A stretch of 64,000 nucleotides of DNA, from assembly GCF_039904985.1 (NCBI RefSeq), contig NZ_CP157005.1:3181501-3245500 (forward strand). Reading direction: 5' to 3'. The notes under the pieces are model-generated. The model saw only the letters and a program-made list of their open reading frames with translations, ran no database searches and was not told where the DNA came from. This document shows positions 1 to 64,000 of this stretch, in pieces. This stretch comes from Methylomonas sp. AM2-LC. Its GTDB lineage: Bacteria; Pseudomonadota; Gammaproteobacteria; Methylococcales; Methylomonadaceae. Position numbers and translations under genes: made by a program. Position 1 is the stretch's first letter, and each line of letters begins with the position of its first letter.

Positions 1-177
1 GATCCCTTAGAGGCGGTAAAGTATCAGATTGTGATCATGTTTCTGATAGCCGCCACAACCATGTTTGGCACCATTAGCGTGGTTCTGCTGGGTTATCGGC
101 AAATGTTCAATACGGCACATCAATTTATTGCACCCCTTCCCGTTATTAAAACACCTGCGCGCAAATGGCTGAAATGA
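1..177 (+). CDS. FetB-like ABC exporter permease, C-terminal part (cut by window start)
   Basis: The first 58 codons are open and end at the TGA at 175-177. The peptide starts DPLEAVKYQIVIMFLIAATT, continues with a hydrophobic segment and ends in a short basic tail (KTPARKWLK). The EAV.YQIV.MFLIAA.T pattern followed by a Tyr-Arg motif is what I expect at the C-terminus of the UPF0014/FetB (YbbM) permeases, which act with FetA in iron export and peroxide resistance. The next gene is a FetA-like ATPase whose start overlaps this stop, which supports the call. The N-terminal part and promoter lie outside the window, so the family call is moderate. Confidence 0.7.
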   Translation, partial: DPLEAVKYQIVIMFLIAATTMFGTISVVLLGYRQMFNTAHQFIAPLPVIKTPARKWLK

Positions 178-857
178 CTAATCCAGTTACACCATTATTA
201 ACTATCAAAGGACTACAGTTTAACGGTAATACTGCGGCAAAACCATTGCTGGAAATTCTATCTCTTTCAATACAAGCCGGAGACCGCATTTCTTTGCAAG
301 GTGGCTCTGGGGCGGGTAAAAGTTTATTACTACGCAGCATCACTCAGCTGGAAAAGGTCGATAAAGGTGAATTTATCTGGAAAGGTAAAGACCTGCAAAA
401 AATAGACATGCCACTGTATCGCAGTCATGTCATTTATCTACATCAACTCCCCGCGTTGGGTGCCGGCAGCGTAGCCGATAGTCTGCAACAAGTTTTTAAG
501 CTAAAAACGCATAAAGGTAAACAATATTCGGAATTAATCATCACCAATTTTCTAACAGAAATAGGCTTAAATACGGCTTTTTTGCAGAAAAACATTCAAA
601 ATTTGTCTGGCGGTGAAGCACAAATTACCGCCCTATTACGAGCCATTCAATTGCAACCGGAAATATTGTTACTGGATGAACCGACAGCAGCCCTGGATGC
701 CGAAAAAAGTGCCGCCATTGAAAAAATTGTCGCTTGCTGGTTTGCAGAGGCAACAGACAGCAGAGCTTATATTTGGGTCACCCATAACCCAGCACAAGCA
801 GCTAGAGTCTCTAATAAAGTATGGAAAATGGAACAAGGAAGACTAACCATTGCTTGA
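165..857 (+). CDS. FetA-like ABC transporter ATP-binding protein
   Basis: A 230-residue ABC ATPase with Walker A (GGSGAGKS, about residues 47-54), signature LSGGEAQ (about 147), Walker B ILLLDEPTAALD (about 167) and a switch His in WVTHNPAQ. Together with the preceding FetB-like permease it forms a two-gene FetAB-type transporter (YbbL/YbbM), inferred to export iron or a related metal across the inner membrane. ATG 165 lies inside the permease gene; an in-frame ATG at 174 overlaps the permease TGA as ATGA and is an equally good start, giving translational coupling either way. The substrate cannot be read from sequence. Other small ABC ATPases of this size exist, so the permease neighbour is the main support. 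Confidence 0.8.
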   Translation: MAEMTNPVTPLLTIKGLQFNGNTAAKPLLEILSLSIQAGDRISLQGGSGAGKSLLLRSITQLEKVDKGEFIWKGKDLQKIDMPLYRSHVIYLHQLPALGAGSVADSLQQVFKLKTHKGKQYSELIITNFLTEIGLNTAFLQKNIQNLSGGEAQITALLRAIQLQPEILLLDEPTAALDAEKSAAIEKIVACWFAEATDSRAYIWVTHNPAQAARVSNKVWKMEQGRLTIA

Positions 858-1309
858 ACCAGATGGATTAATGCTTTAAAAAGTGGTTATCATGAAAATT
901 AGTGTATATTGAACATTTCCATGCTATTGGCGTGGGTTATGCGGTTTAGCTGGTTTGCAGTTTGCGCTTGTTGTCGTTTGGGTAGAACACAGAAAGATAC
1001 GCTTCGAAACTAAATCTTACTCGCACTTAATTCGTCCTATGCTATTACGGCTTAACATAACAGCAATTGCTATAGGCGTGTTTTAGTAAAATACTAGTCG
1101 TCAAAATCACCTAATATTTCAAAACAGCTTAATAAAGGCTGCAAGGCATTTTGTGCCTAGGTTGTAGATAACTGGTCAACACAATCGCATTTACTGTGTG
1201 CTCTGTCAGCAAACTTGGCATGAATAACCGGGTAGATGACCAAAACGAACGGCATAGTTACAACGAATCAACTCTTAACCCTTTTCAGCCACAGAATCGA
1301 TATAGCAGT
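858..1309. other. Intergenic region, no gene seen
   Basis: About 450 bp between the ABC ATPase and the response regulator. Open frames are short and lack ribosome binding sites. A short hairpin, GGCATTTTGTGCC, lies near 1147. The frame of the response regulator stays open back to an ATG at 1196, but those 38 extra residues are hydrophilic and unlike a receiver domain, so I treat them as leader. I see no convincing promoter. Confidence 0.5.
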
Positions 1310-1954
1310 ATGAAAATTCTGATCGTAGATGACCATGGATTGTTTAGGTCCGGCGTAGCTTTGATGCTAAACCGAATGGACATTCACGATACCAGTATTT
1401 TCGGAGCCGAAACAGCGGAACAAGGTCTGGAATTGTTAAAATCCGGTCACGATTGGCGCATCGTGCTGCTAGACCTTAATCTCCCGGATTTGTCCGGCGA
1501 AGCTCTGGTACGAATGTACCGCGCAGCCCACTTGACTGTGTCGCTGATATTACTGTCCGGTACCGATGATTTGGCTTTAGCGCGACGCTGTTTGGGTCTG
1601 GGTGCTCAGGGGTTCATTCATAAATCTACGGATAGTCAGGTTTTTGCGATGGCATTGCAAAAAATCCGTCAGGGAGAAAGCGTGTGGTTAACTGGCCAGG
1701 CAAAAACAGCTGCCATTTTGGCAACTCCACCTATACTACCTGCTTCCAACACCCAACCCATAAAATTAACCGAACGCCAATTGGAAGTATTGCGCTGGCT
1801 ATGTCGAGGCTGGAGTAATAAGGAAATCGCCCGACATCTTAATATATCTGAAAACACTGTTAAAAACCATATTGCCGCAATTTTGCTGATTTTGGGTGGT
1901 AAAAACCGTTCCGAAGCCATCATTATTTCGCAGAAACTGGGTTTGGTTGCCTAA
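1310..1954 (+). CDS. NarL/LuxR-family response regulator
   Basis: A 214-residue two-component regulator. The N-terminal receiver starts MKILIVDDHGLFRSG, giving the acidic pair, with phospho-acceptor Asp55 in LLDLNLPDLSG and the conserved Lys in IHKS. The C-terminal LuxR-type helix-turn-helix (about residues 148-208) contains LTERQLEVLRWLCRGWSNKE and ISENTVKNHI. I start at ATG 1310 because the receiver begins there; an upstream in-frame ATG (1196) would add 38 residues of no recognisable domain. No clear Shine-Dalgarno precedes 1310. The hybrid kinase gene follows after 13 bp, so kinase and regulator are probably cotranscribed and work together. Target genes are unknown; the secreted PLC/cohesin pair downstream is the nearest candidate, by position only. 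Confidence 0.9.
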   Translation: MKILIVDDHGLFRSGVALMLNRMDIHDTSIFGAETAEQGLELLKSGHDWRIVLLDLNLPDLSGEALVRMYRAAHLTVSLILLSGTDDLALARRCLGLGAQGFIHKSTDSQVFAMALQKIRQGESVWLTGQAKTAAILATPPILPASNTQPIKLTERQLEVLRWLCRGWSNKEIARHLNISENTVKNHIAAILLILGGKNRSEAIIISQKLGLVA

Positions 1955-1967
1955 ACAACGGTGTTAC

Positions 1968-3740
1968 ATGAAGCCTAGAATTACTGAATATAAAGTAAGC
2001 CCTACAGCACTCGTAGCGGAGCGCATCAAAATACTTTACGCACACGCCCCCCAGGTATTGTTCGGCGGCATGCTGGCAGCAGTGATTTTAGCCTTGATCC
2101 TTTATTCACAGGCAGAGACGTGGCACTTGTCTGTGTGGTTGATTTGCTTGATGATAGTTAATAGTGTGCGCTACGCACTGATGCGACGCTATCAATGCTT
2201 AGTCGACCAACATTCCCGGCCTTTGTTCTGGGGTTGGTTGTTTGCATTAGGCTGCTGTTTCTCCGGTTTGTTATGGGGAGCGGGCTTTTATCTGTTTTTC
2301 CAACCAGAAGCACAAGTCCTGATTTTGCTAACGCTGGTATTGGCTGGCATGATCGCTGGATCAGTGGCTTCCTTATCCGCATTTAAACCGGCTTACTACG
2401 GTTACGTACTGCTTGCGGCTTTGCCTTTTATCGCTCGCTTAGCTCTGGAAGGGCAGGCATTGTATTGGCAAGTCGCTGGGTTAACCGTATTATTCACATT
2501 GATCAATCTACTTTATGCCGAAAACGCACAAAACGTATTGATTAGCGCAATCAAACTTCGGTTTGAAAAAGAAACACTGGCCGACGAACTGCATTTGCAA
2601 ATTCAGGCTACTGACATTGCCAAGCAGGCCGCCGAACAAGCCAATCTGGAAAAATCCTGGCTATTAGCTGCCACCAGTCACGATTTGCGACAACCCGTGC
2701 ATGCACAAGGCTTATATCTGGATATTTTACACATGGATTTGGTTGGGCGTCCTGAACAGGAATTAGTATTAAGGGCCATAGAAGCCGGTGCCGCGATCAA
2801 CGATATGCTGGATGCCTTAACGGAAATGGCTCGTATCGATGCGGGTAGCATATCACCACAGATTAGCCGTTTTTCTTTGGATGCCCTATTAGAGCGCCTA
2901 CATCGTGAATTTTTACCGCAGGCTAATTTAAAAGGGCTTACGCTACGTCTGGCCTGCCGTCCCTGTTGGTGTGGCAGCGATCCCATTTTATTGGAACGAC
3001 TCTTGCGCAATCTTATCGCCAACGCGATTCGCTATACGGAAGCAGGCGGCGTGCTAATAACGTTGCGCGGACGGCAAAGCAACTGGATTGTACAGATTTG
3101 GGATACCGGCATCGGCATACCGGACAACCAAATAAACCAGATTTTTGTGGCCTTTAAACAACTGGTCAATCCGGAACGTGACCGGAAAAAGGGCTTAGGT
3201 CTAGGTTTGGCCATCGTACAGCGTATTGCTGATTTGCTTGATCACGAACTTACAGTCAAGTCGCGATTCGAATATGGCAGTGTGTTTGAAATTTCAGTGC
3301 CGAAGCTTGAGCCACCTGAAAACGGAACGTTTGCTCAAACCCTGGCCGGGCCAGACCTGCTGCCGCAATTGAAAATTCTGGTCGTGGATGATGATGCTAT
3401 GGTGCTGCATGCCATCCGCACCGTTTTGCTGCGTTTTGGCTGTCACTGCGTGGCGGCAGCGAACGCGGAAACGGCTTTAGCAGCTGCTGATGACCACCAC
3501 GACCTGGACATTATCCTGACCGACTTCCGTTTGCAGGGTAGTTTGAACGGTGCTGAACTGGTCTCCCATCTGCATGACAAACTTGGGCGACTGGTGCCTG
3601 CTGCCATTGTCACCGGCGATATTAGCCGCGAGCAAATTGCTACGGCGCTGGCTTCCGGTTTGCCGGTACTGCATAAACCGCTGGACGCTGCGCAATTACG
3701 CGCCTTGTTGTCCGCTTTGCCGCACCAAGCTAGGCTATGA
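1968..3740 (+). CDS. Hybrid sensor histidine kinase with C-terminal receiver domain
   Basis: A 590-residue inner-membrane kinase. Residues about 20-185 hold six hydrophobic segments with no obvious periplasmic sensor. A coiled segment leads to the HisKA box with His238 in ATSHDLRQPVHA, then the HATPase domain (N box LLRNLIANAIRYTE, G1 DTGIGI, G2 GLGLGLAI). A receiver follows from about residue 465 (KILVVDDDAM), with phospho-acceptor Asp519 in ILTDFRL. The DLRQP form of the H box is common in membrane hybrid kinases paired with LuxR-type regulators, matching the gene just upstream. The start is ATG 1968, 13 bp after the regulator stop; a frame open from 1896 would overlap that gene. The signal sensed is unknown. 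Confidence 0.9.
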   Translation: MKPRITEYKVSPTALVAERIKILYAHAPQVLFGGMLAAVILALILYSQAETWHLSVWLICLMIVNSVRYALMRRYQCLVDQHSRPLFWGWLFALGCCFSGLLWGAGFYLFFQPEAQVLILLTLVLAGMIAGSVASLSAFKPAYYGYVLLAALPFIARLALEGQALYWQVAGLTVLFTLINLLYAENAQNVLISAIKLRFEKETLADELHLQIQATDIAKQAAEQANLEKSWLLAATSHDLRQPVHAQGLYLDILHMDLVGRPEQELVLRAIEAGAAINDMLDALTEMARIDAGSISPQISRFSLDALLERLHREFLPQANLKGLTLRLACRPCWCGSDPILLERLLRNLIANAIRYTEAGGVLITLRGRQSNWIVQIWDTGIGIPDNQINQIFVAFKQLVNPERDRKKGLGLGLAIVQRIADLLDHELTVKSRFEYGSVFEISVPKLEPPENGTFAQTLAGPDLLPQLKILVVDDDAMVLHAIRTVLLRFGCHCVAAANAETALAAADDHHDLDIILTDFRLQGSLNGAELVSHLHDKLGRLVPAAIVTGDISREQIATALASGLPVLHKPLDAAQLRALLSALPHQARL

Positions 3741-3818
3741 ATATCTGAATCAAGGCAACTCATCTTAAAGGCTAATCATAGTCAAAATGGACTATATCGG
3801 AAAAACTTGGCTACGAAT

Positions 3819-3861
3819 AAGCTTATGGGCATCCGGCGAAAGTGCGCCGGTGTAGAAGCTT
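3819..3861 (+). promoter_or_regulatory. Two-step hairpin in the leader of the PLC-dockerin gene
   Basis: AAGCTT at 3819-3824 can pair with AAGCTT at 3856-3861, enclosing an internal loop and a second perfect stem CCGGCG (3833-3838) / CGCCGG (3845-3850) with a six-base loop. It lies about 90 bp upstream of the ATG at 3953, whose own ribosome binding site is AAGGAGACAAGTT. There is no T-run, so it does not look like an intrinsic terminator. It could be a structured 5' UTR element or a palindromic protein site. No known riboswitch class was recognised. Confidence 0.35.
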
Positions 3862-3952
3862 CCGGTTGCTATCGGCCAGAGCTTGCGGGTTTATGCAGGC
3901 CATGAGCGTTTGAGCGGCTGTGATTAAATAACAACCCTGAAGGAGACAAGTT

Positions 3953-6649
3953 ATGAAAATAAAGGTATTTTCCCTATTAGGCTACCTTGCGCTATGCGCA
4001 GGTATGCCGATAACCGAAACGGCTGCCGATCCCTATGCTTCCAGCCCCTATACTACTCTTATCTGCGGTGGTGAGAACATGGCCGCCTGTGTAAGCACTT
4101 CAGATTTTGCGATCAACATGTACTCCGATCCATTACTGTTACCGAAATGCGATAAAGGTCTGACCGTTTCCGGCAACCTTTGCGTAAGAAACTCCACCGG
4201 TCATGCAAACCTGTTCGCCAATCCCAACAGTTGGCTCGGCTTTGCCATGCAGGAACAGATGTACGGTATCGGTGCACATCAGCAAGCTAACTGGGGTAAT
4301 TATTTAGGGTCGCATAATTCCTATAGCACTTATGCCGACAATGCAAAATCCTCCTTGTCCGCCGACCAGGTGTTGAGCATGACCGACCAACTTCAAGAGG
4401 GTATGCGCATTATCCGCATGGATCCAAGATTCTATAGCGGGCAGATTCGACTCTGTCACAATACCGCATACGGCATTCTGGACGAATCAAACAACTTCAT
4501 CAACTGTGCCACCGACGGCAAAAATTTTCCATCAGCCTATTTTACAATTCCAGATCAAATTTTGAAGGACCTCCTTTCAATATTTGGCAAAACATATACG
4601 GTATCTGATTTGATCAGTGACACTGGCTTGGCCGGACCTTCCAGCGAAGGCCGCTTGTATGCCTTGGGCATGCACGAAGTGGCTGAATGGCTGAAAAAGA
4701 ATCCTGGTGAATTTATTATCATTCGTCTTTTGGGCACGAGTGAATTGGATAAAGCTCATTATTACTGGATAGACGATGCCATCAACATCGAACTTGGCAA
4801 CCTGGCTTACCAGCCACCCGCAGATGGCTCAACCCTTGACCATTGGCCTAGCTTGCGCGAACTGCGCGGCGCAGGCAAACAGGTGATTGTATTTAGCGAT
4901 ACTGGCACCAATACCACTTGGGATTGGTCTAAATATGTCATTGATGATGGTTATACTGACACGTCCGGTTACCGCTACCCGACTTGCCAAAACCAGGGTG
5001 GTTTCCCCATTGCCGCACGCAATCCTAACCAATGGTCATATGTCGGCGAAGACCGTAGCGGCAGTAATTTCTTTGCCTCAGGACCGAAAGGCGCACTAGG
5101 CGAAGGAGCCATAGCGGATGCCACCAAATGCGGTTACTCCATGATCAATCTCGATTTTCTACTGGCGGGTTCAAGAGCCAGTCAGGCATCAATTCAATAT
5201 GATATTTGCGCTGGCATAGATGTTACCAGTGACTGTTACAAAACTTACACTATATGGAATTACTCATTTCCCGATCCAGATGTCCGTCGAGTTAGTTTCA
5301 TTTGGAGTTGGGGAATAAACGAATTTGGCAACGATGGACCGGCAGCCATGGCTTTGAAATATACCTTTATCGGCAATCCACTTGCAACGTTTAAAGCTTA
5401 TGAACAAGGCCACTGGCTAAGCGATGCCGCAAGCAACCAACATGCTTTTGCCTGCGCTGGACCTAAGACTTCCACAGGAATATTCCCTGACCCCGATCAT
5501 CCTGCCGACTACACCTGGGCCGTCACTCAAACCCGAGCTGCATGGACGCAAGGTGAAAGCGTTTGTCAGAAGGAGTTTGGTGCACAATTTCATTTTTGGG
5601 CGCCTGCTGGCGGACAAGAAAACCAAAATCTTTTCAGTATTGCCTTCCGCGACAGGCTATCCGCAAACCCATTTAATCCTGACAGCGACCCGATCTGGCT
5701 GAACCACATAGCCAGACTAATTACTGCAGCACCAAATAGCCTAAGTTTAGCGCCTCAGCAAAACGCAACTATCAACGTGCTGGGCGGCAAGGGTGGCAAA
5801 CTGGAAACGCAAGTAACTGGCAGTCATTTGAAAGCAACCGTATCAGGTACGCAAGTCGAGGTTGAATCTTTGTTGGGGTCTGCACCGGGCAGTTTCAATG
5901 AAAGTATCGTGATTCGGGAAGTTGATCCAGCTACCGGCGGGTTTCTTCAAGCACCACTCATCATCCCTGTTACCGTTAATGTTCCCGGTGTAACCCTGCA
6001 TGTAAAAGCGGAAATTCCTGGAGCAAGTATCAGCGTTGCTCCGCACATCAATGTGGACGGCAAGGATTACGCGCTTCCTGCTGATGTACAGGTATTGACT
6101 AACAGCAACCATGAGATCAGCCTCCACCCTGTGATGGAAATCTCACCGGACACCCGTTTAAAATTTAACGGTTGGATGGACGGGGGTTCGCAAAACAAAG
6201 CTGTACATGTCGGCGTTAAAGATGCAGTACTAATTGGCAAATTTACACCTGAATATCTGCTGACTGTGAAAAGCGTACCCGCAACAGGCGGTTCCGCTAC
6301 CGGAACAGGCTGGTATGATCTCAATAGTACACCCAACCTTAAGGCAACACCTACAAGCAATTACCTGTTTCAGCAATTTCAAGGTGATTTCGTCAAATCG
6401 ATCCACAATCCGTTTACAGTACCCAACATTAATAAGCCGGAGACTATCGTAGCGGATTTCTTGCTAATTGGTGACTTGAACGCTGATGGAATAGTCGATA
6501 CTAAAGATCTGGCGATTCTACAAAAAGTGCTTAACACCAATACAAGCGGTCCTACTGATATTCGCGACCTAAATCACGATGGCCTCTTAAACGCTCTGGA
6601 TATGCGTATTTTAGTCACAAAATGCACCCATTCCCAATGTGCATCCTAG
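3953..6649 (+). CDS. Secreted PLC-like phosphodiesterase with C-terminal dockerin domain
   Basis: An 898-residue exported protein: signal peptide (about 1-25), then a PI-PLC-like TIM-barrel region with the two catalytic-type histidines His121 (GSHNSY) and His169 (RLCHNT), 48 residues apart as in bacterial PI-PLC. Between them lies the acidic/basic stretch GMRIIRMDPRF. Residues about 590-830 look like beta-sandwich and repeat modules. The end (840-898) is a type I dockerin with two calcium loops, DLNADGIVDTKD (841-852) and DLNHDGLLNALD (872-883). The family cleaves phosphodiester bonds in phosphoinositides or GPI-like lipids; the substrate here is unknown. The ribosome binding site AAGGAG is strong. 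The next gene encodes a cohesin-like protein, the expected dockerin partner. Confidence 0.8.
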   Translation: MKIKVFSLLGYLALCAGMPITETAADPYASSPYTTLICGGENMAACVSTSDFAINMYSDPLLLPKCDKGLTVSGNLCVRNSTGHANLFANPNSWLGFAMQEQMYGIGAHQQANWGNYLGSHNSYSTYADNAKSSLSADQVLSMTDQLQEGMRIIRMDPRFYSGQIRLCHNTAYGILDESNNFINCATDGKNFPSAYFTIPDQILKDLLSIFGKTYTVSDLISDTGLAGPSSEGRLYALGMHEVAEWLKKNPGEFIIIRLLGTSELDKAHYYWIDDAINIELGNLAYQPPADGSTLDHWPSLRELRGAGKQVIVFSDTGTNTTWDWSKYVIDDGYTDTSGYRYPTCQNQGGFPIAARNPNQWSYVGEDRSGSNFFASGPKGALGEGAIADATKCGYSMINLDFLLAGSRASQASIQYDICAGIDVTSDCYKTYTIWNYSFPDPDVRRVSFIWSWGINEFGNDGPAAMALKYTFIGNPLATFKAYEQGHWLSDAASNQHAFACAGPKTSTGIFPDPDHPADYTWAVTQTRAAWTQGESVCQKEFGAQFHFWAPAGGQENQNLFSIAFRDRLSANPFNPDSDPIWLNHIARLITAAPNSLSLAPQQNATINVLGGKGGKLETQVTGSHLKATVSGTQVEVESLLGSAPGSFNESIVIREVDPATGGFLQAPLIIPVTVNVPGVTLHVKAEIPGASISVAPHINVDGKDYALPADVQVLTNSNHEISLHPVMEISPDTRLKFNGWMDGGSQNKAVHVGVKDAVLIGKFTPEYLLTVKSVPATGGSATGTGWYDLNSTPNLKATPTSNYLFQQFQGDFVKSIHNPFTVPNINKPETIVADFLLIGDLNADGIVDTKDLAILQKVLNTNTSGPTDIRDLNHDGLLNALDMRILVTKCTHSQCAS

Positions 6650-6672
6650 CTATAGTAAGTGTTTAAGCTGTT

Positions 6673-6702
6673 TTCCGACCACCTTTGAAAAAGTGGTCGG
6701 AA
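6673..6702 (+). terminator. 10-bp perfect hairpin between the dockerin and cohesin genes
   Basis: TTCCGACCAC (6673-6682) pairs exactly with GTGGTCGGAA (6693-6702) around a ten-base loop. It lies 23 bp after the stop of the PLC-dockerin gene and 60 bp before the cohesin-like gene. Only TTT follows, so it may be a weak terminator or a processing and stability element that sets the ratio of the two products. Confidence 0.5.
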
Positions 6703-6762
6703 TTTCGGCAAAACCAGCAACAAATTACGCTCAAATTCCCATTTATAAACAAGGTAAGCATT

Positions 6763-7335
6763 ATGAACATTAAATATTTAGCATTAAGCATATTCCTCAG
6801 TGGCAGTATGAATATCGCCTATGCCACCCCAATATTGTCGATAGATCCAACAACACAAAGCGTAGCTCAAGGCAGCCAGGTTAGCTTCAATATTGACATT
6901 TCTGGTTTAGGTAGTGGCCTGACATTGGGAACATATGATTTAAGCCTGAGTTTCAATTCTACCTTGTTGGCTTATTCCAGTATCCAATTTGGCACAGGAT
7001 TAAATCTGTTCGGTTTGGGCGATATCCAATCCGTTACTCCAGGTGCGGGAAATGTCGAGGTGTTTGAACTATCTCTGGATTCGGCAGGTGCGCTAAACGT
7101 CTTTCAACAACATCAGTTTACACTGGCAACGCTAACATTCGACACATTAGGCAAAGGCACCAGTCCTGTCTCATTGTCGCTAAAGGCACTGGGAGATGCT
7201 TATGGTAATTCACTTACCGTGGCTATCCAAAACAGTTCTATATCTGTGGTGCCGGAGCTACCTACTTTTGAATTGTTAATCCCCGGTTTGATCGGTATTT
7301 ATTTTGTTGGACAAAGAAAACGTTATTATCAATAG
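6763..7335 (+). CDS. Cohesin-domain-like protein with PEP-CTERM-like C-terminus
   Basis: A 190-residue secreted protein with signal peptide (MNIKYLALSIFLSGSMNIAYA), then a beta-rich domain (about 23-160) with the look of a cohesin module: LSIDPTTQSVAQGSQVSF, a G.YDLSLSFN strand and a T..TFDTLGKG strand. The end has VPELPTFELL, a hydrophobic helix and the basic tail GQRKRYYQ, the layout of a PEP-CTERM/exosortase sorting signal with Leu replacing the second Pro of VPEP. The ATG at 6763 has AAGGTAAG upstream; the open frame back to 6685 would have to be read through the hairpin. It is inferred to bind the dockerin of the preceding enzyme and hold it in the envelope or matrix. No exosortase gene is in the window. 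Confidence 0.65.
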   Translation: MNIKYLALSIFLSGSMNIAYATPILSIDPTTQSVAQGSQVSFNIDISGLGSGLTLGTYDLSLSFNSTLLAYSSIQFGTGLNLFGLGDIQSVTPGAGNVEVFELSLDSAGALNVFQQHQFTLATLTFDTLGKGTSPVSLSLKALGDAYGNSLTVAIQNSSISVVPELPTFELLIPGLIGIYFVGQRKRYYQ

Positions 7336-7354
7336 CCTAAAAAACACAACGTTT

Positions 7355-7383
7355 GGGGAATATTGCAATACAGCATATTCCCC
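7355..7383 (+). terminator. Hairpin after the cohesin-like gene
   Basis: GGGGAATAT (7355-7363) pairs perfectly with ATATTCCCC (7375-7383), 20 bp after the stop at 7335. There is no T-run. Its position suggests transcript termination or 3'-end protection for the PLC-cohesin unit. Confidence 0.5.
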
Positions 7384-7493
7384 ATTGATTACCAGAACAA
7401 ACAAATAATGAATAGAACTCACTGGGGCAAAGTTTGCATTGCTACATCACCAAGTAATTCGGTAAAGAAAAGCAACTACGCAGATAAAAAAAA

Positions 7494-7510
7494 TCCGGCT
7501 AAAAGCCGGA
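7494..7510 (-). terminator. Rho-independent-type terminator reading on the minus strand
   Basis: TCCGGCT and AGCCGGA form a seven-pair stem with a three-base loop. On the minus strand it is followed by eight T residues, the classic intrinsic terminator form. The nearest minus-strand gene ends at 7864, about 350 bp away, so it would end a long 3' UTR of the L,D-transpeptidase transcript. On the plus strand it lies 15 bp upstream of a short open frame. Confidence 0.55.
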
Positions 7511-7524
7511 CAAAGGAAGGAACT

Positions 7525-7596
7525 ATGGAATTTAACAATTCAATCAAACACTACGGAAAAAAGATTACGCTGCTATTAACAAAATGTAAATCATGA
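7525..7596 (+). CDS. Possible 23-residue peptide gene or gene remnant
   Basis: ATG 7525 is preceded by a very good ribosome binding site (AAAGGAAGGAACT) and opens 23 codons (MEFNNSIKHYGKKITLLLTK..) before TGA. The start resembles the basic and hydrophobic beginning of a signal peptide that is then cut short, so this may be the 5' stump of a lost secreted-protein gene. The remainder of 7336-7863 holds the two hairpins described here and otherwise AT-rich sequence with no gene that I can support. Confidence 0.2.
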   Translation: MEFNNSIKHYGKKITLLLTKCKS

Positions 7597-7863
7597 GTGC
7601 GACAAATTGCCTCACTCTGTCACAAAAAATTTATCTTAACCCCAATGTAATACTCTATTTATTGATGTGAAACAAATAATGACAAGTATTCAAAAAGTTA
7701 ATAAATTTTGTTTAGACTTTAGTGCTAAAGTAACCTGTGGTATTTTTAATACTATTCAAGCCTCTTCGTTCTGCAGCTAATACCCTGTGAGCCACTAAAC
7801 AAAAACTGAATATTTGCACCTACTTAAAGAATTAGTTCAATATTTTTTGTCAGTCAATCTTAA

Positions 7864-9198
7864 TTAACCTACACTTTTTTTAGGCGGCCGTGCGGTCACA
7901 TCCAATTCAAAAAACTGCTTGATACGTTTGGCATTTTGTTGCGTTTCTTTGCTGGTTTTAAAGGGTCCGGCAATTACCTGATAACCACCCGCACTTGCAA
8001 CCATCCGCGCTGGGATTTGTGGCTCCAGATGATTTAGCATAGCGGCTAGTTTTTGCGCCTCACTGGCACTAGGAAACCGATCCGTTAGTAACGACCAATC
8101 GCTGTCTTTCAGCTCAACCACCTGCGGTTGATTTGCCAATTGATCAGGATGTTGCAGGGGTATGGCATGAGCGGTTAGTTCATATAAATTTTCTCCATTA
8201 ACCAACACAGGTGTAGGTATGCCATCGGCACGTTTCAACACATCTGCCACTTTAAGCCAATCTAGCTTCGTATGTTTTTCGGCAGCAATTTTTTTAAGCT
8301 GGACTTTTAGATCGGCTTGTAAATGTGTTTGCTGTTTCTGCCATTTCTCTAAGGGTGGATGTGCTTCCAGATACAGCATATCGTTATCCCAAGCTACCAG
8401 ATAAGGTTGATGGACAATACGCACTGGGGTGCCAACCTCCACTTTGTTGAATAACGATTCAATATCCTCTGGATACAGCTGAACGCAACCATGACTGACC
8501 TGCATGCCAATACCATAGGGTTTATTGGTACCATGAATCAAAATACTGTTAAATCCGGTATGCATGGCGTAGTTTCCCAGCGGATTATCGGGACCTGCAT
8601 GAATCACGTTAGGTAATGGATCTCCCTGTTTAATATGTTCGCGCTTAATTGACTCAGGCACAATCCAATCCGGATTAACTTTTTTGCTAATAATTTTGGT
8701 GAGTCCCAATGGCGTATTCCAGCCCTCTCGACCGACTCCAACGGGAAAGGTAAACAGCATATTGGATGTGGTTTTGGGATAAACGAACATGCGCATAGTT
8801 GCTAAATTTAGTACGATACCGTGGTGTGGCGCTTCAGGCAAAATAAAACGTAAGGGCAATATTACTGATTGCGTATTGTGTAGTGTCCACGGATCCATGC
8901 CGGCATTAGCATAGGCAATATCGTTAAATCCAAGCCCATAATGACGGGCAATATCCGACAAAGTATCGTTGTCCCTAGCTTGAACGCTGGCTAAACTACC
9001 CACAAGGTTTTGGTTTGGTTGCAGAGTAAACTCATGACTCACCACTTCATCGGCTTTTACCGTCCACACAACCTGTTGCGGCTCTGGTTCCTGGGAAAAA
9101 GGCAAAAGCTGACAGCCATTGATAAAAACAGCCATAAAAAGTATCAGTATCAGCGGCTGACATAAAATCTTATTATTTTTAATGTTGATTGTATCCAT
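7864..9198 (-). CDS. LysM L,D-transpeptidase lipoprotein with SPOR-like C-terminus
   Basis: A 444-residue lipoprotein. The start ATG 9198 places a signal peptide ending in the lipobox INGC. A LysM-like region (about 60-110: ARDNDTLSDIARHYGL) precedes the YkuD catalytic domain with HGTNKPYGIGMQVSHGCVQL, the nucleophile being Cys238. The C-terminal part (about 350-440) has a SPOR-like fold signature (GGYQVIAGPFKT). YkuD enzymes form 3-3 cross-links in peptidoglycan or tie proteins to it; LysM and SPOR both bind the wall. An in-frame TTG/ATG extension to 9276 would place 26 residues before the signal peptide and is less likely. It is a single gene, probably with its own promoter in the AT-rich upstream gap. 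Confidence 0.88.
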   Translation of the reverse strand: MDTINIKNNKILCQPLILILFMAVFINGCQLLPFSQEPEPQQVVWTVKADEVVSHEFTLQPNQNLVGSLASVQARDNDTLSDIARHYGLGFNDIAYANAGMDPWTLHNTQSVILPLRFILPEAPHHGIVLNLATMRMFVYPKTTSNMLFTFPVGVGREGWNTPLGLTKIISKKVNPDWIVPESIKREHIKQGDPLPNVIHAGPDNPLGNYAMHTGFNSILIHGTNKPYGIGMQVSHGCVQLYPEDIESLFNKVEVGTPVRIVHQPYLVAWDNDMLYLEAHPPLEKWQKQQTHLQADLKVQLKKIAAEKHTKLDWLKVADVLKRADGIPTPVLVNGENLYELTAHAIPLQHPDQLANQPQVVELKDSDWSLLTDRFPSASEAQKLAAMLNHLEPQIPARMVASAGGYQVIAGPFKTSKETQQNAKRIKQFFELDVTARPPKKSVG

Positions 9199-9618
9199 AG
9201 CAAGTACATCAATGACAAGACTAGTGCTTAATCTTAAAGTTTGCCTCAAATTGTATTTATTCTTAGCTAACTTCAATCCAATGACTCGATAAAATTCAGT
9301 AGTGTTATTGGTTTAGTTTAGGTGGTGGATTCCTACCCTTCCAATATACGTTGTTTGTTGTCTATCAGGATTGATTTACCCTAGGTGAATAGCAACACTT
9401 TTAGTTAATAATTAACTTAACAATAATCTAATAAACTAATGATATTAATAAATTTAATATTAAAGTCTACTCTCTATTAAATTGCTTGTAAAACCTTTTG
9501 TTGCTTAAGTTAGGCAAATCGCCAAGAGATAAGATTTACGAGACAACGGTTGGCGCTTGCTGACTTTTATTGTTAACAAAAACTAACACTTTATATTCAC
9601 TGCCAGCAAAACACTCGT
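9199..9618. other. AT-rich intergenic region, no gene seen
   Basis: About 420 bp of strongly AT-rich sequence between the two minus-strand genes. The part near 9410-9480 is almost entirely A and T, as in upstream promoter regions, and should contain the promoter of the L,D-transpeptidase gene. I find no open frame with a start and ribosome binding site, and no repeat. Confidence 0.5.
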
Positions 9619-10587
9619 TTATACCGCTGTTTTTCTTTTTTCACGCGGATTAATACCGGCCTGCCGTATATTGACAATTTTTTGCAACTTATCAAACCAG
9701 AAAGGCGCACCCAGTGATACAGCAAAAATACTAATTAACCAGCCCACAATTTTTGAAATCCAATCCTTAGCACTATATTGATTAATATCAACACTTTTCC
9801 AACCCAATGGTAAACCGACAGCTTCAAACAATGTTACTGATGCCTGTACAGATTGTTTAACCTGCTCTGCACTCTGTTGAATATTTTTAATTGCATCACC
9901 GCCTGTTGATACAGGCTGCGAAACTTGATTATTACTCTGCGCCAACAAAGTGCTAGCCTGTGTCAACAAAGCATCTCGCGACTGTGAACTAGCAGTAAAA
10001 GCATTAGCAATGGCGAAAGTATCTACATTACCCAACACTACTAGCAGAAATGATACAAAAACAGCCATTTTTTGCTGATGGATTTTAACCCAACCTGTCG
10101 CCCTATCCATTACTCGATCAAAATGCGTTTCCAGATTATATTCAAAGCTTTCTGTCGTTTGCGCACCTTTGGCTTTTAATATACGCAAAATATTTTTTAA
10201 GCGGCATTCCGGTAAGTTGTTTATCCCCACATCCAGGCTTTTAGTGCCTTTTTCAGTGAGTATATCGCAGACGACCTGTGAAAATATTTCTGGTGGTATA
10301 TAGGATGGCCGACCATTAACACCTTTACTTAGGGAGTTAACTAATGAATGTGCAAAAAACTTCATCATAAAGGTCTGCTCAGGCTCTTCCACACTGCAAG
10401 GAGAATCCGATATAAGCGGATGACTGATATGACAGGCCAATATTTCTTGTAGGGCGTTTTCCAGATTCTTACTGCGGATATCAAAAAAAGTGGCTATCGA
10501 TTCAACAATGGCAGTACAGGCGAGTGCAATGGATAGATAAATTGTTACCAGACCAATTAACATATCCAAGGATTGTAAATCAAACAT
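9619..10587 (-). CDS. Uncharacterised membrane protein
   Basis: A 322-residue protein I cannot assign. Visible features: an N-terminal membrane segment (LIGLVTIYLSIALACTAIVE, about 8-30), a cytoplasmic stretch of about 150 residues, a second membrane segment (FVSFLLVVLGNVDTFAIANA) and a third near the C-terminus (IVGWLISIFAVSLGAPFWF) followed by a basic tail ending NPREKRKTAV. Between segments two and three is a Gln/Ser-rich, coiled-coil-like stretch. I start at 10587, where GGGGGC precedes the ATG; a longer frame reaches 10626. It diverges from the chemoreceptor gene, which gives no functional clue. Confidence 0.75.
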   Translation of the reverse strand: MFDLQSLDMLIGLVTIYLSIALACTAIVESIATFFDIRSKNLENALQEILACHISHPLISDSPCSVEEPEQTFMMKFFAHSLVNSLSKGVNGRPSYIPPEIFSQVVCDILTEKGTKSLDVGINNLPECRLKNILRILKAKGAQTTESFEYNLETHFDRVMDRATGWVKIHQQKMAVFVSFLLVVLGNVDTFAIANAFTASSQSRDALLTQASTLLAQSNNQVSQPVSTGGDAIKNIQQSAEQVKQSVQASVTLFEAVGLPLGWKSVDINQYSAKDWISKIVGWLISIFAVSLGAPFWFDKLQKIVNIRQAGINPREKRKTAV

Positions 10588-11002
10588 AACGCCCCCAAGC
10601 AATAAAATACTGTACCTTATTGGCACTATTAGTTTATTTTTAAGTATAACGGATTTACTGAGTCAAAACCACTCTGTCCAATGGAAACTGATAGCGTTAG
10701 CGTTAATGCCGTAGTAACCGATAGCAACCGTGCATTTCTAAGTTATTTCAGTAGCTAAAGTCAACTAAGGACACCTAAAGGCAAACTCCTCATCAAAACG
10801 ATACTGTAATGACTACCCAATTAACTTTTCTGCTTAAAGGTTGTCATAATCAATTAATTAAGTTTCCATTCTTATGTAATGGTCTAGAATTAAGACAAGT
10901 CATTTTTAATTTAAAACCCACATAGACAGATGAAATACCCAATACCAACAACGGTCTTACATGCCTGTACTATTAAAACTATAAAAACTACGGAGATAGC
11001 CA
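10588..11002. other. Divergent intergenic region
   Basis: About 415 bp between the divergent membrane-protein and chemoreceptor genes; it should hold both promoters. An imperfect inverted repeat GTCTAGAATTAAGAC lies near 10883. The chemoreceptor ATG has ACGGAGATAG as ribosome binding site. I saw no gene and no clear sigma-28 promoter. Confidence 0.45.
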
Positions 11003-12130
11003 ATGTTCTCAATTTTCACTCGTAAAAGCGAACTGGAGCAAGCACAGCAAGCATTAGTGATTGCTGAGGATAACTTACAGAAAAAGAATCAGCAAATCAG
11101 TTCTCTACAACAGGATTTACAAGAATCGAATCAAGCCAAACAGCTTGCGGAAACGCAATTACAACATTTATTAGGCACTATTAGTCATTTACAAAATTTT
11201 GGAGAATCGCTACTCAATACCCAAGGCAGTCTGTTCTGTTTGGCTAATCGCCTGCATGATGAAAAAGGCCGAGCAGTTGAAGCACAAGGTATATCGATCA
11301 CTAGTAGTCAAGCGATTGAGCGTATATCAAAAAACTTAGCAGATTTGGCCGACACGACGACTGAAACTGCAGATCAAGCCAGTACGCTGGATCAAAGTTC
11401 TAGGGAAATTATTGGCGTCGTAAAATTGATTAACGATATTGCAACCCAAACTAATTTACTGGCACTAAACGCTTCAATTGAATCTGCACGTGCAGGCGAA
11501 CATGGCAGGGGCTTTGCGGTTGTGGCCGATGAAGTGAGAACATTAGCACAACGCACAGCAGAAGCTACCAATAAAATTGCTAATCTGGCTGCATCAATAC
11601 GTGATAACAGTGGCAATACCTGCCAACAAATGCAAAACTTATCCTCACGCGCCTTGCAATTTAGTGAAGAGGGTCAACGGGCTACGGGTACCATGCACGA
11701 GTTGTTACATTTTTCTGCAACCATGGAAAAAGTGATTGCCGCTTCGTCGTTAAGAAGTTTCTGCGAACTGGCAAAAATTGATCATCTGATTTTTAAATTT
11801 GAAGTATATAAAGTACTGTTTCATTTGTCGCAAAAAACATCAGCTGATTTTGCAGAACATACTCAGTGCCGACTTGGCAAATGGTATTACAAAGGTGAAG
11901 GTCATGACTGCTTTTCAAAATTACCTGGATATCATGACATTGAACATCCGCATATTATTGTGCACCAATCCGCTATCAAAGCCTTACAAGCTTACAGCGC
12001 TGACGATGTAAACACCATGCTGCAGGAAACGGGAAAGATGGAACAGGCCAGTTTGCAAGTGCTGGCTAATCTGGAACTTATGGCAGCCAGTGCAGAAAAT
12101 AACGCTGATTTGTTGTGTCATACTGCTTAA
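11003..12130 (+). CDS. Soluble methyl-accepting chemotaxis protein with C-terminal CZB zinc-binding domain
   Basis: A 375-residue chemoreceptor with no membrane segment. An N-terminal coiled coil (about 5-75, Gln-rich) leads to a shortened signalling domain whose tip is present ([20 protein letters not shown], then [20 protein letters not shown]). The C-terminal CZB domain (about 245-360) has the zinc ligand pattern: an early His, Cys and LGKWYY, then the HPHIIVH end. CZB domains sense zinc and, through zinc-bound cysteine, oxidants such as hypochlorite in some receptors. It acts in the cytoplasm on CheA/CheW arrays or on a non-flagellar Che-like pathway. No che genes are in the window. Start ATG 11003 has a good ribosome binding site. 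Confidence 0.9.
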
Positions 12131-12544
12131 TTTCTTAATCAAGCATATTTACCCTTTTAAGCCTAGAAATTATGTAATTTATCGATCAGGTAAACTATTT
12201 TTTACTTTTTTAAACTGGACTTTAGCTGTAACTCCCAGAGTTTGCGGCTAAGTCAAGTATGCTTAATATCGGGTGACTTTACCAAATATGCCGTGTATTT
12301 TGGGCAGTTAAAGCTTAATGATTTACAAAGATCAACATTCGTAATAAGCTGAGACATATGCGGCTTTTTTGATGTTACCTAGTAGGTATATTAATCTTTT
12401 CATCAGTTCTCGCATGACAAAGACCAACCCCATTCGACTAAACGCTACTAAGTAGTATCGAAAGGCTCTATACAAACCGTCTTTGTCATCAGCAAACTTG
12501 AAAAATAAACCACAAAACCTGTCGCACTAAAAATAATCATAATA
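12131..12544. other. Intergenic region with a MITE-like element
   Basis: About 415 bp between the chemoreceptor and macroglobulin genes. The first 260 bp show nothing; the second part holds the inverted-repeat element at 12398-12492 described separately. No gene is supported. Confidence 0.5.
12398..12492. repeat. MITE-like inverted-repeat element, copy 1
   Basis: TGACAAAGAC (12415-12424) and GTCTTTGTCA (12479-12488) are perfect 10-bp inverted repeats about 54 bp apart. The left edge TTTCATCAGTTCTCGCATGA closely matches TTTCATAAGTTCTCGCGTGA at 28660, and the right edge CCGTCTTT.TCATCAG matches the end of the element near 28798. Two related copies in gaps indicate a dispersed non-coding element. 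Confidence 0.55.
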
Positions 12545-15500
12545 ATGACAACATTCAGACAGGATAAATGGCAAATGGCTAGGGTACTGGGTAAAGTTTT
12601 TTCCGTAGTGTTACTGTTTGGATTACTGACAACATTGTTAAGTGGTTGCCGTGACGATAACAAATCGGCTGCCCCACCCGCCATTTATTTACTTAATTAT
12701 AAGTTTTGGACACCGATACTGGTACTTAATTTTACCGAAGCGCTGGCACCCACCACCGATAACGGTCAGGCGTTGGTGGATTTTTTGCCACAAATAGAAC
12801 CGTCCATCGCTGGCGAATGGCATTGGCAAGATCCATCACGATTGGTGTTTTACCCGTCTGACAGAACCTTTACTCCGGACAGTAATTTAAAAATCTCTTT
12901 ACAAGACTTAAAACTGCGTAATGGTTATAGCTTAGAACAAACCCGCCTGCAATATCATACCCCAGCGTTACAAGTGACTAAACAGGCTTGTCAATGGCTA
13001 GACAGCGAGGATGCCCCCTTACGTCGAACACTGGAATTTATTCTAGATTTTAACTATCCCGTCGTCGATGCAACGCTTAGCGCTGCACTGGAAAACGGCA
13101 GCGACATTGCCTTATATGTTAATAAAGGTACTCACCTAACTGTTAGCAGCGATCCGCAAGTACGACCCGCACAAGATACAACGATACACGCTACATTCAA
13201 AGACGAAAAGTTGCATGTCATGGCCCGCAAACCGGGAAGTAAAGTACCGGGAGCAAACAATTATTTTGTATTTAACGATGATGACTTACAAGCCAGCCTA
13301 GAGGCCAGTAACGAAGTTAGCTTAAACAACCCACCGGATTGCCAGCTTAAGCTGGTAAGTAGCGACTGGGATAAATTTGATGCGGACAATAAAGCCATAC
13401 CTACCGTCAAAAGCATTGCACTGAGTTTGGATGAAGGTAAAATCAGCGTAAACTTGCAAGGGAAAGCTTTAAGCGAATCTGCAACAAAAGCCAATGCCGG
13501 TGCTGAAGTAAAATCAGGTATTGCACTTACCCCTGCGGTTGCAGGTACATGGCATTACGGCGAAGCAGCAGCGGGCGGCGATTTAATATTTACGCCAACG
13601 TCTGCGGACGGCCTGCAACCTGGCATCAGCTATAAAGTAAGCGTCGATGCGGAAGTATTTCCCGCCTGTGTGTTTGAACAAAAACAACCCAGCAACACCC
13701 TTAAAATTCCAGCCATGCAAGCAGAGGTTGGTAATTTGCAGTTATACACAGATCCACAAGACCCCAAAATAAAGCGCGCGACGGCTACCCTTAATTTTAA
13801 TTACCCGCCCGGCCGCGACATATTAAATGCCAAAACCGCAGTTTGGTCTCGGCAGTTACCGGCAAAAAAATTTAGTGATGCTGTCGGTTACGAAATCAGT
13901 TACGACGAAAAAGATCCAAAACTGGCTTATTTAAAAACAACGCCCATCCCCATTAAAGAAGCACCCAGCGAAATTAAACTAGTGCTGGATAAAGGTATCG
14001 TTGCCGCCGCAGGTGGCGCAGGTACAGAAAATGAAACCACGCGCATCCTATCTATACCCAGCGCTCGCGACTATCTAAAAGTCACGGAAATGAGTGTGCA
14101 AAGCATTATTAAAGCCGACGATAGCCTGGAGCGCTTGCTGATTTTACGCACTAGCGTTGCCCTGCAAGACCCCGCCAGCCTGGAACAGGCGGTTAGCTTG
14201 TACCTATTACCCGATTGCCGAATTAAAAATCCGGCCAGACCGGCTTTTTGTGCACAGAAAGACTTGACCGAATGGCAAACGGCCAATCAAGTGGATGCAG
14301 AGGTACTAAAGCAAGCCACTAGCATACCGCTTAAATGGCAAGATGCAGATAATGAAGATAAAACGGTGCAACACCTCACCTTTACAGCTCCGGAAAATCA
14401 ACAAGTGCTGATCATCGTTAAACAGGGCCTTAAAAGCCTGGATGGCTTTAGCTTACATCAGGATGCACGCTTTCTGGAAGAAATTGGTGCCAATCAGCGC
14501 GAACTAAAAATTCTGCATGAAGGTGCCCTGTTAAGTCTGAGTGGTAACAAAAAACTGGGGGTTACAGCACGTGGCGTGAATAATGTGCATGTAGAATTAC
14601 AGCGAGTTTTGCCACATAACATGCATCACGTGGTGCATTTTACAGAGGGCAATTTCGAAAATCCCAGCTTTAATCTACCTATTGAACATTTTGCAGAAAA
14701 GTTTGAATATGATGAAGCCTTACCCAGTGATAAAGACATGCAGCGCCACTATTTTGCAGTGGATTTTGCCCGCTTTACCCGCACGCAAGGCTTTCCGCCG
14801 CGCGGCCTGTTTATACTCAAAGTCAGCGAAAAATTACCCGACACCTGCAAAGATAATCCAGAGCCGGAAGTCAGCAGCGATGATGCACAATACAGTGGAA
14901 ACACAGACGGCACAGAAACCAGTGCCGATGCTGAAACAGACAATGCTGACACTCCAATAGATGACGAAAATCAGCAAGCCGCCGACAACCAAGCACCGGA
15001 TGAATGTACCGTTAACACTTCACCCGACACCCGCCTGGTGTTATTGACCGATATGGGTTTACTGGTTAAATCGGCCGCTAATGGTCAACAAGAAGTGTTT
15101 GCCATGTCATTCCGTACGGGTTTGCCTGTTGCCGACGCACAAATTTCCTTATTGGGTAAAAACGGGGTAGCCTTGTTTTCTGGCAAAACCGATAATCTAG
15201 GCCATGTCAGCTTTCCCACCACCGAAGGACTAAAAGCAGAAAAAACGCCTACCGTTTATCTGGCAGAAAAAGCCGGTGATTTATCCTTCCTGCCTTTTAA
15301 TCGAGATAATCGGCAACTGGACTTTGCACGCTTCGATACCGATGGATTACGCGATCAGGCCGACACTCTGCAAGCTTATCTGTTTTCTGATCGAGGCATT
15401 TATCGACCCGGTGATAACGTACATATAGGATTGCTGCTACGTAAACGTGACTGGTCTGCGCTACCAGCCGGTTTACCCTTAAAAGTAGTGATTAGCGATC

Positions 15501-18500
15501 CCGAAAATCAAGAAGTATGGAGTCATACACTAAGCTTTGGTGCCGAAGGTTTTGAAGAAATTAACTGGACCAGCTTAGATGCAGGTAAAACCGGTACTTA
15601 TCGAGTCGAATTGATAATGGCCGATAAAAGCAAAAAATCGCTGGGCAGTACCCGGATTAGAGTCGAAGAATTTCAACCCGACCACTTGCAAGTTAAAACC
15701 GATATTCCTACTGCGCCTGCTACTGGCTGGTTAAGCCCCACCGCAGCTAAAGCGCGAGTCAGCGTGCGTAACCTGTTTGGTACGCCTGCAGCAGGTAATG
15801 TGACCAAACTGGAACTAACCTTCCGCCCCTGGCAAGGACTGGTACCCGGCTATAACGATTACCGCTTCCGCCGCACTTTGCCGGATAAAATACCCGATTT
15901 ACCGCAAGCACTAGGCGAAGCCAAAACGGATGCTCAAGGTGAAGCCAGTTACGACTTGCCGCTAGCGGCTATTAGTGAACCCGTGTATGAAATTACACTG
16001 GCGGGTGAAGGTTTCGAAAAAGATGCGGGGCGTTCTGTAGTTTCCATGACTACCGCACTGGTCTCCAGACAAGCTTATCTATTAGGGTATGGTGCCGATG
16101 GTAGCCTTGATTTCATCCCCAAAGACACACCACGTAACTTGCATTTATTGGCACTAGGGGCAGATTTTAAACCACGCGCTATCGAAACACTATCGGCCGA
16201 AATTATAGAAAATCGTTACGTTTCTACTTTAGTACAACGTCAGGATGGTCTGTATCAATACCAATCGGTACAACGTCAGCAAGCCTTAGAAACCCGACAA
16301 CTCACCCTAAACAACGGCAAGTTGGATTTTACCTTGCCCAGCACCAATCCCGGCCAGTTCCTGGTCGTGTTTAAAAATGCCCAGGGCGAAGAATTAAATC
16401 GGGTAGATTATTCAGTGGCAGGTAGTGGCAATGTGACACGCAATATCGAACACAATGCCGAGCTAAACTTACACTTGAGCAAGAAAGAATACGAAGCGGG
16501 TGAAACCATAGACGTTGAAATTGTTGCGCCTTATCAGGGCGCTGGACTGATAAGCGTGGAACAGGATGGCCTGCTAAGCAGTCAATGGTTTAAGACCACT
16601 ACCACAGCCTCTACCCAGCATATCACCCTGCCCAAAAACATCAGTGGTAACGCGTATTTGTCTGTAGCCTTTGTGCGCGCCATGGACTCCAAAGAAATTT
16701 TTATGAGTCCGCTGAGTTATGGCGTGGTGCCCTTTAGTATTTCCCGGCAACGCTTTACCCAAGATGTTAGCTTAAAAGTACCCGAAACCGTACAACCGGG
16801 CACCAATTTGGAAGTACATTATCAAGTCAAAGAAGCTACAAAACTGGTGGTGTATGCCGTTGATGAAGGCATACTGCAATTTGCTCATTACAACAATCCA
16901 ACCCCGCTGGATTATTTTTTCCGAAAACGCGCCCTGCAAGTCAGAACCCATCAAATTTTGGATATGATACTGCCGGATTTTGCCTTGGTACAAAACCTGT
17001 CATTACCGGGCGGTGATGAAGACAAACTATTGGGTAAATACAAAAACCCCTTTGCGCGTAAACATAAAGCGCCAATGGCTTTCTGGTCGGGCATTATCGA
17101 TGCGCAACCGGGTGATCACAGCCTGCAGATTCCGGTACCGGATTACTTTAATGGCAGTATCCGCGTGTTGGCCGTGTCCGCAAACGCTGGAAAACTGGCA
17201 GTACCCGTAACACATACCGTGGCCAGCCAAGCTTATGTTATCCAGCCGCAGCAACCATGGGTGGCCGCGCCAGGTGATGAATTTGATATGGGAGTACTGG
17301 TTGCCAATACCAGTGGTGTGCCTGGCGCACAGGCTTTACAAGTCAGCGTTAATGCTGGCGAAGCATTGGACATTAAATCAGCACCTAGCCAAACCCTGAC
17401 GCTAGCACCGGGACAAGATGGTACAGTGCGCTTTCATGCCCGCGCCAACGAAAAACTGGGGGCCGTTAACGTACATTACCAAGTGACCGGTGGCGGCAAA
17501 AGTGCCGACTATAACGAAGAAATGAGCATCCGCCCTGCCCAACCCTTACTAACCACTTTACAGGCCGGTGTTTTAACCGCTCAACAACAAAGTAAAGGTG
17601 ACAGCCTAAACCTGTCGCAAAAACGCCAGTTATATAATGAACAACGTCAAACCGAGCTATCGGTATCGGTAACGCCGGCAGCCTATCTGCGTGGCATTAT
17701 TGAGTACCTTAAAAACTATCCGTATGGCTGTACCGAACAGATTACCAGTCAGGCTTTTCCTGCGGTAGTATTGGGTAACAATGCAGAATTGGGGTTGTCG
17801 ACACATGATGTGGAAAAGTTGCTGGAACGTAGCGTACATATCTTGCAAACCCGGCAAAAACATGACGGCAGCTTTGGCTACTGGACAGCCGCTGACGACG
17901 GCATACCGTTTTACTCTATGTATGCCACCCACTTATTACTGGAAGCCAGAGAACGGGGACAAAAAGTGCCGGAAGCTATGCTTAGCCGTGCCTTGCAATA
18001 TGCCGACACTTACTCGCAAGACCAGTACTATGACTCTTACGCGCTTGAAGCGCAGGCATATGCGTTCTATCTGCTGGCGCGTAATGGCGTTAATGTTGCC
18101 GAACGATTGCGCGCATTCGAAGCACAATTACAGGCAGAACAAAAAACCAGTGGCACACAGACTGATAATCGGGTGAATTTTTTGCTGGGTGCAGCATACC
18201 AGCTTCATCATCTGGATCAGGATGCCAACCGGCTATTGGCGGGTATCCAGAAACAATGGCAAACCAGTGGGCAATTACCCGCCAGTTTACAGAATAATCC
18301 AGAAGACTTGAGTTTGTATCTATACCTGGTGGGCAAACATCTACCCGCGTTAATTGATACGCAAGACCCTAAATTTGGCAATTATCTGTTGGCTTTAAGC
18401 CAGGATTTAATTAAACAGCGTATGAATTCTTTCCGTGGTTCACTGTCGCTGCTAGGCATGGGCAATTTGTGGACACGCTTTAGCCAGGAGCAACAACAAA

Positions 18501-19108
18501 GCTTTACGATAATGGCGGGTACACCACTTGCACAGTTGGAATTACACGGTAATACCATCAAAACCGTCGCGTTGCTAGCCAATCAACAACCGCTGCAGTT
18601 ACAAGGCAAAAGTAACCTTAACCTGTATTATCAACTGAGCGAAACCGGCTACGATCTGGCTGCACCTAGCAAGGCCATAGCCGAAAAAATCACCATTAAC
18701 CGCGATTTGCTAAACGATAAAGGCGAAAAAGTCAGCAGCATAGGCTTACAGGACAATTTGCACATCCGCATTGCCCTACATCCCGATAAAGCCATGAAAG
18801 ATGTAGCGGTAGTGATGTTAATACCCGGCGGCTTTGAAATTGACCTTAGCGAACAAGGTTTGGCCAATCGCAAATCGTTACCTATAGACAAAAAACCGCT
18901 TTGGGAACCCGATTATATTGATGTACAGGAAGATCGCCTGGTTTTATTTGGCGCATTGGACGGCAGCGAGAAATACTTCGAATTTAGGTTGAAACCGCTA
19001 AACTCCGGTAGCTATCAGGTGCCGCCCGTATTTGCAGAAGGCATGTATGATACAGAGATTCAGTACCGGGGCATGGCCGATAAAATACAGGTGACTAATG
19101 ATAAGTAG
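12545..19108 (+). CDS. Bacterial alpha-2-macroglobulin lipoprotein (YfhM-like)
   Basis: A 2187-residue periplasmic lipoprotein, long for the family (about 1650 in E. coli YfhM). The signal peptide ends in the lipobox LLSGC; an in-frame ATG at 12575 would give a more usual signal peptide length. The macroglobulin domains follow, including the MG2-type segment QAYLFSDRGIYRPGDNVHIG, and the thioester motif CTEQ with Cys1729 is intact in YPYGCTEQ. Downstream is the alpha/alpha toroid with HDGSFGYW. These proteins trap foreign proteases at the periplasmic face. An acidic low-complexity insert (about residues 775-820, rich in Asp, Glu, Asn) separates two domains. The usual neighbour pbpC is not present. 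Confidence 0.93.
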   Translation: MTTFRQDKWQMARVLGKVFSVVLLFGLLTTLLSGCRDDNKSAAPPAIYLLNYKFWTPILVLNFTEALAPTTDNGQALVDFLPQIEPSIAGEWHWQDPSRLVFYPSDRTFTPDSNLKISLQDLKLRNGYSLEQTRLQYHTPALQVTKQACQWLDSEDAPLRRTLEFILDFNYPVVDATLSAALENGSDIALYVNKGTHLTVSSDPQVRPAQDTTIHATFKDEKLHVMARKPGSKVPGANNYFVFNDDDLQASLEASNEVSLNNPPDCQLKLVSSDWDKFDADNKAIPTVKSIALSLDEGKISVNLQGKALSESATKANAGAEVKSGIALTPAVAGTWHYGEAAAGGDLIFTPTSADGLQPGISYKVSVDAEVFPACVFEQKQPSNTLKIPAMQAEVGNLQLYTDPQDPKIKRATATLNFNYPPGRDILNAKTAVWSRQLPAKKFSDAVGYEISYDEKDPKLAYLKTTPIPIKEAPSEIKLVLDKGIVAAAGGAGTENETTRILSIPSARDYLKVTEMSVQSIIKADDSLERLLILRTSVALQDPASLEQAVSLYLLPDCRIKNPARPAFCAQKDLTEWQTANQVDAEVLKQATSIPLKWQDADNEDKTVQHLTFTAPENQQVLIIVKQGLKSLDGFSLHQDARFLEEIGANQRELKILHEGALLSLSGNKKLGVTARGVNNVHVELQRVLPHNMHHVVHFTEGNFENPSFNLPIEHFAEKFEYDEALPSDKDMQRHYFAVDFARFTRTQGFPPRGLFILKVSEKLPDTCKDNPEPEVSSDDAQYSGNTDGTETSADAETDNADTPIDDENQQAADNQAPDECTVNTSPDTRLVLLTDMGLLVKSAANGQQEVFAMSFRTGLPVADAQISLLGKNGVALFSGKTDNLGHVSFPTTEGLKAEKTPTVYLAEKAGDLSFLPFNRDNRQLDFARFDTDGLRDQADTLQAYLFSDRGIYRPGDNVHIGLLLRKRDWSALPAGLPLKVVISDPENQEVWSHTLSFGAEGFEEINWTSLDAGKTGTYRVELIMADKSKKSLGSTRIRVEEFQPDHLQVKTDIPTAPATGWLSPTAAKARVSVRNLFGTPAAGNVTKLELTFRPWQGLVPGYNDYRFRRTLPDKIPDLPQALGEAKTDAQGEASYDLPLAAISEPVYEITLAGEGFEKDAGRSVVSMTTALVSRQAYLLGYGADGSLDFIPKDTPRNLHLLALGADFKPRAIETLSAEIIENRYVSTLVQRQDGLYQYQSVQRQQALETRQLTLNNGKLDFTLPSTNPGQFLVVFKNAQGEELNRVDYSVAGSGNVTRNIEHNAELNLHLSKKEYEAGETIDVEIVAPYQGAGLISVEQDGLLSSQWFKTTTTASTQHITLPKNISGNAYLSVAFVRAMDSKEIFMSPLSYGVVPFSISRQRFTQDVSLKVPETVQPGTNLEVHYQVKEATKLVVYAVDEGILQFAHYNNPTPLDYFFRKRALQVRTHQILDMILPDFALVQNLSLPGGDEDKLLGKYKNPFARKHKAPMAFWSGIIDAQPGDHSLQIPVPDYFNGSIRVLAVSANAGKLAVPVTHTVASQAYVIQPQQPWVAAPGDEFDMGVLVANTSGVPGAQALQVSVNAGEALDIKSAPSQTLTLAPGQDGTVRFHARANEKLGAVNVHYQVTGGGKSADYNEEMSIRPAQPLLTTLQAGVLTAQQQSKGDSLNLSQKRQLYNEQRQTELSVSVTPAAYLRGIIEYLKNYPYGCTEQITSQAFPAVVLGNNAELGLSTHDVEKLLERSVHILQTRQKHDGSFGYWTAADDGIPFYSMYATHLLLEARERGQKVPEAMLSRALQYADTYSQDQYYDSYALEAQAYAFYLLARNGVNVAERLRAFEAQLQAEQKTSGTQTDNRVNFLLGAAYQLHHLDQDANRLLAGIQKQWQTSGQLPASLQNNPEDLSLYLYLVGKHLPALIDTQDPKFGNYLLALSQDLIKQRMNSFRGSLSLLGMGNLWTRFSQEQQQSFTIMAGTPLAQLELHGNTIKTVALLANQQPLQLQGKSNLNLYYQLSETGYDLAAPSKAIAEKITINRDLLNDKGEKVSSIGLQDNLHIRIALHPDKAMKDVAVVMLIPGGFEIDLSEQGLANRKSLPIDKKPLWEPDYIDVQEDRLVLFGALDGSEKYFEFRLKPLNSGSYQVPPVFAEGMYDTEIQYRGMADKIQVTNDK

Positions 19109-19172
19109 GCAGGCTGATACATGTCATTAGAAAACTAATTACTTATTTCAATTTAAAAACTGTTATTTGAAT

Positions 19173-19640
19173 ATGATGCAATTAAATTCTGTCAATGATT
19201 TACGTGAATACATCAAAAGTTTAGGGGAGTTTAGAGCCAGGACCATAGTTTCTGGACAACACCCCACTTTGTATTTTGATAATAGCCAAGGCAGTGTAAT
19301 TAAAGGTATACGAGAAAAAGATTACTTGTTTTCGCCCTGCAAAAATTGGGTTGAACCTAGCGACAAAATGGGCCTATCATTTTCGTCAGGCTGGTCTCAT
19401 CTTAAAGACCAAATAAAATTAAAGCGCAAATGGAACAAGGATAAATCAATCGATATAAATTGGATATTAGAAAGCTTTGCTCTGCCTACAGGTTTAAAAT
19501 TTGTCGTCGATCAGCGCGATAATCAACATTATTTATTAACGGTAACGGAGCGTATGTCAGTCGATGCTCTGGTAGAAAAACTAACTATTATTGCCAATAG
19601 AATGGCTGTATTCCCCAATATTGGGAGTTATTTAAAATGA
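19173..19640 (+). CDS. Possible Tse2-like ADP-ribosyltransferase-fold toxin
   Basis: A 155-residue protein without signal or membrane segment. The C-terminal half, LPTGLKFVVDQRDNQHYLLT followed by TERMSVDALVEKL, resembles the end of Tse2-type ADP-ribosyltransferase toxins (a P.GL.VV.D..HY.L....M....F pattern), and the middle GLSFSSGW could be the serine-containing strand. This is pattern reading, not a search, so the call is tentative. The start is ATG 19173 or 19176; an upstream TTG at 19167 is also in frame. The next gene overlaps it by 4 bp (ATGA), as in toxin-immunity or toxin-antitoxin pairs. No type VI secretion gene is nearby. Confidence 0.4.
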   Translation: MMQLNSVNDLREYIKSLGEFRARTIVSGQHPTLYFDNSQGSVIKGIREKDYLFSPCKNWVEPSDKMGLSFSSGWSHLKDQIKLKRKWNKDKSIDINWILESFALPTGLKFVVDQRDNQHYLLTVTERMSVDALVEKLTIIANRMAVFPNIGSYLK

Positions 19641-19933
19641 TAGACTATAAATTTCCCGAAGAGAAAGACATCATTTTACATTATGCCCATCAATTGCATG
19701 CTTTTAACATAGTCGCCATTATTAACAAAGGTTATGTAGAAAATGCGGATGAAGCTAAGCAATTATCGAAATTTTTCTGGCTAATGGTCGATCAGTCAGT
19801 CATAGATGCCGAACATGGCATTGCTGCCGCTGGCTACCATAATTTGGAAGCTTATAATGAATATATTATGCATAGCCTCAGAGCCTATCTGATTAAAGCG
19901 GGTTATGCGCAAGAGTGGGAAACAGAAAATTAA
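19637..19933 (+). CDS. Small protein coupled to the Tse2-like gene, possible antidote
   Basis: A 98-residue, mostly helical, acidic protein (ending AQEWETEN) that I do not recognise. Its ATG overlaps the stop of the preceding gene as ATGA, so the two are translationally coupled. Alternating hydrophobic positions (YAHQLHAFNIVAIINKGY) suggest a compact helical fold. By position it would be an immunity protein or antitoxin if the upstream gene is a toxin; if not, it is simply a cotranscribed hypothetical. A REP-like hairpin follows 8 bp after its stop. Confidence 0.6.
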   Translation: MIDYKFPEEKDIILHYAHQLHAFNIVAIINKGYVENADEAKQLSKFFWLMVDQSVIDAEHGIAAAGYHNLEAYNEYIMHSLRAYLIKAGYAQEWETEN

Positions 19934-19941
19934 GAGCCATA

Positions 19942-19968
19942 AGGTGTGGTTAGTTTACGAACCGTACC
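19942..19968 (+). repeat. REP-like hairpin repeat, copy 1
   Basis: AGGTGTGGTTAGTTTACGAA followed by CCGTACC. The ends can pair (GGTGTGGT with ACCGTACC, partly through G-U). The core GTTTACG recurs at 22017-22040 and 36466-36493 in the same orientation. It lies 8 bp downstream of a stop codon, a typical REP position. Confidence 0.55.
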
Positions 19969-20054
19969 GTTGGTGAACAATTCAGTACACTAAATAGGGT
20001 ACGTTCCGAATGGCACTGACTTAAGCGAATTTTCTTTAATATTCAAAAATATAG

Positions 20055-20076
20055 AAAAGGGGTCGTGTTAAATTAA
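20055..20076 (+). repeat. GGGGTCGTGTT element, left copy
   Basis: AAAAGGGGTCGTGTT then AAATTAA. The same sequence with one change (G for A) is on the minus strand at 22781-22802. The two copies point toward each other around the ABC exporter and the Doc toxin-antitoxin genes. Similar GGGGTC..GTT..AATTAA strings are common as dispersed short repeats near REP-type transposase elements, but no transposase is here. Confidence 0.5.
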
Positions 20077-20183
20077 GCTCAAGCTAAAAGTGGCTGCTCA
20101 ACTGACTATTTGTAAAAAATTAAAATTTTACGCAAGATACGGTTTTTAAAGCCTTATTTTTTAATAAAATTATTGGAACACCT

Positions 20184-21998
20184 ATGTACGGCGGTATGAA
20201 GCGCCCGGATCCTGTCGTTAACAAACACGGCCCGGAATTAACAGTAGGCATTAAAGAAACCATCAGCACTTTATGGCCTTATCTGTGGGATTATAAAGGT
20301 CATGTGTTTTGGGCGGTGTTGACCTTAATCGCTGCCAAAGCGGCTAGTTTACTCATGCCCTGGGCATTAAAACTGATTGTGGATGGCGTTGATAAAAGTT
20401 TGCATGTAAAACTGTATTTACCTTTGCTGTTTATTGTCGTTTACGGTTTGTTACGCTTTGGCAGTGTCATATTTGGAGAAATACGCGACGCCTTATTTGG
20501 CCGCGTAACTGAACATGCTATGCGCGGCATAGGGTTGCGGGTTTTTAAACATCTACACTCATTGGAATTGGCATTTCATTTGGACCGCGCCACTGGTGGC
20601 ATTAGCCGGGATATAGAACGCGGCACGAACGGCATTAGTTTTTTAATGCGGTTTTTAATGTTTAACATTGTACCTACCCTATTCGAAATTGGCATGGTGG
20701 CCGGAATTTTTGCTGTAAAATTTTCGGTATGGTATGCCGTTATTATCGTAGTTGCAGTGCTCATTTATGTCGTGTTTACTATCGTCACCACGGAATGGCG
20801 CAATCGTTATGTACGTGCAGCCAATCAAGCCGATTCATCTACCAATACTAGGGCTATAGATAGTTTACTGAATTACGAAACAGTTAAATATTTTAATAAT
20901 GAAGAGTATGAAGCGCAGACATATGATGATTTTTTGGCGAAATGGGAAACCGCCAAATTAAAAAATCGTTTAACTTTACTGACGCTCAACTCCGGACAAG
21001 CTTTTATCATTGCCGCTGCGATGACGGTGATGATGCTGATGGCGGCGCAAAGCGTGATAGACAGCAACATGACAATAGGTGATTTGGCGATGATCAACGC
21101 CTATATGATACAACTGTTTATCCCGCTCAATTTCTTAGGCTTTGTCTACCGAGAAGTCAGGCGTTCCCTAACGGATATCGAGAATATGCTGGCCTTGCTG
21201 AAACGCAAAGCCAAGGTTGTAGATACGTCGGCAGCAAAACCCTTAGTCGTCAGCGCCGGGCAAATTCATTGGCATCAAGTTGAGTTTGCCTATAGTGCTG
21301 AGCGGCCCATCTTGCAACAATTGACGTTAGAGATACCAGCCGGCAGTAAGCTGGCGATAGTCGGCGCTTCAGGGGCTGGCAAAAGCACAATCGCGCGCTT
21401 GCTGTATCGCTTCTATGATATTAATCATGGCAGTATCAGCATAGACGGCCAGTCTATCCATGCCGTAACCTTGGACAGTTTACGACAGGCCATCGCCATC
21501 GTGCCGCAAGACACCGTGTTATTTAATACCAGCATCCGTGAAAATATCGCCTACGGCAATCCACACGCCAGTGCTGCGGAAATTGATCAAGCCATTAAAA
21601 TGGCCCACCTTGAACAATTTATCAGCAGTTTACCGGCAGGCGATAAAACCTTGGTTGGCGAACGCGGCTTAAAAGTTTCTGGCGGGGAAAAACAACGCAT
21701 AGCCATCGCCCGAGTGCTGTTGAAAAACTCGCCGATTATCATTTTTGACGAGGCAACCTCGGCATTAGACTCTCATGCGGAAGCTGCGATTTTAGACGCC
21801 ATGCGAGAAGTGGCGGTCAACAAAACCACCATTATGATAGCCCACCGTTTGTCGACCATTATTGATGCAGACAAAATTGTGGTGTTGGAAGCAGGAAAAA
21901 TAGTAGAACAGGGTAATCATAGTGATTTGCTGAATCAAGCGGGTCGCTATGCGCAGATGTGGGCTATGCAACAGCAGGAAGCTAAAGTTGTTGACTAA
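20184..21998 (+). CDS. Atm1/HMT1-type ABC exporter (half transporter)
   Basis: A 604-residue fused permease-ATPase. Residues about 40-330 hold six membrane helices of the ABC exporter fold; LNYETVKYFNNEEYE is the conserved Atm1-family stretch. The ATPase domain has Walker A GASGAGKST, signature VSGGEKQR, Walker B IIFDEATSALD and the switch His in IAHRLSTI. Atm1-type exporters move glutathione-linked sulfur or heavy-metal conjugates out of the cytoplasm and act as homodimers. ATG 20184 is used; an alternative ATG lies four codons later (MKRPDP). The gene stands alone, bracketed by REP-like repeats (19942 and 22017) and GGGGTCGTGTT elements, so it may sit in a rearranged segment. Confidence 0.9.
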   Translation: MYGGMKRPDPVVNKHGPELTVGIKETISTLWPYLWDYKGHVFWAVLTLIAAKAASLLMPWALKLIVDGVDKSLHVKLYLPLLFIVVYGLLRFGSVIFGEIRDALFGRVTEHAMRGIGLRVFKHLHSLELAFHLDRATGGISRDIERGTNGISFLMRFLMFNIVPTLFEIGMVAGIFAVKFSVWYAVIIVVAVLIYVVFTIVTTEWRNRYVRAANQADSSTNTRAIDSLLNYETVKYFNNEEYEAQTYDDFLAKWETAKLKNRLTLLTLNSGQAFIIAAAMTVMMLMAAQSVIDSNMTIGDLAMINAYMIQLFIPLNFLGFVYREVRRSLTDIENMLALLKRKAKVVDTSAAKPLVVSAGQIHWHQVEFAYSAERPILQQLTLEIPAGSKLAIVGASGAGKSTIARLLYRFYDINHGSISIDGQSIHAVTLDSLRQAIAIVPQDTVLFNTSIRENIAYGNPHASAAEIDQAIKMAHLEQFISSLPAGDKTLVGERGLKVSGGEKQRIAIARVLLKNSPIIIFDEATSALDSHAEAAILDAMREVAVNKTTIMIAHRLSTIIDADKIVVLEAGKIVEQGNHSDLLNQAGRYAQMWAMQQQEAKVVD

Positions 21999-22016
21999 GC
22001 GCTGTTGGGCCCTAAT

Positions 22017-22040
22017 GTGTGGTGAGTTTACGTACCGCAT
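22017..22040 (+). repeat. REP-like hairpin repeat, copy 2
   Basis: GTGTGGTGAGTTTACGTACC then GCAT, 18 bp after the ABC exporter stop. It matches the copies at 19942 and 36466 over the TGGTGAGTTTACG core. The following bases, CGATCGCG, are themselves palindromic. Confidence 0.5.
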
Positions 22041-22106
22041 CGATCGCGAACAATGTGGTTCGTACTATATTAACGATGTACATAGATTAACTTTCTCACA
22101 ACAATT

Positions 22107-22161
22107 CATCTTGAAATATCAAGATGAGTCATGATAGATTAACTGTCTTTGGTTAAACCAA
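22107..22161 (+). promoter_or_regulatory. Two palindromes upstream of the toxin-antitoxin operon
   Basis: CATCTTGA-AATA-TCAAGATG (22107-22126) and TTGGTT-A-AACCAA (22149-22161) are perfect inverted repeats; the second ends six bases before the ribosome binding site AAAGAGG. Antitoxins of the RHH class bind such palindromes to repress their own operon, so one or both are candidate operators. Confidence 0.5.
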
Positions 22162-22177
22162 GTTTAAAGAGGTTTTT

Positions 22178-22405
22178 ATGCCCGAAATCCGTGAAAAATT
22201 CGCCACACAAGTTGATTCCATGGTGTTAGCTCAAGTGCGAGAGTTGGCAAAGAAAGAAGGCCGCCAAATACAAACGCTGATGGACGAAGCTTTAAGCGAT
22301 TTACTTGAAAAACACAGGCAGACGCGACCACGTTCACATGTCATGGCAATGTATCAGGCTAGTCATGGCCGTTTTTCTGGACTGTATGAAAAGTTGGCTA
22401 AATGA
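22178..22405 (+). CDS. Ribbon-helix-helix antitoxin of a Doc-type toxin-antitoxin pair
   Basis: A 75-residue protein. Residues about 5-45 (EKFATQVDSMVLAQVRELAK, then EGRQIQTLMDEALSDLLE) have the strand-helix-helix pattern of RHH DNA-binding antitoxins. The C-terminal part (about 50-75) should wrap the toxin. It begins 16 bp after the palindrome upstream, with AAAGAGG as ribosome binding site, and overlaps the toxin gene by 4 bp (ATGA). It is inferred to neutralise the Doc toxin and repress the operon. Confidence 0.8.
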   Translation: MPEIREKFATQVDSMVLAQVRELAKKEGRQIQTLMDEALSDLLEKHRQTRPRSHVMAMYQASHGRFSGLYEKLAK

Positions 22406-22770
22406 CCGATTATCTGACGCTGGCTGAAGTTCTGGCCATCCATGATGATCAGATAGAACGTTATGGAGGGTTAAACGGAACCCGTGATCAAGGTCAACTT
22501 GAGGCTGCGTTATTCCGGATGCAATCCGGCTATTATCCTGATTCGATAGGTGAAGCCGCTGCACTTTGGGAAAGCCTTTCGCAAAACCACCCTTTTATTG
22601 ACGGAAATAAACGCACAGCTTTCGCATGTGCCTACACATTTTTAGCAATCAATGATATCGAAATCACTGCTAACGCGGAAGACATTTACACGTTCTTAAT
22701 GGATTTATATGAGAGTAACCTGTTCCAATTTGACGCACTAGACCGATGGTTGCGTATGAACACTAAGTAG
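22402..22770 (+). CDS. doc: Death-on-curing (Doc/Fic-fold) toxin
   Basis: A 122-residue protein of the Doc family. The Fic-type active-site loop reads HPFIDGNKRTAF (about residues 66-77), with the catalytic His and the phosphate-binding Asn-Lys-Arg intact, and the N-terminal GLNGTRDQGQLEAALFR is a family hallmark. Doc proteins phosphorylate elongation factor EF-Tu and stop translation; canonical Doc has HxFxDANKR, this one HPFIDGNKR as in many chromosomal homologues. The start overlaps the antitoxin stop. The gene ends 11 bp before an inverted GGGGTCGTGTT element. It appears complete and functional. Confidence 0.9.
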   Translation: MTDYLTLAEVLAIHDDQIERYGGLNGTRDQGQLEAALFRMQSGYYPDSIGEAAALWESLSQNHPFIDGNKRTAFACAYTFLAINDIEITANAEDIYTFLMDLYESNLFQFDALDRWLRMNTK

Positions 22771-22780
22771 TGTTGGATTA

Positions 22781-22802
22781 TTAATTCAACACGACCCCTT
22801 TT
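22781..22802 (-). repeat. GGGGTCGTGTT element, right copy (inverted)
   Basis: On the minus strand AAAAGGGGTCGTGTT then GAATTAA, one base different from 20055-20076. It supplies the last codons (Lys-Gly-Ser-Cys-stop) of the nuclease pseudogene, so that gene's original C-terminus was replaced when the repeat arrived or the junction formed. Confidence 0.5.
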
Positions 22803-23507
22803 TTTGTTTATGCTCTCGCCATAACTGTTGTAACGGATTTGTTCTTAATGCCGCATGGTCAGGATCGTTATACACACCGACAAATTGGGAAAGCTCATCA
22901 TACCGTGGCCGCAAGGTTGCTAAAGGTTCAGCCATCGATTCTGAATACTTAACTTCAATGGCAATAAAGCCTTTTTCACCATCAACGGTATTACAGGTAA
23001 CGAATACATCGAAAGCGGTATTGTCATCGGTGAAGGCCGGATTGCCACGCCCAGGCGAATGCTCAAAGTAAACCCCTTCCACTGATTCCAAATAATCAGG
23101 AAACAAGTGCCGGAAAAATTGGTTAGCTTTATCGTAATTAAGCTTCAGGCCACCAAACAGGTTAAAGTGTACTAGTTAAAGTTAAAGCAAAGTGGCTGAC
23201 TAGAAAGCAGGTTTTTCCATAGCCGTTCTTGTTCTATCATTGCGCCAATTTCGCGGTAAGCTAGCTTGGCAATTTCCGGTGAAAGAAAATTGTTACCCTC
23301 CTTGGGGCACTTGGCATCCAATCGGCTTCCTAACTTACGAATCTTACCTTTGACAGTGCGATAAACGCCAATTGGAAAACCTTTTTCTTCGCTCCAAAGG
23401 GCTTGCAGCAAACGAGCTGCCGACGTAAATCGGCTGTCGTTGGGTTCGTTGACCTTATAGGTCTTCAAAATACTTGCAGGTACTAGGGGTATTTGATTGT
23501 ATTGCAT
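22786..23507 (-). pseudogene. PD-(D/E)XK-type restriction endonuclease-like gene, frameshifted and 3'-truncated
   Basis: The 5' part (23507 to 23172; start after AGGAGACAACC) encodes 111 residues ending KNLLSSQPLCFN. The frame then stops, and a second frame resumes with LFGGLKLNYDKANQFFRH and continues through FEHSPGRGNPAFTDDNTAFD and FIAIEVKYSESM to 22786. A 20-bp insertion, TTTAACTAGTACACTTTAAC on the minus strand, lies between the codons for CFN and LFGG; removing it joins both halves in frame. The FD...EVK residues match the D...ExK nuclease core of the PGN_0703-like putative restriction enzymes. The C-terminus is cut at the GGGGTCGTGTT repeat. It is therefore a decayed nuclease gene, unless the two parts are made separately. 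Confidence 0.7.
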
Positions 23508-23894
23508 GGTTGTCTCCTAAATTAATGAAGACTAAAAGCAGCCTTCATCAATGTATTCAATCAACCGTCTTTCGAATTTAGCTAATTTTTAAGTAACATT
23601 GTGCATCAAGTCAACTCTATGTCTATCCATGACTGCGGGCTGCGAGTTGTAACAAACGGGAAGTATCGGAAACAAATGTCAAAATTTGGCCATAAATCTG
23701 TGTTGCACTAAGTAATCACAGAAAAAAGCAAGTAGCTGGCTTTGATGTAACAAGCTTTAAATAAGGAAAGTATATATTTTAACTTATTGATATTGAAACA
23801 TATAAATAAATAATGATGGAAAATATTTAAAATATTTTTTGCATACATGTATAGGATTGTTACAATGTAACTTATATTTACAGAGGAGGCCAGC
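23508..23894. other. AT-rich intergenic region upstream of the DUF4268 gene
   Basis: About 385 bp with no supported gene. The last 190 bp are very AT-rich and include tandem palindromes (next entry). Base composition is lower in G and C than in flanking core genes, in keeping with acquired DNA. Confidence 0.5.
23843..23871 (+). promoter_or_regulatory. Tandem palindromes, likely operator of the DUF4268 gene
   Basis: ATACATGTAT (23843-23852) and GTTACAATGTAAC (23859-23871) are perfect palindromes with centres about 17.5 bp apart, ending 24 bp before the ATG. Because the gene product begins with an RHH-like segment, self-repression at this site is plausible. Confidence 0.4.
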
Positions 23895-24464
23895 ATGTGT
23901 CCTGTTATACGAGTTTCAGATAAGTTATTTAAAAGACTAGAGAAATACGTAATTGGTTTTGGCGACACCCCTTCTGCAGTTATAGAACGCATATTAGATA
24001 AATATGAGAATATTGAAGAAGAGAATAAAACCAAAATAAATGACGAACCGGAATCTACAAAACTTGCATTTTGGCAACAACTCAGCAAATTTGCAGTTAC
24101 TAACGATACCCCGATTCAATTGAACCCGCCAACGAGGGAACAGTACTATTGCGATATTCGGATTGGAAGAAGCGAATACTATATTTCGTTGACAGCTTGG
24201 AATAGAAGAAATGAGATTGGTTGTCAACTATACATTCCTAACAAAAAAACTCTTTATAAGGACTTTCTTTCAAATAAAGAAATTATTGAGGAAAAACTAG
24301 CAATTGATGGGTTATTGTGGGAAGAAAAAACAAATGCATGTCGCATTTTGGCAATATTACCGTTCAATTTCGAAAACCAAAACCGCGAAGATGCATTTAG
24401 ATGGTATCTAGAAACTGCTTACAAGTTTCAGACTGTTTTTTCCAAAGAAAATGACTTTGCCTAA
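23895..24464 (+). CDS. DUF4268-domain protein with RHH-like N-terminus
   Basis: A 189-residue protein with a strong ribosome binding site (AGAGGAGG). The first 35 residues (VIRVSDKLFKRLEKYVIGFG) look like a SeqA- or RHH-type DNA-binding or dimerisation segment. Residues about 65-185 match the DUF4268 pattern: FWQQL, a GRSEYYISLTAWNRRNEIG strand pair, then GLLWEEKTNACRI and the final FRWYLETAYKFQTVF. DUF4268 is often found near restriction and other defence genes and is related to nuclease-associated domains; no activity is established for this form. It converges with the GIY-YIG gene. Confidence 0.7.
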   Translation: MCPVIRVSDKLFKRLEKYVIGFGDTPSAVIERILDKYENIEEENKTKINDEPESTKLAFWQQLSKFAVTNDTPIQLNPPTREQYYCDIRIGRSEYYISLTAWNRRNEIGCQLYIPNKKTLYKDFLSNKEIIEEKLAIDGLLWEEKTNACRILAILPFNFENQNREDAFRWYLETAYKFQTVFSKENDFA

Positions 24465-24508
24465 TGAGTATTCGCTAAACTCGAAAAATCTAAGACAGAT
24501 CCTTAATT

Positions 24509-24540
24509 TTAAACGGCAATCTAACTGGCTTGCCGTTTAA
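24509..24540. terminator. Hairpin between convergent genes
   Basis: An 11-bp perfect stem (TTAAACGGCAA with TTGCCGTTTAA) around a ten-base loop lies between the DUF4268 gene and the convergent GIY-YIG gene, overlapping the last codons of the latter. It has no long T-run. It probably terminates one or both transcripts. Confidence 0.45.
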
Positions 24541-25360
24541 CTTCATCTAGTGTTTTCCCGTCTTTATATTTCCATTCTATCCATCCATTTGCTCGTCGAG
24601 CCAGCACAACTGCTGCTGATGCGCTTGGTGAAGAAAAAACATGGTCTTTTGTGAATACAAGGACTCCATCTATCTCAGCAAGTACACCGCTTTCCTTTAG
24701 GTCCGATCTCATTCCGACAACCCAATTACCTGCTGTTTTTGACTCAATTAAGTTGCATTTTGAGTTTGCAAAAACAATAATCCCATCTTCTGTATACTCA
24801 CCTTCCGCATATGCATCCTTACCCTTACATATTATGACTTCAATAGTTTTTGGTTTTCTTATTTCATCGAACACAGGATAACCAAGCGTTGAAGCCAGTA
24901 TCTTAATTGTTTCAAAATTATCGTATAAGTCAGCCTCTACAGATTCGGAAACATGAGGTTTACTCGGCGCATTGCCGTTTTCTAATGAGTACCGGTTTGC
25001 TTTTGTTGCAACTTCGCAGCAGAACCATTCAAGAAATTTTATATGTGTTTTGGTGAAATACTGGGTTTTGGATATAAATGCGACAGCATGAGTCCAAAAG
25101 TCCTTTGATTTATTGTGTTGCTTAAGTCGGGACAAACAATTCTCTGCTTCCCCGATATAGACTTGAGGCTTAGATTCATCGCTACCAAATAAAAGATAAA
25201 CACCTACATTATTCAGCTCATCGCGTTTAAAAGCCTCATCAAGTTTCGATCTCGGTATTAGAATAGCAGAAACAGTTCGACTAGTTATTTCTGCAATTTT
25301 TAAACTACGCGGATTACCGTCAGGTAGATAGATCTGAATTGTCTTTCCAATCTGCTTCAT
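24521..25360 (-). CDS. GIY-YIG nuclease-family protein with DUF4357
   Basis: A 279-residue protein. Residues about 50-95 carry a GIY-YIG core: GVYLLFG, then VYIGEAENCLSRLKQH, with the conserved Arg-Leu-x-x-His, and WTHAVAFI; a Glu in FLEWFCCEVA would supply the metal site. The C-terminal segment (about 225-275, SASAAVVLARRANGWIEWKY) is DUF4357. GIY-YIG/DUF4357 proteins are commonly found with restriction-modification and other defence genes; cutting activity is possible but not proven for this family. It converges with the DUF4268 gene. An 80-bp AT-rich leader precedes it. Confidence 0.8.
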   Translation of the reverse strand: MKQIGKTIQIYLPDGNPRSLKIAEITSRTVSAILIPRSKLDEAFKRDELNNVGVYLLFGSDESKPQVYIGEAENCLSRLKQHNKSKDFWTHAVAFISKTQYFTKTHIKFLEWFCCEVATKANRYSLENGNAPSKPHVSESVEADLYDNFETIKILASTLGYPVFDEIRKPKTIEVIICKGKDAYAEGEYTEDGIIVFANSKCNLIESKTAGNWVVGMRSDLKESGVLAEIDGVLVFTKDHVFSSPSASAAVVLARRANGWIEWKYKDGKTLDEVKRQAS

Positions 25361-25521
25361 AACTGATTCTATAAAATTGAATTAGATAGTTAATGGTATA
25401 TCTACCGCTAAATCTAGTTTGACACAATAAAGCGATAGTATCGCTTTTATTATTCCTAACAATAATGGCGGCACCACTATCAAGTTGACGTGGTACATCT
25501 TCTATTTCTGCTATTTTTTGT

Positions 25522-26013
25522 CTAAGTCCCCAATACGAAACGGGCTTCCAGTTCCCTCAAAAATTGGAAAGTATTTAGGCATGGCACATCAAACTGGCGA
25601 CAAATATTCGGAACTTTTACTTTCTTAGTATTCTGCACTGCCAGAGATTCATGTGTAACAACACTAGCACCTATTGTTTTGGCCTTAGCTATAATCCAAG
25701 GGTCAGCTTTTGCCAAAAAGCTATCACGATTTCCAGGATTATAATCACCAGCAACTACAGCTTGTACTATTTCAGTAAAAACAGATTGTGTTTCGTCATC
25801 ATCATTATTGATAAAGTGTTCAGGCCGATCCTTTACCCATTGGGCTAGTTCGTCATTACCCTCTTTCAGCTCTTTGGCAATCATATCGACACTGGCAACA
25901 GTACCCAGCTGAAATTGCTGATCCAACCAATCCCAGTAAGCTGGGCATATATCCATGCCATAATAAAAATTCTTTGCTTGTATATAAGTATTGGAGTCCA
26001 GCAGATATTTCAA
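25522..26013 (-). CDS. DUF4411 PIN-like protein, likely toxin
   Basis: A 163-residue protein starting MKYLLDSNTYIQAKNFYYGM, the DUF4411 signature. The Asp6 near the N-terminus, Glu residues in MIAKELKEG, and the later Asp in KADPWIIAKAKTIGASVVTHE fit the acidic cluster of a PIN-type ribonuclease. Its start overlaps the stop of the XRE-ImmA gene by 4 bp (ATGA), giving a coupled pair. DUF4411 next to an HTH plus ImmA/IrrE gene is a recurring toxin-antitoxin-like arrangement; the upstream gene would be the regulator or antitoxin. Confidence 0.8.
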   Translation of the reverse strand: MKYLLDSNTYIQAKNFYYGMDICPAYWDWLDQQFQLGTVASVDMIAKELKEGNDELAQWVKDRPEHFINNDDDETQSVFTEIVQAVVAGDYNPGNRDSFLAKADPWIIAKAKTIGASVVTHESLAVQNTKKVKVPNICRQFDVPCLNTFQFLRELEARFVLGT

Positions 26014-27149
26014 ACGCCTAGCTCCTTGGCAAAATGGGCTATTTTGCCAGGTTTAATGCCACCCAACATCTGGCTTGCTTCACGCAATAATAATTGACCG
26101 CTTAAAGCCTCACTTACCACTGCGCGGGAAAAACGATTACTGATTTGTGCTTTTTTCGTCTGGTAATAGGTAGGCCCAGAACTAGATTCTCGATCTTTAT
26201 AGTTAGCCTGTTGATCGGTAATGTAATTTTGATATTGAGCCTGGGTTATTAAGTTTAAGGTCAGTGCTCTCCGGGCCAAAGTCCATGTACTTACATGGAA
26301 ATGTCCTTCCAGTGAAGGCAAATTGAACTGCCAACTGTCTAAGTCACTGTTCCATAGAGACTTAAATTCGTCAGCCGGAACGAGAAACTCGGCAGCTACG
26401 GCATTACAGAGAATTTCTTCTTCCCGTTGCGTTTTTGTACTGCCATCGGATATGCCGGACTGACCAATCCAGATATGGCAAAGCTCATGGATCAGGGTAA
26501 AAAGACGAGCACCCAAAGCGTCCGCATGGTTTACAAAAATAATGGGTGCATAATCATCCGCAATGGCAAAGCCCCGGAATTCTTCAACTCGCAATGGTCT
26601 AGTATGATGACCAAAGCTGCTTTGGCGCATCACCAAAATACCTAAAGCCTCTATCTTATTAATAAGATCCCGATAATAGTCCTCCCATTTGCCCCGGTTT
26701 GGGTGTTTGCCCACGCCAAGCTCTGCTCGCATACTTTGGACGATTGCCATTACGCCAGCATTCACGGAAAATCGTCCAACAATCCGATTAGGTTCAGCAA
26801 GTTGAAGTTTTAAATACTCTTTGTACCATTCCTGACAAAGCAGCATAAGCTTGATCAAGTCTAGTAACTCACAGCTAGGTTTATTGCATCCTTGGCCTTC
26901 GATAGTTCTTAGGTCTGGAATGGGTAAAGCGTCTACTGGCGGTGTGGATAGGAATAAATAGCCAAATGGTACATGCGCTTTTTCAGCATAACGCATTGCC
27001 TGGTTAAAGGTTAAAGGCAACTGACCGGTTTCCCATTTGTAGAGCTTCTCTTCGTTGACATCACACTTTCGAGCAAATTCAGACACAGCGATGCCGGAGC
27101 GTTCCCGCGCCCAGATCAGCATATCTGTGTTAATTTTTGCCGTTGTCAT
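26010..27149 (-). CDS. XRE-family regulator fused to ImmA/IrrE metallopeptidase
   Basis: A 379-residue protein. The N-terminus is an XRE helix-turn-helix (about 5-60: ERSGIAVSEFARKCDVNEEK, then LYKWETGQL). The middle holds an ImmA/IrrE peptidase with the zinc motif HELCH in LIHELCHIWIG. ImmA-type enzymes cleave repressors or antitoxins after a stress or phage signal. The gene is translationally coupled to the DUF4411 PIN-like gene downstream, so it likely controls that toxin. Start ATG 27149 is used; an ATG two codons upstream (27155) is also possible. The following upstream 290 bp hold no gene. Confidence 0.85.
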   Translation of the reverse strand: MTTAKINTDMLIWARERSGIAVSEFARKCDVNEEKLYKWETGQLPLTFNQAMRYAEKAHVPFGYLFLSTPPVDALPIPDLRTIEGQGCNKPSCELLDLIKLMLLCQEWYKEYLKLQLAEPNRIVGRFSVNAGVMAIVQSMRAELGVGKHPNRGKWEDYYRDLINKIEALGILVMRQSSFGHHTRPLRVEEFRGFAIADDYAPIIFVNHADALGARLFTLIHELCHIWIGQSGISDGSTKTQREEEILCNAVAAEFLVPADEFKSLWNSDLDSWQFNLPSLEGHFHVSTWTLARRALTLNLITQAQYQNYITDQQANYKDRESSSGPTYYQTKKAQISNRFSRAVVSEALSGQLLLREASQMLGGIKPGKIAHFAKELGV

Positions 27150-27449
27150 AGCCATGTACTCTGTTTTAGTAAACTAATTATAATTGCAAACTAGCCTAGA
27201 ACATATTTTCTTAAAATCTCGAGCATCATTGACCAGATTTTACCTGTTTAGTTTTCAGGAATCATGATTTTGCCAGCGTACTTAAATATGAAAAAAAACG
27301 GTCAGGTTTAAATAAATACTAAATGTTTAACTAGATTATTAATAGAAGCTTGAAGACAAATGATAACCTTGGCCTTTATGACTGAGTTGCTGACAGCAGT
27401 TTGCAGCAACTCAAACATCAAAAAGCTAACTTACTTGATGAGCAGTTAG

Positions 27450-28541
27450 CTAAACATTAAACCTAAAATGCATAACATCACCATCCTGCACCTTATACTC
27501 CTTACCCTCTAAACGCCATTTTCCCGCGTCTTTAGCACCCTGCTCGCCTTTATAAGTCACAAAATCCTCATAGGCAATCACTTCGGCACGGATAAAGCCT
27601 TTTTCAAAATCAGAATGGATAACACCCGCTGCTTGCGGGGCGGTGGCATTTACTTGGATGGTCCAGGCTCTTACTTCTTTAACACCGGCAGTAAAATAGG
27701 TAGACAGGTTTAATAACTTATATGCTGCGCGTACTACGCGATTCAAGCCCGGCTCTTCCAAGCCTAAGTCTTGTAAAAACTCCTGTTTTTCCGACTCGTC
27801 CAATTGCACAATTTCCGCTTCTATGGCCGCACACACGGGTACCACTGATGCGCCTTCCTGTTCTGCAAAGGCACGCACTTTATCCAGCATGGGGTTTTCG
27901 TCAAAACCATCGTCTTGTACATTGGCTATATATAAGGTAGGTTTAATGGTAATCAGAAACAGGTCTTTGATTAGTTTTGTTTCTTCTTCGTCCAGGCCCA
28001 GGGTGCGTACTGGCAAACCGGCATTTAAATGTTCCAGTACATTTTCCAGTACTTGTTTGCGAGCCAATTCTTCTTTATTGCCCGATTTGGATAATTTAGC
28101 GGCTTTTTGCAGGGCTTTTTCCACAGAAGCCATATCGGCCAGCGCTAATTCAGTATTGATAACTTCAATATCATTAACCGGATCGACCTTGCCAGCTACA
28201 TGGATGACATTGTCATCCACAAAACAGCGCACTACATGCACAATGGCATCGGTCTCGCGGATATTACCTAAAAACTGGTTACCCAAGCCTTCACCTTTAG
28301 AGGCACCTGCCACCAAACCAGCTATATCAACAAACTCGATAGTGGTGGGTAACATACGCTCTGGTTTTACAATTTCTGCCAGTTTATCCATTCTGGGGTC
28401 GGGTACGGGTACGACACCAACATTGGGATCAATGGTGCAAAAGGGGTAGTTTTCGGCGGCAATTGCTGCTTTAGTCAGTGCGTTAAAGAGAGTAGATTTG
28501 CCAACGTTGGGCAAACCAACGATTCCGCAGTAAAGAGCCAT
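27450..28541 (-). CDS. ychF: Redox-regulated ribosome-associated ATPase YchF (OLA1)
   Basis: A 363-residue OBG-family protein, exactly the usual length. P-loop GLPNVGKST near the N-terminus, the G2/G3 region with DIAGLV, the unusual G4 (NVQD in place of NKxD, explaining ATP preference) and a C-terminal TGS domain (about 275-363, [20 protein letters not shown]). YchF binds the 70S ribosome and takes part in stress and translation control. I start at ATG 28541 ([17 protein letters not shown]) after AGGAATAAGAC; a longer frame from 28604 adds residues the family lacks. Its usual neighbour pth is not adjacent; instead a repeat-rich gap lies upstream. Confidence 0.97.
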
Positions 28542-28659
28542 ATATGTCTTATTCCTAAAGTTTAAAGATTGCCAAGCAGCAGGGTATTTTTTGTAGAAAA
28601 ACAAACCGCATCGTGCTGGGCTTGTTTTTGTTAACTACAGTATCTGATTATATAAATCG

Positions 28660-28799
28660 TTTCATAAGTTCTCGCGTGAAAAAGGCCGTCCATCCTTCCA
28701 CGCGCTCAGGACGAACGGACTTTTTCATTATCAACTTTCGATAAAGCTCTCCTGAGTTGTATCAAAGAGGTTAAGACGAACGGTCTTTTTCTTTATCAG
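28660..28799. repeat. MITE-like element, copy 2, with internal direct repeats
   Basis: Begins TTTCATAAGTTCTCGCGTGA, like the copy at 12398, and ends with a CCGTCTTT-type edge. It contains two 24-bp direct repeats differing at two positions (28710-28733 and 28775-28798; each starts GACGAACGG and ends TTATCA). TGAAAAAG...GTCC near 28677 can pair with GGAC...CTTTTTCA near 28709. The CTCAGGACGAACGG string recalls widespread dispersed intergenic repeats. The rest of 28542-28921 shows no gene. Confidence 0.5.
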
Positions 28800-28921
28800 T
28801 GGTTGAATATAGGCTGCAAAAACTTTTGCAACGATTAATACTGGGTCAGATTGACAGGTGATTATACCTTTGCAAGGATAATTATCAACTGATGGACAGG
28901 AAGAGATGAGAGTAAAGCCAG

Positions 28922-30115
28922 TTAATTGCGCATAGACTCTTCGTACATAACGACTTTATCCCGACCTGATTCTTTTGCCTTGTACAAAGCCAAGTCGGCG
29001 CAATGGATGACTTGATCAATATCCAAATCTTGTTCAGTTTCGCAACACTCCATGCTGGTACAGTGCAATCCAATACTCATGGTTACTTTAACGGTTGTAT
29101 CAGCAGACTTCCATTCCAGAGCTTTGATTTCGGCTCTAATTCTTTCTGCAAACCCTTTGCCATTCTGACAACTGGTGTTGATAAAAATAACCACAAACTC
29201 TTCACCGCCAAAGCGTACCAAAATATCACTACTACGCACCAAATGCCTTAGGGTATCGGCCACACTGATTAACACCTGATCGCCAAATACATGCCCAAAC
29301 TCGTCGTTTATCTTTTTAAAATGGTCAATATCCATAACCAATAAGCAGAAAGGACTTTGATAGCGTTTATGGTAAGCAATGGCTATTTCTACCTGATTAT
29401 AAAAATAGCGGCGGTTATGCAAGCCCGTCAGTTGGTCTTGCATGGACATACTTGCGTAATGATCTTTTAAGCGTTTGGTTTCTTCTACCAATTGTTCAAG
29501 ATCGGCTGTACGCGCAGCAATTTTCATTTCCATTTGCCTAAATAAACGCCGATTCGTGATCAATTGACCTAACACGTTTTTATACACTTCCAACAAACGC
29601 ACATGCCAATCACTAAAGTAGTATGGCTCAGGATGAGAGACATTTAATACGCCTATCAGCTGGTGATGTAAGGTAAATACCGGGGCGCTGATAATACTGC
29701 CCAGTAAGGTATTTTTATCTTCACTTTCACTCATGCGCATATCTTCCTGACAATTCTGGCAATGCTGTATACAGCCACTGGCAGCGGCCGCACCAATAAC
29801 GCCCTCCCCTATCCTAAAAGTAGTGGGGCGCACTTGCCATTCCTGGTCATTACCAAGCTCTGCAATACTAAGGCCAGTGACATTGCTTAACAATCCATCA
29901 TCACTCAACATAAAGAACGAACAACGTTCCATATCCTGATTTTGAATCAGTGTGGTTAGGGCTTGTTTTATCAGAGTTTTTTCGTCATCAGCGTGACAAC
30001 TAATTTCAGAAAGGTGTTTAATAGCAGATAACGAGTCCAGCAGGGTAAGAACAATATCCTGCATACCGTGTCTGGTTAATTCGTAAGGAAAATCATCAGG
30101 GATTTGCGCATTCAT
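28922..30115 (-). CDS. Diguanylate cyclase with N-terminal GAF domain
   Basis: A 397-residue soluble protein. A GAF-like domain (about 30-190) contains a Cys-rich loop (IQHCQNCQEDM) that could bind a metal or cofactor. A coiled linker with LKDHYASMSMQDQLTGLHNR leads to the GGDEF domain, whose active site is GGEEF (303-307). The product-inhibition I-site RSSD lies just upstream (RSSDILVRFGGEEF), so the enzyme should make c-di-GMP and be feedback inhibited. Its start overlaps the stop of the HDOD gene upstream by 4 bp, so the two are coupled. No phosphodiesterase is next to it. Confidence 0.92.
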   Translation of the reverse strand: MNAQIPDDFPYELTRHGMQDIVLTLLDSLSAIKHLSEISCHADDEKTLIKQALTTLIQNQDMERCSFFMLSDDGLLSNVTGLSIAELGNDQEWQVRPTTFRIGEGVIGAAAASGCIQHCQNCQEDMRMSESEDKNTLLGSIISAPVFTLHHQLIGVLNVSHPEPYYFSDWHVRLLEVYKNVLGQLITNRRLFRQMEMKIAARTADLEQLVEETKRLKDHYASMSMQDQLTGLHNRRYFYNQVEIAIAYHKRYQSPFCLLVMDIDHFKKINDEFGHVFGDQVLISVADTLRHLVRSSDILVRFGGEEFVVIFINTSCQNGKGFAERIRAEIKALEWKSADTTVKVTMSIGLHCTSMECCETEQDLDIDQVIHCADLALYKAKESGRDKVVMYEESMRN

Positions 30116-30981
30116 CCTTTGCCTATAATATCTGCTAGCGTTTGTATATTTTCGCGATTTTCGCTTAAAAAATCCACTATTGCAGCAAGCCCGGCTGTGG
30201 AAATAGCTAAGTCTTCACCTATTGCATGCAGCTCATCCAAATCAACGGCATTTTTATTCAGCAGCATGGCACTCAGTCGCTGGCTAAGTTTCAACAAATT
30301 GATCAATTCCCGCTCTTCGCCATGAAAATCGGGATCGTTGTAAAATTTTACTACCGTTTGCAATACCAGCGGTAATTGCCATTTAGCCAGCAGATGATAG
30401 CCCATTATATAATGGCTATCGCCAAGTCGCGTTTCTATTTCTGCCGTAACAGGAATAGACTGTCTTTTACTGTGACTGATAATACTATCCATCTCTTCTG
30501 GAAGCAGATAAGCCAAAACTAACATGCCTACAAACAGTAATAAACCACTGGTATACACAGTGGATAAAGCATATCGGTTCATTTTATTGGCACTGGCAAT
30601 TTTTTGAGCAGCCACTGCTGTTAGCAAAGAGCGCATCCAAAAATACCGGGTATTAAAGGCTGGACATTGTTTTGCATTAAATTGAACATTTAGAATGATG
30701 CCTAGCGTCAGACTTTTAACCAAATCCAGTCCTAATATTTGATAGACTGCGACCGATAAATCGGTAACGTTTCTGGATTGACCAAAATAAGCAGAATTTG
30801 CCAGCCCTAACAAACGGACTACCAATCCGGGTGACAAGGCCAAAACAGACGCCAGTTTATCAGTAGAAATTAAAGGATCATTGATAGCAGACACAATACG
30901 CAAGCTAGGCTCAGGCAAAGCTGGCAGTGTTTTGAGCTTGTTAATTTGCAATAATATTGCTTGCTTAGTATTTATGTTCAT
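30112..30981 (-). CDS. HDOD-domain signalling protein
   Basis: A 289-residue protein that is almost all HDOD domain: KLKTLPALPEPSLRIVSAIN, then LASVLALSPGLVVRLLGLAN, and a later degenerate HD region (MGYHLLAKWQLP). HDOD proteins usually lack catalytic HD residues and act as scaffolds in two-component, chemotaxis or stress control. ATG 30981 is chosen since GAGG lies at the right distance; a start at 30990 is also in frame. The downstream diguanylate cyclase is coupled by an ATGA overlap, suggesting that this protein acts with it. Confidence 0.88.
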   Translation of the reverse strand: MNINTKQAILLQINKLKTLPALPEPSLRIVSAINDPLISTDKLASVLALSPGLVVRLLGLANSAYFGQSRNVTDLSVAVYQILGLDLVKSLTLGIILNVQFNAKQCPAFNTRYFWMRSLLTAVAAQKIASANKMNRYALSTVYTSGLLLFVGMLVLAYLLPEEMDSIISHSKRQSIPVTAEIETRLGDSHYIMGYHLLAKWQLPLVLQTVVKFYNDPDFHGEERELINLLKLSQRLSAMLLNKNAVDLDELHAIGEDLAISTAGLAAIVDFLSENRENIQTLADIIGKG

Positions 30982-30991
30982 CAGCCTCAAA

Positions 30992-31417
30992 TCAAATCAA
31001 TTCAGTCGTTCTTAACAAAATTATAAAACGCCGATAATCGTCATCACTCATTGCGTCATTAAATATGACAAACGTTTTTTGGGGTTGCTCACTGGTGACA
31101 TGTAAAACAGTTAATAACCTACAGACTACCGACGAGGTCTTAATTTTAATATCTATATAACGATCACTGTTTTTTAAATACAAGCGCCACCCAATGTTTG
31201 AAGTATAGCGCAGAAATAAACGAGTTGTTTGATATGCGTGATATTGATATAAGCAACTGACAATCAGTAGCAAACTCAGCAAAAATTTTATAGTGATTGG
31301 CCAATAAATACTCCAAATAGCTAGCAAACTAAGTACATGTAGCACACAAATGACTAGCAATAATTTTTTAGAGCGCCTGATTGTAAATTCCGCAAAAGTA
31401 TCATTTTGTTTTGACAT
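30992..31417 (-). CDS. YgfX (CptA)-like inner-membrane protein
   Basis: A 141-residue protein with an N-terminal basic segment (RRSKKLLL), two adjacent membrane helices (about 20-38 and 42-60) and a C-terminal cytoplasmic part of beta character (WRLYLKNSDRYIDIKIKTSS), ending with MSDDDYRRFIILLR. This is the YgfX/CptA layout, and the divergent gene is ygfZ, the same neighbour as in Enterobacteria, which supports the call. In E. coli YgfX is encoded with SdhE, which flavinylates succinate dehydrogenase; no sdhE is present here. It is followed after 10 bp by the HDOD gene, so it may head that operon. Confidence 0.65.
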   Translation of the reverse strand: MSKQNDTFAEFTIRRSKKLLLVICVLHVLSLLAIWSIYWPITIKFLLSLLLIVSCLYQYHAYQTTRLFLRYTSNIGWRLYLKNSDRYIDIKIKTSSVVCRLLTVLHVTSEQPQKTFVIFNDAMSDDDYRRFIILLRTTELI

Positions 31418-31579
31418 TCAGCCTCTTTTTTCCGGTTATTTTTTGATCTAAAGCGTTGATTGATGCCTTTGTTGAAAGTTGATGCTAATAAAAAATTTAA
31501 AATATCCTGCATGTAGGCTGTATCGTTACTAGCAAAAAAGTCTATAATTAAGTATTACAAACCAAACTCTGGATAAAAA

Positions 31580-32431
31580 TTGCATACAGCTGACAATCCC
31601 ATACTCTCTAAAATATTTAGTCTGGATTATTTGGCTTTACTAACGGTTACTGGTAAAGATAGCGCAAATTTCTTACAAGGCCAGTTAACCTGCGACATCC
31701 ATAGTCTGACAGATAATAGTTTCAGTCTGGCCGCCTTTTGTAACCCTAAAGGCCGCGTGATCAGCACTTTGCTGGTAATAAAAGTTGGCAACGATTTCTT
31801 ACTGGTTTTACCTGCCAGTATACAAGAAATAGTCAGGCTAAAATTACAACGCTATATTTTACGCTCTGCGGTAAAAATTGATACTCAAGCAACAGATCAG
31901 CAAATCATGGGTGGATATTCTGCACCGCAATCTGATGGTATCTATGCCTGTATTAAGCTACCCGGCTCCGTTACACGTTTTTTATGGATTAGGTCTGGCG
32001 TGAAAACTGTGGGTACTACCGATAACTCCGAATGGTACTACCAAGATATATGCAGTGGCCTACCCTGGTTTGCTGCAACGCAGACGGAACTTTATACACC
32101 CCACATGTTAGGCATTGATAGACTCAACGGCATCAGCTTTACTAAAGGCTGCTATACGGGCCAGGAAATCGTTGCCCGTACTCACTATCTGGGTCAAGCC
32201 AAGCGTACTGTCTTTAGGGCAGAATGCAACGAAATACATCCCTGGCCACAAGTGGGTGATACGGTAATTGATAGCTTATCTCAGCAAAGTGCAGGAAGCA
32301 TCTTAACGCTGGCCGTCTTTGCCAATCAACTGCATTTATTGATGGTTTTATCGATAGCCGAAGCCGAAACGGCACAACTTGCGCTAAATGATGTTAATAA
32401 AACTCCACTTAAACTAACTGATATCACTTAA
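31580..32431 (+). CDS. ygfZ: Folate-dependent iron-sulfur maintenance protein YgfZ
   Basis: A 283-residue GcvT-fold protein. The family signature KGCYTGQE is intact with Cys191, followed by IVARTHYLGQAKR. The N-terminus has the NFLQGQLTCDI motif. YgfZ binds tetrahydrofolate and keeps certain Fe-S enzymes (such as MiaB) active under oxidative stress. The only available start without truncating the fold is TTG 31580, with weak TGGA upstream; the next in-frame ATG is far inside the protein. It is divergent from the ygfX-like gene, and the HDOD gene follows after 14 bp, so the two are likely cotranscribed. Confidence 0.93.
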   Translation: MHTADNPILSKIFSLDYLALLTVTGKDSANFLQGQLTCDIHSLTDNSFSLAAFCNPKGRVISTLLVIKVGNDFLLVLPASIQEIVRLKLQRYILRSAVKIDTQATDQQIMGGYSAPQSDGIYACIKLPGSVTRFLWIRSGVKTVGTTDNSEWYYQDICSGLPWFAATQTELYTPHMLGIDRLNGISFTKGCYTGQEIVARTHYLGQAKRTVFRAECNEIHPWPQVGDTVIDSLSQQSAGSILTLAVFANQLHLLMVLSIAEAETAQLALNDVNKTPLKLTDIT

Positions 32432-32445
32432 CAGGCAACCTTTAT

Positions 32446-33288
32446 ATGCAGATTAATTCAGTTAAAGACTTTTTGATCTATGTACAAACCGAATTAAAGG
32501 CAAATCGACTGAAATTGCCTACACTACCGGATATTGCCATTAAAGTGCGCGATGCGGTATCTGATAGCAATGTCACTGCTAACAAAATAGCTCAGATTAT
32601 CTCGACCGATCCGGCCCTGTCTGCACGCTTGATTCAGGTGGCAAATAGCCCTTTGTATCGCGGCAGTAGCGAAATTTCAAATATCCAGACGGCCATTATT
32701 CGATTAGGCAACGGCACCATTCGCACCTTGGTTACCAGTTTGGTGACACAACAAATGTTTGATGCTCATTCACCACTTCTAAAAGATTATTTTCAGCAGA
32801 TATGGGAGCAAAGCGTAAATGTTTCGGCAATTTGCCGGGTGCTCAGTAACAATGTACCCTATCTTGATAAGGAAGAAGCCATGCTGGCGGGTTTAATCCA
32901 TCAAATTGGCAAACTTCCCATTTTGGCCCTGGTCGACAAAATGCCAGAATTTAAAAACAGCCCCTCCAGGATAGACAAATTACTAGAAGTTGCCCATCCG
33001 CATGTTGGCAAGCTCATTATGGATTCCTGGCATTTTCCGGCAGAGCTGAAAAAAGCCACCTATGAGTATATCAATTTTGAGCGCAACTCTGGCGCACAAG
33101 CAGATTATGTGGATGTGGTACAGGTGGCCTTTTTACAAAGTATTATTGGCACCGATCATCCGGCTACACGCATAGATTGGAAAACAGTACCGGCATTTAC
33201 CAAACTCGGTCTGGAAACCGATGTGGAAGTGCTTGAAATTGAAGGCCTGTCTGATGAAATAGAACTAACGCTAGCCACGTTCTTTTAA
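32446..33288 (+). CDS. HDOD-domain signalling protein (second)
   Basis: A 280-residue protein with an HDOD domain over nearly its whole length: LKLPTLPDIAIKVRDAVSDS, IISTDPALSARLIQVANSPL, and a degenerate HD region HQIGKLPILAL. Unlike the first HDOD protein it has no GGDEF partner; it lies between ygfZ (14 bp upstream) and ctaA (15 bp downstream), so it is read with core respiratory and Fe-S genes. The weak ribosome binding site is in AACAGGCAACC. The family acts as a scaffold; its partner is unknown. Confidence 0.88.
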   Translation: MQINSVKDFLIYVQTELKANRLKLPTLPDIAIKVRDAVSDSNVTANKIAQIISTDPALSARLIQVANSPLYRGSSEISNIQTAIIRLGNGTIRTLVTSLVTQQMFDAHSPLLKDYFQQIWEQSVNVSAICRVLSNNVPYLDKEEAMLAGLIHQIGKLPILALVDKMPEFKNSPSRIDKLLEVAHPHVGKLIMDSWHFPAELKKATYEYINFERNSGAQADYVDVVQVAFLQSIIGTDHPATRIDWKTVPAFTKLGLETDVEVLEIEGLSDEIELTLATFF

Positions 33289-33303
33289 CACAACTACTTT
33301 TTA

Positions 33304-34308
33304 ATGATGACAGACTCTGCTGCTGCAACCCGTTTTCGTCGCTTAGGCACCTTAACCATTTTTGCTGTGTATTTCGTAATCATGGTGGGCGGCATCGTGC
33401 GTGCTTCGGGTGCGGGCATGGGCTGCCCAGATTGGCCAACTTGTTTTGGTCAATGGGTTCCACCGATGCACGAAAACCAGCTGCCCGCTAATTATCACGA
33501 AATTTATGCCGCGCGTGGTTACGAAAATACCAACTTTAATCCGGTTAAAACCTGGACAGAATATACCAACCGACTGGTGGGTGTCAGCATAGGTTTCTTA
33601 ATTTTTTTAACAGCGTGGTCTTCACGTATTTATTTAAAAACCGACAAAGCTATTTTTTATCTGGCATTAAGCGTGTTTTTTCTGGTTGGTTTTCAGGGTT
33701 GGCTGGGTTCGGCTGTTGTAGCCAGTAATCTGAAACCTTTCATGATTACTCTGCATATGTTATTGGCTTTATTTATTGTTGCTTTACTGATATATGCCAT
33801 AGCCCGCTCACAAAAAAATCTGTTAGCTAATCTGGACTGTCAATGGCTGGAACGCAAACACATAACCGTTTTAAAAGTTGCCATGCTTATGACCTTAATT
33901 CAGATAGCAATGGGTACGCAAGTGCGGGAAAGCGTGGACTTTATAGCCCACCAACACAGTTACATCGATCGTCAGTATTGGCGCGATAGCTTTCCAATTA
34001 TTTTTTATATACATCGCTCGTTTTCATCGGTAATTTTATTTACAAATCTATGGTTGGCCTGGAAAATTAGACAAAATACCGAAAAGCACAGTTTGTTATG
34101 GCGCATGGCGTATGTACTGATCGGTTTAATTACCACTGCAATTCTGGCAGGTGTCAGTCTAGACAGACTGGATTTTCCTGTCGTCGCTCAGCCTATACAT
34201 CTGTTAATGGCGAATCTGATTTTTGGTGCACAATTTTTTATTTTTATTTGCCTGAATTACAGCACTAAAAAAGTGTTAACTACTCAACCCGTTTTTCAAA
34301 ACCGCTAA
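33304..34308 (+). CDS. ctaA: Heme A synthase (COX15/CtaA family)
   Basis: A 334-residue membrane protein with about eight helices. Family motifs: VGGIVRASGAGMGCPDWPTC near the N-terminus, TEYTNRLVG, the conserved His in LHMLLALFIVALL, and a second half repeating the fold, with GTQVRESVD and HRSFSSVI. CtaA converts heme O to heme A for aa3-type cytochrome oxidases. The paired ctaB and oxidase genes are not in the window. ATG 33304 is immediately followed by a second ATG; either may start. No separate promoter is obvious, so it probably belongs to the ygfZ-HDOD transcript. Confidence 0.95.
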   Translation: MMTDSAAATRFRRLGTLTIFAVYFVIMVGGIVRASGAGMGCPDWPTCFGQWVPPMHENQLPANYHEIYAARGYENTNFNPVKTWTEYTNRLVGVSIGFLIFLTAWSSRIYLKTDKAIFYLALSVFFLVGFQGWLGSAVVASNLKPFMITLHMLLALFIVALLIYAIARSQKNLLANLDCQWLERKHITVLKVAMLMTLIQIAMGTQVRESVDFIAHQHSYIDRQYWRDSFPIIFYIHRSFSSVILFTNLWLAWKIRQNTEKHSLLWRMAYVLIGLITTAILAGVSLDRLDFPVVAQPIHLLMANLIFGAQFFIFICLNYSTKKVLTTQPVFQNR

Positions 34309-34415
34309 ATGGATGACAATCTTGGCTTTTACTGCTGGGTTTACTGACTGGGGTGTTATCAGAATGGATGCGGGGAGCAAAAACCAGGTAACAGAGCAAC
34401 TGGGCGAGTAGTTAC
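34306..34415. repeat. Degenerate dispersed repeat after ctaA
   Basis: TGACAATCTTGGCTTTT and, about 80 bp later, CAACTGGGCGAGTAGTTAC. Both parts recur, with changes and a shorter spacer, at 40193-40258 (TAACAATTTTGGCTTTT and CAACTGAGTGAGTAGTGAC). The shared order of two blocks suggests a decayed mobile or intergenic element. Confidence 0.4.
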
Positions 34416-34484
34416 AAAAACTGTTAACTCCATCATTTTTACTGGATTTATCAATAAGTTAAGCAGCGTACCCTTTATTTGCGG

Positions 34485-34517
34485 TATAATAGTTAATATT
34501 GCTGGTTTTTTACCAGC
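34485..34517 (+). promoter_or_regulatory. deaD promoter and leader hairpin
   Basis: TATAAT at 34485-34490 is a consensus -10; a good -35 is not visible. Transcription would begin near 34497, and the message then starts almost at once with a hairpin GCTGG-TTTTTTA-CCAGC (34501-34517), followed by CTATCTCTTTTTTTC. Hairpin plus T-rich tail at the 5' end resembles an attenuator or a cold-sensitive leader before the helicase ATG at 34547. Confidence 0.5.
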
Positions 34518-34546
34518 CTATCTCTTTTTTTCTACAGGTATCATAC

Positions 34547-36289
34547 ATGTCTGACGCTCCAAGCCACACGCCTTCCTTTAAAGATTTAGCTCTATCTGAA
34601 TCCGTCCTAAATGCACTGGAAAGCGTTGGCTACGAAATACCCTCCCCTATTCAAGCAGAAATTATTCCTTATGTACTGGCTGGCCGCGATGTATTAGGCC
34701 AAGCGCAAACAGGTACCGGTAAAACCGCAGCTTTTGCTTTACCCGTATTATCACGCCTGGATATTAAACAAAAAGATCCGCAAGTACTGGTACTGGCACC
34801 TACCCGGGAACTGGCCATTCAGGTTGCTGAAGCTTTTCAACGCTACGCCACCCATATCAAAGGCTTTCATGTACTGCCTATTTACGGTGGGCAAGATTAC
34901 ACTACACAGCTTCGCCAATTAAACCGTGGTGCACATGTTATTGTAGGCACCCCAGGTCGCGTAATGGATCACATGCGTCGTGGTACTTTAAAACTGGATC
35001 AACTCAAAACCCTAATTCTTGACGAAGCCGACGAAATGTTGCGTATGGGTTTTATTGACGATGTGGAATGGATTCTGGAACAGACTCCATCTACACGCCA
35101 AACTGCGTTATTTTCCGCAACCATGCCTACGGAAATTCGCAAAATTGCGCAAAAATACCTTAATAATCCAGAACAAGTCACCATTAAGGTAAAAACAGCT
35201 ACTGCTGCTAATATTCGTCAACGCTACTGGTTTGTCAGCGGTATTCATAAAATGGATGCGCTAACCCGTATCCTGGAAGCCGAAAATTTTGATGGGATGA
35301 TCATTTTCGTCAGAACTAAAACCGCCACCATAGAAGTGGCCGAAAAACTGGAAGCACGCGGTTTTTCTGCTTCCGCTATTAACGGCGATATGTCGCAGGC
35401 ACTTCGCGAACGCGCCATCGATCATTTAAAAAGCGGTAAGCTGGATATTTTGATCGCCACCGATGTCGCTGCACGAGGTCTGGATGTAGATCGTATTACC
35501 CACGTTGTCAATTTCGACATCCCTTACGATACCGAATCGTATATCCATCGTATTGGTCGTACTGGCCGTGCAGGTCGTACAGGTGATGCCATTTTATTTG
35601 TTTCACCGCGCGAAAAACGTTTGCTGGCCAACATTGAACAGGCTACTAAACAAAAAGTTGAAGAAATGCAATTACCTTCAACCGAATTTATTAATAACAC
35701 CCGTATCACCCGTTTTAAACAACGTATTACCGATACGCTGGCAGCCGGTGAACTGAGTTTTTACACACAGTTGATTAATCAATACCATGTAGAACACGAT
35801 GTACCCGCATTAGACATTGCTGCGGCTCTTGCAAAACTGCTGCAGGGTGATACCCCGCTGTTACTGAAAGAACCTAGCAAAAAACCACGTAAGGATGCTG
35901 ATGAAAAATCGCACAGCTCTTCTGGCCGCGATAGAGATAACGACCGTGGACCAAAACGCGACAGAAGCCGCGCCACACCGGTAGAAATGGAACTGTATCG
36001 CATTGAAGTGGGCCATAGCGATGGCGTAAAACCAGGTAATATTGTGGGTGCTATTGCTAACGAATCCGGCATAGACGGTGATCATATTGCCCGTATTAAA
36101 ATTGAAGAACGCTATAGTACAGTGGAATTGCCAGCTGGTATGCCGAAAGACTTGCTAGACGCATTGAAAAAAGTGCGAGTAGTAGGTAAACCGCTGAACA
36201 TATCCCGTTATGACAGCAATCTGGTTAAAAAAGACAAAAGCAAAAAACGCGTGGGTTCGCCATCTAGAAGAGCCAAAACTGCCGAATAA
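34547..36289 (+). CDS. deaD: DEAD-box RNA helicase DeaD (CsdA)
   Basis: A 580-residue helicase. Motifs in order: Q motif (PSPIQAEIIP), I AQTGTGKT, Ia PTRELAIQ, II DEAD, III SAT, then in the second domain DVAARGLD and VI HRIGRTGRAGR. A charged linker (about 440-475) leads to a DbpA-type RNA-binding domain (about 480-560, ending VVGKPLNISRY) and a basic tail. DeaD unwinds structured RNA in ribosome assembly and mRNA turnover at low temperature. ATG 34547 is chosen because it starts the conserved N-terminus; the open frame back to 34499 would be the leader hairpin. A 34-bp palindrome follows the stop. Confidence 0.95.
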   Translation: MSDAPSHTPSFKDLALSESVLNALESVGYEIPSPIQAEIIPYVLAGRDVLGQAQTGTGKTAAFALPVLSRLDIKQKDPQVLVLAPTRELAIQVAEAFQRYATHIKGFHVLPIYGGQDYTTQLRQLNRGAHVIVGTPGRVMDHMRRGTLKLDQLKTLILDEADEMLRMGFIDDVEWILEQTPSTRQTALFSATMPTEIRKIAQKYLNNPEQVTIKVKTATAANIRQRYWFVSGIHKMDALTRILEAENFDGMIIFVRTKTATIEVAEKLEARGFSASAINGDMSQALRERAIDHLKSGKLDILIATDVAARGLDVDRITHVVNFDIPYDTESYIHRIGRTGRAGRTGDAILFVSPREKRLLANIEQATKQKVEEMQLPSTEFINNTRITRFKQRITDTLAAGELSFYTQLINQYHVEHDVPALDIAAALAKLLQGDTPLLLKEPSKKPRKDADEKSHSSSGRDRDNDRGPKRDRSRATPVEMELYRIEVGHSDGVKPGNIVGAIANESGIDGDHIARIKIEERYSTVELPAGMPKDLLDALKKVRVVGKPLNISRYDSNLVKKDKSKKRVGSPSRRAKTAE

Positions 36290-36302
36290 TTAATGGTCGC
36301 TA

Positions 36303-36336
36303 GTTACTCAACAACTTTTAAAAGTTGTTGAGTAAC
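36303..36336. terminator. 34-bp perfect palindrome after deaD
   Basis: A fully symmetrical palindrome (left half GTTACTCAACAACTTTT, right half its exact complement) 13 bp after the deaD stop. Its middle is TTTTAAAA, so a loop of about four bases gives a 15-bp stem. No T-run follows. Likely a terminator or mRNA-end stabiliser for deaD. Confidence 0.55.
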
Positions 36337-36465
36337 GCAGATTGCCTTAATGACCAGATAAACCAACGTTGCTCGTATAAATTTAAACGCAATACGGCTG
36401 TCGGTCTTAAACCACTATAGCAAACCGATTAATATCTACTCACCCTTATTCTACCCTAGCCTCGT

Positions 36466-36493
36466 AGGGTGTGGTGAGTTTACGAACCGCACC
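36466..36493 (+). repeat. REP-like hairpin repeat, copy 3
   Basis: AGGGTGTGGTGAGTTTACGA then ACCGCACC; GGTGTGGT pairs with ACCGCACC through one G-U pair around a ten-base loop. It is the best-formed of the three copies (others at 19942 and 22017). The preceding ACCCTA...TAGGGT hairpin shares its first bases. Confidence 0.6.
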
Positions 36494-36937
36494 ATAAACA
36501 CCTAATCACAGCCAGCAAACTCAAATCGTGGCCATGTGCTTTACATAGTTATAGGCTATTAAATTACATGCCTTCGCTAAAGAGATGTCTTGTCAGCGTT
36601 TGTATTAAATTTCCAGCATCTTTTTAAGTTGTAAGTTACCAATGTAATACTCTACCCCACCTCTAAAAATACGCTAGTTTTTTTTAACTTTAGGACTTTT
36701 TATGTCACTTAAAGCATCAAAAAAACATGCAATCTAGAACTGAATGGCCTAAATTTGCCAAGCAGTTATCAGATATGAATTTTACTGCTGTAGTTTCCGC
36801 ACCTGAAACTGAAATTTGCGACTTATCCCCAGTTTTACTTGCGCATTTATTTTATGGTAACGCCAACCTAGCAAAAACAACGCGTAGTAACGATGTTGTA
36901 GCTATTAAGCCTAACTCTTTATTATCAGGAAAATGCC

Positions 36938-37159
36938 ATGAAAATTTTAATGATTACCCTATTACTAATTTTTGCACCGCCCAGCTTTGCCATCCAAAAA
37001 TGCGTAGTTGATGGAAAAGTGGTCTATCATCAAGGTAAAGTTTGCACTCAAGGCATACAAAAAAACATCTCAGGTGGTACCCTTAGCGGCATCACCTTAT
37101 CGGGTATCAATTGGTCTGCCGGATCAGCGACACCACAGCAACCACACACTCACAAGTGA
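36938..37159 (+). CDS. Small secreted protein, DUF4124-like start
   Basis: A 73-residue protein with a signal peptide (MKILMITLLLIFAPPSFA) and a ribosome binding site CAGGAAAA. The short mature part begins IQKCVVDGKVVYHQGKVC, which resembles the first strands of DUF4124 (a W.D..G...Y.D..C pattern) with two cysteines that may form a disulfide, then a Gly/Ser/Thr-rich tail ending in HTHK. It converges with the PLP-enzyme operon, 14 bp from its end. The function is unknown. Confidence 0.6.
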   Translation: MKILMITLLLIFAPPSFAIQKCVVDGKVVYHQGKVCTQGIQKNISGGTLSGITLSGINWSAGSATPQQPHTHK

Positions 37160-37173
37160 TAAAATTGCGCCTG

Positions 37174-38484
37174 TTACGCAACCGTGTCCCAAAAGCGCAC
37201 CACATCTTCCGGGCTTTCGCCAGCGAATAGCACCTGAAACCTTACGGGATCAGGTGTGTAGCCCACTACTTTAGGCAAACCCCGATTACAGTGTCTGGAC
37301 CATAAACTTAGAGTATAAGCACCCGTATTGTACAGAACCACCCAATCACCCTCTTCAATAGCGGGTAACAGTATATTATCAGCCAGAATATCGCCACCAA
37401 AGCAGAGCGGCCCAACCAATGTATGTGGTAACACCTCGCCTAGTTTGAGACTACCATCGCTGTTATGCACACTAATACGATGATGCCAAATGCCGGGTTG
37501 ATACACTTTACGCATAAACAAATCCGCACCAAAATGTAGAACAGCAGTGCGCTTACCAATATCTTCTTTCAAATATTCCACCTGACTGGCGGCAAAACCA
37601 CTACCCGCATGCAGTGCGCGTCCAAATTCTGTAATCAGTCTAATGTCATTTAAACATGATGCGGGTATGCGATTTTTTAATTCCGCCATATACTTTGCTG
37701 GAGTAGCAATAGTCTCTTGATCTTGATAACACCAAGGCAAGCCACCACCAATATCCACTGACTGAATACGCTCTTCTCCCAAAAGGTCGTGAATTTCTGC
37801 ACGTAATTCGAACATCCGCTCTACTGCCAGCACCATCTGCTGCTGTGCTATGCCCTGGCTGCCTACATGCACATGCAAGGCTCGTAACCACGGATAACGG
37901 CGAAACGCCTGAATAATAGCACCGCGTTTTTCACTTAACGGCTCACCAAATTTAGAATATTGACCCGATACACTCAACATATCGATTTGGCCGCTGCCCA
38001 CCTGTGGATTAACCCGCAACCCAATCAGACTTGAACTCACCGACGTATCAAGTATGCGCTTAATACGTTCCAACTCCTGTAAGCTATCAGCGTTTATTGT
38101 CACCCCCCATGCCAGTGCCTGTGCCAATTCATGCCGGGTTTTTGCTGGTGAGTCGTAGACAATATGAGCAGCAGGACAACCTGCCGCCCTAGCCAATGCA
38201 ACTTCTTCCAACGAGGCAGCCTCCAAACCCATACCACAATGTACGGCAAAGCGTAGTAGTGTCAGTAACGGATTGGCTTTAATGGCCAGTGCATGTAGAG
38301 TTTGTTCGGGGAAACAACTTTGCAAATGCTGAATTCGAGCTGCTAACGCATCCAAATTATGAAACATTAAAGCCGGCCGTGCGCCATTCACATTATCGGC
38401 TATTGCTGCGGCAAGTACCGTAGCGGCTTCGCCGTCCGTTACCCCTGATTGCCAGTTAAAAGTTTTCTCTTGATTTGTTAACAT
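37174..38484 (-). CDS. Fold-III PLP-dependent decarboxylase, LysA-like
   Basis: A 436-residue enzyme of the alanine-racemase/diaminopimelate decarboxylase fold. PLP lysine Lys69 in LAIKANP, glycine-rich phosphate loop VDIGGGLPW, and near the end GPLCFGGDILADN and LYNTGAYTLSL with the second-domain Cys and Tyr. Family members decarboxylate meso-DAP, ornithine, arginine or carboxynorspermidine; the substrate cannot be read here. The HCNRGLP segment differs from the usual S.YN of LysA. The start at 38484 overlaps the upstream gene stop by 7 bp (ATG within GTATGTTAAC); an ATG at 38499 also exists. The two genes are coupled, suggesting sequential steps on one amino-acid-like substrate. Confidence 0.8.
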   Translation of the reverse strand: MLTNQEKTFNWQSGVTDGEAATVLAAAIADNVNGARPALMFHNLDALAARIQHLQSCFPEQTLHALAIKANPLLTLLRFAVHCGMGLEAASLEEVALARAAGCPAAHIVYDSPAKTRHELAQALAWGVTINADSLQELERIKRILDTSVSSSLIGLRVNPQVGSGQIDMLSVSGQYSKFGEPLSEKRGAIIQAFRRYPWLRALHVHVGSQGIAQQQMVLAVERMFELRAEIHDLLGEERIQSVDIGGGLPWCYQDQETIATPAKYMAELKNRIPASCLNDIRLITEFGRALHAGSGFAASQVEYLKEDIGKRTAVLHFGADLFMRKVYQPGIWHHRISVHNSDGSLKLGEVLPHTLVGPLCFGGDILADNILLPAIEEGDWVVLYNTGAYTLSLWSRHCNRGLPKVVGYTPDPVRFQVLFAGESPEDVVRFWDTVA

Positions 38485-40106
38485 ACCATCGCTTCGCAAG
38501 CCAGCAAGTCTGCTTCATGGGTGGCAATATATTCTATTTTAACCCGCAAACGTTCCAGACTGGCAGCCAACCAGGCTAAGCGCGCCTGAAAAGTGGTGCC
38601 AACACTTAAATCGTTAGCCACCTGAATAATCAACGCACCGCCGATGGCTACCCGAATGACATAATCTGCTTCGCCAGTCGGTTTTTCGCCAACATGCACA
38701 GCCTGACCTAGCTGAAAACAAGTACGCATGGCATCATAAATACTTGCGGGTGCATCAGCGGCTAATACGGCAGAAATATCATGATTAATCCAACGTACCC
38801 AACGCGCCAATTCGGGTTGAGCCAATTGTTGTGAATAGTTTTCTGCCGTTTTTACCCGAAAACTAAACACAGTGGTTTTGGATTGTAACAAACGTTCGAA
38901 AACATCATCAAAAATAGGTATGGAAGGATTAATCAACTCCAGCCAATGGCTACGCCCCAGTATGATGGGTGCTTGTGATTCAAAAAATCGCAAAATCTGA
39001 TAACGCATAGCTCCAGGCACATCATAATAAGCAACCATTTCTGCCAAAGCGACTTGCCAACGCAGCAACAGGCCTAGATTAATAGTTGGGGTTAACGATT
39101 GCCGTGCAGCTGTCCAATGCTTAGGTAATTGGGCCGGAGTCAAATATTCGGAGAAACCCTTAGAAAATTGAATAGTATCGACATTTTCCGGCAACAGGTT
39201 TTTAGGGATTAGTAAGCAGCCAGAAAACGGTGGCCCACCATAAAACTTAGAGCCTGTTAATATCACCATAAAGCCACGCGCCAGATAATCACGTAAGCCC
39301 CTGCGGCTAAAACGGCCTTGAGCAGCATCGATAATAGGCACAATACGCTCACCATGTTCAGCTAACAAGGTGTGCATGGTTTCCAAGCGCGGTGCATGTA
39401 CCCCAGTTTTGCTATGTGCCACAATATGTAATACCACATCGGAACCCGAAGCCAGACTGCTCTCGACCAATTGCTTTATTTCCAGATCCAATTCTTGTGG
39501 TGCGCGTTCGTCAGAACTATCCACGCGGATTTTAATCTGATGAACATTAATTTTGTCTGCCAATTCTGCATCTAGCGGTGCACCCGAAATGGTTGCTTTG
39601 CCCGTAGGCGTGCGTAAGGAAAAATATTTTGCACCAGCCGCCAAAGCCGAGCCACTGCCCACTTCACCTAAACCCATTAGAATATTTACCAAAGACTTTT
39701 GTCTGGCTAGTGCTGCAAAATACACTGCAATACTCTCCGCATCTGTTCCCGATGGCGTTAACACCACTTGCAAGCCATCAATTTCGGTCAATTTCATTAA
39801 GGACAGTAACTGATCCTTAACATTAATACCGATTTCATCAGCCGCCTGTAGCTCACCCACCTCTGCAGCTCTTTGCTGAAATGCGTTTAATGCCAAACGC
39901 GCAACTTCCCAACCACTAGGCGTAATAGTGGAATTGGTACAACTACCAAACGAGAGAGTTTCACGAGGGAACGCTGCACCACCATACTTATTCAAACCTT
40001 CAGCATTTTGTTCGGATCGTTCATCACTGCCAGAGCAAAGCAGTTCAGCAAAAGCCCTTTCTTCTTGGTTTAGCTGTGAAAAGCATTTAAAGCCGTTTGT
40101 TGTCAT
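38478..40106 (-). CDS. Fold-I PLP-dependent enzyme, aminotransferase class V-like
   Basis: A 542-residue enzyme of the aspartate aminotransferase fold. Visible PLP contacts: SGTDAES (phosphate and ring, about 119-125), Asp260 in IIDAAQGRFS, and the Schiff-base Lys287 in LTGSKFYGGPPFSG. This resembles class V or tyrosine/glutamate-decarboxylase-like enzymes; I cannot name the reaction. The C-terminal about 150 residues are less typical. It is first in a two-gene operon with the fold-III decarboxylase and divergent from mtdB across a 290-bp gap. By inference it could serve a methylotroph-specific cofactor or amine pathway. Confidence 0.8.
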   Translation of the reverse strand: MTTNGFKCFSQLNQEERAFAELLCSGSDERSEQNAEGLNKYGGAAFPRETLSFGSCTNSTITPSGWEVARLALNAFQQRAAEVGELQAADEIGINVKDQLLSLMKLTEIDGLQVVLTPSGTDAESIAVYFAALARQKSLVNILMGLGEVGSGSALAAGAKYFSLRTPTGKATISGAPLDAELADKINVHQIKIRVDSSDERAPQELDLEIKQLVESSLASGSDVVLHIVAHSKTGVHAPRLETMHTLLAEHGERIVPIIDAAQGRFSRRGLRDYLARGFMVILTGSKFYGGPPFSGCLLIPKNLLPENVDTIQFSKGFSEYLTPAQLPKHWTAARQSLTPTINLGLLLRWQVALAEMVAYYDVPGAMRYQILRFFESQAPIILGRSHWLELINPSIPIFDDVFERLLQSKTTVFSFRVKTAENYSQQLAQPELARWVRWINHDISAVLAADAPASIYDAMRTCFQLGQAVHVGEKPTGEADYVIRVAIGGALIIQVANDLSVGTTFQARLAWLAASLERLRVKIEYIATHEADLLACEAMVC

Positions 40107-40192
40107 CGTATAAATTACCTGACCTAAACTAAAAAGTGGATATACCCATCAGTAACAGTACACATTTAATGAAACTACTCGCCTTTTTTAAA

Positions 40193-40258
40193 CTGCTAAA
40201 TTACTAACAATTTTGGCTTTTGGTGTCGAGCAGTCGGCCAACTGAGTGAGTAGTGACT
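40193..40258. repeat. Degenerate dispersed repeat upstream of the PLP operon
   Basis: TAACAATTTTGGCTTTT then CAACTGAGTGAGTAGTGAC, the same two blocks as after ctaA (34306-34415) but closer together. It lies in the 290-bp divergent gap (40107-40398) that must also hold promoters for the PLP operon and mtdB. Confidence 0.35.
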
Positions 40259-40398
40259 ATTTAATTAAGTATAGATGGAATTTTTCAGACTTAAATTGGT
40301 TACCTGAAATAGAGTACTTTTACGGGAATACTAGTAATTAAATGAGGATCAACTATAGTTTTATTTTGCAAAAATAAACAAATAAAAAGGCGACCACC

Positions 40399-41319
40399 AT
40401 GAGCAAAAAAATCCTATATTTTCTTACCCCCAGCGATAATATTAGTCCATTTGACGTCACTATAGCCGCAGATGCTGGCTTTGATTTGGTGGTACCCTTC
40501 ACTAAGCTGGAACCTAAACAGGTGGCAGGCATGGTACAGGATGCTATTTTTTGTCGCCCACCGAATCGATTTAACGATACGGGTATTTTTATTGGCGGAC
40601 GTGATGTACACCTGGCCACCGATATGTTTCAAAACGCTAAAGGCGCTATGGTTGGCCCTTTTAAAGTGGGCGTTTTTGCTGATCCGAATGGCGCATATAC
40701 CACTTCAGCCAGTATTGTTGCTCTTACGGAACAAGTACTTAGGGAAAAAACCACCCAAGGTTTGTCTGGACGCAAAGTATCTGTTTTTGGCAGCGGCCCA
40801 GTCGGTTTGTGTACTGCCATTTTAGCTGCAAAACAGGGTGCAAAGGTTAAACTCTGTCAATTGGTTGCTGATGATGATTCTCGCTCTGCATTGCGTTTTT
40901 GTGAACGTTACGAAACAGAGGTTGAATGGGTATCAGCACAAACCAATGATGAAAAAAACCAAGTGATACAAGACACCGAAGTGGTGATTTCCGCTGTTCG
41001 GGCCGGCGTTAGAATTTTAGAAAGCTCTTTAAGTCATGCCAAAAAACTGGTATTGGTTGCCGATACCAATGCGGTGCCACCCAGTGGCGTTGCTGGCGTA
41101 GGCTTAAATGACCTAGGCGCTGAAGTCGAATATTCGGGCACGCGCTTTCTCAGTATTGGCCCCATGGCCATCGGTAATTTGAAATACAAAACCCAGTTTG
41201 GTCTTTACGAGCAAATTCAAACTGGGGCTAAAGCGGCATTAATCGATTTCCCGGATGCGTATGCCTTTGCCCTATCGGTACTTGAAAAGCAAGCAGCTGC
41301 TAAAGAAAAACTTATTTAG
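40399..41319 (+). CDS. mtdB: NAD(P)-dependent methylene-tetrahydromethanopterin dehydrogenase
   Basis: A 306-residue enzyme. The N-terminus MSKKILYFLTPSDNISPFDV and the following FDLVVPFTKLEP are characteristic of MtdA/MtdB; the Rossmann part has VFGSGPVGLCTAILAAKQGA, and SIGPMAIGNLKYKTQ lies near the end. The enzyme oxidises methylene-H4MPT to methenyl-H4MPT in the cytoplasm, the second step of H4MPT-linked formaldehyde oxidation in methylotrophs. I favour MtdB over MtdA by the general look of the N-terminus and genomic expectation in gammaproteobacterial methanotrophs. The ribosome binding site is AAAAGGCG. It stands alone; mch and fhc genes are not in the window. Confidence 0.9.
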   Translation: MSKKILYFLTPSDNISPFDVTIAADAGFDLVVPFTKLEPKQVAGMVQDAIFCRPPNRFNDTGIFIGGRDVHLATDMFQNAKGAMVGPFKVGVFADPNGAYTTSASIVALTEQVLREKTTQGLSGRKVSVFGSGPVGLCTAILAAKQGAKVKLCQLVADDDSRSALRFCERYETEVEWVSAQTNDEKNQVIQDTEVVISAVRAGVRILESSLSHAKKLVLVADTNAVPPSGVAGVGLNDLGAEVEYSGTRFLSIGPMAIGNLKYKTQFGLYEQIQTGAKAALIDFPDAYAFALSVLEKQAAAKEKLI

Positions 41320-41650
41320 TATTTAAGCTTTAGACTAAAAAATATTTCTGGATAAAAAAAAGGCATCCTGCTTAGGTGACAGGATGCCTTAAGTCTATAG
41401 AGACAATGACAATAACAGACTAAGCTCAGCACAACTTGAACTTACTACTAGACATGCAATTCTGATACCAGCTTTTTTACTCCTGAAAACGCCAGCCTGT
41501 CAGCGCAATTGGCAATATAAATACTTAACAACGCACCAATATAAAACCTATTCGCACTCTATTGGTGAAAACATCACTTCATCACTAGCCAACTGTAAAA
41601 CTATCTCTCGGGTTATAATGCTTACCTTTATAAATTAACACACTTACATC
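41320..41650. other. Intergenic region after mtdB
   Basis: About 330 bp with the strong hairpin at 41360-41390 and otherwise no gene. The cvfB promoter should lie here; GGTTATAATG near 41611 is a reasonable -10 region about 35 bp before its ATG. Confidence 0.5.
41360..41390. terminator. Strong hairpin after mtdB, T-run on the minus strand
   Basis: AAGGCATCCTG and CAGGATGCCTT form a perfect 11-bp stem around nine bases, 40 bp after the mtdB stop. Eight A residues precede it, so the intrinsic-terminator T-run is on the minus strand, while the plus strand has only AAGTCTATAG. It should stop antisense transcription toward mtdB and may also end the mtdB message. Confidence 0.7.
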
Positions 41651-42481
41651 ATGCTTGCTTTTGGAAAATTTAATACCTTGCCGATAATTCGAATTCGCGA
41701 TCAGGAAGTTTTTCTAGATGGTGGTGAACAGGGTGAAATTGTGCTGTTAGAAAAACAGGTTGCAGAACTTGCTGTAGGCAGCATGCTGAATGTATTTGTG
41801 TATATAGATGGCAAAAATCAGCTACAAGCCACTCTGCAAATACCCAAAGCACAAGTAGACGAAGTCGCATGGTTAAAAGTAGTGTCTTTAAGTCACGCCG
41901 GTGCGTTTATGGATTGGGGGTTGCCAAAAGATTTACTGGTACCGTTCAGTGAACAAAAATCAAAGATGGTAGAAGGCCGTTACTATCTGGTACGTTTATT
42001 TCTGGACGAAGACAATCGCATCGCCGCCTCTATGCTGCTAGAAGATTTTATTCAAGAACAAGCGTTTTATTTTAAAGAAGGCCAAGCAGTAGAATTAATC
42101 ATTGCCGAAGAAACCGATTTAGGTGTTAAAGCAGTGATTAATCACCAATATTGGGGCGTATTATATAAAAACGAGATTTTCCAAACTTTGCAAAAGGGCC
42201 AAAAGCTAACAGGTTACATCAAAAAAATCCGACCTGATCATAAAATTGATTTAGCTCTAACTCAGGAAAAATACGGCATCAAAGTGGATACCACCTCTGA
42301 AAAAGTGCTTGCCATACTGGCAAAACACGGTGGATATATTGCCCTGACGGATAAAAGCCCACCAGAGATGATTTACGACACGTTTGCTGTCAGTAAAAAA
42401 GTATTTAAACAGGCGATTGGAGGCTTATATAAACAGCGCAAAATTAGCATAGAAGAGCATGGCATACGCCTAGTTCCCTAA
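41651..42481 (+). CDS. cvfB: S1-like RNA-binding protein CvfB (YitL family)
   Basis: A 276-residue protein with three S1-like OB folds and a C-terminal winged helix (about 215-276: EKVLAILAKHGGYIALTDKS, then FAVSKKVFKQAIGGLYKQRK). The EVAWLKVVSLSHAGAFMDWG and LPKDLLVPFSEQ segments are typical of CvfB/YitL. In Staphylococcus CvfB affects virulence gene expression through RNA binding; in Proteobacteria its role is less clear. The ATG is at 41651 with poor Shine-Dalgarno. It converges with a small secreted-protein gene across a hairpin at 42534-42557. Confidence 0.88.
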   Translation: MLAFGKFNTLPIIRIRDQEVFLDGGEQGEIVLLEKQVAELAVGSMLNVFVYIDGKNQLQATLQIPKAQVDEVAWLKVVSLSHAGAFMDWGLPKDLLVPFSEQKSKMVEGRYYLVRLFLDEDNRIAASMLLEDFIQEQAFYFKEGQAVELIIAEETDLGVKAVINHQYWGVLYKNEIFQTLQKGQKLTGYIKKIRPDHKIDLALTQEKYGIKVDTTSEKVLAILAKHGGYIALTDKSPPEMIYDTFAVSKKVFKQAIGGLYKQRKISIEEHGIRLVP

Positions 42482-42533
42482 AGACATCTAGGATAGCCCC
42501 ATCAGCAGCAGCCCCCCCTAAAACAGACTGTTA

Positions 42534-42557
42534 CAGGGCAAAACATTTTTTGCCCTG
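42534..42557. terminator. Bidirectional hairpin between convergent genes
   Basis: CAGGGCAAAA and TTTTGCCCTG are perfect complements around CATT (with two T residues). It lies 53 bp after cvfB and 27 bp after the stop of the convergent secreted-protein gene; the T-rich arm follows the G/C part in both directions. Confidence 0.6.
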
Positions 42558-42583
42558 ACATGATCTAGAATAATGACCGCTAT

Positions 42584-42925
42584 TTATTGAAACTTCTTTT
42601 TTGCCGCATCCAACGCTGAAACAATATTGTTTACATCCTGCTTATAAACGGCCTGTTCGGCATTTGCTTTGTTGGTGATGGTTATAGAATCTTTGTTGGC
42701 TTCGGCAATAATGCAAGCATAGTAAGTATTGGCCTGCTCTTGCCAAGTATTGATCGCTTTCACACTGTTATTATAAGCATCAACATCCTGATCCTTAACG
42801 ACGGGCACGGTTGGTTTATCCCCGCAAGTAGAATAAGTCCATTGACCGTTTTGCAAACTTCCAGCAGTGCTAACATGGGCATAGACAAGGCAAAAAAGCG
42901 CGGTAATATAGGTTAATTTTGTCAT
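42584..42925 (-). CDS. Small secreted protein of unknown function
   Basis: A 113-residue protein with a signal peptide (MTKLTYITALFCLVYAHVSTAG). The mature part begins GSLQNGQWTYSTCGDKPTVP and then is mainly helical and polar (VKAINTWQEQANTYYACII, later AEQAVYKQDVNNIVSALDAA). Two cysteines could form a disulfide. It looks like a small periplasmic four-helix protein. I do not recognise a family. It is alone on the minus strand, ending at the bidirectional hairpin. Confidence 0.65.
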   Translation of the reverse strand: MTKLTYITALFCLVYAHVSTAGSLQNGQWTYSTCGDKPTVPVVKDQDVDAYNNSVKAINTWQEQANTYYACIIAEANKDSITITNKANAEQAVYKQDVNNIVSALDAAKKKFQ

Positions 42926-43174
42926 AATAAATACTTAGAACGGCAGGCAATTATAGAGAATTGTAAAAATACGTTGATCACTAAAACTAAAGGCATAGCC
43001 AGATTTTGTCAATAGATAGTGACTATACTATGGCTAAATCGTCAGCGTATTAAACCTACGCTACTGACTATGCCACCCAATAGCGGCATAATTTAACGCT
43101 GGTAAAATTATCGCGCATAAATTTTGCTACCAGCACGGTATAATACAACTTTCGTTTTCTTCAGCAGAAAAACA

Positions 43175-44839
43175 ATGGCTCAATACATTTTTTCCATGAA
43201 CCGGGTTGGCAAAATTGTGCCACCCAAAAAGCATATACTTAAAGATATTTCTCTGTCATTCTTCCCTGGAGCCAAAATTGGCGTACTGGGTCTAAATGGT
43301 TCGGGTAAATCTACCCTACTCCGCATTATGGCGGGTATTGATAAGGAAATCGAAGGCGAAGCTATACCATTAAAAGGTATTAATATTGGCTATTTGCCAC
43401 AAGAACCGCAATTAGATGAAACTAAATCTGTACGCGGTAATATTGAAGAAGCCGTTGCAGACATTAAAGCCGTTATTGCCAAACTGGATGCGGTGTATGC
43501 TGCCTATGCTGAACCCGATGCAGACTTTGATCAACTGGCTGCCGAACAGGCGCGTCTGGAAGATATTATCAATGCCTGTGATGGACACAACCTGGATCGT
43601 ACCTTGGAAATTGCGGCTGATGCGTTGCGCCTACCCGATTGGGATGCCGATGTCAGCAAATTATCCGGTGGTGAAAAACGTCGTGTAGCTTTATGCCGTT
43701 TATTACTGTCTAAACCAGACATGCTGTTGTTAGACGAACCGACTAACCATCTGGATGCCGAATCTGTGGCTTGGCTGGAACGTTTTCTACATGATTACCC
43801 CGGCACCGTTGTCGCTGTCACCCATGACCGTTATTTCCTGGATAATGTGGCTGGCTGGATATTGGAGCTGGATCGTGGCATGGGCATACCATGGGAAGGC
43901 AACTATTCTTCGTGGTTGGAACAGAAAGAAAAACGCCTTGAACTAGAGGAAAAACAAGAGTCTTCTCGGCAAAAAGCCATGAAAGCCGAACTGGAATGGG
44001 TTAGATCCAACCAAAAAGGCCGACATGCTAAAAGTAAAGCACGTTTAGCCCGCTTTGACGAATTAGCATCGACCGAAACACAAAAACGTAACGAAACTCA
44101 GGAAATTTATATTCCACCTGGTCCTCGTCTGGGAGATGTAGTTATTGATGCTGAGATCATCAGCAAAGGTTTCGGCGATAGACTACTAATCAATAAACTC
44201 AGTTTCAAATTGCCACCCGGCGGTATCGTTGGTATCATTGGTCCCAATGGTGCTGGTAAAACCACACTATTCAAAATGATGGCAGGATTTGAAGCCGCTG
44301 ATTCGGGTAACATTACCATAGGACAAACGGTGCAAATGTCCTATGTTGATCAGTTACGTGATGATATGAACAATAGTAAAACTGTCTGGGAAGAAGTTTC
44401 TGATGGTTTGGATATGATTACGGTAGGTAAATACGAGACACCATCACGTGCCTATTTAGGACGCTTTAATTTTAAAGGCCAGGATCAGCAAAAACGCATA
44501 GGTGAATTATCGGGTGGTGAACGTAACCGTGTGCATTTGGCAAAATTACTAAAAAGTGGTGGTAATGTTCTGCTCTTGGACGAACCTACCAACGATCTGG
44601 ATGTGGAAACACTAAGAGCGCTGGAAGAAGCCTTACTGGCTTTCCCTGGTTGCGCGGTGGTAATCTCGCATGATCGCTGGTTTCTGGATCGTATTGCAAC
44701 GCATATGTTGGCGTTTGAAGGCGATAGCGAAGTGGTATGGTTTGAAGGCAATTATGCCGATTACGAACTGGATAGACATCGCCGTCTGGGAACGGATGCC
44801 GATAATCCACGCCGTTTAAAATACAAAAAAATTGTCTGA
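43175..44839 (+). CDS. ettA: Energy-dependent translational throttle protein EttA
   Basis: A 554-residue ABC-F protein, the usual length. Two ATPase domains: Walker [10 protein letters not shown] and GPNGAGKTT, signatures [12 protein letters not shown] and [12 protein letters not shown], Walker [12 protein letters not shown] and [11 protein letters not shown]. The linker between them (about 245-310, rich in Lys, Glu and Arg) includes the P-site-interacting helices ([20 protein letters not shown]). EttA binds the ribosomal E site and gates entry to elongation according to ADP/ATP. I start at ATG 43175 ([19 protein letters not shown]), as in the E. coli protein; the open frame back to 43124 is leader. 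Confidence 0.97.
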
Positions 44840-44880
44840 ACAATTTTGGAGAAGCCTACATAACCTAAGCCTGTAATCAT

Positions 44881-44941
44881 GACGAATAATTTGGCGAAAA
44901 TTATTTATTTTTGCCGGGAACTTGAAAACGCCAAATTCGTC
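44881..44941. promoter_or_regulatory. Imperfect inverted repeat between ettA and hfq
   Basis: GACGAATAATTTGGCG (44881-44896) and CGCCAAATTCGTC (44929-44941) pair over 13 positions with a three-base bulge and a 32-base loop, 42 bp after ettA. It could be a terminator-like structure or part of the hfq leader, whose ATG is 118 bp further on. Confidence 0.4.
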
Positions 44942-45059
44942 ACAAAAATGGTAATCTAGGTAATGTTAACCTATGCCAGTATCTAAGGCTGTATCGTGTT
45001 GATGGGCTTTTTGCATTAATTAATTATCAGTACACCAAACAATAATAAGGAGAAATAGG

Positions 45060-45305
45060 ATGTCGAAAGCCCAAAATTTACAGGACAATTTTTTAAATGC
45101 CCTGCGGAAAGAACATATCCCTGTGTCTATATTTTTGGTCAATGGGATCAAATTACAGGGTCGGGTTGACTCATTCGATCAATATGTGGTCATGTTAAAA
45201 AACACTGTCAATCAAATGGTCTATAAACATGCCATCTCGACAATAGTACCTGGCAAAAATGTCAGTATGGTACGTGAAACTACCGATGTTGGTAATGAAA
45301 GCTAA
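45060..45305 (+). CDS. hfq: RNA chaperone Hfq
   Basis: An 81-residue Sm-like protein. Sm1 region [21 protein letters not shown] with [17 protein letters not shown], and Sm2 with [10 protein letters not shown]; residues for U-tract binding (Gln8, Phe in SFDQY, KHAIS) are present. Hfq hexamers pair small RNAs with mRNAs. The C-terminal tail is short, as in many non-enteric Gammaproteobacteria. Ribosome binding site AAGGAGAAATAGG is excellent. The hflX gene follows after 11 bp, the conserved order; miaA is not adjacent upstream. Confidence 0.98.
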
Positions 45306-45316
45306 GAGGCGACTAT

Positions 45317-46585
45317 TTGTTTGAACGTCCTGATGCAGGTGAACGAGCAATACTCGTTCACCTGAATTTACAAGCGGGCCAGGAAGATCTCTATGAACTT
45401 AAAGAACTGACTAAATCCGCTGGCGCACAGCCTGTGCATGTGGTAACTGGAAGTCGCTATCGTCCTGATCCAAAATTTTTTGTTGGTACAGGCAAAGTTG
45501 AGGAAATCCGTGTAGCCATTGGCACTTATGCCGCTGACCTTATCATCGTCAATCATCCATTAACGCCCAGTCAGCAACGCAATCTGGAGAAAGCTCTAGA
45601 AGTGCGCGTTGTAGACAGAAATGGCTTGATACTGGATATTTTTGCGCAACGTGCGCAAACTTTTGAAGGTAAATTACAGGTTGAACTGGCGCAATTAAAG
45701 CATTTATCGACACGCTTAATACGCGGCTGGACGCATTTAGAGCGTCAGAAAGGTGGTATCGGTTTACGTGGACCAGGGGAAACTCAGCTGGAAACGGATC
45801 GACGCTTGCTGGCCGTTCGTATTAAACAGATCCAACAACGTCTGGGAAAAGTCGAAAAACAACGACATCAAGGGCGTAGCAAACGCAAAAAAGCTGAGAT
45901 ACCTGCGGTATCGCTAGTCGGATATACCAATGCGGGTAAATCTACCTTATTCAATACCTTAACTGGTGCCGACATTTACGCAGCCGATCAATTGTTTGCC
46001 ACACTTGACCCAACCTTGCGACAGCTGTCTTTACAGAATGGCAGCGAAATCATTTTGGCAGATACGGTAGGTTTTATCCGGCATTTACCTCATGAGTTAA
46101 TAGCCGCTTTTCGCTCGACCTTACAGGAAGCCAGTGAAGCAGATTTGTTGTTACACGTCATAGACGCTGCGGCAGAAGATCGTGACGACACTATCTTTCA
46201 GGTGAATCAGGTACTCAACGATATTGAGGCCGGAGCCATTCCGCAACTTAAAATATTTAACAAAATTGATTTACTGGACGACTTTAGCCCACATATAGAT
46301 TACGACGAAACTGGTAAACCCGTTAGTGTGTGGATTTCTGCACAAACTGGTGTGGGTTGTGATTTATTACAACAAGCACTCTGCGAGTTGTTTACTGGCA
46401 GCAAGGTCATCCGTAAATGTATCTTGCCAGCGCGGCAAACCGGTTTAAAAGCCAAGTTATTTGGTTTGGCTCGAGTCATAGACGAACAATTTGACGAATT
46501 TGGCGATTGCCAGTTAACCATAGAAATTGACAATAAAAACCTGGGTTTATTGCGTGAAATTCAGGTGGTAGACGATTTTAATTAA
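45317..46585 (+). CDS. hflX: Ribosome-splitting GTPase HflX
   Basis: A 422-residue GTPase. The N-terminal HflX domain has FFVGTGKVEEIR and the family motif RGWTHLERQKGGIGLRGPGE; then come a coiled linker, G1 GYTNAGKST, switch regions ATLDPTLR, G3 DTVGFI and G4 NKID. HflX splits stalled or heat-damaged 70S ribosomes. I start at TTG 45317 (MFERPDAGERA), matching the E. coli N-terminus MFDRYDAGEQA, with AGAGGCG as ribosome binding site; there is no ATG nearby. It is cotranscribed with hfq. The usual hflK/hflC do not follow; instead an RRM-like gene comes next after 40 bp. Confidence 0.97.
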   Translation: MFERPDAGERAILVHLNLQAGQEDLYELKELTKSAGAQPVHVVTGSRYRPDPKFFVGTGKVEEIRVAIGTYAADLIIVNHPLTPSQQRNLEKALEVRVVDRNGLILDIFAQRAQTFEGKLQVELAQLKHLSTRLIRGWTHLERQKGGIGLRGPGETQLETDRRLLAVRIKQIQQRLGKVEKQRHQGRSKRKKAEIPAVSLVGYTNAGKSTLFNTLTGADIYAADQLFATLDPTLRQLSLQNGSEIILADTVGFIRHLPHELIAAFRSTLQEASEADLLLHVIDAAAEDRDDTIFQVNQVLNDIEAGAIPQLKIFNKIDLLDDFSPHIDYDETGKPVSVWISAQTGVGCDLLQQALCELFTGSKVIRKCILPARQTGLKAKLFGLARVIDEQFDEFGDCQLTIEIDNKNLGLLREIQVVDDFN

Positions 46586-46625
46586 CCCCCTCCTCCATCA
46601 ATCAACCTAGCCAAAAGCTGCAAAC

Positions 46626-47249
46626 ATGCCAGATGCCTGGAAAAACGATGTTGACTATTTAAGAACAGAAGCATACAAAAGAGGACTATCTGTCACTCAT
46701 AAACAAGCTTACGACTTTGTTTCTCAAGTTGCAGTGTCGGTTGATAGCGGTATAGATTTACAATCCGCACGCATCAAAGCATTTAATAATCTACTGGGCA
46801 CTGCCACTGAACAAGCCATTGACGACAGGCATATTGTGCTTTTTGTGCAAAACATCCCTGAAGATACGCATCGTGCTGAATTACAAAACTTTGTTGATAC
46901 TGCGCTAAAACGATTACTGATTTTTCGTAGTGGACGGGTTAGCAAAGTTGAAATTCTCACCTTACGCGACAAACAGACCTTGGAACTGGAATTTCATGGG
47001 TTAGTGTATGTAGATTCTAAAGTGGCTGGTTTAAAAGCAATTGAAAAACTGCACCTTAGCCGTTTCAAAAAACGTATTGTAACTGTCCGTGAATTTAAAT
47101 TACGTTCTATAAAAAATGACAACCGAGATCTCGCCCACCCTTCTGCACCTTATGTACGGCAAAAACGTCTGGGTGACCGCCGCCGGGGCGCGCAAGTTGA
47201 ATTACTAAACGATATAACGCAATTCTTTGATAATCCAGCAACGCGATAA
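46626..47249 (+). CDS. RRM-like RNA-binding protein
   Basis: A 207-residue protein with an RNA-recognition motif at about residues 65-155: RNP2-like IVLFVQNIPED and RNP1-like ELEFHGLVYVDS, then KKRIVTVREF. The N-terminal 60 residues are helical (AYKRGLSVTHKQAYDFVSQV); the C-terminal part is basic (VRQKRLGDRRRGAQ). It lies 40 bp after hflX and may share the hfq-hflX transcript, which fits a role in RNA metabolism. It differs from the short cyanobacterial-type RRM proteins by its extra N-terminal helices. Its function is inferred only from the fold. Confidence 0.7.
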   Translation: MPDAWKNDVDYLRTEAYKRGLSVTHKQAYDFVSQVAVSVDSGIDLQSARIKAFNNLLGTATEQAIDDRHIVLFVQNIPEDTHRAELQNFVDTALKRLLIFRSGRVSKVEILTLRDKQTLELEFHGLVYVDSKVAGLKAIEKLHLSRFKKRIVTVREFKLRSIKNDNRDLAHPSAPYVRQKRLGDRRRGAQVELLNDITQFFDNPATR

Positions 47250-47355
47250 CGGAATAGGGTAACCCTATTGCGACGACAATTTAGCTGAAGTGAATGCGCC
47301 CAATTAGGCGGTTACTTTGGCAATTTTGAGTTATTGGATTAAAAATACACAACAT

Positions 47356-47415
47356 AAAGGATAGGGTTTAATTAAACTATGTTATATAACATAGTTTAAT
47401 TAAACCCTATCCTTT
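47356..47415. repeat. 60-bp perfect palindrome
   Basis: Thirty bases (starting AAAGGATAGGGTTTAATTAA) are followed directly by their exact reverse complement, with no spacer. It can form a 28-bp stem with a tiny loop, or a cruciform. The right edge is followed by TTTAA and a -10 element only 7 bp away. Eighteen bases of the inner arm (TTAATTAAACTATGTTAT) also occur at 50160-50177. Confidence 0.85.
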
Positions 47416-47422
47416 TTTAAGC

Positions 47423-47428
47423 TATAAT
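47423..47428 (+). promoter_or_regulatory. -10 element of the Cys/His-rich lipoprotein gene
   Basis: TATAAT at 47423-47428, 33 bp before the ATG at 47462. A 17-bp spacer would place the -35 at TTAAAC (47400-47405), inside the right arm of the 60-bp palindrome, so the palindrome overlaps the core promoter. Confidence 0.5.
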
Positions 47429-47461
47429 AACTACACCATTAATAAGAAAAAACCAAAATCA

Positions 47462-48031
47462 ATGACTCTTCATAACATACTTATCAGCCTTATTTTACCC
47501 GCAGCTTTAGTATTATCTGGCTGCGAAACACAACAACCCATTACTACTGATGCAGCACCTGAGATTGTTGCCCCTATCCCTGCAGTCAGCGCACCCACCA
47601 GCCAACCAGCTGCCGCCACAGCGGAAGTTAAACCAGAACATTGCGCACATCATCAAACGACAGAAACGCATGATTGCGTGAAGCATTGCGCTAAACATAA
47701 GGGTAAAAAAGGTAAGCTCTGCATCAAACATTGTGAACATAAAGCCTTAGCAGAGCATGATTGCGCAAAACATTGCGCAGAACATGCCGGTGAAAAAGAC
47801 AAAGTTTGCGCAGAACATTGCACAGGTGATGTCAATGCAGCCGCCCATGCTTGCGGAACTGAACATTGTGCTCACCATGCGGCAGAGTCTGCCAAAGCCT
47901 GTGGTCCAGAGCATTGCGCACATCATCATGGAAATGCAGCACATCATTGCTCTGCAGAACATTGTGCAAAACATGGCGGCAATATGTCCGATTGCTGTGG
48001 CAGTGAACAAAAATGCGAAACCCATAAATAA
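47462..48031 (+). CDS. Cys/His-repeat lipoprotein, likely metal-binding
   Basis: A 189-residue lipoprotein: signal peptide ending LVLSGC, an Ala/Pro linker (about 22-58), then about 130 residues of Cys and His motifs. Units such as PEHCAHH, KHCAKH, AEHDCAKHCAEH and GPEHCAHHHG repeat with short spacers; I count about 18 Cys and 25 His after the lipid-bearing Cys. Such density strongly suggests soft-metal binding (copper or zinc) on the periplasmic face or cell surface; copper is plausible in a methanotroph, but that is inference. No matching family was recognised. The repetition also opens long false frames on both strands. The promoter overlaps a 60-bp palindrome. A hairpin (48045-48075) follows the stop. 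Confidence 0.85.
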   Translation: MTLHNILISLILPAALVLSGCETQQPITTDAAPEIVAPIPAVSAPTSQPAAATAEVKPEHCAHHQTTETHDCVKHCAKHKGKKGKLCIKHCEHKALAEHDCAKHCAEHAGEKDKVCAEHCTGDVNAAAHACGTEHCAHHAAESAKACGPEHCAHHHGNAAHHCSAEHCAKHGGNMSDCCGSEQKCETHK

Positions 48032-48044
48032 AGCCGTTATCGCT

Positions 48045-48075
48045 GATAGTCTTAGGCTTTCTGCCTAAGGCTATC
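48045..48075. terminator. Hairpin after the Cys/His lipoprotein gene
   Basis: GATAG-T-CTTAGGC pairs with GCCTAAG-G-CTATC: 12 pairs with one mismatch around TTTCT. It sits 14 bp after the stop and 30 bp from the end of the convergent gene, so it may serve both. Confidence 0.6.
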
Positions 48076-48105
48076 AAGCCGCACCAAACACCAACCAATT
48101 ATAAA

Positions 48106-48540
48106 TTACGCTTCAACTTCTGGCTCTGGTTCTGATCTTATCTGTAAACCCAAATCAATTGCCCAACTAACTACACTATTTTCCGCACCGTACTTAATGC
48201 GTTGTATTGCATATTGTATAGGCCAACAGCGCTGCCCATCGGGAAGGCATAATTCGATACAAACATCGCCCCTGGTATCCGGTTCATAAAAAATCCATAA
48301 ACCACCCTTATTTAAGCGTACCACTTCTCCCATATAGGAGCCGAGACCAAACAAACGCTTACCCACATCTTTAACCAGCAAACCACCGGGCTTGCCAACG
48401 CCATCTTGACTATGCTCTTTAAAAAAGCGTTCAATTTCTAATAAACTTTGTGGCGAGAAGTCAGCCCGATAACCCGAACCAAGCAATGCACGCGAAACCC
48501 AATCTGCGCTGGCTTTAATTTCTAAATCGATGGTGTCCAT
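48106..48540 (-). CDS. DUF3806-like hypothetical protein
   Basis: A 144-residue acidic soluble protein without signal peptide. The central FGLGSYMGEVVRLNKGGLWI and the later LCLPDGQRCWPIQYAIQRIK resemble the DUF3806 layout, in which a Gly-Tyr-GE motif is followed by a Trp-containing strand and a short Arg-rich helix. The N-terminal helix contains FSPQSLLEIERFFKEH. No function is known. It converges with the Cys/His lipoprotein gene and ends in an acidic tail (SEPEPEVEA). The family call is from visual pattern only. Confidence 0.6.
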   Translation of the reverse strand: MDTIDLEIKASADWVSRALLGSGYRADFSPQSLLEIERFFKEHSQDGVGKPGGLLVKDVGKRLFGLGSYMGEVVRLNKGGLWIFYEPDTRGDVCIELCLPDGQRCWPIQYAIQRIKYGAENSVVSWAIDLGLQIRSEPEPEVEA

Positions 48541-49020
48541 TTGCTTAGGCCGGATATATTTAGTAATACCATTAAATTATAGACTTACAGTGTGTTTAAA
48601 CATTTATACAGTGTGGTTAGTTAGAATTCTATAAATACCATTTTACAGAGAATTTATATTTAACACTTTATTATAATGGCAGAACAAAATGATTGCTAAG
48701 CTTAACCTGTAATAGTTTGGCTGTGGGCTATTCAGTAAGTTTAAAATTTTTGAAACTAAAGGATTGAAATTGAATAGTAACGGGCTATTAACAGTCATAA
48801 AAAGACTATTCGAGATAAACTAGTCAATACACTACATCAATTGATGTGTGTATAAAACAGTTACTTTGATGGTTAGTAGAAACAAAAAGCATAGCTGTAA
48901 GATGAGATTAGCTACATGCTTTTTCACTGCATTTAAACCACTAGTAGCATAAAATATTTCGGTCATGTATTTGGTGAAGACACAAGCTATGGTTGTGATT
49001 TTCGTTAACAGCTTAAAAAA
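48541..49020. other. AT-rich gene-free region
   Basis: About 480 bp with no open frame worth calling. Sequence is rich in TTTA and AAAT runs. It contains no repeat family seen elsewhere in the window. The promoter of the DUF3806-like gene should be within the first 100 bp. Confidence 0.5.
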
Positions 49021-50001
49021 CTACAAACTAAACCGTTTAATTTTGCTGCTCACGAAATCTTTAATAAAGATTGCCAAAAAAACAGGGTTACTGGACAGAT
49101 AACGTTTAAACAGACGACGTTCTTTTAACATACGGTATAACCACTCGAAACCCGACTTTTGCATCCAAACTGGCGCTCTTGAAATATGTCCAGAATGAAA
49201 TGAGAATGCAGCGCCTACACCCAATTGTACCGGCACATTAATTCTATGCAGATGGTGGGCTATCCATTTTTCCTGCTTTGGAGCGCCCAAGGATACCCAT
49301 AAAAAATGTGGTTCTGCAACATTAATTAAATCCACTATTTGCTGATCTTCTTGATCCGACAACGATCTAAACGGTGGTGAATACCATCCAACAATATCAG
49401 CGCCAGGATACCGATTATGCATAACATCAACCAAATCATGTAAAACTTCGTCGGTACTGCCCAGAAAATAATGTTTCCAGCCCTTGTCACGGCCTTCATC
49501 AATACATTTAAGCATCAAATCAGGTCCACACACATTGGTATCCAGCCCTGCATTCGCAATCAGGTTGGAATACCATACCAGTGGCACACCATCCATGGTA
49601 CTCATAGCATTATTACAAATACTCTCCAGTTCCTTATCTTTTAAACTATTTACCAGCGTATGCACATTGACAATACACACTTGATTGACCGTTTTTGCCT
49701 CTATCCATTTTTGAAAGATATCTAAGGCTTTTTCATAATTTAATGCAGGAAATTTGATACCAAAAATATTAATAAGCTTTTCTATAGCAGAAACCTGTTT
49801 AAGACTATCAAACAAGGAATCATTCGCCATATATAATTGCACGGCATCGATATCGTTATCAACAGCTAACGATAAATCGGTAGCAGCCAGATTTTCTGCT
49901 TGCGTATCCTCAACCGATTTTTGGTAGTTTAATAGCGATAGATAAGTGAATACACTAGGCAACAGAATGGGGGCCGATGCAATTTTATGTGTAATATTCA
50001 T
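49021..50001 (-). CDS. WecG/TagA/CpsF-family glycosyltransferase (GT26) with long N-terminal extension
   Basis: A 326-residue enzyme. The GT26 core (about 80-320) has INIFGIKFPALNYEKALDIF, TMDGVPLVW with the catalytic-type Asp, and WVSLGAPKQEKWIA. These enzymes add N-acetylmannosamine-type sugars to lipid-linked carriers for surface polysaccharide. The core normally begins near the protein start, but here about 75 extra residues precede it (a Leu/Asp-rich segment, NLAATDLSLAVDNDIDAVQL), which I cannot assign. ATG 50001 is used; a TTG at 50073 would extend it further. It stands alone without other polysaccharide genes, flanked by gene-free AT-rich DNA, suggesting transfer or a remnant of a larger cluster. 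Confidence 0.85.
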   Translation of the reverse strand: MNITHKIASAPILLPSVFTYLSLLNYQKSVEDTQAENLAATDLSLAVDNDIDAVQLYMANDSLFDSLKQVSAIEKLINIFGIKFPALNYEKALDIFQKWIEAKTVNQVCIVNVHTLVNSLKDKELESICNNAMSTMDGVPLVWYSNLIANAGLDTNVCGPDLMLKCIDEGRDKGWKHYFLGSTDEVLHDLVDVMHNRYPGADIVGWYSPPFRSLSDQEDQQIVDLINVAEPHFLWVSLGAPKQEKWIAHHLHRINVPVQLGVGAAFSFHSGHISRAPVWMQKSGFEWLYRMLKERRLFKRYLSSNPVFLAIFIKDFVSSKIKRFSL

Positions 50002-50159
50002 ATCGCTAAAGTCTTGAGTGGTTTTAAAAAATACAACTACAGATACGAGTTGCGCCTTTCTTAAACATTGCAAACTTTATGCCAAAATACTGAACAGTTG
50101 ATAAACACCTGAAAAGACAATGCTTCCAATCCATTTACGCGCAGCTCAACCAAGCTTAA

Positions 50160-50177
50160 TTAATTAAACTATGTTAT
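50160..50177 (+). repeat. 18-bp match to the arm of the 60-bp palindrome
   Basis: TTAATTAAACTATGTTAT is identical to part of the arm of the palindrome at 47356-47415 but here is not followed by its complement. It may be half of a decayed element of the same kind, or a shared protein-binding site. Confidence 0.45.
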
Positions 50178-50579
50178 TAAACACATTTTTAATTGGAAAA
50201 GTAGGTCAAATGCCCTATGTAATTGATTTACAAATATTCGGATTCAAATTCCATACCCGTATTTAAACACGGCGTTGCTTTACTCTAAGACTTTGATTTT
50301 AAATATCAGAAATGACAAATTGATGACAAGTTGAAATAAAAGACACCATTTTCTATGACCGCTTAACTGACCGCACAGACTGATATTGGCTAATTTCAGT
50401 AATTAAACTAGCATAAATTATCGTATCGAATTTAATTAAGCAATTATTGCTTAGCGAGCAAAAAAACGAATGCCTACTTTAACTTTTTATAGCCATTTTA
50501 ACTAACAGATGCTGCCGAGCAAACAATTGTTGCTGAGCAGCTGTTGATTTAGCAACAGCTATAATGACATACTTAGGGT

Positions 50580-50694
50580 AACTTCGAAAAACTTGGCTTT
50601 TGTGCTTCGACAGGCTAGGCACAAACGGTAAGCTATTGATACATAAAGACACCGTTGTCGCCCTGAGCTTGTCGAAGGGTGGTTTTTCGAAGTT
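50580..50694. repeat. 115-bp MITE-like inverted-repeat element
   Basis: Ends AACTTCGAAAAAC and GTTTTTCGAAGTT are perfect 13-bp inverted repeats. Inside, GCTTCGACAGGCTAGGC...AACGG is roughly complementary to CCGTTGTCGCCCTGAGCTTG followed by TCGAAGGG. The whole element can fold into one long hairpin. Internal CTTCGACAAGCTCAGG-type sequence is related to the GCTCAGGACGAACGG part of the element at 28660. Confidence 0.6.
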
Positions 50695-50739
50695 CTCTTA
50701 GATCAAAGCTTATTTACACTCATGCAATAGCACAACACA

Positions 50740-51465
50740 TTATTCGGCTGTTAAATTTGTGGCATGCAGTCCACATTCTTTTTTAGCGGACTCTTCCCAC
50801 CACCAGCGCCCAGCACGCTCATGCTGATTGGGTAGCACTGATCGTGTACACGGTTCACAACCAATACTGACAAACCCTTGGGAATGTAAACTGTTATACG
50901 GTACTTGATAGGCTTCAATATAATCCCACACCTGTTCAGAACTCCAGTTTAACAAGGGATTAAATTTAATGAGCGTTTTACCCACCCCCGCAAATGCAGT
51001 ATCTAACTGAACTTCGGGAATATCTGCGCGAGTATCCAAACTTTGGTCCTTACGCTGACCGGTAATCCAGGCATCACAGTTTGCCAATTTACGGCGTAGA
51101 GCATCAACTTTACGAATAGCACAACATTCACTATGCCCGTCTTCATAAAAACTGAATAAACCTTTCTGTTTTACAAATGCATCCAAACGTTGAAAATCGG
51201 GGGTGAGTAATTCAATTTCTATTTGATAATGTTTACGTACCCGCTCCATAAACCGATAAGTTTCTGGATGTAAGCGACCGGTATCCAACGAGAACACTTG
51301 GATATCCTTGCGAATTTGCAAAGCCATATCGATCAATACCACATCTTCTGCACCGCTAAAAGAAATGGCAATATTTTCAAAATCAGCTAGAGCAGCTTTT
51401 AAAATAGCGCGCGGACTTTTGCCTTGTAAATTGATACAGGCGGATTCTAAATTAAAGGTAGTCAT
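50740..51465 (-). CDS. cysH: Assimilatory adenylylsulfate (APS) reductase, CysH family
   Basis: A 241-residue enzyme. The PAPS-reductase fold shows ISFSGAEDVVLIDMA (PP loop) and DTGRLHPETY; the C-terminal active-site motif is EKECGLH-like (KKECGLH). Both cysteine pairs that hold a 4Fe-4S cluster are present (ECCAIRK and GCEPCTR), which marks the APS-using form rather than the cluster-free PAPS form. It reduces activated sulfate to sulfite. ATG 51465 is 5 bp after the gshA stop; a TTG at 51474 would overlap gshA. The cotranscription links sulfate reduction to glutathione synthesis. Confidence 0.95.
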   Translation of the reverse strand: MTTFNLESACINLQGKSPRAILKAALADFENIAISFSGAEDVVLIDMALQIRKDIQVFSLDTGRLHPETYRFMERVRKHYQIEIELLTPDFQRLDAFVKQKGLFSFYEDGHSECCAIRKVDALRRKLANCDAWITGQRKDQSLDTRADIPEVQLDTAFAGVGKTLIKFNPLLNWSSEQVWDYIEAYQVPYNSLHSQGFVSIGCEPCTRSVLPNQHERAGRWWWEESAKKECGLHATNLTAE

Positions 51466-51470
51466 AGGAT

Positions 51471-53057
51471 TCAACTTTGCGAAAAATAATGGGTCAAAAA
51501 ATCATCAAAATTAAGACGATCATTGTTTTCAATAGTCAATTGCTTTTTATGGGAAGCAGCCGCCATCTCTTCAAATTGTTGCTGTTGCGGGGCATCCAAA
51601 GGCTGAGCCATAAAATAATGCTTATGCAAATTAGAGGTATTCTTAGCAAAACAACCAAATTCCTGATCATTTTCTTTCATACACGCCAATATTCTGGCCG
51701 ATGGGGTTAGTGCGGGGTTATCCACTACCGCTAACTGCTGCTGCAAGGCCAACTGATAGTGTTTATCGATACTACCTTGATCCAGCAATGCACAAATAGG
51801 TTGCATAGCATGCAGAATACTGTGGGCCCAATCACGCAGACTAATATCCGTACCCATTTTATTGAGCATTAAACCCGGCTTACGGCCCTGATTAGCCACC
51901 AATAATTGATTATTATTATTGATGCAGAACTCTTCTGGCGCCTGATACGGACTATCATGTAACAAACAGGTTAAGAGAAAAGCTTCGATAAATCGAGCAG
52001 TACTTTCGTCTATACCGATGGGATTGAATAAATTCAAATCCAGTGAACGCATTTCCACATACAACACCCCACGGCGCTTTAGTGCCAGCGTGGGTTTTTC
52101 GCCAGACTGAGCAATCTGCTTGGGGCGCATAGTGCTGTAAAACTCATTTTCGATCTGCAAGATATTGGCATTCAGCTGTTGATATTCGCCATTTACCTTG
52201 ACACCAATAGCTTCATATTCAGGATAAGGGGTATTAATTGCCGCACCCAAACTATCAACATATCCCTGTAGCGAATTGTAATCTATGCGCAATCCCGCCT
52301 GATTTTTACTTTTATAGCCAATATCACTCATGCGTAACGAAGTCGCATACGGATGGTAAACCGTATAAGCATCAAACTCCTGAAACTCGTCCATTAAACT
52401 GGGACGACTACTAAAAAACGTCTTACAAATGGCCGGCGAAGCACCAAACAAATACAGAATCAACCAGCCCTGACGATGAAAATTGCGGATCAGTCCAAAA
52501 TAAGCCGATGAGATAAACTGTTCCAGCCCAGAATCTTCACCACTTAGCTGGTAAAGCACCGGCCATAAGCCTTCCGGTACCGAATAATTAAAGTGAATAC
52601 CGGCAATGGCCTGCATGGTACGACCATAGCGGTGCCATAAACCTTTGCGGTAAACATGTTTCATTTTACCTATATTCGACTGACCATATTGTGCAATCGG
52701 TATACTTAAATCACCCTCAATACCACAAGGCATACTGGTAGCCAACAGCATTTCCTCTCCCAATAGCGGATAAGAAAACTGATGTAACTGGTGCATAAAA
52801 TCCAGCGTTTGCTTAATATCTGCGAAGGGCGGTGTTATAAACTCCATCAAGGCTTCCGAATAATCGGTGGTGATATACGGATGTGTTAAGGCAGCCCCTA
52901 TCGGAGCAGGATGAGGCGTCTGCGCAATAGCGCCATGATCGGTAATTCTAAGACTTTCTTTCTCTATCCCTTTTAACCCTTGTTTGAGTAAATGATGGTA
53001 ATTGAGATCGATAAGACCTTGTAATCGACAAGGTAAAGCAGCGTGTTGATAATTCAT
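51471..53057 (-). CDS. gshA: Glutamate-cysteine ligase (gamma-glutamylcysteine synthetase), type 1
   Basis: A 528-residue enzyme of the enterobacterial GshA type (518 in E. coli). N-terminus with LKGIEKESLRIT, then TDYSEALMEFITPP, and LYLFGASPAICKTF and YVEMRSLDLNLFNPIGI further on. It joins glutamate and cysteine in the first step of glutathione synthesis. ATG 53057 (MNYQHAALPCRLQ) is chosen; the frame is open to 53162 but that stretch is unlike the family. The cysH gene follows after 5 bp, which links cysteine supply and use. The ribosome binding site is weak. Confidence 0.96.
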   Translation of the reverse strand: MNYQHAALPCRLQGLIDLNYHHLLKQGLKGIEKESLRITDHGAIAQTPHPAPIGAALTHPYITTDYSEALMEFITPPFADIKQTLDFMHQLHQFSYPLLGEEMLLATSMPCGIEGDLSIPIAQYGQSNIGKMKHVYRKGLWHRYGRTMQAIAGIHFNYSVPEGLWPVLYQLSGEDSGLEQFISSAYFGLIRNFHRQGWLILYLFGASPAICKTFFSSRPSLMDEFQEFDAYTVYHPYATSLRMSDIGYKSKNQAGLRIDYNSLQGYVDSLGAAINTPYPEYEAIGVKVNGEYQQLNANILQIENEFYSTMRPKQIAQSGEKPTLALKRRGVLYVEMRSLDLNLFNPIGIDESTARFIEAFLLTCLLHDSPYQAPEEFCINNNNQLLVANQGRKPGLMLNKMGTDISLRDWAHSILHAMQPICALLDQGSIDKHYQLALQQQLAVVDNPALTPSARILACMKENDQEFGCFAKNTSNLHKHYFMAQPLDAPQQQQFEEMAAASHKKQLTIENNDRLNFDDFLTHYFSQS

Positions 53058-53324
53058 GGTTATGGTATTTAACCCAGCTATGACGACTATAAATACGCAA
53101 TTATAAGGTCTACAGTATGAGAGGGTGAAATAATCGGCCAATAATGTGTCGAAAATACTCATGCCCAGAAAATGGGTTTCATTCTAACTGAACAAGTATG
53201 CCTGACTATTCAATACCTTGACCTAACGCACTCCCACCATAATGAGATATACAGCACGCGATAACTAGCAATACTTGTCACCCTGCTTTTAGCGCATCAA
53301 TCGCGACGGAGCAATCATTATCGC

Positions 53325-56132
53325 CTACAGCTCACCATGCATATTCAAACGTTCTTCCAGCTTTTGTTTGTAGCGTAAATAATGCACAGTTTGTAATTTT
53401 TCGGCAGCGTCTACCCCTAACACCCGGGGAGGCACATCAATATCGGTCAGATAAATTGGAAAATCATCACGACTTTGCCGAAAACTAAATATTTGCTGCT
53501 TAACAGCCTTGAAACTTTGTGCATCTTCAAAGGCAAAAGTATCTTCATTGCAATACAATACATAACTGTTAGTTGTTGCCGAATAACGAATGCCTACACG
53601 CATAGTCAGCGCACTCTGATCCAGCTTAAAATTCACCGCTTGTAAATTCAGTGTACGATTAGCCTGTTTTTGTATTTCGAAGCATTTAATCTCGGCGATA
53701 GCGGGCATTTTTGCCTGTAACGCCAGAGTGCCTAAAAACAAGGCATATTGTTTTAGAACTTGCTGGGGATGAGCCTTAGTATGTTGCGCAATGAACAATG
53801 CTGCTTTTTCATCAATGATATAAACACTGACAGATTCGCTACCAACGGCATAAAACAATTGCAATGAACCGGGTTGTATCTGTTTATAGAGTGCTGGTAT
53901 ACAGGTCTGTTCCAAAACCCAAGCATCGAACACAGGCAATGAAAACTCAGTTTGAGCGCGACCGAGTTCTTTCAGTAATTCGGCTTGATTATGCAAACAG
54001 GTATAGTTGAGTAAGTTTTCAACATATTGAAAGACATAATATACATTTTCAGCAGCCATAAAATAGCGGTTACGCAAAAGTTTTCCTGACTGTACAAAAC
54101 AGGTTTGAAAAACAGCAAACAACTGTCGAATGCGTTCGCAAATACTCTTGGCAAGTGCCGGTGTATAACACAATACCACAAGCTGGTCAGTTGTTATGGG
54201 TTGTGGAGTCGTATTAAAAATAGCCAGCATACTCTCCAAACAGGCGGCTAATCCGCTAGCAGAATATAAACTCACCTCTCCCCAACTGGATACAGCAATT
54301 TTCGTTACCGTTTCCAACAAACTTAGCCGCTCTTCCCCATAACTAAAAGCATCGAAACGTTTACTGATATGCAACTGACCATTGGCATCGAAATGCGGTT
54401 GTACCGTTAAATTAACCGCTAATAACGTTGCAACACAATGACTGGGTTGAGTATAAACTTCCAGACTATCAGCCGCACCCGATAAATGCGTGCTTAAAAA
54501 CGCATTAATTTCACTCACCAGTGCATTTAGATCGTTTTGGCTTAACTGTAAAGTAGCTGACACCAGTTTTAAATTAATGTGTTTATGATATAAACCATTA
54601 ACCACCAACCAGCACAAAAGCTCGATTAAACTGCCAGCCTGCTTGATAGACTGAGAGTTACCAGCAGCACTGGAGCGGCTTTCCCGGTATAAGTGCCAGA
54701 CACTCTCGCCTGACAATTGCGGCTTCTCCACCAATAACAGCATGGGTACACTGTCCTGCACCATGCTACGCGTGGTTAACACTTCTACTTTTTCCGGCAA
54801 CGCATCCAAGGCAACGCGCAGCTTACGGCTTATCACTTTTAAATCATGATGTTCCAGATAATTATGATCGACAGGATTACCGACCAGCTTAAGCATCATA
54901 CGCAAACACTGCTGTAGCTCCTCGCGAATAATACTATGTTGAACACAGGCTTTTTCAATAGTCCAAAAGCGTTGCCTACCCATTTTATCTAACAAACCCG
55001 CAGGCCAATCCCATTGCGCTGCAACATTATGTAAATAATCGTTACGCAGCAAACGCGTTTTCGGGTCTAGTTCGGCATCGCTGGCCCCCATAATTTTCAA
55101 ATGAAAACATTCCCTGGCTAATTGCAAGCGTTCTGGAGCCTGCCGTGCTTGCAAATAAGATTGAACCTTACTGTAAATCAGCCAATAAGGATCGAGACTA
55201 TCCACACTAAACTCACCTAAGTAAATTGCCTGCTTCAAACTGACACATAACCACTGTTGCTGCGGAAACTCACTTGCATAACTTTCCATCAAAAACAGCT
55301 TTAATAGCGATTTATGGGGTGAATTAAGGGATTTAAAGATTTGCCAAAGCGTTGCACTCACAAACTCGGTTAGCGGCATATGCTGCAAGCCGCCTAAATC
55401 AATCAGATCATAATCAGTAACAAAGCGATTAGCCAGTAAATGCTGCACATATTCAGCATACTTCAACTCTTGACTGGGCGGCACTAACCACCACACTGGA
55501 ATCCGCCCTGCTATATAAATTGCGGTACGATAAAATTCTTCCAATAATAAAAAATGTTGGGTATAACCGCTACTATCGGCAGAAATTGGCGCATTTTCGC
55601 CACGTTTAAATTTTTCGTTATTGATTAAAAAAAAATGGGCTTCAATTTTTAAACTGGCAGCCCATTTTTCCAGTTCTTGTAATTTGCCAGTCAGTAAATC
55701 GAGTTCTACTGCATTCAGATCGGGTTGATGACATAACCAAATATCGATATCACTGTGCTTGGAAAAAGCCATGCTCCCCACACTGCCCATCAAAAACACA
55801 CTGTACAGTTGTGGCTTTTTGCTCAGTTGCGGTTTATAGTCAAAACTTCTGGAAAATTGCCGGGCAATGCTCAGTGTCAGTTTGTCTGGATGGTATCCGG
55901 AAATACCCTGCGGAGTGCTAGAAGAAACAAATCCCGGTAACAGCGGATGATTAATGTGTAACAGTAAAGGTAATAACTGTAAAAACTCATACTGTTTGGG
56001 TTGCAAAAATTCTTGCAAACGTTGTAAGCGGCAAAAATTAAAGTATTTAAAGCGCTGAGTAATGGCGAGCAAATCCTTTTTACCGATTTCTTCGCCAGGA
56101 GCGCCTAAATGGATAGGAGGAAGACGATTCAA
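53325..56132 (-). CDS. cyaA: Class I adenylate cyclase
   Basis: A 935-residue class I adenylate cyclase. The N-terminal catalytic domain carries the nucleotidyltransferase motif GSVGSMAFSKHSDIDIWLCH (about 115-134) with the metal-binding Asp pair DID. The C-terminal regulatory half is longer and less conserved. It makes cAMP for CRP. Start ATG 56132 opens MNRLPPIHLGAPGEEIGKKD. It stands between gshA and argH with small gaps (about 160 and 150 bp). The usual neighbours hemCD and cyaY are not present, although argH next to cyaA is a familiar arrangement in related Gammaproteobacteria. Confidence 0.95.
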   Translation of the reverse strand: MNRLPPIHLGAPGEEIGKKDLLAITQRFKYFNFCRLQRLQEFLQPKQYEFLQLLPLLLHINHPLLPGFVSSSTPQGISGYHPDKLTLSIARQFSRSFDYKPQLSKKPQLYSVFLMGSVGSMAFSKHSDIDIWLCHQPDLNAVELDLLTGKLQELEKWAASLKIEAHFFLINNEKFKRGENAPISADSSGYTQHFLLLEEFYRTAIYIAGRIPVWWLVPPSQELKYAEYVQHLLANRFVTDYDLIDLGGLQHMPLTEFVSATLWQIFKSLNSPHKSLLKLFLMESYASEFPQQQWLCVSLKQAIYLGEFSVDSLDPYWLIYSKVQSYLQARQAPERLQLARECFHLKIMGASDAELDPKTRLLRNDYLHNVAAQWDWPAGLLDKMGRQRFWTIEKACVQHSIIREELQQCLRMMLKLVGNPVDHNYLEHHDLKVISRKLRVALDALPEKVEVLTTRSMVQDSVPMLLLVEKPQLSGESVWHLYRESRSSAAGNSQSIKQAGSLIELLCWLVVNGLYHKHINLKLVSATLQLSQNDLNALVSEINAFLSTHLSGAADSLEVYTQPSHCVATLLAVNLTVQPHFDANGQLHISKRFDAFSYGEERLSLLETVTKIAVSSWGEVSLYSASGLAACLESMLAIFNTTPQPITTDQLVVLCYTPALAKSICERIRQLFAVFQTCFVQSGKLLRNRYFMAAENVYYVFQYVENLLNYTCLHNQAELLKELGRAQTEFSLPVFDAWVLEQTCIPALYKQIQPGSLQLFYAVGSESVSVYIIDEKAALFIAQHTKAHPQQVLKQYALFLGTLALQAKMPAIAEIKCFEIQKQANRTLNLQAVNFKLDQSALTMRVGIRYSATTNSYVLYCNEDTFAFEDAQSFKAVKQQIFSFRQSRDDFPIYLTDIDVPPRVLGVDAAEKLQTVHYLRYKQKLEERLNMHGEL

Positions 56133-56280
56133 GTCACTTTTCTCATGTTTGTCACTCTATCCTCCGGCCAGTTAAACCCTTGGTTTTTTTAGCTAGCAAA
56201 CCATCATTGCTGATAGATGCGTCTCATCGCATCAACACCTATAAAGACTTAACATGACAGCAGCTACCAATAACTTTTTC

Positions 56281-57684
56281 TTACCCGTTATTTTGAGCTT
56301 CCATAGCCTTTTTAGCAGCTGCAATCGCTAACCGCACGGTATCAGGTGCCGTGCCACCGATCAATTTCCGTGAAGCCACCGAACCTTCCAAAGTCAGAAT
56401 AGCAAATACATCAGCCTCTATCAGCTGGGAAAACGCTTGTAATTCTGATAAATTTAATTCGGACAAATCCCGGTCAGTATCTAAACCCAAGCGCACTGCC
56501 TGCCCAACAACTTCATGTGCATCACGGAAAGCCATACCCTTGCGTACCAGATAATCCGCCAAATCGGTAGCCGTTGCAAAACCACGCTTTGCCGCCTGAT
56601 ACATGTTCTCGTGTTTGGCACGAATATGTGGCAGCATATCAGCAAAGGCGCGTAAACAATTAATCAGGGTATCTGCGACATCAAATAACGGCTCTTTATC
56701 TTCCTGATTATCTTTATTGTAAGCCAGTGGCTGACTTTTCATCAGCATTAACAGCGACATTAAATGCCCGGTAACCCGACCAGACTTACCACGAACCAGT
56801 TCCGGCACATCGGGATTTTTTTTTTGCGGCATAATGGAAGAGCCGGTACAGAAGGCATCGGGTATATCGATAAAATTAAACTGCGCACTGGCCCATAACA
56901 CCAGTTCTTCCGAAAACCGCGATAAATGCAGCATAATCAAACTGCCGACTGCAGCAAATTCAATGGCAAAATCACGATCACTCACCGAATCCAGGGAATT
57001 ATTAGATGGTCGGCTAAAACCCAATAACTCAGCCGTCATAAACCGATCCAGCGGATAACTGGTACCCGCTAATGCAGCAGCACCCAAAGGCATAATGTTG
57101 ACGCGCTTATAACAATCTTGCAAGCGTTCGTGATCGCGACTGAGCATTTCGAACCATGCCATCAAATGGTGACCAAAGGTCACTGGCTGCGCCACCTGTA
57201 AATGGGTAAAGCCGGGCATGATGGTATCGGCCTCACGTTCAGCTACTGTTAACAATGCGAGCTGTAAGCGGCGCAGTTGCTGTTGTATGGTGGTAATTTC
57301 GCTACGCAAATATAAGCGAATATCGGTCGCCACCTGATCATTACGCGAACGACCCGTATGTAATTTTTTACCAGCAATGCCGATTAAATCGGTTAAGCGC
57401 GCTTCGATGTTCATATGCACATCTTCCTGCTTAACCGACCAGACAAACTCACCGCGCTGTATTTCTTCGCTAATTTGTGCCAATCCGCGTTGAATATCGG
57501 CAAGCTCTTGCTCGGTGAGGATACCAATTTTACACAGCATGGCAGCATGCGCCAACGAGCCTTGAATATCCTGCTGCGCCATGCGCCAGTCAAAACCCAC
57601 CGAGGCGGTAAATTCTTCCACAAAAGCATCAGTGGCTTCGGCAAAGCGGGCGCTGGAAAGTTTTTCGGTATTTACAGTGGTCAT
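56281..57684 (-). CDS. argH: Argininosuccinate lyase
   Basis: A 467-residue enzyme of the fumarase/aspartase superfamily. The signature [12 protein letters not shown] is intact with the catalytic Ser, and [13 protein letters not shown] and [12 protein letters not shown] are present. It splits argininosuccinate into arginine and fumarate, the last step of arginine synthesis. ATG 57684 gives the usual length. A consensus -10 (TATAAT on the minus strand) lies 29 bp upstream. No other arg gene is adjacent. Confidence 0.97.
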
Positions 57685-57712
57685 CGTTGTAGAGTATTGG
57701 AAAAAATAAGCA

Positions 57713-57718
57713 ATTATA
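57713..57718 (-). promoter_or_regulatory. -10 element of argH
   Basis: TATAAT read on the minus strand, 29 bp upstream of the argH ATG. The -35 position (TGCTAA with a 17-bp spacer) is poor, so an activator or upstream element may contribute. Confidence 0.5.
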
Positions 57719-57850
57719 CCGTTATGGCAGGTGGTTTAGCATAAATCAGTAGGTTCAGGAGCAAATGTTTGATTATGACAAGCTGCTCTAATGGTCAGCC
57801 TAACCTACCCTGCTGCATCGGTTGAGTCTAAATAGCTTGCGGTGCAGCCA

Positions 57851-58294
57851 TTAATGCGCCCAACAACTCGAAGCGGTAGCGTTAGTGCCACCACTAGCAA
57901 TGGATTTAGTGCCAAAATTATCCAAAACAAAAGAACCGCAGCTATCCTTTGCCTGAACGGTACCGGTTACTGGCGTAGCTGTCAAAGTATAGGTGCCATA
58001 TGACAAGGACCAACTAAGCGTATACAAAGCTGTACCCGATTGTGGTGAGTTAGTAATTGGTGGAGAGGCAGAAAATGCGGTACCCGTTGAATCTTTATTA
58101 TAGTAGCCAGCTTCCGTGTAGTTTCGCTCCAGTAATTGAGCCAGTTGCAATAAAGACGATTTTGCGTCGGTACGATTGGATTGGGCAATATAACCGGTAT
58201 AACTGGGGATGGCAATAGAGGTCAAAATACCAATAATCCCTATTGCTATCATTAGCTCCAGTAAAGTAAAACCCGCCATTGTTTTAATCTGCAT
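57851..58294 (-). CDS. pilE: Type IV pilin PilE-like minor pilin
   Basis: A 147-residue prepilin. The short leader MQIKTMAG is cut before FTLLELMIAIGIIGILTSIA, the class III signal with Glu5. The C-terminal domain has the disulfide-forming Cys pair (DSCGSFVLDNFGTKS and the terminal SSCWAH), as in PilE/GspH-like minor pilins. It follows pilY1 after 27 bp, the usual end of the minor pilin operon fimU-pilV-pilW-pilX-pilY1-pilE. It helps to start pilus assembly at the inner membrane. Confidence 0.9.
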   Translation of the reverse strand: MQIKTMAGFTLLELMIAIGIIGILTSIAIPSYTGYIAQSNRTDAKSSLLQLAQLLERNYTEAGYYNKDSTGTAFSASPPITNSPQSGTALYTLSWSLSYGTYTLTATPVTGTVQAKDSCGSFVLDNFGTKSIASGGTNATASSCWAH

Positions 58295-58321
58295 TCTATT
58301 TTCTCACAATTTTCCGTTAGC

Positions 58322-61300
58322 TTACTGAATTTGTTGCCAAAACTGCCTGCATACACTATTTACACAGGCACCTGAAGAGGTGGGTCCTGGAATACTTGTC
58401 GTGTTATTGGTTGTACCACCACCCGAAGCCCCACTTTGCACCCCAATAGAAGTCGCCCCTGTGCTTGAAGTTAATACGAACGGCGTACTGCCCATACCAA
58501 AACTCAGCTGATAAGCGGCTAAATTAGCGACAGTTGAACCAAATGGAGAGGTTGTACCGCCAGACAACGCATTCACATCCATTAACCAGCCATTACCTTG
58601 CGCACTACAAGGATCAATTGATGGTACAACGGAGGAAATTAGAATCCCTGCCCCCAAAGGCACGGCTTGCGAAATAACACGCTCTCCTGAAGAAATGAAA
58701 TCAATATACCATCCAGAAACTTTGCTATTGGTGTAATCAACCGTATTATTGGTAATAGTTCGCAGATTATTGGTGATTGAATCATTCTGACACGTTGATG
58801 TTGTTGTGCTTGTACCAGTAATAGCCGTTAGCGTTTGCGCTACTAAATTACTACGTAAAAGCGTAGTTCCCGATTTCGCTTTAGGATTATCCCAAACACT
58901 GTAAAAAGTTTGTTGGTTGGTATTTGACATATCGGCCAGTGATATGAAACTACCAGTACCAAAACTTATATTAACACCACCTATAGAATTGGCTACCAAA
59001 GTAGGTTTAACCGTAATGGGTTGATAAACATTATTAGCAATGCCAGTAAATAATGGGCTAGCTTTATTTGCCACCGCCCAATTTGCTTTAACCGAATCTG
59101 TTAAATCAAACTTCCATAAATTGCCCTGTAAATCACCAGCATACACATAATCTATGATGGAATCATTATTACTATCATAAAGTACTGGAGTGGAAAGGCC
59201 GTTGTTGGCATTGGCAAAATTAGTATCAATAGTAGTAATCAAGTCTCCCGTATTCAAATTAACAATATATAAAATGGCATGGCCGTTGGCACTCATATAA
59301 CCATTGCCAAAAATTGCTGCCCACGAACCATTGTTAAGTCGTGCAATTTGCGGCTGTGAATAGGTTAATCCTAAATTGCCAGTTGTATCGCTATACTCCC
59401 ACATCACATTTGTGGCAGTAAAACTGGTTGGAGTGCTAATATTCAGGGCATAAATGGCACTTCCACCTGAATTTAAGCCACCCACTAATACCGTCTGCCA
59501 ACTACCATTCAGATAAGCATCACTCACAGTGGGTGTACCATCCACAAAGAAATGATGTGTATAGGAAGGATCGGTCAAACTACTCAAATTACCAAACACC
59601 GCAGCGGGAATATACGCCAGCTGTTCAACACCGGAATTGGTCTGACTTATATCGGCTTGAAAGCCATGCAGCATACCGTCATTAGCACCTACATAGACCA
59701 TTGGGGTGCGCTTGGCTTTATTGGTTACATAAGTAGCATAACCGGATTGTTCGGTACTTGTGGTAGAAGTCGGTAATTTACTGAAGCCATAATCTTCCGC
59801 CTGTGTATACACGGGCGATGAATCGACAATATCACCCAACACATTGACTTGGCCTGATGCAGAAACAGCTCGATTACGAAAGATACCGCCATTATTGCGT
59901 AATTCCTGTGAAGTATCGCCGCGTAACCAGTTTAAACGTAAACCACCCAAGGAATCCGGACCGACCGTACCATTAAGCCCAGTATCCAGTGTATGCATCT
60001 GTGCGCAGCTTATCTGTGCTGTAGTACTACCGCTTGGATTCGTGTTACACGTGGTACTGGCAGAGGTTATCCCGGTCGACAGGCTTGGCCATAAAAATGC
60101 AGCGCCTTTGGTACCATTAAAGGTAAATATATTACGGGCACTGGCGGCAGGTATTTTATTGGCGGCATCCCAGTTTGAGTCCAGGTTATCGATAGTGCAA
60201 GTGGTGTTGCCATTGGCTTTATAGTTAATCAAACCATTGCTTTGTATGGTGACATTAAACAAATCACCATGCCAGTCAGTTGAGCTGAATTGAGCGGCAA
60301 ACTCAGTAGAGGAAGTTGTTGGTGTCAGCGTAGTCGAGCTTAATGCCGCAGATGAGGCAGAAGTAATTTGACCTAATGCCGCTTGAAAAGCATAAGCTAG
60401 CGAAGTGGACAGAGAACTTGGATTAGTTGCGTAGAAATAATGATCCGGCACTCCGTCGTTATTGCTATCCCACTGCGTTGTTTTGGTTGGTGTATTAGAG
60501 GTGGGTGTAGCAGCAACAGTACTGGAAGAATCATAAGTAAATCCACCCCATTTAGAGGCATACCAGAGTGGTTGCTTTAAAAAAGAGGTAGTGCCTGTCG
60601 CAGCTGGAGCATACATAACAGTAGTGGCCACATCACCTTGATAGGTATTACAATTTGGGTTATTCCTAGGACAAGTAGTAGGATTACCTATTAATTGTTG
60701 AGCAAATGGCGTATTAGGATTACAGTTAGTACAATAGGCATTACTTCCAGTACCTGACGAACCTATTAACAAAGTACCAGAATTTGTATCGGAAAAGGCA
60801 TAACCATTGATACCACTATGCGCATGGTAACCATCATGATTAGTACCCGAGAGTATATAACCCAGGCTCATCGAATAGTTTGTTGATTCGTAAAATACTT
60901 GCGTGGTGATATAAACGTTAGTCGAGGTCACCACATAAATTAAAGTACCCCACAGATCCATATCATAATCACCGCCCTGTGCACTATCATCGAAGTTGGC
61001 ATACAGTAAGCCACAATTCATCGCTGTATTCGATGTCAACCCTGATCCACTGGTGTTTATGATGTTAGTAACCTTGCTACTGACAATGGAATTAGCCGTA
61101 CAACTTTGCGAAACTATTTGAAAAGCAGTCGCTGTACAATTAAGGCCCGTTGTATTGTCCTGACAAGCTGGAGTTATGCTAACAGTCTGAGTATTAGAGC
61201 CTGGCACGGCCACAGTAACAGAGGGTAAATTCGGCGCTAAAGCCACACCAAAAGTGGTGACAGTCTGATTGCCTTGTACTCCAGTGGGCTCCAAATCGGT

Positions 61301-63277
61301 GGTATTACCAAACCAGGCTAGGCCAGCAATTTGGTACGTACCCAATAGTGAGGGAGCATCGGGACAAGTACCATTCAGGGTACTTAAACTAACCGTTGTG
61401 GTACCGTCTTTACTAACAGTTTTTGGCGTACACAATATATTATTATTTGCGTCGGTTAGACTAGTATTTAACGAGCCGACAAAAACAGACGTTCCAGGTA
61501 TGCTTTCAGTCGTTCCCACTGTATCAGTTAAGGAACTGGGATCACTAGAGGAATTTCCATTAATATCGGCAATACCGCTCAGTTTATTAGCATCATACGA
61601 CGTAGAGCTGGAGGTAAAATTGATAATGCTTTGTTTGGCGCACCACTGCGAACTAGGTACACTCAAAATTTTGTTTGTTGTACTGTAATTGGTTGCGGCA
61701 ACCGACAAACCGGATATATAAGAGGAATCTAACATGGAGGTAGAACTGGTTGCGGGTAAAAAATCACCACTTGCATCCTGATTACCTAAATAACGCAACG
61801 CTTCCAAAAACATTTCCGCCTGTGGATTACCCCAGTTACTGCAACTGCCATCTGGAAAACTGCCACCGGTCGCACTCATCAACCCCCAACTGCAATTAGC
61901 GGTTTTATCATTAAAGGCTGAAGCTGTCACACTATATCCACCGCCACTAGTGGTTGCCGTTTTAAAATACTGGCTAGTGCTGTGGTTATAACCATATAAA
62001 CGCAGCAAATTCAGCGTATTAACAATACCAACCGGTCCAGTACCGCTAGGCTTAATATTGGCCGTGGGCGCGGTGCCAGTGGGTGCAGCGTTAAATGTGC
62101 CGTTGGTGTTGATATTCACTTCATCAGTAAATGTACCTAGATTTTTACGTAATACCCCGCCATTCGTATTTTTGGCATAAGAACCGGTCATCAAACCAAA
62201 ATTCATTTGGTTATTATCGCCATAGGTTTGCAGTAAACCGATAGGTTTCAGTGTGCCGTCTGGATAAGTTTTACAGTTTTCATGCCCTATCAGCGTTGGC
62301 GATGCACACACGGCTACCAACACATTATAAACATTGGGGGTAATAGTCGTACTATCAGGGACAGTGGAAATTGCTGGCAAACCCGAGTAGGTTTGGTTAT
62401 TACCATTCGCATAAGTGGTTTCCGAACTCCACTTGCATTGCCAACCTTCATTATTGGCCCACATACTGTAATTACCCAACGCCACTCTAAACACGGGCGG
62501 CGCGGTGATAGATTGTGAATAAACCTGACTGGGACTTACACTATCGACAGTGGTATTGCAAAAAGTTATCCCATTACTTACAGTTGTTGAGCTATAAGGT
62601 GTTAACTTAGTGATATCCGAACCATTATAGAATTTGGCAAAACTATGCGCGTCTGTTGGCAAATAACTACGAGCCAGCACGGTGACGCCAGGAGTTGTGG
62701 TAGTAACTTTAGTAGTGCTATCGGTACTGGTGGAATTTCCGGTATCAGTCGTGCGTAAACCTCCATATAGAATTTTACGGATTACATCCATGCGTGTCAT
62801 GGTTAACCAGTTAAGAAAATTACCGCTCCAAGTTAAAGTAATAGTTCCCGTGTTGCAGTAATTATTACTATCTACAGCCGTAGTCGGTTCAAATGTTGCT
62901 TGTTTAGTACCTGTCAGTGAATAATTGTAACTGGGCGCCGTATTATAGGTATAACACTTATAACTGTCGAAATAGCCATAATAGATAACACTGTTGATAT
63001 AGGTTGTATCAGGCACTCCATCGCCGGTCAGGTCGGAATAATCATCAAACGCTTTATAAAACGACTCGTGATCCTTAGAAATAGTCAACAAAGCAGAGGG
63101 TGTAGTACCATTTGCAACAGGGGGCGGTGTATTTGCAGGCGGATTGGCTGGATTGGCGGTTGGAGTTGTGGTGGCAGCAAAAACAGGATTATTAAGGATA
63201 ATAGCGATAGCCAAATTCCTTAACGCTATAAACATGAATCTGTTCAGCGAATATGTGTGACTTATCTGTTGTGTCAT
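58322..63277 (-). CDS. pilY1: Type IV pilus tip adhesin/assembly factor PilY1
   Basis: A 1651-residue secreted protein, longer than the well-studied homologues (about 1160). Signal peptide ends NNPVFA, followed by a Pro/Thr-rich segment. The large N-terminal part (to about 1050) is Ser/Thr/Asn-rich with a von Willebrand-like and repeat character and many cysteines. The C-terminal PilY1 beta-propeller holds VYVGANDGMLHGF and the calcium-loop segment DSNNDSIIDYVYAGDLQGNL (from Asp1368). PilY1 controls pilus extension and retraction, surface sensing and attachment. ATG 63277 has AAGG at a suitable distance. The gene is between pilX (20 bp) and pilE (27 bp). Confidence 0.93.
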   Translation of the reverse strand: MTQQISHTYSLNRFMFIALRNLAIAIILNNPVFAATTTPTANPANPPANTPPPVANGTTPSALLTISKDHESFYKAFDDYSDLTGDGVPDTTYINSVIYYGYFDSYKCYTYNTAPSYNYSLTGTKQATFEPTTAVDSNNYCNTGTITLTWSGNFLNWLTMTRMDVIRKILYGGLRTTDTGNSTSTDSTTKVTTTTPGVTVLARSYLPTDAHSFAKFYNGSDITKLTPYSSTTVSNGITFCNTTVDSVSPSQVYSQSITAPPVFRVALGNYSMWANNEGWQCKWSSETTYANGNNQTYSGLPAISTVPDSTTITPNVYNVLVAVCASPTLIGHENCKTYPDGTLKPIGLLQTYGDNNQMNFGLMTGSYAKNTNGGVLRKNLGTFTDEVNINTNGTFNAAPTGTAPTANIKPSGTGPVGIVNTLNLLRLYGYNHSTSQYFKTATTSGGGYSVTASAFNDKTANCSWGLMSATGGSFPDGSCSNWGNPQAEMFLEALRYLGNQDASGDFLPATSSTSMLDSSYISGLSVAATNYSTTNKILSVPSSQWCAKQSIINFTSSSTSYDANKLSGIADINGNSSSDPSSLTDTVGTTESIPGTSVFVGSLNTSLTDANNNILCTPKTVSKDGTTTVSLSTLNGTCPDAPSLLGTYQIAGLAWFGNTTDLEPTGVQGNQTVTTFGVALAPNLPSVTVAVPGSNTQTVSITPACQDNTTGLNCTATAFQIVSQSCTANSIVSSKVTNIINTSGSGLTSNTAMNCGLLYANFDDSAQGGDYDMDLWGTLIYVVTSTNVYITTQVFYESTNYSMSLGYILSGTNHDGYHAHSGINGYAFSDTNSGTLLIGSSGTGSNAYCTNCNPNTPFAQQLIGNPTTCPRNNPNCNTYQGDVATTVMYAPAATGTTSFLKQPLWYASKWGGFTYDSSSTVAATPTSNTPTKTTQWDSNNDGVPDHYFYATNPSSLSTSLAYAFQAALGQITSASSAALSSTTLTPTTSSTEFAAQFSSTDWHGDLFNVTIQSNGLINYKANGNTTCTIDNLDSNWDAANKIPAASARNIFTFNGTKGAAFLWPSLSTGITSASTTCNTNPSGSTTAQISCAQMHTLDTGLNGTVGPDSLGGLRLNWLRGDTSQELRNNGGIFRNRAVSASGQVNVLGDIVDSSPVYTQAEDYGFSKLPTSTTSTEQSGYATYVTNKAKRTPMVYVGANDGMLHGFQADISQTNSGVEQLAYIPAAVFGNLSSLTDPSYTHHFFVDGTPTVSDAYLNGSWQTVLVGGLNSGGSAIYALNISTPTSFTATNVMWEYSDTTGNLGLTYSQPQIARLNNGSWAAIFGNGYMSANGHAILYIVNLNTGDLITTIDTNFANANNGLSTPVLYDSNNDSIIDYVYAGDLQGNLWKFDLTDSVKANWAVANKASPLFTGIANNVYQPITVKPTLVANSIGGVNISFGTGSFISLADMSNTNQQTFYSVWDNPKAKSGTTLLRSNLVAQTLTAITGTSTTTSTCQNDSITNNLRTITNNTVDYTNSKVSGWYIDFISSGERVISQAVPLGAGILISSVVPSIDPCSAQGNGWLMDVNALSGGTTSPFGSTVANLAAYQLSFGMGSTPFVLTSSTGATSIGVQSGASGGGTTNNTTSIPGPTSSGACVNSVCRQFWQQIQ

Positions 63278-63297
63278 GTTTATACCTTTAACAATAT

Positions 63298-63891
63298 CTA
63301 TTTAGTAAACAAAGCTTGCAATATAACACTCTGATTAGTATTACTATCCCCTGTGCCATACACGGTAACACGGTAATTCTTCTGCGTACCGGAGCTAACC
63401 GTGGTATCCGGCAAGCGCTCCACAATATACCAGGGTGGGCCAGCGGTTACAGATAATGGTAAGGCTGCAGTGGTGTCACTCCAGGCAAAAGACTGCTTTG
63501 TACCATTACAATCCAAATCGCCTGTGCCATTCCAATAATTGGCGGTATTAGGGTTACATAGATTAATTTGATACATGCCTGTTTTACAAACAGATCCGCA
63601 GGTATTTCCAGTGAGACCTGTCGGCGCTGGAATGGCGGTAATATTGGCATTGGTGGTCAAATTATTCTGTACATAAGCCAGAGCCGCTTCTGCCTGCTCA
63701 AATGCCAGTTCGCGCTTACGAGCATTACCTGCCATGCGTTCTTCCAAACTACCTGTCTGAGCAACATTCACTCCCAGCAAAGCCAGCATGACTAACAGCA
63801 GCAATGCGGTTAGCAATACCGCCCCGCCCTGCCGCTGAAAACCGGGTAATTTAACTGATGTACGGCTAGGGATTATGCAAACTGTAGTCAT
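63298..63891 (-). CDS. pilX: Type IV pilus minor pilin PilX
   Basis: A 197-residue protein. The N-terminus QRQGGAVLLTALLLLVMLAL followed by TGSLEERMAGN is the PilX signature, a non-canonical prepilin-like segment. The C-terminal domain contains four cysteines (TCGSVCKTG, INLC, LDCNG). PilX forms part of the pilus-priming complex with PilW, PilV and FimU, and acts with PilY1. Its ATG overlaps the pilW stop by one base (TAATG), and pilY1 follows after 20 bp. Confidence 0.92.
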   Translation of the reverse strand: MTTVCIIPSRTSVKLPGFQRQGGAVLLTALLLLVMLALLGVNVAQTGSLEERMAGNARKRELAFEQAEAALAYVQNNLTTNANITAIPAPTGLTGNTCGSVCKTGMYQINLCNPNTANYWNGTGDLDCNGTKQSFAWSDTTAALPLSVTAGPPWYIVERLPDTTVSSGTQKNYRVTVYGTGDSNTNQSVILQALFTK

Positions 63892-64000
63892 TAATAGTTT
63901 TTTACCATTACAGTGGTTGTAAACACTTTACGCAGCTGGTTATCAGTGGGTGTCACTTTTTCCAAAGGTGTATCGCTCGTGTTGATTACCCCATCACCAT
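63891..64000 (-). CDS. pilW: Type IV pilus minor pilin PilW, C-terminal end (cut by window end)
   Basis: The last 35 codons are visible, ending DNQLRKVFTTTVMVKNY before TAA at 63893-63891. The LR.VF.TTV..KN pattern is the usual C-terminus of PilW, and position before pilX agrees. The N-terminal prepilin part lies outside the window. Confidence 0.85.
   Translation of the reverse strand, partial: GDGVINTSDTPLEKVTPTDNQLRKVFTTTVMVKNY

Follow-up and report, generated by a model that had tools for sequence, protein, structure and literature searches.

The window (the whole stretch of DNA that was analysed, 64,000 nucleotides of Methylomonas sp. AM2-LC) carries two neighbouring genes on the forward strand, P0001, encoding a predicted secreted protein that ends in a type I dockerin, and P0002, encoding one cohesin-like domain followed by an exosortase-type tail (Table 1). 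No terminator-like signal was called between them.

Table 1. Features of the dockerin-cohesin locus, in positions of the window.
Feature	Position	Strand	Basis
P0001, dockerin-bearing secreted protein, 898 aa	3953..6649	+	ORF call; signal peptide ~1-25 judged by eye
P0001 PLC-like phosphodiesterase module, approx. residues 95-440	4235..5272	+	His121 at 4313-4315, His169 at 4457-4459
P0001 C-type-lectin-like stretch, approximate limits	5300..5720	+	aligned with Lectin_C-matching parts of L200, L198
P0001 InlB B-repeat-like domain (PF18998)	6263..6463	+	32.5 bits, cut-off 23.6
P0001 dockerin type I domain, two calcium loops, end C-T-H-S-Q-C-A-S	6470..6646	+	Pfam match and alignment A2
10-bp hairpin between P0001 and P0002 genes	6673..6702	+	z -2.27 for 6640-6770
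P0002, cohesin-like protein with exosortase-type tail, 190 aa	6763..7335	+	ORF call, Pfam, family search
P0002 cohesin domain	6835..7242	+	Pfam and profile A1
P0002 PEP-CTERM-like tail, VPELP, hydrophobic stretch and RKR	7249..7332	+	sequence layout; no PF07589 match

Residues 840-887 of P0001 match Pfam Dockerin_1 (PF00404; E 1e-6, 29.3 bits, above the cut-off of 22.9), and the two calcium-binding loops that the initial annotation had placed at 841-852 (DLNADGIVDTKD) and 872-883 (DLNHDGLLNALD) were confirmed; the dockerin profile A2 matches solved dockerins, the best being 2y3n (E 2e-10). The two histidines singled out earlier, His121 and His169, are present and conserved in distant relatives: His121-Asn-Ser, Arg152, Asp157 and Cys168-His169 are invariant between P0001 and three such proteins (alignment A3). 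One of these, L200, shares both catalytic histidines in a matching PI-PLC-X context and passes the Pfam cut-off for this family (26.1 vs 23.1 bits). The suggested PI-PLC-type enzyme agrees with the histidine context and with L200 but not with a profile match of P0001 itself, which gave none to PI-PLC-X (PF00388) at E<=1 (nor did its N-terminal part at E<=0.1) and reached PI-PLC structures in a single-sequence search only at E 0.11-0.12. The module is probably catalytically active. Pfam Lectin_C is over cut-off in L200, scores 22.0 of the required 22.6 bits in L198, and gave no match in the Pfam scan of P0001 itself. Searched against the other 368 class-sample genomes, the PLC part has relatives in 3 (E<=0.001; one split over two ORFs, L199), and in none of the 150 other genomes of the family at E<=1e-5. 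A plasmid search and a first scan of genome contigs with P0001 gave no match.

In P0002, residues 30-138 match Pfam Cohesin (PF00963) at E 2e-4 with about 22.0-22.1 bits, just below the cut-off of 24.1, whereas the cohesin profile A1 (29 sequences, window included) finds five solved ScaB cohesin sequences in the PDB (best 3l8q, E 1.8e-9); the single cohesin-like domain proposed for this gene is therefore upheld by the profile but falls short of the Pfam cut-off as a single sequence. A plasmid search with P0002 returned one match. The genome search recommended in the initial annotation was carried out and yielded four exosortases over cut-off, two Pfam dockerins and one Pfam cohesin.

Such pairs had been thought rare in Gammaproteobacteria, which is not so in this group: cohesin relatives turned up in 25 of the 151 family genomes and in 13 further genomes of the 369-genome class sample. 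A dockerin gene directly adjoins 27 of the 33 cohesin places in the family (window included) and 11 of the 13 found elsewhere in the class, each time as a same-strand ORF no more than 313 bp away; 16 of the 27 family dockerins match Pfam Dockerin_1 at E<=0.01 in a separate search and the remainder were called by our profile A2. About 0.01 adjacent genes would be expected by chance for the 33 places (estimated from the 112 dockerin matches that the 151 genomes yielded), and chance adjacency is ruled out by the counts in both samples. Among 46 pairs the dockerin gene comes first in 36 and the cohesin gene in 10, the two genes often overlap or lie within tens of bases, and there is mostly one cohesin gene per dockerin gene. 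Loci within one genus do not represent independent events. After removal of near-copies 40 of the 46 pairs were left, and in these 40 the divergence of dockerins parallels that of cohesins (Mantel r 0.46, 0/20000 permutations), a relation confounded by linkage and species relatedness.

Three of the 6 unpaired cohesin places of the family are cut by contig ends. No dockerin adjoins the family cohesins L104, L116 and L117 or the class cohesin L163, and at L161 cohesin and dockerin are 793 bp apart, separated by one ORF. Seen from the other side, of the 84 dockerin ORFs at the loci retrieved, 34 stand without a confident cohesin within 350 bp, as do 6 of 13 non-own dockerin places in the phylum sample without a profile-level one; many dockerins of relatives lie below the Pfam cut-off or are unmatched (e.g., L090, L091, L110, L119). 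A comparison of the L,D-transpeptidase site revealed no dockerin or cohesin at 29 other close loci (29 of 36 other genus genomes searched; flanks of at most 1.5 kb); as the window holds one of two long copies in its own genome, this at most suggests an empty site.

The cargo differs from locus to locus (DNases, proteases, a lipase, a cytochrome, propellers, RHS and PLC) and is exchanged between loci, while dockerin and cohesin remain alike. Five cargos (L173, L174, L118, L186 and L171) match NCBIfam ExeM/NucH and resemble the ExeM extracellular nucleases with GlyGly-CTERM, from which they differ in that the best ExeM-GG profile stretch stops at 604-726 of 884 positions and the dockerin replaces the end, a missing part which we take to be the GlyGly-CTERM. 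Further matches include one to Glyco_hydro_2_N at L162, below threshold (26 of 28 bits), and one over cut-off to Sde0182_C, a family named after a cellulose-binding protein, amid PKD repeats at L172.

Of 54 cohesin ORFs, counting the one in the window, 52 end in a PEP-CTERM-like tail (P-x-P, hydrophobic stretch, basic end), as against none of 84 dockerin ORFs; among 694 other ORFs 120-400 aa long, 94 show this layout. Because the P0002 tail is absent from the 39 matches to Pfam PEP-CTERM (PF07589) at E<=10, it is a PEP-CTERM variant by layout only, and the earlier reading of VPELP as exosortase-type is backed by layout and recurrence but not by the Pfam profile. An exosortase was detected in 34 of 37 cohesin-positive genomes as against 18 of 37 others (Fisher p 4e-5), and two genomes (G347, G435) have a dockerin-cohesin pair with no exosortase seen.

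We interpret the pair as a modular non-covalent tether, to which we assign a probability of roughly three in four: an exosortase-processed cohesin would hold the secreted dockerin enzyme at the cell. The two genes would act as one cassette. The dockerin protein, with a catalytic module (here PLC-like, with the lectin-like stretch) and a calcium-dependent dockerin plug and no anchor of its own, would be exported by Sec and probably cross the outer membrane in a second step; the adjacent gene would supply a single cohesin that fits this plug, with a C-terminal tail that an exosortase may recognise and cut. The processed cohesin would then be anchored to the outer envelope or to exopolysaccharide, where dockerin-cohesin binding would keep the enzyme non-covalently in place, and cargo could be swapped between loci with dockerin and cohesin kept alike. 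A minimal two-part system holding an enzyme in envelope or matrix had already been suggested; recurrence of the pair and the division of tail and enzyme between two proteins strongly favour it, but the lipid- or phosphodiester-cleaving theme attached to it does not survive, since the phospholipase is one of many cargos. In Methylomonas sp. LW13, disruption of the exosortase EpsH was reported to lower exopolysaccharide, according to the accessible text of that study (PMC11072679), and this strain also has a dockerin-cohesin pair (L234); the tether idea is therefore testable there.

The confinement of the tail to the cohesin partner, the adjacent and often overlapping genes and the exosortase association of cohesin-positive genomes would also suit an adaptor for piggy-back export, in which enzyme and cohesin join already in the periplasm and travel outward together by the exosortase/exopolysaccharide route, the cohesin being a sorting subunit and not the final anchor. 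The data are compatible with docking before export or after it, but several cargo families are secreted elsewhere without a cohesin (ExeM DNases and M9 collagenases are so secreted in other bacteria), and we consider such an adaptor unlikely. A broader and tentative idea, less likely than not, is that exosortase-bearing Gammaproteobacteria generally use split-signal sorting, with the signal moved to a dedicated cohesin subunit; as the cargo carries only the plug, any secreted protein that acquired a dockerin and, next door, a cohesin gene could enter the exosortase pathway and might even leave the cell by piggy-back export.

An absence of binding between the two domains, with the cohesin-like fold serving as an Ig-like surface adhesin and the dockerin as a generic calcium module, is improbable: the weak cohesin match of the single P0002 sequence and the dockerins apart from any confident cohesin would fit, but pairing at such frequency with unrelated cargo is hard to explain unless dockerin and cohesin work together. 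Close spacing and the mostly 1:1 gene ratio might also be expected if the cohesin neighbour were a chaperone or inhibitor of the enzyme and not an anchor, which we regard as very improbable given that cargo is unrelated between loci where dockerin and cohesin are alike and that the cohesin bears a sorting tail.

The tether would resemble the clostridial cellulosome in having a type I dockerin on secreted enzymes and a cohesin on a partner that is probably surface-linked, and the sequences point the same way, A1 being similar to the adaptor scaffoldin ScaB and A2 to cellulosomal dockerins. A cellulosome is nevertheless ruled out: each anchor has one cohesin domain, the genome holds one cohesin match, none of the 54 cohesin ORFs has more than one cohesin stretch, and a scan of 43 of the 84 dockerin ORFs found no glycoside hydrolase over cut-off. 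Further differences are the adjacent partner gene, cargos that are not plant-polysaccharide enzymes, and the exosortase-type tail where cellulosome scaffoldins have SLH or sortase anchors. The tripartite C-terminal tail and the exosortase in the genome are shared with the PEP-CTERM/exosortase system (Haft 2006, PMC1569441), in the accessible text of which the tail sits on the sorted protein itself and the words cohesin and dockerin are absent; here the enzyme lacks the tail and its neighbour carries it. Dockerin and cohesin proteins outside cellulosomes also occur in ANME archaea, with scaffoldin-like proteins of up to five cohesins; the available portions of these reports mention no conserved pairing of genes that involves an exosortase tail, and call the function outside cellulosomes not known and the implications unknown or unclear (PMC5244752, PMC9012536). 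Our literature search found no bacterial report of a dockerin enzyme combined with a neighbouring exosortase-tailed cohesin. The recurrent pair with its sorting tail would give non-cellulosomal dockerins and cohesins a definite role and lets one predict the protein held by each socket, exosortase research would gain a substrate class whose function is legible from the neighbouring gene, and engineers may find here new natural cohesin-dockerin pairs.

The second dockerin of the genome (G000:C1:2382847-2384268) has a neighbour with a VPELD tail 14 bp upstream, for which no Pfam cohesin match was obtained. This neighbour scored 13.0 bits with our cohesin profile and an hhalign probability of 23% against cohesin (0.4% for a control PEP-CTERM-type protein), a hint that it may be weakly cohesin-like; in the same test, two other neighbours reached 3.9% (L127) and 32% (L178).

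The arrangement singled out by the initial annotation, a dockerin gene with a cohesin-like neighbour, recurs well beyond the window. With the cohesin protein alone as query, which is blind to dockerins, 33 cohesin places in 25 genomes were found among the 151 genomes of the family Methylomonadaceae (E<=1e-5; window's own included). Each of the 33 was examined within a longer stretch of flanking DNA and scored by cohesin and dockerin profiles. At 27 of them a same-strand dockerin ORF lies directly beside the cohesin ORF; the gap does not exceed 313 bp, and in some pairs the starts of the longest ORFs overlap. Sixteen of these 27 dockerins were also matched by Pfam Dockerin_1 in a separate search (E<=0.01), the remainder resting on our own profile. 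At three of the other six places the contig breaks off (L100, L106 and L183; in L100 an ORF judged RHS-like by eye continues past the break), the dockerin genes of L104 are at least 4.2 kb off, and the flanks read around L116 and L117 contain no dockerin. Because the 151 genomes hold 112 dockerin matches (E<=0.01), at an assumed ~3800 genes per genome, the chance expectation is estimated at about 0.01 for 33 places. In the class sample (369 genomes, E<=1e-6) a cohesin match was obtained in 13 further genomes, and a dockerin ORF lies within 160 bp in 11 of these 13 places; the dockerin of L161 is 793 bp away with one ORF intervening, and the cohesin of L163 has no dockerin neighbour. Some paired loci are close relatives and not independent, and 40 of 46 pairs are left once near-copies are removed. 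The cohesin-dockerin gene pairing is real.

The reverse direction is looser: among the 84 dockerin ORFs of the fetched loci, a confident cohesin is found no more than 350 bp away for 50 and is lacking at that distance for the other 34. In the phylum sample (398 genomes), 7 of 13 dockerin places outside the window's own have a profile-level cohesin neighbour, the neighbour is weakly cohesin-like in L174 and L178, and none was seen beside the dockerins of L177 (which adjoins an unrelated PEP-CTERM protein), L179, L180 and L182. A scan with the dockerin protein of L110, a BNR-propeller locus, gave 11 named loci, with a cohesin gene next door in eight (e.g., Methylomonas methanica R-45363, Methylomonas fluvii EbB and Methylomonas sp. 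LW13) and none in the stretches examined of L240, L241 and L242. Dockerin and cohesin divergence are correlated (Mantel r 0.46 for 40 non-redundant pairs, 0 of 20000 permutations; r 0.63 for the 32 pairs with C-terminal dockerins), a correlation that co-inheritance of linked genes would likewise yield. In L096, L097 and L102 dockerin genes flank a single cohesin gene on both sides, so two cargos may share one anchor.

Of 54 cohesin ORFs, 52 were found to carry a tail in the exosortase arrangement of a proline, a hydrophobic stretch and a basic end, and in the remaining two (L160 and L161) inspection by eye reveals it. None of 84 dockerin ORFs has such a tail; among the remaining ORFs of 120-400 residues at these loci, taken unsorted, 94 of 694 do. 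Exosortase (PF09721) is present in 34 of 37 cohesin-positive genomes versus 18 of 37 hand-listed genomes without a cohesin match, and within the family in 24 of 24 versus 12 of 20. The proposed search of the window's genome for exosortase returned four over the cut-off. No exosortase match was obtained in G276, the genome of the cohesin L163 that lacks an adjacent dockerin, nor in G347 and G435, although the latter two carry cohesin-dockerin pairs.

In the window itself, the C-terminal dockerin exceeds the Pfam cut-off and is preceded by an InlB-type repeat (Pfam); against solved structures the dockerin profile matched cellulosomal dockerins (best E 2e-10), with calmodulins further down the list. 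The cohesin-like domain, taken singly, falls slightly below the Pfam cut-off. When 29 sequences, the window's among them, are combined into a profile, five solved ScaB cohesin sequences are matched, the best at E 1.8e-9. The VPELP tail proposed for this protein is present but absent from the PF07589 matches. As for the PLC-like assignment, the N-terminal part has no Pfam PI-PLC-X match, but its relative L200 is over the cut-off for both PI-PLC-X and Lectin_C, and the two histidines noted initially are invariant, together with their surroundings (His121-Asn-Ser, Arg152, Asp157, Cys168-His169), in the window protein and three distant relatives (4/4 aligned), each from another genome of the class search (369 genomes). 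Since these residues and this kinship, not its own profile score, define the module, we call it PLC-like on sequence grounds. The family sample, with 150 genomes besides the window's, showed no relative of the module. Between the two genes (6673-6702) there is a perfect 10-bp hairpin without a T run (z -2.27 over a 131-base stretch), which could set the enzyme:anchor ratio.

Gene pair of the window, and cargo (the non-dockerin part) of dockerin proteins at fetched loci. Cargo is cohesin-adjacent; the rows from BNR propellers to DUF7034-type repeats are over the Pfam cut-off unless stated.
Feature	Position or locus	Remarks
Dockerin-bearing ORF	3953-6649	898 residues; signal peptide at start (by eye), dockerin at end
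Cohesin-like gene	6763-7335	190 residues; cohesin-like domain and VPELP tail
BNR propellers	L096, L109, L110	L090 below cut-off
PD40 propeller with PKD	L091	
Vps10-type propeller	L108	L107 below cut-off
Cytochrome c	L119	
RHS repeats	L101, L105	internal dockerin
Nidogen-like	L114	
DUF11	L115	
M6 peptidase	L121	
Glucose/sorbosone dehydrogenase	L159	
Subtilase	L160	
NHL repeats	L162	
Bacterial Ig and metal-binding repeats	L164	
IgGFc-binding-like	L166	
GDSL lipase	L170	
PKD repeats	L172	
M9 collagenase	L181	
DUF7034-type repeats	L190	
ExeM/NucH nucleases	L118, L171, L173	by NCBIfam
ExeM/NucH nucleases	L175, L176	by LTD and Exo_endo_phos layout
Lactonase-type propeller	L096, L097	on second dockerin gene, flanking cohesin downstream

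The Pfam cargo scan covered 43 of the 84 dockerin ORFs, including 35 of the 50 cohesin-adjacent ones. No cargo domain over the cut-off was found in L161, L165, L168 and L169, and the penicillin amidase with dockerin of L104 is not adjacent to its cohesin. L174 and L186 also encode ExeM, beside weakly cohesin-like neighbours. In the ExeM-type extracellular nucleases of L173, L174, L118, L186 and L171 the best stretch matching the ExeM-GG profile stops at profile position 604-726 of 884 and a dockerin stands at the end of the protein, an apparent anchor swap. Proteins of 1414-1813 aa with an internal dockerin and an upstream cohesin gene were seen in L101, L105, L095, L103 and L094; RHS repeats are Pfam-confirmed in L101 and L105, the two scanned. 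Many dockerins of our alignment close with a tail of the C-T-R-x-R-C-A type, which contains two cysteines, and a C-x(2-5)-C ending occurs in 32 of the 46 nearest cohesin-adjacent dockerin ORFs; such a tail is not known to us from the dockerins of cellulosomes.

The most likely working, judged from sequence, is that an exported enzyme is held through a putative calcium-dependent plug by a single cohesin, which in turn is predicted to be fixed to the envelope or exopolysaccharide by exosortase. In Methylomonas sp. LW13, exosortase disruption is reported to lower exopolysaccharide (PMC11072679), and a suppressor mutant with a rough biofilm is reported to be mutated in or close to two exosortase genes (PMC5874918). 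Numerous dockerin and cohesin proteins are reported from ANME archaea (PMC5244752, PMC9012536), where their role outside cellulosomes is called unknown or unclear. Neither "cohesin" nor "dockerin" occurs in Haft 2006 (PMC1569441). The open-licence literature yielded no paper on PEP-CTERM with cohesin/dockerin, on a cohesin domain with PEP-CTERM or on dockerin with rhombosortase, and for dockerin with exosortase an ANME review alone. The parts count as already known, because a single gene on a Methylomonas koyamae plasmid is annotated 'cohesin domain-containing protein'; the conserved pair as a system appears new in this literature. The cassette may move, since on M. koyamae plasmid pFW12EY (L201:7932-16155) the genes for a cohesin and for an RHS protein adjoin an integrase and an IS91 transposase.

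Downstream of the pair, the gene at 7864-9276, by eye an L,D-transpeptidase, recurs in the same genome as another long copy, 65% identical and ~47 kb away (G000:C1:3141614-3142894); no other genome of the genus among those listed has two matches >400 bits to it. The second and only other Pfam dockerin protein of the window's genome is encoded at L126:3177-5269 (G000:C1:2382176-2384268), and 14 bp upstream of it lies a 218-aa ORF that is weakly cohesin-like and has a VPELD tail.
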